Shown: piece after piece, positions 1-30,270 of the stretch
Numbering within the stretch: the first letter of the stretch is position 1
Layout of the letters: each line of letters opens with the position of its first letter
IMG/VR virus record: IMGVR_UViG_3300035670_006342
Span: 1 to 30,270 of that record
Origin: a virus
Reading direction: 5' to 3' (one strand)
DNA: 30,270 bases
Position numbers and translations under genes: made by a program
Notes under the pieces: model-generated
Told to the model about the DNA's origin: nothing
What the model saw: the letters and a program-made list of their open reading frames with translations, nothing else
The model's database searches: none

Positions 1-3000
1 TGTTATCACTGGTAGCTTCAACATCAGCACTATTTGAAATATCAACTGCACTCAACCCACCAACTGCTGTACTGTTTATCTTCAAAGCAATGTTATCCAT
101 TGAATCATCACTTTCAATATAAAGACTTAAAATCATATAGTCATAAGATGCTTTAGGATCAAGTTTGTAAGTTTGTGAAGTACCGGCTTCTATGTCGTGG
201 TAATCAAATACCTGATCTTCAACTTGCCCGTATTCACCAGAACTTGCACTATCAGAAATTTCTCCTATTTTTACCCATTCACCATTAAACCTTGCATAAA
301 TGCCATTATCTTCCGGAGCTTCATAAACATGGGTTGTATGTTCATCCGAAGTATGATGATAAAATTCATTTAGTGCCTCATCACCACCTTGTTTTCCTGT
401 GGTTGAATTGTGTTCAATAGCAGCAGTATCTTCTAAGGCATTATCTTCATCATCATCATAAATACAATATGCTTCCGTTGCCAGTGCTGCCCATTCAGCA
501 TTTGTATAATCCGGACCACTAATTAAATCTCCATTTTGATATTTCGTTTCAGCAATATTACAGGCAGTCCATACTTGATCACCAATTTTTACAGTAGGAT
601 AAACCTTTCCGTCATTACCTGTTACTGTTCCGGGATTAGTAGAATCGTCTTTAATCCAACGAAGAGATTGTCCTTCAACTTTATAATGGAGAGTATCTGC
701 TGCATAATAGTCATCATCTGAATGATTCATGTAAGACTGATATGCCAATGATGTTCCCCCACTATCTGATGCCCATAATTTTAATTGTCCTAATAAATTA
801 ATAAAAGTTCCATCACTATAATATCTTGATCCTGCCCCCCTTGCATTGAATCCTACCTCATTCGTTGCTCCAACATTTGGTTCTTCCCAATGAGTGCCCC
901 CTGTTTCTTTTAATTTCCCACCAGCAACAGAATCTCCTCCTAAATAAGCAGATAATGTTTGAAATTCAGTTTTACTCGGAACGTGCCATCCAGAAGGGGC
1001 TATGTCTCTTGCATCAGTAGCAGCCCACCAATTATACAGATACCCATACTTTACATTAGTAACAGCACCTTTAATCATATCAACAGGATCACAATTACAA
1101 GGTGGAGTATAAGTTTCTTCATTGGACTCACCGGGATTTATAACAATATCCCCTGCACTGTTTATTTCAACAACAGTTCCACTTGCTGGAATTATAGCAG
1201 AAATCTTAACTTTATTTTCATCTGCTCCGGTTCCTTCCTCAACGGTTATATTATCGCCTGCAATTATTTTATCAGCTAAATAACCCGCAGTAGGATCATC
1301 AACATTATATTTGACCTTTTCATCTTCACAAAACAGACCAAATACTCCATCAAATATAGGTAACTTTACATTCGTTTTTGTTTCATCACCTTCAACAAGT
1401 AATTCTACATCTTCTGCTGGACCAATGTCACTGTAAGCATAATATTTGAACACTAAACGATCCGTTGCTTCAAGTATAATGGCTTCCTCTGACACATAGC
1501 ACTTATCGTGCATATAAATTGTACTCGGGCCTTTGATTGGTTGTTCAAAATTAAACAATTCCGTTTCTACACCTACATCAGAACGTTTGTAAACATACAC
1601 CTTCAGATTCATTCCTGTCTGAATAGAAGTACGAAGATATGTTTCAAAGAACCAACCGCCAGAAGGAATCAATACGGTATTAGGCGTACCTGAATCAGTT
1701 ATAAACGCTTTTAATAAAACCTCCCCTTGTGACGAGCCAAATGTCTGTAAATAAGACCATTGAATATCATCAGGTGGAATTAACAATGCCCTATCATAAT
1801 CACCAACATCTGTTGCTCCGGAAGAATCTTCAAAAGAATCACTATCTGAAATATCCGCATTTTCAATGTGCATGTAAAATGGTATGCCAGAAGGTGATTG
1901 TGACTTTTCAACTATTGCTTTGAAGTTAAGATTACGAGCATCTATTTCTACAAAGAAACCTTTTTCTGTACCAAAACCTATTGCTTGTTCAATCTCATAT
2001 TCTTCATAGGTTGGTTCTGTAACCATCTTCCCTGCTTCAACAGGTGAAAGATAATAATACAATCCAGCAGTTACCTCATATACTTCTAATGGCAAATACC
2101 CATAACTGACATACCTGAATCTATCAACATCAAGAACTTCTGAAACAATTCCTATTGCAGTAGCATGAGCAATACTATCTGCCATCGCTTTATAGTAAGT
2201 TATTTCACCATATTCAACAGGTTGTTCACAACGAATTACATCACCTACTTCAAAACCATGAGATGTTTGTGTTACAAAACCAGTTATTTCAGCAGACTTT
2301 ATTTCACCTATTGCAGTTGGCACAGTCCCCATCTTTACACTTACATCTTCAGCAGGATCATAATCTGAAGTAATATCACCAGTAATTAATTCAATTAATT
2401 CTGCTTCAATTTCACACCTTCTAAAATTTCTTGAATAATTACAAAAAGCATAATTTTTAGATTGTATTACCAATAACTTTGTAAAGTCTATATTAAAACT
2501 TCTATCTACAATAGTTGTTCTTAAATAGTTTTTATAAATACTCCTGTTCTTTAAAATCAATCTTGAATGAATATCTACAATTTTTGCAGACACTGATTGA
2601 TTATAAGCATCCCATTCTGTAGATACAGTTAATGGGTCTGTAATAAAAATGGCAGCATCATCATAAACTGAAACAGCGTCAAATAATTTTAATGATTGTT
2701 CATAATCTTCATAGCTATTTGCAGTAACATTAAATTGATAATATGATGGTCCTGAATTAAACGAAGAAGGATTAAAATATTTGCCAGTAACACTATCGTA
2801 CTGAACTATTTTAAAGTTCCTTAATTCTATTGTTAAAAGATCAAAATGATTTTTACCTCTTTGTGAATCAATAAAAAATTCAACACTGTAATTCCCATCT
2901 TTTGTAATTTCAAATAATGGCAAAGCAGCTTCCCTGACATTGAAAGTATCAAATGATTTCCATGCAGCTTCTGCTCCTGACCATTCAGTAAAATTAGGTG

Positions 3001-4264
3001 GGCCGAATGATATGTATCCTAACCATTCATTATCACGGCACATTCTTACTTTTATATCAACTTCACTTAAATACCCATTATCTTTTTCAAAAGCTATTAA
3101 TCTGTATTCCCCACTAAATCGCAAATATTCTCTGTGCCCTTCACCACTGGCATTAAAATCTATTGCAATATCACTTTTTAAAGTTATAAAAGGCTGGTTA
3201 GTATCTACTGCCGATAATTCAAAATTTCCAGCAGCATTTTCTGCATAGGAAAGATAAGCATTCCCATTTGGATCATTATGCAAATCTGCCGGAAGACACA
3301 CTTGCCAAACATTTGTCCAATCAGAAAAATCAGTATCAAAATCATTTCCATTGTGTTCATTTTCAATAGTAGTCAAAATAGAACGCAACGGATGTACTTT
3401 CTGCTGTTCTACATAAGGAAAATATGAATAATCAGAAATGTCTATTCTTGGGTCGGTTACTGCCGTACTGAGTCTTGTCAAAGCCCAATCATATACAAAT
3501 AATGGACTGGTTATTTCCAAACTATTAACAATCCAATATTCACCACCATATTGAAACAATCGGCAATTAAACGGTTTCAAAACAATTTCAAGTACGTCCC
3601 AACACTTAATAGGTTTTACCTCAGTAGGAGTTTCTTCATCAAAAGTTATATCATAAAACCGTTTTGCATTACATGACATCCAATATAATGTATTCTCAAA
3701 AAGATTAATAAAATTAACCTCTGTTGTATTTAATTGTATATTAAAATTAAATTCAAAGTCAACAGGAGTCAAGGCGTATTTTATTGCCTGTAACAATGAC
3801 ATAGTGCCTGTAACCCTGTCAACGTAATTAGGGGCAATAAAATCAATGTCCTTTAACTCCGCCAAACCATCAGTTGCAGAAAGTTCAATATCAATAAAAG
3901 GTGGATTTATTTCAAACCGTCTGGTTAAATTTTCAGGTTTCAAAAACCCTATGAAAATAGTTACACTATTCTTAGATAATTTTACTATCCAATCTTTATA
4001 TTCACTTTCTAACAAATCATCTATTACAGCTACATCTGCTCTTGGAACAAAAAATTTGAAAGTCAAAGATTGCCCGATTATATGAGTAAAATCCCAACTA
4101 TTCTTATCACAACCATCATAAGAAATTGATACAGGGTTTTCACCATCCCCATATATAATTTGATAGGAAGTAGCATACCCCTCCCTATAAACTTCTACAA
4201 GATATTCATCTTCAACAATATCTTTAAAAGTATAATATAACCTATCATAACCAGATGAACTCAT
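1..4264 (-). CDS. Large tail/baseplate protein with a FISUMP-like C-terminal region (partial, runs off left edge)
   Basis: The reading frame opens at an ATG that overlaps the tape-measure stop codon (TAATG) and stays open to base 2, giving about 1421 visible residues with the C-terminus outside the window. Its position right after the tape measure suggests a distal-tail, tail-hub or receptor-contact protein. The first ~900 residues look beta-rich and are not recognised in detail. From about residue 1073 (YGYLYNWWAATDAR, then GWHVPS, then KLKETGGTHW) to about 1200 it matches the second half of the Fibrobacter succinogenes major paralogous domain (FISUMP). Residues ~1218-1260 (DGKVYPTVKIGDQVW, then YQNGDLI) match the first half of the same domain, so the halves appear in reversed order. 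No Shine-Dalgarno site precedes the start, so translation is probably coupled to the tape measure. The structural role is inferred from position; the FISUMP match is by motif recognition. Confidence 0.8.
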   Translation of the reverse strand, partial: MSSSGYDRLYYTFKDIVEDEYLVEVYREGYATSYQIIYGDGENPVSISYDGCDKNSWDFTHIIGQSLTFKFFVPRADVAVIDDLLESEYKDWIVKLSKNSVTIFIGFLKPENLTRRFEINPPFIDIELSATDGLAELKDIDFIAPNYVDRVTGTMSLLQAIKYALTPVDFEFNFNIQLNTTEVNFINLFENTLYWMSCNAKRFYDITFDEETPTEVKPIKCWDVLEIVLKPFNCRLFQYGGEYWIVNSLEITSPLFVYDWALTRLSTAVTDPRIDISDYSYFPYVEQQKVHPLRSILTTIENEHNGNDFDTDFSDWTNVWQVCLPADLHNDPNGNAYLSYAENAAGNFELSAVDTNQPFITLKSDIAIDFNASGEGHREYLRFSGEYRLIAFEKDNGYLSEVDIKVRMCRDNEWLGYISFGPPNFTEWSGAEAAWKSFDTFNVREAALPLFEITKDGNYSVEFFIDSQRGKNHFDLLTIELRNFKIVQYDSVTGKYFNPSSFNSGPSYYQFNVTANSYEDYEQSLKLFDAVSVYDDAAIFITDPLTVSTEWDAYNQSVSAKIVDIHSRLILKNRSIYKNYLRTTIVDRSFNIDFTKLLVIQSKNYAFCNYSRNFRRCEIEAELIELITGDITSDYDPAEDVSVKMGTVPTAIGEIKSAEITGFVTQTSHGFEVGDVIRCEQPVEYGEITYYKAMADSIAHATAIGIVSEVLDVDRFRYVSYGYLPLEVYEVTAGLYYYLSPVEAGKMVTEPTYEEYEIEQAIGFGTEKGFFVEIDARNLNFKAIVEKSQSPSGIPFYMHIENADISDSDSFEDSSGATDVGDYDRALLIPPDDIQWSYLQTFGSSQGEVLLKAFITDSGTPNTVLIPSGGWFFETYLRTSIQTGMNLKVYVYKRSDVGVETELFNFEQPIKGPSTIYMHDKCYVSEEAIILEATDRLVFKYYAYSDIGPAEDVELLVEGDETKTNVKLPIFDGVFGLFCEDEKVKYNVDDPTAGYLADKIIAGDNITVEEGTGADENKVKISAIIPASGTVVEINSAGDIVINPGESNEETYTPPCNCDPVDMIKGAVTNVKYGYLYNWWAATDARDIAPSGWHVPSKTEFQTLSAYLGGDSVAGGKLKETGGTHWEEPNVGATNEVGFNARGAGSRYYSDGTFINLLGQLKLWASDSGGTSLAYQSYMNHSDDDYYAADTLHYKVEGQSLRWIKDDSTNPGTVTGNDGKVYPTVKIGDQVWTACNIAETKYQNGDLISGPDYTNAEWAALATEAYCIYDDDEDNALEDTAAIEHNSTTGKQGGDEALNEFYHHTSDEHTTHVYEAPEDNGIYARFNGEWVKIGEISDSASSGEYGQVEDQVFDYHDIEAGTSQTYKLDPKASYDYMILSLYIESDDSMDNIALKINSTAVGGLSAVDISNSADVEATSDN

Positions 4265-7200
4265 TAGTATGAATTTCTAAATTTACGTTGAATTTCTTTG
4301 TTAATGTAATGAATATCTGTCCCTTTTATGACACCTTCCACTTTTACAACAACTTCCATAGGCTCACGATCAATAAAAGGAAGTTTCTTTGGTTTTGGTA
4401 TTACCATTTCACCACTTGAAAGGCGTGCAGGATACGAATCATTCGGAAATCCGGGAGGTACAATTCCACCACTTGCCATAGCTGATACTACTTGTGGTCC
4501 TTTTTCTTTATTTCCTTTATTTGCCAATGCCCCTGAAATTATAGAAGAACCAAGTATAAGACCACCACCAGCAATCAATAAACCAACACCTCTCCTAATA
4601 AAAGCTGGTGCAAGCAATGGAAAAAATGGTGCTAATTTTATCAAAGCTACCCCCATAGCTATCATTACTTTTCCTACATTTGAAGCAAGTTTTAATATTG
4701 AATCAAGTAATCCACTAAATGCGTTTTCTGTACCTACTAAAGCTGCCCCAACAGCTTCACCTAACCCCATAAAAACATCAACTATTCCTTGCTTAATAAC
4801 TGACATTAAATTTATACTGCTTTCTACTTTATTGATAGTAGCTGTAAGAAAACTAACATCATTTTTAAATTTTTCCTTATCTTCATCTGTAAGAAATCTT
4901 ATGCCCCCATTTTCATAATCAATACCAGTTGCTTGTGGTCCTGCGGCCAGTAACTTCCTTAATTGTGTTCTAAAAAGTGATAATCTATCTTCTGCAAGTT
5001 CTGAATTATTTCCAAGTATTGCTATTTTTTCATTTATTTTACCTAAATCAGCTTCAAACTTATTATAATCAAGTGCCATTAAATCATCCTCAACTTTTTG
5101 CATTTTTTTAAGAATTTCAACAGCACCTTCAAAATCTTTTTCTGTTCTTGCTTGCTTGAATAACTTATTAAGATTTTGCATTTCAGCATTTAATACTTCA
5201 GTCTTTGCTGCCACTGCATCAAAAGCAGAACCAGAATATTTTGCCATTAAAGCAACTTCTTCAAATTCTTTTGCCACACCTTGTTCCATTTCAATCAGTT
5301 GCCATTGAATAGGAACATAATTTTTAATATTATTTACAATTTCATAAAACAATTCATTATCTGCTTGTTTTGCATCATTCACACTATCTTGATATACTTT
5401 TAATCCTTCTGCCATTTGTTCATACACAGGTAATAATTTTTGCCACTCTTGAACTTCAGCCATTTTATTAATATTTTTAAACGTATCAGGTTCTGTGTAT
5501 TTGAATTCACCTAATGTTTCAAAGAATTTAGTAAGTGCTTCATGTGCAGTATTTACTTGTTCAATAATAGGTTTTCCCATATCATTCATAAAACTGGCTT
5601 TTCCCAAACCTTCCCTCACACTTGTCCACATACCGTTAATTTTGGTCTCCAATTCTTTAGCAGCACCTTCAACTTCATTAATAATTGTATCAATACCAAA
5701 TTCTGACTTATCCCCCTTATACATTTTCAATAAGTTTTCAAAAGGACTTTTAGCAATTTTTGCTTGTATATTCAAATCAGCCAAACTTGTTGTCTGCATT
5801 TTTTTCAAAGCATCTTCTTTTGCTTTAAGAGCATCTTTTGAAACAAGTCCTTTTTCTAAATCATCTTGTAATTTTAAATATTCCTGATCAGTTTTTAACA
5901 AATCTTCCATTGCCTTTTTCTGATCTTCAATAGCAGTGATACGATTATAATAAGCAGCCAAAGTATTTTTCAAACGTGACTGAAATTCATCTTCAGCCTT
6001 TGTTACTTCTTTTGAATTGGCTTTATTCTTTGTATTAACAAGTTCTTTTACTTTTGCAGCTTCTTGTGTTCTTGCAGCATATTCACCACTTAATCTTGTT
6101 AATTCCTGATAATTTTCTTTTACTTTTCCTAATGTTTGTTCTGACGTTATTTTACTTGTATTAGATATAGCTTTATTCATATAACTTTCTAACCCATCAA
6201 TATTTTGTTTGGCTATTTTTGATATTGTACTTTGCCAATATTTTGTATTACTGATCATATCAGTCAATGCCAATGGATCAGATAAAATAGCCATAAATTG
6301 CTGCCATCCAGTTACAGTTTCTTTGCCACCAGTTAAAACAGCTTTTTGCCATTTTTCAATAGCTTGTCGCATTAATTCTACTGCTGCTTTAGCACGAATA
6401 CTGTCCATTAAACTTTTATTGTAAGCATCAATAGAATTTTTCGCAGATGTTGTGTTTATTGTTTCTAATCTCAGATTGCCCAAATAAGTAGGATTCAAAT
6501 CATTTATTGCTTTTATAGCCGCTTCCCTATCTTTTTTGGACATATATTCATTACGTGCCACTAACAAATACTTCTGCAATAATGATGCTTCAGCAGCATA
6601 AGAATCAGCAACACTATTGGTAAGTTCTAATTGATATTTTTGTTCTTCTGATAATTTTCTACTATGTTTATATACAGCATACAAAGCAGCCCCGATAGCA
6701 ATAAGAACAGGAACAACAGGAATTTTAGCCAATCCAGCAGCAAAAGCTGTCCATGATGCTTTTGAAGTATTTGCAAGAGTTATAGTTTGTGCTGCCATAG
6801 CGGCTTCTGCCTTTAAAGTCTGTTTCATAGCAGCAGTCTGAGCCATATTAGCTGCTATTCTTGCTTTGTGTGCTTCACGAATACTTTTATATGTAGCTCC
6901 TGTTGAAGCCATATAACTTGCATTTGCTATAACAGCTTTCTGATATGCCAAATTACGTGCTTCAACAGCTATTCTTTCAGCATTAGTGGCAACTGTACTC
7001 AATCTTGTTGCTTCAGCTTCTAATATACTGGCTTTCCTTTTTGATAATGTTGCTACTGTTGATAACCTTTTTGCTTCTTTAGCAGCCGTTTCAGCAGCCA
7101 ATTCCGCTTCAATGGCTACTTTTACTCTTGCTCTTGCAGAAATTTCAGATTTTCTTGCAACTGATCTCGCAGATTCTAAACTCGCCAAAGTTGTAACAAC

Positions 7201-9078
7201 TCTGCCATGATTCACATAAGCACCTGTTAATGATGTTGTGCTCCTCAATCCTAAAGCATCTGTCAAATTGCTTTGACTCATAGCAGCAGCATGGGCAATT
7301 TCAGCTTCTGCTAATTTTTCTACTGCCTTTTTATTATTTAGAAATGCAACATACGCAGCATTTTTAGCATTTCTACTCTTTAATGATAAATCAAGAGCTT
7401 TTTGTTCTGCTGCATAAGCACTTGAAACAGCTACTCCTGATGCTAATGCTGCATTATTGTATGCTTTTAAAGCATTTGTTTCAGCAATTTTAGCTTTGGC
7501 TAAATCACTTGATGCTTTAACTCCTAAAGTTCCTATTTGGGCTTTACTACTTCCTGTTCCAGTTTTTGCCAATAATGTCGATGTTGACATAGCATTCCAT
7601 GAAGCTGCTTCTTTTTGTGCTGCGGTTAAAGCCACTCTTGCTTTCGTAGCTTTCGTTGTAGCTGCTGCCCCTGCTGCTGTTGATTTTGCCAATTTCTCTT
7701 CTGCTACTGCATTTGCTTCTGCTGATACAGCGGCATCTTTGTGCATTTTTGCTAATAATTCCCCAATAGTTGTTAAATGGGCTAAACTCTTGCCAAAATT
7801 AACAACATATAATATTCCAAATTGGAACATTTTCAACAATATCTGAATTGGGCCTAATACTGCTAAAAATACTGCTGATTTTACAATGAATGCTTGTTGA
7901 TTATCTGTTAAATTGTTAAACCATCTTCCAATACTTTCAAATGCTTTACCTAAAGATTCAAGTACGGGTATTAATACTTTTGCAAAACCTTCACCAAGTT
8001 TAATCAACATACTTTGTGCTGAAGCCATTGTTTGATTAAACTTGTACCTTAGTGTATTCGTAACAGATTCAGTAGCCTTTGCCAATGCTCCTGTTGAATT
8101 GACTACTTCATTTATAACTTCTTTCGTATCATTCAGATTTGCTCCTAACAATGATGAAAGGGTCATAAACGCACGTACATTTGGAAATGCCCTGCCTAAC
8201 ATTTCCTGACTTAATCCTTCTGTTCTGTCTTTTAGCAATAATAAAGTGTCCAACAATCCTTTATTCGCCAAATTATCACGTAATTGTCTTGCCGACAATC
8301 CCATTTTTGCAAATGCTTCCTGACTTTGTTTTGAAGGTTTTAAAAGTGTGAATAATGTTTGTCGCAAATAAACCGCAGCCGTAGCAGATGGAATACCTAA
8401 TCGTGTCATTTCTGCTATTGCTCCACCAACTTCACCAAAAGAAACTCTTAATTTTGCAGCAACAGGAATAACAGTTGCAAAAGCCTTTGTTAATTCTTCC
8501 GGTTCACCTTTACCTTCACGCACAGTAGCAATAAGAACATCAACTGCTTTTGAAGCATCCATGTTTACTTTACCATAAGCCATCATAGCAGAAGTCACAA
8601 TATTTGCAACATCTTTGGTTTCACTTAAACCGGCTGCTGATGCCTTTGCTGAAATATTCAAAATGTTTAATGCTTCTGCTCCTTTAAATCCAGAAGATGT
8701 AATAAAGTATAAAGCGTCAGATAATTCTTTTGGTGACTTTGCTAATTTCGGAGCCATTGATAACATTTGTTCCCCCCATGCTTCTGCCTGTTCCCTTGCT
8801 ACACCTACCAATCCTATTACTTTAGCAATATTGAATTCAAAATCTGCAAACATTTTTGATGCACCAATTCCTATAATTGCTAAAGGAAGTGTTGCAAATT
8901 GAGTAAGGGTTCTTCCTAAAGCCAACAATGAAGCGTTTGCGGCTGCGGCAGAAGTATTAATACTGGTAGTAGAAGCATTCACAGCCCTTTCAACCATTCT
9001 TATATCCCTCGTAGCTTTTGTAGTTCCTACCGTAGTAAAACCTACAATTACTGATAATGATCCTAACAAACTACTCAT
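4264..9078 (-). CDS. Tail tape measure protein (1604 aa)
   Basis: This is the longest gene in the window. It sets tail length and is packed in the tail lumen until DNA ejection. Residues ~70-340 match the TP901-type tape-measure core (segments such as LYFITSSGFKGAEAL, AMMAYGKVNMDASKAVDVL, RLGIPSATAAVYLRQTLF). Residues ~450-780 are an alanine-rich, probably coiled-coil region with repeated short units such as RLSTVAT. Hydrophobic segments near residues 395-430, 785-810 and 1480-1535 fit the membrane-spanning parts common in tape measures. At about 0.15 nm per residue the tail would be near 240 nm, which is an estimate. The start follows immediately on the chaperone stop (TAAATG), and the stop overlaps the next start (TAATG), so translation along the three tail genes is probably coupled. 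No Shine-Dalgarno site is visible. Confidence 0.93.
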   Translation of the reverse strand: MSSLLGSLSVIVGFTTVGTTKATRDIRMVERAVNASTTSINTSAAAANASLLALGRTLTQFATLPLAIIGIGASKMFADFEFNIAKVIGLVGVAREQAEAWGEQMLSMAPKLAKSPKELSDALYFITSSGFKGAEALNILNISAKASAAGLSETKDVANIVTSAMMAYGKVNMDASKAVDVLIATVREGKGEPEELTKAFATVIPVAAKLRVSFGEVGGAIAEMTRLGIPSATAAVYLRQTLFTLLKPSKQSQEAFAKMGLSARQLRDNLANKGLLDTLLLLKDRTEGLSQEMLGRAFPNVRAFMTLSSLLGANLNDTKEVINEVVNSTGALAKATESVTNTLRYKFNQTMASAQSMLIKLGEGFAKVLIPVLESLGKAFESIGRWFNNLTDNQQAFIVKSAVFLAVLGPIQILLKMFQFGILYVVNFGKSLAHLTTIGELLAKMHKDAAVSAEANAVAEEKLAKSTAAGAAATTKATKARVALTAAQKEAASWNAMSTSTLLAKTGTGSSKAQIGTLGVKASSDLAKAKIAETNALKAYNNAALASGVAVSSAYAAEQKALDLSLKSRNAKNAAYVAFLNNKKAVEKLAEAEIAHAAAMSQSNLTDALGLRSTTSLTGAYVNHGRVVTTLASLESARSVARKSEISARARVKVAIEAELAAETAAKEAKRLSTVATLSKRKASILEAEATRLSTVATNAERIAVEARNLAYQKAVIANASYMASTGATYKSIREAHKARIAANMAQTAAMKQTLKAEAAMAAQTITLANTSKASWTAFAAGLAKIPVVPVLIAIGAALYAVYKHSRKLSEEQKYQLELTNSVADSYAAEASLLQKYLLVARNEYMSKKDREAAIKAINDLNPTYLGNLRLETINTTSAKNSIDAYNKSLMDSIRAKAAVELMRQAIEKWQKAVLTGGKETVTGWQQFMAILSDPLALTDMISNTKYWQSTISKIAKQNIDGLESYMNKAISNTSKITSEQTLGKVKENYQELTRLSGEYAARTQEAAKVKELVNTKNKANSKEVTKAEDEFQSRLKNTLAAYYNRITAIEDQKKAMEDLLKTDQEYLKLQDDLEKGLVSKDALKAKEDALKKMQTTSLADLNIQAKIAKSPFENLLKMYKGDKSEFGIDTIINEVEGAAKELETKINGMWTSVREGLGKASFMNDMGKPIIEQVNTAHEALTKFFETLGEFKYTEPDTFKNINKMAEVQEWQKLLPVYEQMAEGLKVYQDSVNDAKQADNELFYEIVNNIKNYVPIQWQLIEMEQGVAKEFEEVALMAKYSGSAFDAVAAKTEVLNAEMQNLNKLFKQARTEKDFEGAVEILKKMQKVEDDLMALDYNKFEADLGKINEKIAILGNNSELAEDRLSLFRTQLRKLLAAGPQATGIDYENGGIRFLTDEDKEKFKNDVSFLTATINKVESSINLMSVIKQGIVDVFMGLGEAVGAALVGTENAFSGLLDSILKLASNVGKVMIAMGVALIKLAPFFPLLAPAFIRRGVGLLIAGGGLILGSSIISGALANKGNKEKGPQVVSAMASGGIVPPGFPNDSYPARLSSGEMVIPKPKKLPFIDREPMEVVVKVEGVIKGTDIHYINKEIQRKFRNSY

Positions 9079-9842
9079 TTACTTAATTTTAGAAATTTCC
9101 CTTACCCCTTTTTTGCTATTTTGAGAATTTGCCAAATTCATTAAAATTCTTTTCATATCCTCTACGCTTTGAACTTTTTCTTCCTTTGGACTATCAATAT
9201 CCCAATTAAACATAAAATCTTCAAACTTAGCCGGTGTAGCTCCTTTCTTGCCATAGGCTTGAATCATCAAATTAGTGAATATCCAAGCTAAATACGATGT
9301 TCTATAATCAGCCCTTGATTCTCCAATAGGATCAATTACATTGTATGCTTCCCATTCAGCTAATTGTGAACTTGTTAAATGCTGTAATAAATAATCAGGA
9401 TGAAGTACACCTATTTCACGGCAGAGCCTGAACTGGAATTGCCGTCCGGGACGGCTTCTGAGTTTTTTAGTATCTCATCCTTATCCTTTTCAGTTATTGC
9501 ATTCAGCTTTTGTGCAATATTCACAATCCTTTCAATATTCGTGGCACTCATCATTTTATTAAGAGTCTTCACGTCTTTTGGTTCAAATAACAAATTGCCT
9601 TCTGCATCACATACAGTGACCACAGCCAACTTTGCTCTAAAATCTTCAAGTGTGGTTTCATATTCCACAGCCTTATTTTTGTCACCTGAAGCCTTTTGTT
9701 TTAACATTGATTGTTCCCAAATGTCTTTTTCACGACCTGTCATTTCACGCACAAATACGTGCCCACGAGTTAGTTCAACTTTTTCGATTTTTAATTCGTC
9801 CCTCTGTAAAAGAAGTTCCCTGTTTAAAAAAACTGATTCCAT
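9079..9842 (-). CDS. Tail assembly chaperone GT, made by -1 frameshift (254 aa)
   Basis: This is the long form of the lambda G/GT-type chaperone, which loads tail-tube subunits on the tape measure. Reading starts at 9842, shifts by -1 at the A AAA AAC heptamer ending at base 9462, and continues to the TAA at 9081-9079. That gives 127 residues before and 127 after the shift. The -1 frame is open from base 9474. It reads through segments FRLCREIGVLHPDYLLQHL, SSQLAEWEAYNVIDPIGE and RADYRTSYLAWIFTNLM, which are typical of the downstream T domain of siphovirus tail chaperones. An isolated 63-residue frame at 9079-9270 is only the tail end of this fusion and has no good start of its own. The stop codon abuts the tape-measure ATG, the standard place for this gene. 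Confidence 0.85.
9411..9842 (-). CDS. Tail assembly chaperone G, unshifted form (143 aa)
   Basis: This is the short product of the same start codon, ending at a TAG at 9413-9411 when no frameshift occurs. It lies between tail tube and tape measure, as the lambda G protein does. The N-terminal half contains VELTRGHVFVREMTGREKD, a pattern common in phage tail chaperones. The C-terminal tail (NSEAVPDGNSSSGSAVK) is low-complexity and is the stretch that overlaps the frameshift signal, so that sequence may be constrained by RNA structure more than by protein function. The leader before the ATG is AT-rich with no Shine-Dalgarno site. It shares the 12-mer AATTAAAAATTA with the leader of the tail-tube gene. 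Identity rests on context and the linked frameshift more than on strong sequence motifs. Confidence 0.85.
   Translation of the reverse strand: MESVFLNRELLLQRDELKIEKVELTRGHVFVREMTGREKDIWEQSMLKQKASGDKNKAVEYETTLEDFRAKLAVVTVCDAEGNLLFEPKDVKTLNKMMSATNIERIVNIAQKLNAITEKDKDEILKNSEAVPDGNSSSGSAVK
9441..9468 (-). promoter_or_regulatory. Programmed -1 ribosomal frameshift signal: slippery heptamer plus hairpin
   Basis: On the coding strand bases 9468-9462 read A AAA AAC. They lie in the zero frame as CTA AAA AAC, which is the X XXY YYZ arrangement required for tandem slippage. Six bases later comes a perfect GC hairpin: GCCGTC (9455-9450), a three-base loop CCG, and GACGGC (9446-9441). Such a GC-rich stem stands out in this AT-rich genome. 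Slippage here joins the chaperone frame to the frame that ends at 9079. Confidence 0.88.
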
Positions 9843-9876
9843 TTTGATTAATTTTTAATTGTTAATGAATAAATAT

Positions 9877-9895
9877 AAAAAACACTTGATTAGTG
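9877..9895 (-). terminator. Weak hairpin plus T-run after the tail-tube gene
   Basis: On the coding strand the sequence is CACT-AATCA-AGTG followed directly by six T residues, nine bases after the tail-tube stop codon. The four-base-pair stem is short, so any termination is probably partial. The same 13-base element occurs after the major capsid gene, which supports a function at the 3' ends of the two most abundant structural messages. Confidence 0.5.
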
Positions 9896-9904
9896 GTAAT
9901 TCAA

Positions 9905-10366
9905 CTATGCAACATCAGACGGTACTCCAGAACTCCCTGAATTGACTACAACCTTGCCAGATACCTTAATGGTAACATTGGCAGTGACTTTATCATCTGT
10001 TGGAATATCCAACGGACATTCAGTAACCAATCCACAAAATTCAAATGAAGTAGAATCAGCATCTGGTAAAACAATCTGATAGAACCTTGGAGTATTACTT
10101 TCAAAGTCTGTCATCATCAAATCGTAAGTGTCACGGGTAAAATTCATTGTTAAACTTACCGTACCACCATCACGGAATCCAGTAATGAACTCCCTATATC
10201 CACCAGTAGAATCGAGAGAAGTGACATCAATGGTGTCCCTTGTCATTGTAGGCCCTGAAATAGAGTTTATTTCTGACAATTTTTCCCACGCATTCAAATC
10301 ACTGTACCTCAGAAATACAGTCCCAACACCTGAAAAGGCTTGACTGCTTGTTAAAGTACAACCCAT
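9905..10366 (-). CDS. Major tail tube protein (153 aa)
   Basis: This is the probable tail-tube subunit. Size and position fit: after the tail-terminator gene and before the chaperones. The sequence is rich in beta-type residues and in Thr/Ser, with MTRDTIDVTSLDSTGGYREF and the later GGTVSLTMNFTRD. These resemble the 'test for change, T/S-rich strand' pattern of lambda gpV / TP901-type tube proteins. Residues ~125-145 (VTANVTIKVSGKVVV) form the expected C-terminal beta strands. The start is set by the ATG right after an AT-rich leader carrying AATTAAAAATTA; no Shine-Dalgarno site is visible. A hairpin with a T-run follows the stop. A 61-base untranslated gap upstream may hold a promoter, but no clear match was found. 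Confidence 0.8.
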   Translation of the reverse strand: MGCTLTSSQAFSGVGTVFLRYSDLNAWEKLSEINSISGPTMTRDTIDVTSLDSTGGYREFITGFRDGGTVSLTMNFTRDTYDLMMTDFESNTPRFYQIVLPDADSTSFEFCGLVTECPLDIPTDDKVTANVTIKVSGKVVVNSGSSGVPSDVA

Positions 10367-10427
10367 AATTTTTAATTTTTAATAAATTAATTTAAAAACA
10401 ACATCATTAAATTATACATGCCCAACT

Positions 10428-10853
10428 TCACAAACATCTCCTTTGCACTTCAAAATTAACAATAAAACGCACTCTTTGATTCTTGTCATAATCCAATAAA
10501 GCTGGACTCATTGAACAACGTATCAAAGCATAAAAAGTAGTACCCCATGTCTCATTTGCCCGGCCATGAAGCATATTTTTAATCCAATTAATTTGTTCCC
10601 AACCATCTGTATAATAATTAGCCCGTATTCTTATTTGAAAACTTGTGTATTCATAATACTCAGTTCTATCAAAAGTCAATTTCTGACCGTATGAACCTGT
10701 TTCAAATATAGAAATAACATCAGCAGGTTCAGCAGGTTCTTTTCCAATATATATTGGAAAAAGAGTAATATCATCTGCACTATCAGAAGTACCTGAACCT
10801 ACTTGCTCGTAATATTCAAGCATTGTTTTAATATCTTCAGAAGCTGAATTCAT
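10428..10853 (-). CDS. Tail terminator / tail completion protein (141 aa)
   Basis: The protein is predicted to cap the tail tube at the head end. The assignment comes mainly from gene order: it follows an HK97 gp10-like gene and precedes the tail tube. The length (141 residues) is normal for terminator proteins. Segments such as YEYTSFQIRIRANYYTDG and the closing RVRFIVNFEVQRRC have the alternating beta pattern seen in the 'minor capsid/tail terminator' families. The start follows one base after the upstream stop region. No Shine-Dalgarno site is present, so coupled translation is likely. Confidence 0.65.
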   Translation of the reverse strand: MNSASEDIKTMLEYYEQVGSGTSDSADDITLFPIYIGKEPAEPADVISIFETGSYGQKLTFDRTEYYEYTSFQIRIRANYYTDGWEQINWIKNMLHGRANETWGTTFYALIRCSMSPALLDYDKNQRVRFIVNFEVQRRCL

Positions 10854-10854
10854 A

Positions 10855-11355
10855 TCATACTGCTTTTTCTGCGTTCACTGCTATAATATCTAACATAGCT
10901 GGTCTATCCCTTTGCAAAGATTCCATAAACCAATGTGGACCTGACCCCGGTCTTGTCCATTTAACATCACCGTAAGGTGGGTGTGTCATTTCATGAACAT
11001 ACCAAGCATATTCTTTTGTATAACCCATAGTTATTTTACCACCTACCGGAGTTACCATAGTTTCAACTTCCCAAGTATCTCTCAAATGTTCATCTTTTAT
11101 ATCATTTGAAACAGGTACTAAAGGTGGAATAGTTTCCATATTATTATGCAAATATTCTGCCGCCATTTCCATTCCTGCAATAGTAGCACCCTGTATTTGC
11201 CCTACCCTGTATTGAAAAGCACGAATTACATTCCTTGTTCCAACAATACGTGCATTGAATCCAAATGTACGTGGTCCGGTTGACATTGAAGGTCTGTCAC
11301 CAACAACGGTTCTACGCATCCTTTTACCAGCAGGTATATACCAACTTTGTGCCAT
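10855..11355 (-). CDS. HK97 gp10-like neck/tail-completion protein (166 aa)
   Basis: This resembles the HK97 gp10 family of head-tail joining or tail-completion proteins. The matching features are the helix-forming AFQYRVGQIQGATIAGMEMA followed by AAEYLHNNMETIPP, the central DTWEVET, and the tyrosine-rich YTKEYAWYVHEMTHPPYG before a short C-terminal helix. The gp10 family typically has 'A..Ya..vh' and 'lr.Sw' patterns in the same order. It sits between the head-closure and tail-terminator candidates, as expected. The basic N-terminus (IPAGKRMRRTVVGDRP) is an extension whose role is unknown. A weak AAGG lies upstream of the ATG. Confidence 0.7.
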   Translation of the reverse strand: MAQSWYIPAGKRMRRTVVGDRPSMSTGPRTFGFNARIVGTRNVIRAFQYRVGQIQGATIAGMEMAAEYLHNNMETIPPLVPVSNDIKDEHLRDTWEVETMVTPVGGKITMGYTKEYAWYVHEMTHPPYGDVKWTRPGSGPHWFMESLQRDRPAMLDIIAVNAEKAV

Positions 11356-11363
11356 AACTTCAA

Positions 11364-11771
11364 CTATTTACCTTGATCATACAACCAAGCAATTCTTACA
11401 AATTCATCTGTTTTCCTTACCATAGGAATTTTATCAAACCTATGTATTAAATAAGCACCGGGAATAGTAATAGGTTTTGAAGTATCATACGAACTATCAA
11501 TATCAGACAATGTACCAAGATACAAATATCCTTGCAAATCTACATCTTGCAAAACCATTACATTTGATTTTGACAATAAAATATTTCCCGGAAATCCACT
11601 TGAAAACCACCCCAAATTTACTTCGTTTGTATCTTCCCAACGACAAAGTATTTCAACAGGATCATCATAAGTAAAATGCCCGTAACCATCATTCTGTGGA
11701 TTGCCCCAATAAACGCAAGTTTGAACACAGAATCTTTGAGCAACTCGTTCTATCCCTTTGTATGTTGTCAT
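11364..11771 (-). CDS. Head closure / head-tail joining protein (135 aa)
   Basis: This probable stopper protein closes the portal channel after packaging. It is assigned from its place between the adaptor and the gp10-like gene and from its length. Features seen are QTCVYWGNPQNDGYGHFTYD, CRWEDTNEV, a central KSNVMVLQDVDLQGYLYLG and a C-terminal VRKTDEFVRIAWL. The 'W(E)...v...G....s...v.v..d...G..L' pattern occurs in SPP1 gp16-like and related joining proteins. It starts two bases after the adaptor stop, without a Shine-Dalgarno site. The precise family is not certain. Confidence 0.62.
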   Translation of the reverse strand: MTTYKGIERVAQRFCVQTCVYWGNPQNDGYGHFTYDDPVEILCRWEDTNEVNLGWFSSGFPGNILLSKSNVMVLQDVDLQGYLYLGTLSDIDSSYDTSKPITIPGAYLIHRFDKIPMVRKTDEFVRIAWLYDQGK

Positions 11772-11773
11772 TT

Positions 11774-12148
11774 TTAATCAAAATTAGGAACTGCCCTTGT
11801 TGAAGCTGATGCTTTTTGTTTTGCAATATTAGCTAAAGTTAATGAGGTATCCAAAGCAATAGCCATTTGTCCGTATGTACTGCCATTTAAACCTATTCCC
11901 CATTGCCCTGCATAATTAATAAAAGCTGTGCCAGCACCTTCTTTTGAAGCTACTCTTTCACGAGTAGTAACAATCATGTGTGCTGTTACCCACATTTCAA
12001 TGTTCTCTAATAAATCATCACTTAAACTTTGACCACCTAAAGTTTCAGTGACAAAAGTATTTGCACTTGCTATATAAGCATCAATAACAGCATCACTTAA
12101 TGAAGTGTTATCAAGTATGTTCTTTACTTCAGCAGCAGTTGTTCTCAT
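11774..12148 (-). CDS. Head-tail connector adaptor, DUF4054/gp6-like (124 aa)
   Basis: This all-helical adaptor is predicted to dock under the portal. The layout is typical: VKNILDNTSLSDAVIDAYI, then ASANTFVTETLGGQSLSD, then LLENIEMWVTAHMIVTTRER. A glycine-rich stretch follows with INYAGQWGIGLNGSTYGQ and MAIALDTS. The 'eIe.w..AH', 'G..L..T.YGQ.a..lD' pattern is characteristic of this family. The gene begins three bases after the stop of the sulfotransferase gene, so the sugar island runs straight into the connector module. It would normally be found close to the capsid gene; here about 8.6 kb of other genes separate them. Confidence 0.78.
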   Translation of the reverse strand: MRTTAAEVKNILDNTSLSDAVIDAYIASANTFVTETLGGQSLSDDLLENIEMWVTAHMIVTTRERVASKEGAGTAFINYAGQWGIGLNGSTYGQMAIALDTSLTLANIAKQKASASTRAVPNFD

Positions 12149-12151
12149 ATT

Positions 12152-12814
12152 TTATTCTCTATTTTTGTTTAATAACGGATCAATAATAGACGGAATTGTG
12201 ATATTCCATTTAAGACCTAACCATTCTATTGTTTCATAAATTTGTTGATAATCACCGTTTACCATTCTATCAGGCCAAATTATTCTACAATTTAAACCTG
12301 TTTGAATCATTTCAACAAATTTCTTTTCGTATTGGTGTACCCACCATAACCAACCTTCTTCCTCATTAGTAAATCCTAATGATTTAAGGTTCTTTTGATC
12401 TTTAAAAATCCGCATATAACCAGTTTTCAAACAAGACTGAATTACATCTGGTGTTTTACGCCTAACAATCAGCCACTTAGCATCTGGGTAGGCATAATTC
12501 CAAATAGGCCACATACGAGCAAGGGTAGCAGATTTTATCATCCAAGGTTTATCCAGAGCTTGTTCTACTAAAAGAACACCTTCAACTGCACCTCTCCATC
12601 TTACAGGTATGCTTATATCTTTAGTTTCTGGAAAAGAATATTGATAATTTTTTAGAAAATCCTTATCAAATTCTGAAATCATGATATGTTCAAACATACC
12701 ATTACAACGTCCTGAATGCACACCACACATATCAAGAATCTTAGCAACCAAAGTAGCCCCTGAACGTTCAGCTCCAGTTATAAAAATAGGATCATATTGT
12801 GACTTTCTTATCAT
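12152..12814 (-). CDS. Sulfotransferase family protein (220 aa)
   Basis: This is predicted to transfer sulfate from PAPS to a hydroxyl group, probably of a sugar. Residues 10-27 (IFITGAERSGATLVAKIL) form the 5'-phosphosulfate-binding loop seen in bacterial sulfotransferases. Residues 114-131 (WLIVRRKTPDVIQSCLKT) match the 3'-phosphate-binding motif, with R118/R119, D123 and S127. The C-terminal region has the usual WWVHQYEKKFVEM helix. Length is short but normal for compact bacterial members. The start overlaps the preceding glycosyltransferase stop (ATGA). It closes the sugar island and is followed at once by the connector gene. The sugar acceptor is unknown; the family call is firm, the substrate is inference. 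Confidence 0.82.
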   Translation of the reverse strand: MIRKSQYDPIFITGAERSGATLVAKILDMCGVHSGRCNGMFEHIMISEFDKDFLKNYQYSFPETKDISIPVRWRGAVEGVLLVEQALDKPWMIKSATLARMWPIWNYAYPDAKWLIVRRKTPDVIQSCLKTGYMRIFKDQKNLKSLGFTNEEEGWLWWVHQYEKKFVEMIQTGLNCRIIWPDRMVNGDYQQIYETIEWLGLKWNITIPSIIDPLLNKNRE

Positions 12815-13509
12815 TGGTAAAATTTATAATCATCACCTATTAATTCCTTTAATTTATTCATACCTCTATCAGAAATAAAGTCAAGCCCCTTATGACCAAC
12901 ACCAATTCCATAACGTCCGGGCAACCCTTTTATTCCTATTGCTAAATTTTCACCTTGAAATAAATTTGCATTTTGCACTTTCTTAAAAAAACTTATATCA
13001 ATGTGCCTTTCTTTCAAACAACTTTCAAATACAGGAATCATATTTACTCTAATACCTGTCTGAAATAAACTTGAATGATGTATATTTCTAAATACTTTAT
13101 ACCCCTTACGTTCTACATGATAATAAACGGTATTAATCTCACCAACAACATCAAAGTCTTTTAACTTAGCAACCATTTTTTGAATATAGTCCGGTTTATA
13201 ATAGTCATCATCTTCAATAAAAAGTACAGCTTCTATCCAATCTTCCGAGAATACTTTGACAATATCCAACCCAATTTGTAAATTTCTACTTTGTGTATTA
13301 CTACCTTCTTTCCATCTTGGAAATGGATACCTTCTTATTATTGTCCACTTATCACGAAAATCATCAGTGAGTATATCAGTTGTTCTTGGTTCACAATCAT
13401 CAATAACAATCCAAATAATCTTATTTGCATAAGTTTGTTGTTGCATCCACCTCATACACAATTCAAATTGTTTTGGACGCCCTCCTGTCGGTGTAATCAA
13501 TATTACCAT
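12811..13509 (-). CDS. Glycosyltransferase, GT2/GT-A fold (232 aa)
   Basis: The nucleotide-sugar binding half is clear: MVILITPTGGRPKQFELCM at the N-terminus, the first acidic pair in IWIVIDDCEPR (residues 32-42), and the metal-binding DDD at residues 100-102 within VLFIEDDDYYKPDYI. A later GYKVFRNIHHSSLFQ and the C-terminal GRYGIGVGHKGLDFIS may form the acceptor side. The donor and acceptor are unknown. It overlaps the upstream gene by seven bases and the downstream gene by four, so it is co-translated in the sugar island. A processive synthase is unlikely because there are no membrane helices; a soluble single-addition enzyme is more likely. Confidence 0.83.
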   Translation of the reverse strand: MVILITPTGGRPKQFELCMRWMQQQTYANKIIWIVIDDCEPRTTDILTDDFRDKWTIIRRYPFPRWKEGSNTQSRNLQIGLDIVKVFSEDWIEAVLFIEDDDYYKPDYIQKMVAKLKDFDVVGEINTVYYHVERKGYKVFRNIHHSSLFQTGIRVNMIPVFESCLKERHIDISFFKKVQNANLFQGENLAIGIKGLPGRYGIGVGHKGLDFISDRGMNKLKELIGDDYKFYQ

Positions 13510-14270
13510 ATACCTAACAATTTATTTCTTATTTCAATAATTTTTGTAGAAGTATGATTAGATTTTTCTTCTATTCCTTCATACAATTCCATACTCCAAG
13601 TATAATCACAATCAACTCGACCACGTTGAAGTTTTTTCAAGAATTCCTCTCTTGACCGATTCCAGTAATGATTAATCCATGCTTTTTCCATTACTGGAGT
13701 ATGAGTATATGGAGAAGTAATAATATTCCCACTTAAATCAAGACATTCACCTGTATGATAATGGAAATAATGAGGATTAACTGTCCCTTCAACAGAAAGT
13801 GGTTGAACAATAGATTTAACGTGCTGATTAATTTCATGTTCAGGAAAAGTATGTCTTGTAAATTTATCAATCTGGGAACCTTCAACCTTATATTCACCAG
13901 TACCACCAAACACCACCCAATTTAATGCTAATCCTGAACTTGTAACTTCTGAAAGTAATTCTTTAATAGAACCAGATTCAACCACAATAAATTCATCATC
14001 ATCAATAAATGCAATCCAATCACAAGTTGGTTGGCAACGCCATCTTTGCATATAAATACAATACATATAGACAGGCTGTTGCATTCTTGTTCCCGGTGTC
14101 AAATACACAAATATATTTGGATTATCCGATACTATATTCTGCACAGGAATTTCAGAACCATTATCAAAAAGAAAGAAATAATCAACACCAATCAGCTTAT
14201 GCCAATCAATCCATTCCCTTAAATATTCAGGATCACAATCTTTTACTATGGCACAAATTCCTACATTCAT
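13503..14270 (-). CDS. Glycosyltransferase, GT92/Glyco_tranf_2_4-like (255 aa)
   Basis: The opening MNVGICAIVKDCDPEYLREW followed by IDWHKLIGVDYFFLFDNGS is the signature of GT92-type transferases. The metal-binding site is DDDEF at residues 90-94 in WIAFIDDDEFI. A downstream HYFHYHTGECLDL and AWINHYWNRSREEFLKKLQRG match the family's conserved 'i.HY..rS.eef..K..rG' segment. Sugar specificity cannot be read from the sequence; some GT92 proteins are galactosyltransferases. It begins four bases inside the preceding methyltransferase gene and lacks a Shine-Dalgarno site. Confidence 0.85.
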   Translation of the reverse strand: MNVGICAIVKDCDPEYLREWIDWHKLIGVDYFFLFDNGSEIPVQNIVSDNPNIFVYLTPGTRMQQPVYMYCIYMQRWRCQPTCDWIAFIDDDEFIVVESGSIKELLSEVTSSGLALNWVVFGGTGEYKVEGSQIDKFTRHTFPEHEINQHVKSIVQPLSVEGTVNPHYFHYHTGECLDLSGNIITSPYTHTPVMEKAWINHYWNRSREEFLKKLQRGRVDCDYTWSMELYEGIEEKSNHTSTKIIEIRNKLLGIW

Positions 14271-14830
14271 ATTAATATTCTTTTAACCCAACTACCATCA
14301 CAAAATACTTGATCTGGAGGACCTAATAATTCATCTACTGCCTTCATAACACCAGCCCATCCCGGAACGTAATCATGCCCACCAATAAAACCACCTTTTA
14401 CAATAAACGGTTTATAATTCATAATATCTTTATAAACTTGTTCATACGTATGGCAACCATCAATATAAACAAACCATACTTTCATATTATGAAATTTTTT
14501 AAATGCTTCATCAGACGTTTCCTTTATAAGTCCTATATTTAGAATTTGTTCAGTATTTTTAATAAACTGTGCATATACTTTTGAAAACTCGGCATACTGG
14601 GAAACCCCATAATTTTCCGGATAATTATCTATGAAAGGATCAATAGTAACCACAAATCCAAAATCTTCTGCAAACATCATAGTTGAATCCCCAATATAAG
14701 CACCTATCTCAATCATAGGTTTATCTGAAGTTTCAAAAAACGTATTTAGATAACCAATCATATCTTGTAAACCACGCTTCTGATCTAAAAATCGCATTGG
14801 GAAAAATTCATTATGTTTTTTATCTTCCAT
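14267..14830 (-). CDS. Class I SAM methyltransferase, CmcI/Methyltransf_24-like (187 aa)
   Basis: SAM-binding motif I is at residues ~39-53 (PMIEIGAYIGDSTMMFA). It is followed by VVTIDPFI and by VWFVYIDGCHTYEQVYKDI, which is the family's metal-site segment. GGFIGGHDYVPGWAGVMKAVDE completes the usual pattern. Members of this group methylate sugar hydroxyls or small molecules; here an O-methyltransferase for a glycan is the natural guess from the neighbours. The gene starts six bases after the 1207-residue gene and overlaps the GT92 gene by four bases. No signal peptide or membrane segment is seen, so it acts in the cytoplasm. Confidence 0.82.
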   Translation of the reverse strand: MEDKKHNEFFPMRFLDQKRGLQDMIGYLNTFFETSDKPMIEIGAYIGDSTMMFAEDFGFVVTIDPFIDNYPENYGVSQYAEFSKVYAQFIKNTEQILNIGLIKETSDEAFKKFHNMKVWFVYIDGCHTYEQVYKDIMNYKPFIVKGGFIGGHDYVPGWAGVMKAVDELLGPPDQVFCDGSWVKRILI

Positions 14831-14836
14831 CTTATT

Positions 14837-17800
14837 TTATGGTATAAATAAAGGTTCCTCAATATGTTTTAATTCTAAATTACGATTATTACAATAACGC
14901 CTACATTCCGTTGCATAAATACCATTGGCAAAATCATTGACACCTTGATCACCTACCATCTTAGCAATATCAGCCCGTACCATAAACGTGCCCATATCTA
15001 TCTTGTTACCACCATACACTATACCTACTCCATTATTTCCTATTCCAGTCATTATGTGTTCAACAAATTCTGAATTATAACATCTTTCATTATTTGTTAT
15101 TAATACAAAATCATCCTTCTCACACTTCAACTGTTGTAATATCATCTGCCTATTTGGATGAATAATATGTTTTTGGGTTATTCTTTGAGAGAATATAAAA
15201 TGAACACGAGAATCTTTGTACAAAGAAAACGTATCCATCATATCCTGTGGTGGAATACCGTCATATATGATTTGCAATGTCCAGTTTGGGTTTGACTGAA
15301 TTAGAAAATTATCTATAAATTCTTTTACCTGAACTGGTGTGCCATAAACAGTACAAACAGCATGAAGTATTCTTTGTTTTTCATTTACTTTTACCTGTAC
15401 TTGTGATTGTGCTTGTATTTTCGGCTGTTTCTGTATTTGCTTCTGGATTTGTGGTTGTGGTTGTATTGTCTTAATTCTTTTATAAATAACAATAAAACCA
15501 TTCATAAATTGTATTGATTCAAATAAAGGTACATTCACATGACAATCTTCCCTTCTGTGCCATCCTTTACTTAGATCACCAAATTCCTGTGGTGGATTTA
15601 CTGGCATACTTCCTCTTGCTCCTTTAAGATGAACTTCATCTACCAATGTCTTAAAATACTCTACTGCTGAAATTGGATTATTTTTATATTCTTCCCAATA
15701 AGAAGTCGTGGTATCTTCAACAATATAAATGCCACCATCCTTCAAATAAGGGAAAAGTGTTTTAAAAGTTAGAATTTGTTCCATCCAATAATGATTACCA
15801 TCATCTATAATTAAATCAAATGGTGAAAACTGTTCAAGATTCTTAAGTTGTGCCTCATCTCTTTGATCGAGCAAATGAAATTTAATTCTATTTGAATATG
15901 ATTCACATATTTTAGATGCCGGTGAAATATCAGCTCCGTAAATAGTAGCTTTTGGAAAATAATCTGCCCACATTTTTATAGATTGCCCTTGTGCTACACC
16001 TATTTCTAAAATTGATAAAAAGGAATTTCTAAATGGTGATAGTATTCGTTCATATTTTACAGCATAATTATGATATCTGGAAGATTTGTCTGATTTGTGT
16101 AAAATAGCCATGTTATCCAAAACACTATCTACAACTAATTCATTAATTTCATATTTTTCCGGTGGAAAAACTTCTTCATGTTTTTTCATTAAGTTCAAAT
16201 GTCTTCTTACACCTATATCCCATAAAGAAGATTGTTTCAAATCAGTAGCAATCATTGTAGGTCTTTTTCCCATTCTAACAACCTGTTCATAAAAGGCATT
16301 TTTGCTTTTATGTTCAAATTGATAACAATCTTCCCGTGTGTGCATAGGATCACTTGGAAAAATCAGCTTCTTAGATATTTCCTTGGTAACTAAAAATCCA
16401 GTAGTTCTTATATGTGGTTTCACTTCTCTTGAAATTTCATAACAAGGAATGTTTACATCAGATAAAATATCTAAAAAAGAAGCTACAAAATTCTTAGACA
16501 TCGGAATACAATCATCTGTAATCCATATTAAATTATCCCAATCATTTGGAAAATCTGTAAGTCTTTCTTTACACACATCTTGAAAAGCACCAAGATCAAA
16601 ACCTACATTTTCCCTTGCTACGTATTTCACACCATTATCAACACATAATTTCAAATATTTATGATTATCACTTTCTTGATTATGAACGACAATCAATTCT
16701 GCCCACAATTTATCACATTGATTCCAACAATTTATCCATCTTTTTAAATTCTCAAATCTATTCCAAACAATAATAACAACAATAGTCTTAGAAATAGGTC
16801 TACTTTCTTTCAACCATAAATCATACCATTTGTGTATTTTGCTATTGACATTTTTCTTATCATTTTTAAATGGTTTGGACTCTTGACAATGTACAATGAA
16901 AGGTTTATCAGGTACTGGAAGTTCTGGAATTTGAGCACCATAAGTGTCCATATAATTCCATTCCATTGGAAGTATTTTGATCTTTATTTTATCTGCATAA
17001 ATAAAATCATTAAGAATTCCTTCATCAATAGAATAAGTAAAATCTGATTTATTGGCATATTCTAATAATCTTTGATACCATTGATTATTTACAATTTTTT
17101 GATTTGCGACCAACAAAGCAGGTTGAATGTCAATCTTGCCATCTGCTATTCTTTTCCTTAGACCTTGTAATCTTAGCCCATAATTCTTTTCCAATGCAAA
17201 TGTGTTCTTTTTAAATATACGAGACACAATCATATCTTCAGTTGAAATTAAATCATATTTACTAAGTTCTTCACTAAATAAATAAGATATATCCTCAAGA
17301 CAAATACAATCAGAATCAATACATATCACACGATCATATCCTTCAAAATTGAACATTTCATAACGATACCACGAAGAAGCATATTTTTCTTTTGGAAGAT
17401 CATTGATATACTTGACATCAGCATAACGGGCTTTAATTTCTGATGTAACAATATGACAATTATCTGCTCCTAAATCATTAACAACTTCCATATCATCAGT
17501 AATGACTTTAAAGTCAATTCCTGTGCAATCTGTATGGCGTTTAATCGAATTAAATAAAGTTCTACCAGCTACCTTATATCTCCTATCAAATACAGTCGTT
17601 ATACATATTTTGCCATTTATTCTTACATTTGTTTTTAAAACACCTGAATAATTATACTCATCCCACCATTGATCATGAAACTTTTGTATTCTACCATCTA
17701 CCTCTTTTCTAAGACGTTTAAATGGTTTGGACTCTTGACAATGCACAATGATTGGATCAACTTCAGGAAGTTGTGAACATCGAATTGCATACAAATCTTG

Positions 17801-18460
17801 ATAATCCCATTCTAACGGAAGTAGTTTTATTTTTATATTTTCAGTATAAATAAAATTATTTAAAGTACCTTGATCAATAGAATATGAATAAGGAGCAGTA
17901 TTGGCATATTTTAATAAGTTATTATACCAAGTTTTATTCACAATGGACTTGTTTGCTACTAATAAAGCTGGTTGAATATCTATCTTGCCTTCTGCTAATC
18001 TTTCAGTAAGTTTAGCAAGATGGAATCCATGCCCTTCTAATTGTGGAATAGACTTTGCAAAAAACTTTGAAACAATATGATCTTCTACTGAAATTAAATC
18101 ATATTGATTGAGTTCTTCACTGAAAAGATAGGAAATATCTTTGATGCAGATACAATCAGAATCAATACAAATAACCCTATCATAATCAGTCATGCTGAAT
18201 ATCTCATAACGATACCAAGAAGTACTGTATTTTTCAACTGTCAATGATTCACAATATTTAACATTACTGTATCTGGCTTTTATTTCATCAGTAACAAAAT
18301 GGCAATTATCCTTACCTAATTCATTCAATACCTCTTCATCTGCTGTAATGACTTTAAAATCAATTCCCGTACAATCTGTATAACGGCGAATAGACTTGAA
18401 TAAAATCTGTCCAGCAAGTTTATAATTTCTATCAAAAGCAGTGACAATACATATTTTCAT
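14837..18460 (-). CDS. Five-domain glycosyltransferase-methyltransferase fusion (1207 aa)
   Basis: Five units can be seen in order. Residues 1-270 and 284-550 are two related GT8-like domains, each with DSD (100-102 and 382-384), a DIQPALLVAN block and a VHCQESKPFK block. Residues ~558-770 resemble a GT-A or RgpF-like domain (VVIIVWNRFENLKRW, NVGFDLGAFQDVCKE, WITDDCIP). Residues ~780-997 form a SAM methyltransferase like the MycE group (ILEIGVAQGQSIKMWADYF, FDLIIDDGNHYWMEQ, YIVEDTTTSYWEEY). Residues ~998-1028 are a Gln-rich linker. Residues ~1030-1207 look like a further GT2-like half-domain (HAVCTVYGTP, IIYDGIP). An AGGAG lies eight bases before the ATG, one of the few good ribosome sites here. 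It probably assembles and methylates a short glycan; substrates are unknown. Confidence 0.82.
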   Translation of the reverse strand: MKICIVTAFDRNYKLAGQILFKSIRRYTDCTGIDFKVITADEEVLNELGKDNCHFVTDEIKARYSNVKYCESLTVEKYSTSWYRYEIFSMTDYDRVICIDSDCICIKDISYLFSEELNQYDLISVEDHIVSKFFAKSIPQLEGHGFHLAKLTERLAEGKIDIQPALLVANKSIVNKTWYNNLLKYANTAPYSYSIDQGTLNNFIYTENIKIKLLPLEWDYQDLYAIRCSQLPEVDPIIVHCQESKPFKRLRKEVDGRIQKFHDQWWDEYNYSGVLKTNVRINGKICITTVFDRRYKVAGRTLFNSIKRHTDCTGIDFKVITDDMEVVNDLGADNCHIVTSEIKARYADVKYINDLPKEKYASSWYRYEMFNFEGYDRVICIDSDCICLEDISYLFSEELSKYDLISTEDMIVSRIFKKNTFALEKNYGLRLQGLRKRIADGKIDIQPALLVANQKIVNNQWYQRLLEYANKSDFTYSIDEGILNDFIYADKIKIKILPMEWNYMDTYGAQIPELPVPDKPFIVHCQESKPFKNDKKNVNSKIHKWYDLWLKESRPISKTIVVIIVWNRFENLKRWINCWNQCDKLWAELIVVHNQESDNHKYLKLCVDNGVKYVARENVGFDLGAFQDVCKERLTDFPNDWDNLIWITDDCIPMSKNFVASFLDILSDVNIPCYEISREVKPHIRTTGFLVTKEISKKLIFPSDPMHTREDCYQFEHKSKNAFYEQVVRMGKRPTMIATDLKQSSLWDIGVRRHLNLMKKHEEVFPPEKYEINELVVDSVLDNMAILHKSDKSSRYHNYAVKYERILSPFRNSFLSILEIGVAQGQSIKMWADYFPKATIYGADISPASKICESYSNRIKFHLLDQRDEAQLKNLEQFSPFDLIIDDGNHYWMEQILTFKTLFPYLKDGGIYIVEDTTTSYWEEYKNNPISAVEYFKTLVDEVHLKGARGSMPVNPPQEFGDLSKGWHRREDCHVNVPLFESIQFMNGFIVIYKRIKTIQPQPQIQKQIQKQPKIQAQSQVQVKVNEKQRILHAVCTVYGTPVQVKEFIDNFLIQSNPNWTLQIIYDGIPPQDMMDTFSLYKDSRVHFIFSQRITQKHIIHPNRQMILQQLKCEKDDFVLITNNERCYNSEFVEHIMTGIGNNGVGIVYGGNKIDMGTFMVRADIAKMVGDQGVNDFANGIYATECRRYCNNRNLELKHIEEPLFIP
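16811..18457 (-). repeat. Tandem internal duplication of the GT8-like domain
   Basis: The coding strand carries two copies of an approximately 270-residue glycosyltransferase unit, offset by about 282 codons (bases 18457-17651 and 17611-16811). The copies remain close at DNA level: a 27-base stretch is identical at 17717-17743 and 16865-16891, covering the HCQESKPFK codons. Both keep the DSD metal site. This points to duplication within the gene followed by modest divergence. Confidence 0.8.
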
Positions 18461-18468
18461 AACTAATT

Positions 18469-18473
18469 CTCCT
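18469..18473 (-). promoter_or_regulatory. Shine-Dalgarno site of the 1207-residue fusion gene
   Basis: AGGAG lies eight bases before the ATG and overlaps the last codons of the upstream methyltransferase gene. Most sugar-island genes lack such a site and depend on start/stop overlaps, so this marks an independent translation start in the middle of the island. Confidence 0.6.
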
Positions 18474-19680
18474 ATATTATTTTCATATCAGGAAACATTG
18501 TAATAAATTTACCAGTGTATTGCCCTTTCAAAGAATCAATGATGTAATCTTTGAAATTATGTGCCAAAATAATTATATAATCAATTTTGGTATTTTTTAA
18601 TTTTTCCCTGCTCACAACTTCTATTCCTGTACCGGGAACAAATTTTCCTTGTTTGAAAGTAGTATCATCAACAATAAATTGAATCATGGTGTGGTCTATT
18701 CCACAAGTGTTTAAAAAGACACAACCTTTTGCAGCAGCCCCAAAACAAGCAATAGAAGCCCCTTTGGTAAATGCAAGTCTTTTCACATCAATTTCATAAT
18801 CCCTGATCTTCTTCTTTGTCTGTGTTCCCCACTTCAAACAGTATTCAGTAGTAAGAGTTTTTTCAAGATTCAGGAAAGATAAAATTGTACTGTCCGGTTG
18901 CCTACGTGAAGATGCTTTTGCAATTAATACACGCAATGTGCCGGCGTGCATATCGTGATAAGATACATTGATAACCTTTAACCCTTCCTGTTTTGCAATA
19001 TCGACAATATTGTGTAAGCAAAAGTAATATACGTGTTCGTGATAAACCTGATCGTAATTATCATTCGCTAAAGTAGTAAGTATGTAAGGGAATTCCAAAC
19101 ACCATATACCTTCATTTGATAAATTTCTACGAATACCTTGAACAAAAGATCGCATTGGTTCTGTATGTTGAAATACATTGGTTGAAGTAATCAACTTTGC
19201 TTTATAAGGCAAAACTGTATCACTACCAAAATATTCATTGATATATTCAATGCCAGCATCACGATTAACATCAATGAAACTACGGCTGCAATCTACATTA
19301 ACGTAATACAAATTACGATTCTCTTTACGAAATTCTTTCAGTAAACTACCATCATTTCCACCTACATCAAGTATCAAATCATTATCCTTAAAATCAATTA
19401 TGTGAGACAAATAATCATACATTTCCCCACAGTGCTTCAAATAAGGCTTATTCACACCTGATTGATAAAGGTAATGCAAAAACAGATTGTCTTTTTCCAC
19501 GGTTTCTGTCAAACAGGTCACTTTGCTATTTGGGAAAAATTGCACAGCAAGAGGAAATTTCTCACAAGACAAAGATTCTTCCTTTGTAGAACAAAGATTA
19601 TTTACAAGTGGAATATTACCTAAATTTAAAAATTCTACACCATCTGATTCTCCCGATATTGGACTATTTGTAATTTTCAT
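18472..19680 (-). CDS. Sugar C-methyltransferase-like protein, Methyltransf_13/14 family (402 aa)
   Basis: The protein has the three-part layout of TylCIII/NovU-type C-methyltransferases. Residues 1-60 correspond to the zinc-binding N-domain (LNLGNIPLVNN), but the usual N-terminal CxxC pair is missing and the second pair is broken. Residues ~100-125 hold SAM motif I (LILDVGGNDGSLLKEF). Around residues 205-225 is the hallmark YDQVYHEHVYYF, followed by HAGTLRVLIAK. The C-terminal third is a Rossmann-like domain (ASIACFGAAAKGCVFLNTC). The family methylates carbon atoms of NDP-keto-deoxysugars. No dTDP-sugar biosynthesis genes are visible, so the substrate must come from the host. The start overlaps the upstream stop by four bases. 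Confidence 0.83.
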   Translation of the reverse strand: MKITNSPISGESDGVEFLNLGNIPLVNNLCSTKEESLSCEKFPLAVQFFPNSKVTCLTETVEKDNLFLHYLYQSGVNKPYLKHCGEMYDYLSHIIDFKDNDLILDVGGNDGSLLKEFRKENRNLYYVNVDCSRSFIDVNRDAGIEYINEYFGSDTVLPYKAKLITSTNVFQHTEPMRSFVQGIRRNLSNEGIWCLEFPYILTTLANDNYDQVYHEHVYYFCLHNIVDIAKQEGLKVINVSYHDMHAGTLRVLIAKASSRRQPDSTILSFLNLEKTLTTEYCLKWGTQTKKKIRDYEIDVKRLAFTKGASIACFGAAAKGCVFLNTCGIDHTMIQFIVDDTTFKQGKFVPGTGIEVVSREKLKNTKIDYIIILAHNFKDYIIDSLKGQYTGKFITMFPDMKII

Positions 19681-20369
19681 AATTGTAGAGCTTCTTGTAA
19701 AGTTATTTTTGGAAAATTATTTATGGCACTATTTGGACAAATATTATAAATCTGAATACCAAGATTTTTTGCATCATTGGCAATAGTAGGAAATGATTTT
19801 AAATGCCTGTCAAAAGGCAATCTAACCTTGTTTTTAGGCAAAGCCTTTTCATTATAAAGACTATGCCAATGCTGAATATTCCCATCAAGTTTCATATCAA
19901 ATCCCAATAAGAATATTCTTTTAGCACCAGCATTTACAGCAACACTGATTGAAGCTGCCCCACTATTGGTATTCCAACTTACTGAATTTGGTTTTGTTGA
20001 AATACCATAAGGTTTTGGCATTTCCCTATTCAATGTTTTAACCCACTCATACCTAATAGTAGAAGGGGTGCAACTCACTTTTAATCCCGGAAATAAAAAA
20101 ATATCATCTTTATTTTTGATAAAATAATTCGTGTCTCCAAAAAACATCATATCAATCCAATTCCCAATTTTATAAGCCATATTAATACCAATAATATGCT
20201 TTTTGTGAATAGATTCCATATATGTTGAGTATGCACTTAATGGTAATGCTTTTGAAATAACACCATCAATTACTTCTTGTGGTATTTCAAATTGTTTAGG
20301 TAATGAAGGACCCCCACCAAGAATCCAAACATCACCACCCTCCCATATTCTCGGAACAGACCAATTCAT
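19677..20369 (-). CDS. DUF115/Maf- or GT42-like sugar transferase (230 aa)
   Basis: The protein starts with a Rossmann-type loop, DVWILGGGPSLPKQF (residues 13-27), then HIIGINMAYKIGNWIDMMF and GDTNYFIKN. A second conserved block is NTNSGAASISVAVNAGAKR followed by IFLLGFDMKLDG. This combination is shared by DUF115 (MptE-like, and flagellin-modifying Maf proteins) and by GT42-type sialyltransferases. Either would make it a transferase of acidic or nonulosonic sugars, possibly onto protein; that is inference. It is the first gene of the sugar island and overlaps the preceding gene as TAATG. No membrane segment is present. Confidence 0.68.
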   Translation of the reverse strand: MNWSVPRIWEGGDVWILGGGPSLPKQFEIPQEVIDGVISKALPLSAYSTYMESIHKKHIIGINMAYKIGNWIDMMFFGDTNYFIKNKDDIFLFPGLKVSCTPSTIRYEWVKTLNREMPKPYGISTKPNSVSWNTNSGAASISVAVNAGAKRIFLLGFDMKLDGNIQHWHSLYNEKALPKNKVRLPFDRHLKSFPTIANDAKNLGIQIYNICPNSAINNFPKITLQEALQL

Positions 20370-20752
20370 TATAGTGTTTTCAAAATACGGTTTGCTGCTT
20401 CTTCCGACATGGAATTTTCATTCAACTGCTTTCCCTGTGAATCAATAATATTCCAACCATCAGGAGTTTCTTGCAAAGTATAATTAGTAGAAGGCTTTGC
20501 TTTTGCCAAAGAATCTTCTGCCACTTCCTTATCTAATGGAATAACCACATCACGAAATTGTTTGGGAATTTCTTCTGGGTAAGCCGTAAATACTTGATTT
20601 GGCTTAATATAACGATTATTCAACAAGAAAGAACCACCACCAACTTTCTTCCATCTAATTGGTGCTCTTACAGGTTCTTCTGTTGCAACTGTTTCAACAG
20701 GAGTATTTTCAGGTACAACCTGATTTCCTATTCTTCTTACTCTTTGTACCAT
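20369..20752 (-). CDS. Unidentified 127-residue protein after the capsid gene
   Basis: Not recognised. It begins with a basic stretch (MVQRVRRIGNQVV), followed by a Pro/Glu/Thr-rich linker (residues ~14-32). A compact segment IRWKKVGGGSFLLNNRYIK (residues ~32-50) comes next, then PNQVFTAYPEEIPKQFRD and a C-terminal GWNIIDSQGKQLNENSMSEE. There are no membrane segments or cysteines. It lies 51 bases after the capsid stop and beyond the hairpin/T-run, and its stop overlaps the DUF115-like start. It may be a virion protein (a capsid accessory protein or a substrate of the sugar island) or a regulator; nothing in the sequence decides this. Confidence 0.75.
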   Translation of the reverse strand: MVQRVRRIGNQVVPENTPVETVATEEPVRAPIRWKKVGGGSFLLNNRYIKPNQVFTAYPEEIPKQFRDVVIPLDKEVAEDSLAKAKPSTNYTLQETPDGWNIIDSQGKQLNENSMSEEAANRILKTL

Positions 20753-20772
20753 GATTAAGTATTTTAAAAGTT

Positions 20773-20795
20773 AAAAAAAATCACTTGATTAGTGA
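20773..20795 (-). terminator. Hairpin plus T-run after the major capsid gene, with a competing hairpin
   Basis: The coding strand reads TCACT-AATCA-AGTGA followed directly by eight T residues, starting eight bases after the capsid stop. This is a weak intrinsic-terminator layout. A second, six-base-pair hairpin TTGATT-CACT-AATCAA (bases 20800-20785) uses the same bases and cannot form at the same time, which would fit attenuation. Thirteen bases of the element are identical to one after the tail-tube gene. Confidence 0.55.
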
Positions 20796-20803
20796 ATCAA
20801 TAT

Positions 20804-21892
20804 CTAACTCATGTGAACAATACCAGTTCTACTGTTATAATCAGAACGGATTTGAGGAACCTGAATAGTAAGCACTTTATATTTGGTAATAAAATTACCT
20901 TCAGTGTTCCATTCAACATTGGTAAGCCCCATTCCTCTGACAATGCGAATAACATCAGTAGTTGTCTGCACCAAAAGAACATTTGAGGAAGCTAAACGGT
21001 CAATGACCATAATACCCTGAATACCGGCAATTTTCATAATCCTTTCACGGATTGTAGTTCCCGGAGTAGTAGTATCATAATCATTATCCAAACGAGTTTC
21101 AAAATTTGTAGGAATATAAAGCATCCACGGTCCATAAAAGTAATTGTTAATTGAAGCCTGTTTCATCGCAAGCACACTTTCAACAATCTTCGCTCCGGTT
21201 GTGGCAGTGGTCGCCCAATCACCATAAGTAGCAAGAGTAACCAGTTCACGATCAGGATAATTTACAAGACTGTAAATAGTTCCACCACCATAAGCATAGG
21301 TTTGATCTTTGAAGCACAAATCTTCACACTTTTCAGCAACTCTACGAGCCGCCCTTTCAGCAGAAGTTGTGTCCAAAGGATTACCCATATTACGACTGGT
21401 AGCAAGTACACGGGAATTGATTTCATAATCAACATGGATTATCGGAATGGGCAGGTAAGTTGTTCCAAACACCGGACGGTCACCTTTGCTACGGGTTACA
21501 CCATCCATTGTCATATCAGCTTCCATCGCATCCGATACAGTATGGGATTCCAGTACGGTTGTTCCCATAGCATTTCCAAGATTGTAAACCAATCCTTTAC
21601 CTACCAAATCATTGAATCCAGTTAAACGCTGTTCAGCAATTTTGATAATAGCTTCATCCAAAGCCATCCATTCTTCCCTACGAAGTGTTCCAGTATTTAC
21701 CTGAATCATTTCATAGTTCTTCGGGTCTTTCTGATCTCCACCTTTAAATACACTGATATATGGTTTCCCATCTTCAGCAACAAAGGGACGCATTCTGGCA
21801 GGGTTCAACTTCTGGTTGGCTTGCATATAATTTGCAACTTCACCAACACCTCCATTAACACCCAACAAATCAATATTTACATTCGGTTCCAT
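20804..21892 (-). CDS. Major capsid protein, HK97 fold, encapsulin/linocin-like (362 aa)
   Basis: This is the head shell subunit. The middle of the protein carries GLVYNLGNAMGTTVLES, LPIPIIHVDYEINSRVLA and the block GNPLDTTSAERAARRVAEK followed by CEDLCFKD. These are characteristic of phage capsid proteins grouped with linocin/encapsulins, which share the HK97 fold. The C-terminal domain ends with VLTIQVPQIRSDYNSRTG, the usual closing beta strand. Its neighbours are decoration protein and protease upstream. The start is fixed by a perfect AGGAGGTGA three bases before the ATG, the strongest ribosome site in the window. A hairpin with eight T residues follows the stop, consistent with a highly expressed message. 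Confidence 0.88.
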   Translation of the reverse strand: MEPNVNIDLLGVNGGVGEVANYMQANQKLNPARMRPFVAEDGKPYISVFKGGDQKDPKNYEMIQVNTGTLRREEWMALDEAIIKIAEQRLTGFNDLVGKGLVYNLGNAMGTTVLESHTVSDAMEADMTMDGVTRSKGDRPVFGTTYLPIPIIHVDYEINSRVLATSRNMGNPLDTTSAERAARRVAEKCEDLCFKDQTYAYGGGTIYSLVNYPDRELVTLATYGDWATTATTGAKIVESVLAMKQASINNYFYGPWMLYIPTNFETRLDNDYDTTTPGTTIRERIMKIAGIQGIMVIDRLASSNVLLVQTTTDVIRIVRGMGLTNVEWNTEGNFITKYKVLTIQVPQIRSDYNSRTGIVHMS

Positions 21893-21895
21893 AAT

Positions 21896-21904
21896 TCACC
21901 TCCT
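21896..21904 (-). promoter_or_regulatory. Perfect Shine-Dalgarno site of the capsid gene
   Basis: AGGAGGTGA on the coding strand, followed by ATT and the ATG, gives the full complement to the 16S rRNA 3' end at ideal spacing. Most genes in this window have none. It fixes the capsid start. Confidence 0.8.
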
Positions 21905-21905
21905 C

Positions 21906-22337
21906 TTAATTAATTCTTACCTGAATACGACCGCTTGGATCAGCCCCGGATGAATCCGACATATCAACAGCTTCAAGAGCCTGTCCAATAGGATTAGTTG
22001 TACTGACAATCAATTTACCAGCACCATCACTTGCAAGCCAGTTCCCAATCACCGCAGTTTCACCGTCAGCCAAAAACATATAGGCAATATCCCCCCGTCC
22101 GGGCAACCAACACTGAACTTTCGTACTTACTGCATACGCATCATCAATAGTCTTACCCTGAAGTTCATCTTCCAAAGCAATCATTGTGAGTGCCCTTCCA
22201 GTAGATACTGAATGAGCTTGCACCAAACCGGCACTTGTCAATTCAAGCAATGTACCCGGAGTGATTGTTACTGCTGTTGAAGTATATTCCTCAATAATAT
22301 CGGCATACTTCTTAACTTTAATGGTGTTTTTCGCCAT
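21906..22337 (-). CDS. Head decoration / capsid stabilising protein (143 aa)
   Basis: The protein is a small beta-rich polypeptide directly between the protease and capsid genes, the usual place for head decoration proteins. The segments TAVTITPGTLLELTSAGLVQ, TMIALEDELQGKTIDDAYA, WLPGRGDIAYMFLADGETA and ASDGAGKLIVSTT match the pattern of DUF2190-like and related decoration proteins ('tpG..le.t', 'aledel.GktiddaY..G'). It would bind the outside of the expanded shell. AAGGAG lies eight bases before the ATG. Thirteen bases separate its stop from the capsid start. Confidence 0.78.
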   Translation of the reverse strand: MAKNTIKVKKYADIIEEYTSTAVTITPGTLLELTSAGLVQAHSVSTGRALTMIALEDELQGKTIDDAYAVSTKVQCWLPGRGDIAYMFLADGETAVIGNWLASDGAGKLIVSTTNPIGQALEAVDMSDSSGADPSGRIQVRIN

Positions 22338-22345
22338 TTTTTAAT

Positions 22346-22351
22346 CTCCTT
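22346..22351 (-). promoter_or_regulatory. Shine-Dalgarno site of the decoration gene
   Basis: AAGGAG followed by eight bases and the ATG. It is one of three strong sites clustered on consecutive head genes. Confidence 0.65.
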
Positions 22352-22359
22352 CTTTTAAA

Positions 22360-23694
22360 TTAATTAAACTTTACACCGGGAAGTGGCAATGGTCTAACTT
22401 TTGAACTTTCACCACCCCTTGAACGCATTCCATTTATTGAAAAATCAGTACCTTCTTTATTAAGAGAAGATTCCAATTTCTTAAGTACACTCAACGGCAT
22501 TTTGTCAAGTTCTTCTTCTTTCCAATCTGAATTGGTAATAAGATTTTCTACAACATTTTGCCGTTCTTCTTTTTCTTTAAATTCAGAATTAATCTGAACT
22601 TTTGCTTGTTCTGGCACATGAGCTACAAAATCATCTAAAGTATTTTCAATATCCTTTAAAACAATTTCCCAAGCTTCATCTACCGTAGGTGGTATTTTGA
22701 CTTCAGTTTGAACTGTGATAACTTTTGGAATCAATTTGTCCAGTTTATCTTCCGTCAATGCCTCCAACCATTCCCGATCATCATCTGTGAACAATGTTGA
22801 TTCATGTGCAATCAATTCATTCACTTTTTCCTTGCACGGAGCACACATCGTAGCACCTCCTTTTTTAGCATTTTCAATAATTGTTTCATCAACCGGCATA
22901 TCAATATACACCGTATTTTCATTACCATCACTATCTGTAATTGTTACAGTTGCAGTGACTACATTTTCACTATTTACACGCACACCACAGCCATCATCAA
23001 TAGAACAAGCACCAATCTCTCCGGGCAGAAGAGCGAGATGATCCGGTCTATGATTTTTGGCAACAGCAATATAATGTTCTTCATTCCAATCTCCTTCTTG
23101 GTAATCCTCATCAGAGAATATTCCCACACTAACTTCAAGTATCTTACCTAATTGAATAGCCTGAAATGTTTCATAACTAACTTTTTTCAGTTTTTCAATA
23201 TTTAACCATGCTTCTGCTTTTAACTTTTCATCTTCTACAAAAGTATTAAATATTTTACCAACAGACCATTCATCTAAAATTTCAGGACTATTAGCTGAAA
23301 CAAATTCCCCATATTCATCAAAAGGATGCCCGATAGTTACTGGAATACCATTCCATGCTCCGGTTATTTTTCCTAATTCATTGATAGAATGAAATATAGG
23401 ACCATGACTTCCATTATGTACCCCTTCTACCATCATTATAACAGGTACTACATAAAAAGATTCATTATTCCAATTAACTACCCTTGGAACATAATCTTGT
23501 GATGTAAAATTTGATTGCAATGAATTTGCCCCTACACGACTATTAGCAACACGAATAGCCATAGCATCACAATCTTTTCCACCTTTTGCTTTACATGATT
23601 TCAATACAGAATTTGCTATTTCAACCCATTTCTTTTTCTGTGAGTCTGATAATCCAGACTTGTGTTCCTCAACTTTACTTATATCCCAAGGCAT
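22360..23694 (-). CDS. Prohead protease-scaffold fusion: ChaB-like + DUF2213 (444 aa)
   Basis: Residues 1-55 (WDISKVEEHKSGLSDSQKKK, with WVEIANSVLKSCK and DCDAMAIRVANSRV) form a ChaB-like helical module often attached to phage head proteins. Residues ~70-240 match DUF2213, a family thought to be head maturation proteases. Likely catalytic positions are H123 in IGHPFDEYGE and S189 in EVSVGIFSDED, and the conserved NHRPDHLALLPGEIGACS follows at 214-231. This protease assignment by analogy to HK97 gp4 is inference. The C-terminal ~180 residues are charged and helical with a CAPC at about 283-286 and suit an internal scaffold. The SD AAAGGAGGA is embedded in the last codons of the preceding gene. 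Confidence 0.78.
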   Translation of the reverse strand: MPWDISKVEEHKSGLSDSQKKKWVEIANSVLKSCKAKGGKDCDAMAIRVANSRVGANSLQSNFTSQDYVPRVVNWNNESFYVVPVIMMVEGVHNGSHGPIFHSINELGKITGAWNGIPVTIGHPFDEYGEFVSANSPEILDEWSVGKIFNTFVEDEKLKAEAWLNIEKLKKVSYETFQAIQLGKILEVSVGIFSDEDYQEGDWNEEHYIAVAKNHRPDHLALLPGEIGACSIDDGCGVRVNSENVVTATVTITDSDGNENTVYIDMPVDETIIENAKKGGATMCAPCKEKVNELIAHESTLFTDDDREWLEALTEDKLDKLIPKVITVQTEVKIPPTVDEAWEIVLKDIENTLDDFVAHVPEQAKVQINSEFKEKEERQNVVENLITNSDWKEEELDKMPLSVLKKLESSLNKEGTDFSINGMRSRGGESSKVRPLPLPGVKFN

Positions 23695-23695
23695 T

Positions 23696-24562
23696 TTATT
23701 TTCCTCCTTTCACTTTAATTGGAATAGCTATGCACCTACAAAGAGGGTGTGCTGGTATTTCCAGCATTATTTCATCCAACGTATATCTTCTACCTTCTTT
23801 TTCTGCACATTTTGCACACACCTTACTATCACCAGCAGTTTTCCATTCTGCAATAACATACACACCATCAACACCCCAACTTCTATATTCTTCTATCATT
23901 GCCTGATGATGTGCACGTACTGTTTCTGTTCTTGCCATTATTTCTAATCTTCTTTTTGCAGGAACAAACTTGCCTAAAATTTTGTCAATACCTAATTCAT
24001 TGACACCTTTGCCAGTAATTGTAGCAAATACTTTTTTTGCTATTGTTTTAATATCATCACCATTTGCTAAACTTTGTGAAAGTACTCTTATTAGTTGTTG
24101 AGTCATTTGTGAATATATATTCTTTATTTCACCCATGACTTTTGCATTCAATAACCCATAAAGTTCCTTATGAAAAGGTGACAACATTATAGTTTCTACA
24201 CCACCTGATTTGATTACACTTGGAATTGAATACCCTGCTTTTATCATTTCTGACCTTGCCCTTGCTATTCCTTTAGCATAAGCATCATATAAATATTTAT
24301 TAAACCAATTAGAAACTATTCTTCCTGAATTTCTTTCTAACCAAACTTCTAATTCCTCTAACTTATCTGTACTGGACAAATATTTATAGAAAGGTGAAAT
24401 AGAATCTGTACGTATTGCCTTATATAAATTTTTAATGAACTCATTAAACCGCTTATTTCCTTCCCTTGAAAAGAATTTACGCAAAGTAGCTGTTCTTGTT
24501 GGATCATATCTAAAAATATTCACCACAAGTTCATTAACTGTTATATGAGCAACTTCACACAT
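23696..24562 (-). CDS. Head morphogenesis / minor capsid protein, Mu F / SPP1 gp7-like (288 aa)
   Basis: The C-terminal half is the Mu F-type domain. It has MARTETVRAHHQAMIEEYRS at ~209-228, then WKTAGDSKVCAKCAEKEGRR and IPAHPLCRCIAI at 269-280. The two Cys pairs (C249/C252, C275/C277) and H272 are the conserved putative metal-binding set. These proteins sit inside the head near the portal and some are ejected with the DNA. The N-terminal 190 residues are helical and family-specific. A portal gene normally precedes this one; here it is instead preceded by the lysis cassette, so the portal must lie outside the window. The last codons (GGA GGA) double as the ribosome site for the protease gene. 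Confidence 0.88.
   Translation of the reverse strand: MCEVAHITVNELVVNIFRYDPTRTATLRKFFSREGNKRFNEFIKNLYKAIRTDSISPFYKYLSSTDKLEELEVWLERNSGRIVSNWFNKYLYDAYAKGIARARSEMIKAGYSIPSVIKSGGVETIMLSPFHKELYGLLNAKVMGEIKNIYSQMTQQLIRVLSQSLANGDDIKTIAKKVFATITGKGVNELGIDKILGKFVPAKRRLEIMARTETVRAHHQAMIEEYRSWGVDGVYVIAEWKTAGDSKVCAKCAEKEGRRYTLDEIMLEIPAHPLCRCIAIPIKVKGGK
23702..23710 (-). promoter_or_regulatory. Shine-Dalgarno site of the protease gene, inside the upstream coding region
   Basis: AAAGGAGGA on the coding strand encodes the Lys-Gly-Gly near the end of the minor capsid protein and at the same time provides the ribosome site, eight bases (counted from GGAGG) before the protease ATG. Confidence 0.65.
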
Positions 24563-24682
24563 ACCTACAAAGTTTACAATAAATTTTTTGATTTACAATA
24601 ACCTATAAATTTATTTATTACTCTTTTCAATACTTCAAATCTTATTTTGAATTTCAAAATATATTCCTTCTTCTTTACACGA
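24563..24682 (-). promoter_or_regulatory. 120-base gap before the head genes with a perfect palindrome
   Basis: This is the longest gap between genes in the window. It holds the 17-base palindrome ATTTTGAA-A-TTCAAAAT at 24660-24644, AT-rich DNA around it, and no open reading frame. A protein-binding site or promoter region for the head operon is plausible. I could not find a convincing -33/-7 pair of the Bacteroidota type. Confidence 0.3.
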
Positions 24683-25027
24683 TCATCCCACATTATTCTT
24701 TGCTAAACGAATTTTTGCAGCCAGTTCAGTAAGATTCACAAGTCCGAGTAAGAACATTAATGCTTCTTCGACAAGTGCTTCAGTATAATCATTATGCAAA
24801 TCAAAAGTTGCTTTTGCCCACACTTCCAGTTCTTTCTTCTGTTCAACAGTCAATGCTTTTAATTCAGTAACAATTTCTTTGAAATGAGTAAAAACCCACG
24901 GAAGTACCAATGCAGAAGTAGCAATTTTAGCCCACTCCAATCCTTTGATTTTTCCATCTTCAAGTGCTTCATCAACAGTCATCGTAACTTTGAAGATTCT
25001 TTCTAATGCTTTCTTTAAATTTTCCAT
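24683..25027 (-). CDS. Unidentified helical protein at the end of the lysis cassette (114 aa)
   Basis: Not recognised. The protein is helical, with a moderately hydrophobic segment at residues ~33-50 (IATSALVLPWVFTHFKEIV) and another at ~88-100 (EALMFLLGLVNL), separated by a charged stretch LTVEQKKELEVWAKATFDL. The hydrophobic parts are too short or too interrupted to be sure of membrane insertion. It follows the 52-residue gene by nineteen bases and ends before the gap that leads to the head genes. The neighbours suggest a lysis accessory protein, or a virion component. Confidence 0.65.
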   Translation of the reverse strand: MENLKKALERIFKVTMTVDEALEDGKIKGLEWAKIATSALVLPWVFTHFKEIVTELKALTVEQKKELEVWAKATFDLHNDYTEALVEEALMFLLGLVNLTELAAKIRLAKNNVG

Positions 25028-25046
25028 TTTGAATAAATTTTATTGA

Positions 25047-25205
25047 TTAAACATGAGGAGTATTTAACTCCTTTAAATATTTTTCATTTTTATCCTTTTT
25101 CTTTCTTTTGAATAAACCTCTCACCACTTCCACAGAACTTGTAATGATTGGCAAAATATATTTCCAATTCTTAACAATATATTTCAATATTTTTGACCAA
25201 TTCAT
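25047..25205 (-). CDS. Small 52-residue protein coupled to the endolysin gene
   Basis: This short gene is supported by an ATGA overlap with the endolysin stop codon, a purine-rich stretch before the ATG, and its fit into the space before the next gene. The product begins MNWSKILKYIVKNWKYI, continues LPIITSSVEVVRGLFKRKK and ends with a charged tail to HV. Residues ~5-30 form a hydrophobic, tryptophan-rich helix followed by a very basic stretch, a typical small inner-membrane topology. A role in lysis (antiholin or spanin-like) is a guess from context only. Confidence 0.62.
   Translation of the reverse strand: MNWSKILKYIVKNWKYILPIITSSVEVVRGLFKRKKKDKNEKYLKELNTPHV
25056..25072 (-). other. Hairpin inside the 3' end of the 52-residue gene
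   Basis: AGGAGT-TAAAT-ACTCCT is a perfect six-base-pair stem with a five-base loop on the coding strand. No T-run follows, so it is not a standard terminator. It might slow ribosomes or stabilise the message end, or be chance. Confidence 0.3.
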
Positions 25206-25816
25206 TTTTTCTTTGTTACAAGTTTTACACCATCAAGATACTCTTTCCACCCTACAAAATCACTGACAGCATATATTGTTTCTTTTTTCCTTATCTTCCT
25301 ATATACACCATCACCTTCATCACTTCCAAACGTATTGGTATTCCCTTCAATGGTATTATAGTGCAATTTCGTTTCACTTGTAATCATTCCTACATGGCCT
25401 ATTCTTCCTTTTGCTGGTATCCATATTCCTATTACCTGTGCTGGTCTGCTGATAAATGGTATTATTCTTTTCTGTGTTTTATGATACACTAAATTATTCT
25501 TAAACCATGAAGGACTCCAACCACTTTCAGGATTTGGAATGTTGTTTTCAATATGCAACCAAGAAATAAAAGCAGCACACCAAGCATCACCCTTCCTTAA
25601 ATCAATACTCCTAAGGTATTTCACAACATCTTTTCCATCATTCTTTCCTGTTTCCTCACGCACATAAAGCTGACTTTCAGCAAGTGCAAGCACCTTCTGT
25701 CGCAACTCTGTTGTATGTTCATAAACAGGGTATTGCTCTAATACAAGCTGGCCAGAAACACCGCTGAACCAACATACAAAGCAAAAAACCAGAAAGATAT
25801 TTTTACCTGTTCCCAT
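25202..25816 (-). CDS. Exported CHAP-like endolysin (204 aa)
   Basis: The protein is a predicted cysteine peptidase or amidase that cuts peptidoglycan at the end of infection. Catalytic candidates are C80 in GDAWCAAFISWLH, H141 in GRIGHVGMITS and E157 or N159 in NTIEGNTN, the order found in CHAP-type lysins. An N-terminal signal peptide is present (IFLVFCFVCWFSGVSG, probable cleavage near residue 22), so export would be by Sec instead of through a holin pore alone. The first 26 codons overlap the end of the holin-like gene in another frame; the whole signal peptide is encoded there. A later start would remove the signal peptide, so I keep this start. The stop overlaps the 52-residue gene as ATGA. 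Confidence 0.8.
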   Translation of the reverse strand: MGTGKNIFLVFCFVCWFSGVSGQLVLEQYPVYEHTTELRQKVLALAESQLYVREETGKNDGKDVVKYLRSIDLRKGDAWCAAFISWLHIENNIPNPESGWSPSWFKNNLVYHKTQKRIIPFISRPAQVIGIWIPAKGRIGHVGMITSETKLHYNTIEGNTNTFGSDEGDGVYRKIRKKETIYAVSDFVGWKEYLDGVKLVTKKK

Positions 25817-26085
25817 AATCCAAGCATTTTAAATTCATTTGTATCAGGGTCTATAATCTTTTTCAATCTTGGAAACCAACTTCCCAATGTAAGCCACCCA
25901 GCTCCCATCAATATAGAAGCCCCCACAATTCCAAATGCTAACTTCTGAAAATACCCAATCGGGTATGTACTCCATCCTAACCATTTTCCACCTGCTGCAA
26001 ATAACAGCCACCCTAATATTGCCACCAATGGAACAATATATTCAGTTTTTCCAATCAAAATTTTAAGTTTCTTTCCCATAATCAA
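25738..26085 (-). CDS. Three-helix membrane protein, holin candidate (115 aa)
   Basis: Three hydrophobic segments are visible: residues ~15-33 (EYIVPLVAILGWLLFAAGG), ~45-68 (including KLAFGIVGASILMGAGWLTL) and ~93-115 (ISFWFFALYVGSAVFLASLY). A basic N-terminus and a charged loop (RLKKIIDPDTNEFK) lie between them. Size, topology and position right before the endolysin suggest a class I-like holin that opens the inner membrane. No family-specific motif is recognised. Its start overlaps the previous gene by four bases, and its last 79 bases overlap the endolysin gene in a different frame. Confidence 0.6.
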   Translation of the reverse strand: MIMGKKLKILIGKTEYIVPLVAILGWLLFAAGGKWLGWSTYPIGYFQKLAFGIVGASILMGAGWLTLGSWFPRLKKIIDPDTNEFKMLGLWEQVKISFWFFALYVGSAVFLASLY

Positions 26086-26348
26086 TTAACTGTAAATTGA
26101 AGTACCCCAATCAATGCTAAAATCAATCCAACAACTATTGCTATAATAGTATAAACCTTAGTTCTAAACTCAATAAATTTGTTTACCAAATCATCAAAGT
26201 CCTTTTTGTTACTGTTCATGACTTCACAGTTGCGTTCCATTACAACTTTGTTTTCGTCAATGGCTTTCTGCAAATAATAAAGCGTCACATCATTTGCAGT
26301 AGCCCATTCTTTCCATGTTTCAAACTGGTGGTGCTCATTTCTTTCCAT
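26082..26348 (-). CDS. Small membrane-anchored protein, XhlA/haemolysin-like topology (88 aa)
   Basis: The protein has a helical, charged first two-thirds (ENKVVMERNCEVMNSNKKDF) and a C-terminal membrane helix at ~67-85 (VYTIIAIVVGLILALIGVL). This is the layout of XhlA-type proteins, which work with holins. The similarity is in topology rather than in clear sequence identity. The gene lies just before the holin candidate and overlaps it by four bases, and it overlaps the cupin gene by fourteen, so the group is translationally coupled. Confidence 0.6.
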   Translation of the reverse strand: MERNEHHQFETWKEWATANDVTLYYLQKAIDENKVVMERNCEVMNSNKKDFDDLVNKFIEFRTKVYTIIAIVVGLILALIGVLQFTVN

Positions 26349-26748
26349 TCTCCTTTGGTATTGTTATGGCAAGAATTTCACAGGGTTTGTCGCCAATAAT
26401 TGCCATGTGATGAATTTGTTTTTCTACAATTAAAATATCTTTTTCATTCAATTCTTTTTTTGTGCCATCATCAAATAATATAATTATTATTCCAGTCAAA
26501 CATACAATCACTTCCCTTGATTCTATGCCATGTGTGTGCCATGAAACTTCTGAATTAGGAGTAAATACAGTATGATAGGCTTCAGCATTTTTATGATTTA
26601 GTGCCCTGAATGATCTCATGTGACCATGTGGGATAGACCATTCTACAACACCATGAAAATCTTCTGGGCGTAGCATGGTATTCAAACCAAATGGTACGTC
26701 AGGCAAATTCTTTAATCTGTTTTTAATTTTTTCTTCAATGTTTTCCAT
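26335..26748 (-). CDS. Cupin-fold protein (137 aa)
   Basis: The single cupin barrel has its metal-binding motif 1 in SWHTHGIESREVIVCLTG (H71, H73, E77), and motif 2 contributes H113 or H114 in LIVEKQIHHMAIIGD. The strands around it (HTVFTPNSEV, ILAITIPKEN) complete the fold. Cupins include sugar isomerases, dioxygenases and binding proteins, and the reaction is not readable here. It sits between the subtilase and the lysis genes. A role in sugar modification could connect it to the downstream island, but nothing shows this directly. Confidence 0.8.
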   Translation of the reverse strand: MENIEEKIKNRLKNLPDVPFGLNTMLRPEDFHGVVEWSIPHGHMRSFRALNHKNAEAYHTVFTPNSEVSWHTHGIESREVIVCLTGIIIILFDDGTKKELNEKDILIVEKQIHHMAIIGDKPCEILAITIPKENGKK

Positions 26749-26760
26749 AGTGTTTAAATT

Positions 26761-28008
26761 TTAAAAATTACTTATATCCAATCTTCCCTTGCTTTCACAT
26801 CTCAGGATTCTTGAAATCACAACATTATTCAGAATGGCATCCTTGATTTGAAGTGCAGTCGCTGTCGGATGAATTGACTTATACAAAGCCGCAGCACCAC
26901 ATACATGAGGACTTGCCATTGATGTTCCGTTGTATAAGCTATATCCCTGACCAATAGTTGATAGAATACTTACTCCCGGAGCAAACAAATTAACATACCT
27001 GCCATAATTTGAGAATATTGCCATTTCACCGTTTGCATCAATAGCACCAACAGAAATAAGATTCGGACAGTCAAACATGGCTGGATAACAATGATCATTG
27101 CCTCCAAGATTTAACCCATTATTTGCTGCTGCACAAACGAAAAGTATATCAACTTTACCGGCATCCATTACAGCATCATATAATCCCTGTGGAAATGTTA
27201 GAAAACGATCTTTTCCCCACCAGAACATTGACCAGCTTGCATTGATAGCCACTATGTTCACGCCTCTTTTCTTCAGGTCGATCATGTAGTAAATTGCTTC
27301 GATTGCATCTGATACTTTCCCTGAACTTTCCAGAAACTTCCCTGATATGATCTTCACATTCCAGTTCACACCGACTACTCCAATTCCATTACCGCCTTTT
27401 GCCCCTATTGTCCCTGCCACATGGGTTCCATGATTGTCAGTATATCCGCTGAAGTAATTATATGTTCCGTCATAAATAGTATTGTCTTCGTGCATAAAAT
27501 CCCATCCATACAAGTCGTCAACATAGCCGTTTCCATCATTGTCAATCCCGTCTTCAATGTCATTAGGATTCACCCATGCGTTATCAATCAGGTCTTCATG
27601 GAAGTACATATACCCTTCGTCAATCACAGCAACGACAACCTCTGAACTGCCTGTGTTATTCAGCCATGCTTTATCAGCACCAATAGATTTCATTCCCCAA
27701 AGTGTGCCGTCAAGGTAATAAGGGTCATTTGATACTTCACAAGTCTGAACCTGATAGTCAGGGTGAGCATAAATAACATTCTTATCCTGTTTAAGCTGTT
27801 TTAAAGCCTGTACGGAGTCTTTTACACTCAGGACAGTAATATCACCGATTTGCTTTTTAACTGTGCCTACGGTGATCTGAGTGGCATCCTTGAACTTGAC
27901 AATTATTTGTTGTTCAACTTTCGCTGATTTCAGGATTGGTGTTTCCTGTATTGGTTCTTCCGTGCAACCGAAGATTGCGAGAATTAAGATAATAATTAAC
28001 TTTTTCAT
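26761..28008 (-). CDS. Subtilisin-like (S8) serine protease lipoprotein (415 aa)
   Basis: Residues 1-15 are a lipoprotein signal (KKLIIILILAIFGC) with the lipobox cysteine at 15, so the mature protein should be membrane-anchored outside the cytoplasm. Residues ~30-90 look like an inhibitor-type propeptide (IIVKFKDATQITVGTVKKQ, VIYAHPDY). The catalytic triad is complete: D130 in VVVAVIDEG, H193 in DNHGTHVAGT and S363 in NGTSMASPHV, with N296/N297 as oxyanion candidate. The loop NDIEDGIDNDGNGYVDDLYG is the Ca-binding segment usual in Bacteroidota subtilases. The DNA looks GC-richer than the rest (38-53% in the lines I counted). It may be a recently acquired gene carried for host benefit or for degrading surface proteins. 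Confidence 0.9.
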   Translation of the reverse strand: MKKLIIILILAIFGCTEEPIQETPILKSAKVEQQIIVKFKDATQITVGTVKKQIGDITVLSVKDSVQALKQLKQDKNVIYAHPDYQVQTCEVSNDPYYLDGTLWGMKSIGADKAWLNNTGSSEVVVAVIDEGYMYFHEDLIDNAWVNPNDIEDGIDNDGNGYVDDLYGWDFMHEDNTIYDGTYNYFSGYTDNHGTHVAGTIGAKGGNGIGVVGVNWNVKIISGKFLESSGKVSDAIEAIYYMIDLKKRGVNIVAINASWSMFWWGKDRFLTFPQGLYDAVMDAGKVDILFVCAAANNGLNLGGNDHCYPAMFDCPNLISVGAIDANGEMAIFSNYGRYVNLFAPGVSILSTIGQGYSLYNGTSMASPHVCGAAALYKSIHPTATALQIKDAILNNVVISRILRCESKGRLDISNF

Positions 28009-28068
28009 ATTTCTGTATTTTGCGTCTATAATTTATGGTTCACATTATTGCCATATAGGTGAAATATT

Positions 28069-30270
28069 TTACAATAGTGCATATAACTGCGTATGAGTGA
28101 TTATATCCACATTATTTGCTATTGCGTAATCAATGACAGCCTCCAATAATGCCAATGTAGCATAATTAGAATTAATTACTTCCCCATCTGTTGAAACAAC
28201 AAGATGACCATATAGACAAAGTGCCAATTTTCCATTTTTCGCAAGGTCAATTAATCCGGTATATGTTGCAATATCTGCTATTGTCCCAGTAAATGATTTT
28301 GACGGCAAATCGAATTTGTCAACATTTTTACCGAATAACCCAACGCCTGTATATCCATTCTGTGTACCTCGTGCGGATAATCTTAACCCGCTATTTTGTA
28401 TTAACAATTCAATGGCAGTTGTAGTTAAACCAAAAGGATAAGACATTAGCGTTGGGGCTGCCATCCCATTCGATGTAAATGCGGTGTTATTGTTTGTGAG
28501 TTCCGCAAGTATTTGCTCGTCGGTCAGCGAATTCAATCCGGTATGCGTATATGTATGGCATTGAATGTCATGCCCCGCATTTTTCATGGTTATATATTCA
28601 GCCCACGTACAATATCCACTATTTCCCACTAAATTACCTATTACATACCCTGTAAATTTAACCCCTTTTGTTTGGAGCATCGGATACATGAGGTCATACC
28701 AATTATCATAACCATCATCGAATGTCAATAGTAATTTCCCATTATTAAATGGTGTAATAAACCTACTTCTTAAATAAGCATATATTTCAGCTTCACTCGT
28801 TTCCGTATCTGCAATATTGCGACAAATTATCCCTTTTACTTCAATATTTGAATAATTCGTTCCTTGTGCATTTTTCCCCAAGCAAAATCCACCAAGAGCA
28901 GATGTACTGCAATTTCCATTTGTGGCAGTTGTTTCGCTAACCTGAATTTTTGAGGATGCACCATTAAACAATACCTTAACGATATGCCACTCGTCTAATG
29001 GCATATTAGCATTTTGTGTGGCTGAAGCCCCTGCATAAATATTTATTTGAGGTGTTGCTGTTCTTTGCCAGAACAAACCTGCTGCATTACCGCTAAAAAT
29101 AACATCTTGACTCGTCCAAGTAATTTGCCTGAAAACAATGTAAACCATACATGGTTGGTTCCATGTAAAATTTGCCGTCTGCATTGAATTATCTGAACCA
29201 TTGAATAATATGCCCGTATCTGAATATAATGGTTGATTTGTTTCTGTTGCTTGTATTAAGTCATGTCCTAACCCTGATTTATCAGCCCACCTGCTAACCA
29301 GATTATTTGCATCTTTTGTGATTGTTGTTGAATCCAAATAATCAAACCAAGCCACCGTATTTCCGTCATATAAAATAACTGGTGGTTGGTTCACATTTGA
29401 CCCAATGTGAATATTTAACTTAACCACAGAACATCTATCACCAGCATCAAAATCTTCCACCATAAAATCAGATGTGGTAAACGTGGTGTCAGTAACTGAA
29501 CCTATTAAAGTGCTGTTCACATATAAAGCAAATACTCCTGAAATACTCCTTGTAATTTCTACATCGTAATATGTTGTCAGGCTATATGTACTTGCTGATG
29601 TTATCAATGCTGCCGAAAGCACACCATTTGTCACTGAATACAAATAGAACTTTTCATCACTTCCAAACCGTACCAAATACCCATTCTGCGGTGCTGTGGT
29701 TGCATTTCCTGTTGTTGATGCTATGAACAACCAATCCTGAACATTCCCGTCAGCACCTTTATACATAACCTGACTGAATGTTCCGTAGGCTTGTTTGGAA
29801 ACTCTTGCCCTTATTCCTGCTGTTACATTTAACAGGTATTTCGTTCCTTTCTTTATTTTTTTTACGGTTGAATCATCGGCAGTAGCTTCCCCGATTGTCC
29901 ATGAACCTGATACATTAATCCAATCTTTTAGTGCCGTCTGACCTACCGCAGCGTTATCAAATGAATCTCTTAAACTTACTCTTTTGGAAAATATATCATG
30001 GTATTCATACGCTTGCAGTGTTGTTAGTTCAGTGCTGAAAAATCGTAAATCTTCAATCTCAAAAGCACCATAAGTAGCATCATTCAAAGCCAAAGTACAG
30101 GCAGTCATAGCTACATTAGCAGATGATATAAGCACTACGGTTTGCCATTGTCCTGCAATCATAGTAGTTGAAATTTCACTGTTCACATACTTTGTGGCAA
30201 AATCAGCAGCAGTGAGTACCCCTGTATCAATATGAACATAATTACCTGCTGCTGTTCCTTCTAGTATCTT
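28069..30270 (-). CDS. Surface/tail protein with LamG-like modules and NodB deacetylase domain (partial, N-terminus outside)
   Basis: The frame is open to the right edge: 28 codons lie before the GTG at 30186 without a stop, so that GTG is internal and at least 733 residues are present. The visible part has the end of one concanavalin-like module, a second module (from about DSFDNAAVGQTALKDWINVS to LNIHIGS) and a third LamG-like module (VAWFDYLDSTTITK, SRWADKSGLGHDLI, GILFNGSDNSM). The last 223 residues are a NodB domain: TFDDGY, then HTYTH (metal ligands), then SYPFG in place of the usual R-x-P-x-G. NodB enzymes remove acetyl groups from polysaccharides. A receptor-binding or tail-spike enzyme that deacetylates capsule or O-antigen is likely; its place far from the tail module makes this an inference. 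Confidence 0.8.
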   Translation of the reverse strand, partial: KILEGTAAGNYVHIDTGVLTAADFATKYVNSEISTTMIAGQWQTVVLISSANVAMTACTLALNDATYGAFEIEDLRFFSTELTTLQAYEYHDIFSKRVSLRDSFDNAAVGQTALKDWINVSGSWTIGEATADDSTVKKIKKGTKYLLNVTAGIRARVSKQAYGTFSQVMYKGADGNVQDWLFIASTTGNATTAPQNGYLVRFGSDEKFYLYSVTNGVLSAALITSASTYSLTTYYDVEITRSISGVFALYVNSTLIGSVTDTTFTTSDFMVEDFDAGDRCSVVKLNIHIGSNVNQPPVILYDGNTVAWFDYLDSTTITKDANNLVSRWADKSGLGHDLIQATETNQPLYSDTGILFNGSDNSMQTANFTWNQPCMVYIVFRQITWTSQDVIFSGNAAGLFWQRTATPQINIYAGASATQNANMPLDEWHIVKVLFNGASSKIQVSETTATNGNCSTSALGGFCLGKNAQGTNYSNIEVKGIICRNIADTETSEAEIYAYLRSRFITPFNNGKLLLTFDDGYDNWYDLMYPMLQTKGVKFTGYVIGNLVGNSGYCTWAEYITMKNAGHDIQCHTYTHTGLNSLTDEQILAELTNNNTAFTSNGMAAPTLMSYPFGLTTTAIELLIQNSGLRLSARGTQNGYTGVGLFGKNVDKFDLPSKSFTGTIADIATYTGLIDLAKNGKLALCLYGHLVVSTDGEVINSNYATLALLEAVIDYAIANNVDIITHTQLYALL

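Follow-up and report, generated by a model that had tools for sequence, protein, structure and literature searches.

A study on mycobacteriophage Corndog describes an O-methyltransferase and three glycosyltransferases (gp35-gp38) within the structural operon, between the portal and protease genes, and its authors proposed a role in capsid modification (PMC4351075). More broadly, mycobacteriophage capsid and tail-tube subunits are glycosylated at their C-termini, according to work cited in two further papers (PMC12619734, PMC12363180). In chlorovirus PBCV-1, the A064R protein joins two glycosyltransferase domains and a methyltransferase in a single chain, which serves the capsid glycan (PMC7019647). 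As for phage sulfotransferases, a study of OM43 phages reports that their function is unclear (PMC10580990).

Here we analysed a virus record of 30,270 bases (IMGVR_UViG_3300035670_006342, hereafter the window), where glycosyltransferase and methyltransferase genes are also located among structural genes. As the original prediction had it, eight minus-strand ORFs (12152-20752) form an island, flanked by the genes for the major capsid protein and the head-tail adaptor (Table 1), and most of the labels it gave to these genes are backed by Pfam or PHROGs families. The minus strand encodes, in this order, decoration protein, major capsid protein, 127-residue protein, DUF115/GT42-like enzyme, C-methyltransferase, 1207-residue fusion, methyltransferase, GT92, GT2 and sulfotransferase, followed by adaptor, connector, neck, connector, tail tube, chaperone and tape measure. 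Start/stop overlaps of 1-7 bases, said to chain most of the genes, are present at five of the nine junctions, with the other four being gaps of 3, 6, 11 and 51 bases. No terminator-like site was found on the minus strand from capsid to tail tube. Strong Shine-Dalgarno sites are found at the capsid, decoration and protease genes, and not at most other genes.

In terms of composition, the island has a G+C content of 31.7%, versus approximately 36% on both flanks in the window. The same dip is seen at the island in 58 of 59 relatives, with a mean of 4 points. Long single-base runs suggestive of phase variation were not found in the island. Host assignment through MAG contigs was set aside, with binning results that conflict with each other: Bacteroidota (three contigs, two MAGs), Spirochaetota and Deltaproteobacteria.

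Table 1. Genes of the island and its surroundings in the window, with the matches behind each assignment.
Feature	Position	Strand	Basis
Major capsid protein gene, left border of the site	20804..21892	(-)	PHROG 771/264, PF19774; major head protein
Island-associated 127-residue protein, two small domains and a linker; candidate tether or acceptor	20369..20752	(-)	Occurrence with the island
DUF115/GT42-like glycosyltransferase, first bookend	19677..20369	(-)	PHROG 4603 'alpha-2,3-sialyltransferase', 6.5e-29
C-methyltransferase, sugar type (Methyltransf_13/23/14)	18472..19680	(-)	PF08484 1.7e-28
1207-residue fusion: GT8, GT8, weak GT-like part, methyltransferase, C-terminal part	14837..18460	(-)	GT8 2.3e-15, Methyltransf_24 6.2e-8
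SAM methyltransferase (Methyltransf_24, CmcI-like)	14267..14830	(-)	PF13578 4.3e-14
GT92-type glycosyltransferase	13503..14270	(-)	PF01697 7.5e-13
GT2-type glycosyltransferase	12811..13509	(-)	PF00535 7.2e-6
Putative PAPS-dependent sulfotransferase, last bookend	12152..12814	(-)	PF13469 (Sulfotransfer_3) 8.4e-7
Head-tail adaptor gene, right border of the site	11774..12148	(-)	PHROG 37884/302
Adaptor, neck, connector, tail tube and chaperone genes	9411-12148	(-)	PHROGs
Major tail (tube) protein, Ser/Gly-rich C-terminal tail VVNSGSSGVPSDVA, candidate glycan acceptor	9905..10366	(-)	PHROG 158 9.9e-24

Relatives were collected by using the capsid and DUF115 proteins as queries against viral contigs; genome contigs and phage records supplied a few further loci. 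This gave 82 distinct relatives, window included, each with capsid and adaptor genes. The search for the same island between these two genes, proposed with the original prediction, found it at exactly this site in 71 of the 82, that is, in all 71 island bearers. Islands at unrelated places with an early promoter of their own were looked for and not found, the promoter half of this search consisting of consensus scans only. Among the island bearers, 68 have the DUF115 gene, 62 have a sulfotransferase adjoining the adaptor and 59 have both. The island is absent in the remaining 11 relatives, and in seven of these only 4-259 bp separate the capsid gene from the adaptor gene, which indicates that the site is dispensable. 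On the capsid tree, island absence needs at least three changes, of which well-supported branches force only one.

The content between the two ends is exchanged among relatives. In a first set of 73 relatives, island proteins fall into 119 clusters, 74 of them singletons, and the three common ones are the 127-residue protein, the sulfotransferase and the DUF115 enzyme. Middle genes across relatives include GT11 fucosyltransferase-like, GT9, GT2 and FkbM methyltransferase proteins, as well as a GDP-fucose-synthase-type epimerase, a DegT aminotransferase, a cupin and others. One relative (L002) has the same two ends around nine middle genes, none of which clusters with the middle genes of the window. 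Five phages (L031, L033, L049, L053, L219) have capsids that are 93-95% identical, and several pairs among them share few or no middle genes: L033 has none at all, L031 and L053 have most in common, and L049 and L219 carry another set. That phages so alike in their capsids exchange these genes fast suggests that particle surface chemistry is under strong selection in nature, where little is known of what recognises phage particles.

At the first end, the DUF115/GT42-like gene has a Pfam MptE-like match below the cut-off. Its structural model (mean pLDDT 95.7) has CstII structures as best Foldseek matches (E 8.5e-6, probability 1.00). As modelled, the enzyme has in common with Campylobacter CstII (GT42) the fold and the conserved histidine of GT42/DUF115 transferases, although the likeness is moderate, with a TM-score of only about 0.45-0.5 and 15% identity. 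This histidine, H189, aligns with the YIGHSK segment of CstII, which we take to hold the catalytic residue. Presumably, the enzyme also resembles the Maf/DUF115 flagellin glycosyltransferases. CMP-nonulosonate donor genes were not found in the window.

For the middle genes of the window, the description of the 1207-residue protein as a five-domain fusion holds for the two GT8 domains and the methyltransferase, while residues 555-790 (RgpF 0.029) and 1035-1207 have no significant family. The methyltransferase that follows has a CmcI match below the Pfam cut-off, and it belongs to a cluster (C9) present in 14 genomes. The GT2 cluster (C7) is also found in 14 genomes, usually adjoining the sulfotransferase. 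No complete nucleotide-sugar pathway is encoded in the window, and therefore the sugar donors must come from the host.

At the last end, the putative sulfotransferase has both PAPS motifs, a 5'-PSB loop RSG and a 3'-PB R(x7)S. R17, G19, R119 and S127 are invariant across 68 relatives, with E42 and K94 being nearly so. A peptide-pattern scan for this protein returned only three loci, while a profile run on the fetched loci gave about 100 hits. In seven genomes the sulfotransferase is adjoined by an APS kinase (PF01583, 6.6e-16 for L154), the maker of the sulfate donor. Two minimal islands (L068, L165) contain the sulfotransferase as their sole enzyme, so it need not act on a glycan of its own island.

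The 127-residue protein was reported as an unknown, and indeed no Pfam family matches it and a fold search with its model gave no significant match. It is not an isolated gene, being a conserved partner of the island: a profile finds it in 70 of the 71 island-bearing relatives and in none of the 11 without island. In the AlphaFold model the two small domains are confident, and the linker and N-terminus are looser. Ser/Thr enrichment was not found in the linker. In four relatives (L031, L032, L049, L053), the N-terminal domain forms the first 60-70 residues (i-E 1e-17 to 1e-19) of longer, glycosyltransferase-like proteins, one version with a weak Capsule_synth match (L049) and the other with no Pfam match. 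An ordinary structural protein shared with Brevundimonas phages was also considered. This was dropped, as the alignment behind it turned out to be a forced one between unrelated proteins, and also because of the profile result in the island-less relatives. The protein is likely a tether or an acceptor.

Regarding the acceptor, the C-terminus of the tail-tube protein is rich in Ser, Gly and Thr (window tail in Table 1). A Ser/Gly tail is present in 41 of 45 DUF115-bearing phages versus 1 of 7 DUF115-less ones (Fisher 6.7e-5), a post hoc pattern in a test that ignores shared descent. Scoring the last 14 residues gives 42 of 45 versus 2 of 7 (p 4e-4), with the same two reservations. Given these reservations, we treat the tail pattern as a lead only. 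The DUF115-bearing exceptions are L078, L109, L016 and L052. As for the single DUF115-less positive (L165), the match lies within a 96-residue extension and there is no short tail. Eleven other comparable proteins have no association with DUF115. The capsid C-terminus, tried as acceptor, shows no link to DUF115 either.

The island is probably a virion-modification locus, with cytoplasmic glycosylation, methylation and sulfation of a virion protein and with exchangeable glycan types. Its enzymes would be made along with the structural proteins and work in the cytoplasm while the particles assemble. The first sugar is probably placed by the DUF115/GT42-like enzyme, and its target would be a virion protein with a Ser/Thr-rich tail, the leading candidate being the C-terminal tail of the tube protein. 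Enzymes of the exchangeable middle would then extend and methylate the glycan, and the terminal sulfotransferase would add sulfate from PAPS, supplied in some relatives by the APS kinase. The 127-residue protein, gained and lost with the island, may bring the enzymes to the particle or be a second acceptor. A swap of middle genes would change the surface chemistry of the particle and leave the particle itself unchanged. More tentatively, and with some doubt on our part, this could amount to a "virion serotype" locus, in which fixed end enzymes and a swappable middle build a methylated, sulfated glycan on the tube tail or on the 127-residue protein, giving the same particle differing surface chemistry.

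A late change of host surface glycans (LPS, capsule or S-layer), serving progeny release or a block of re-adsorption or superinfection, is an unlikely role for the island. O-antigen and capsule loci do have similar enzymes (compare GT9 and, in the L049 fusion, Capsule_synth), and cassette swapping would also suit matching to varied hosts. However, at least two membrane-like segments are found in only 1 of 480 island enzymes (versus 42 of 976 other genes), which leaves the islands with no visible flippase, polymerase or machinery for lipid-linked export. By the same count, the membrane flippase GtrA and the membrane-bound transferases of Gtr-type seroconversion were not found among the island enzymes. 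The place among capsid and connector genes, constant in every island bearer, argues against this role too. An integrase (one family sought) is present in only 2 of 17 long records, so most such phages are probably not temperate and lysogenic conversion would not be typical. A third target, the bases of the phage DNA, is extremely improbable. Bases are often modified by phage glycosyltransferases, as discussed in PMC12619734, but a hydroxymethylase or other base-modifying gene was found neither in the window nor in an incomplete scan of 20 non-structural proteins of G004; moreover, a sulfotransferase and a C-methyltransferase do not fit, and the island sits in the structural operon.

The sulfotransferase could instead act apart from the glycan pathway, by tyrosine O-sulfation of a virion protein, which we regard as unlikely. 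Its best solved relatives by profile are the protein-tyrosine sulfotransferases TPST1/2 (2.6e-9, nearly full length), with which it would share the domain and the PAPS motifs. In addition, the two sulfotransferase-only phages have long tube extensions in place of the Ser/Gly tail. Nevertheless, these motifs are common to protein-tyrosine and glycan sulfotransferases, so sequence likeness cannot fix the acceptor, and where the enzyme adjoins the adaptor (62 genomes), it mostly closes a glycan island. Returning to virion modification, the original prediction of late co-expression with this outcome is partly supported. It is favoured by the constant site, the lack of a terminator-like site, the scarcity of membrane-like enzymes and the genes of D3 and S20 described below; that the acceptor is a virion protein, we infer. 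Overall, the results suggest that these phages, a large uncultured group, put varied sugars, which may be sulfated, onto their own particles. A sulfated phage particle, if this holds, would be the first that we know of.

In general, the locus is bookended and exchangeable and keeps a fixed site; a small protein is matched to it, and some genomes add an APS kinase. It brings the until now scattered phage annotations of "sialyltransferase" and "sulfotransferase" together in one recognisable unit. It also gives phage sulfotransferases a genomic context, to which seven genomes add a donor-making partner.

Among other phages, D3, PAJU2 and Tetraselmis viridis virus S20 carry a GT42-like gene in the capsid/head-tail region, with a methyltransferase and further genes. 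Their capsids gave no match in a search with the window's capsid, nor did the window's sulfotransferase match in the phage collection. In CcrSC, similar genes are located between the tail and endolysin genes, and three products match island clusters. Since D3 and PAJU2 are in culture, they make the reading testable.

Lastly, PBCV-1 A064R is similar to the 1207-residue fusion in domain make-up, but it belongs to a eukaryotic virus and to an N-linked glycan. Virion glycosylation is described for mycobacteriophages Corndog, Che8 and Myrna, and Corndog shares with the island the glycosyltransferases and O-methyltransferase in a structural operon. In these phages modification is proven, whereas for the island it is proposed. 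On the other hand, the available descriptions place the mycobacteriophage genes at another position and mention no sulfotransferase, APS kinase, GT42-like bookend or swapped cassette. The original prediction knew of no such combination of enzymes at this place; this has to be narrowed, as the pairing of glycosyltransferases with an O-methyltransferase in a virion operon is known from Corndog (PMC4351075). Taken together with the mycobacteriophage glycans and PBCV-1, this means that the kind of system is already known, and that the new part is the fixed-end, exchangeable, sulfotransferase-bearing locus.

An APS kinase gene adjoins the terminal sulfotransferase gene of the island in the relative phage locus L154 and in six more genomes. 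Two relatives, L068 (full record L237) and L165, have a sulfotransferase as their sole island enzyme. In place of the Ser/Gly tail, the candidate glycan acceptor, the tail-tube protein of L068 carries a long C-terminal extension with many repeats, and that of L165 a C-terminal extension of about 96 residues.

The gene of the 127-aa protein is present in two or three copies close to the island start in L055, L097, L099, L106, L111 and L119. L166, a contig binned into a Spirochaetota MAG, has an island bounded by both bookends, with a GT11-like gene after DUF115. In L167, the small gene is followed by a DUF115 gene and then by two ORFs resembling virion/adhesin proteins rather than sugar enzymes. 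Upstream of the head genes, the window encodes a 705-aa protein with a weak virion-structural match (PHROG 10356) and no other.

Coordinates of features in the window and relative loci
Locus	Positions	Feature
Window	28069-30186	705-aa protein
L154	8671-9093	APS kinase
L165	13946-14635	Sulfotransferase-only phage with tube extension
L166	8427-16828	Island
L167	11463-14522	DUF115 gene with virion/adhesin-like ORFs
L234	5037-9523	CcrSC gp516-gp511

Caulobacter phage CcrSC has a set of six genes, gp516-gp511, flanked by tail and endolysin genes; half of the products (3/6) match island clusters (DUF115, GT9, methyltransferase).
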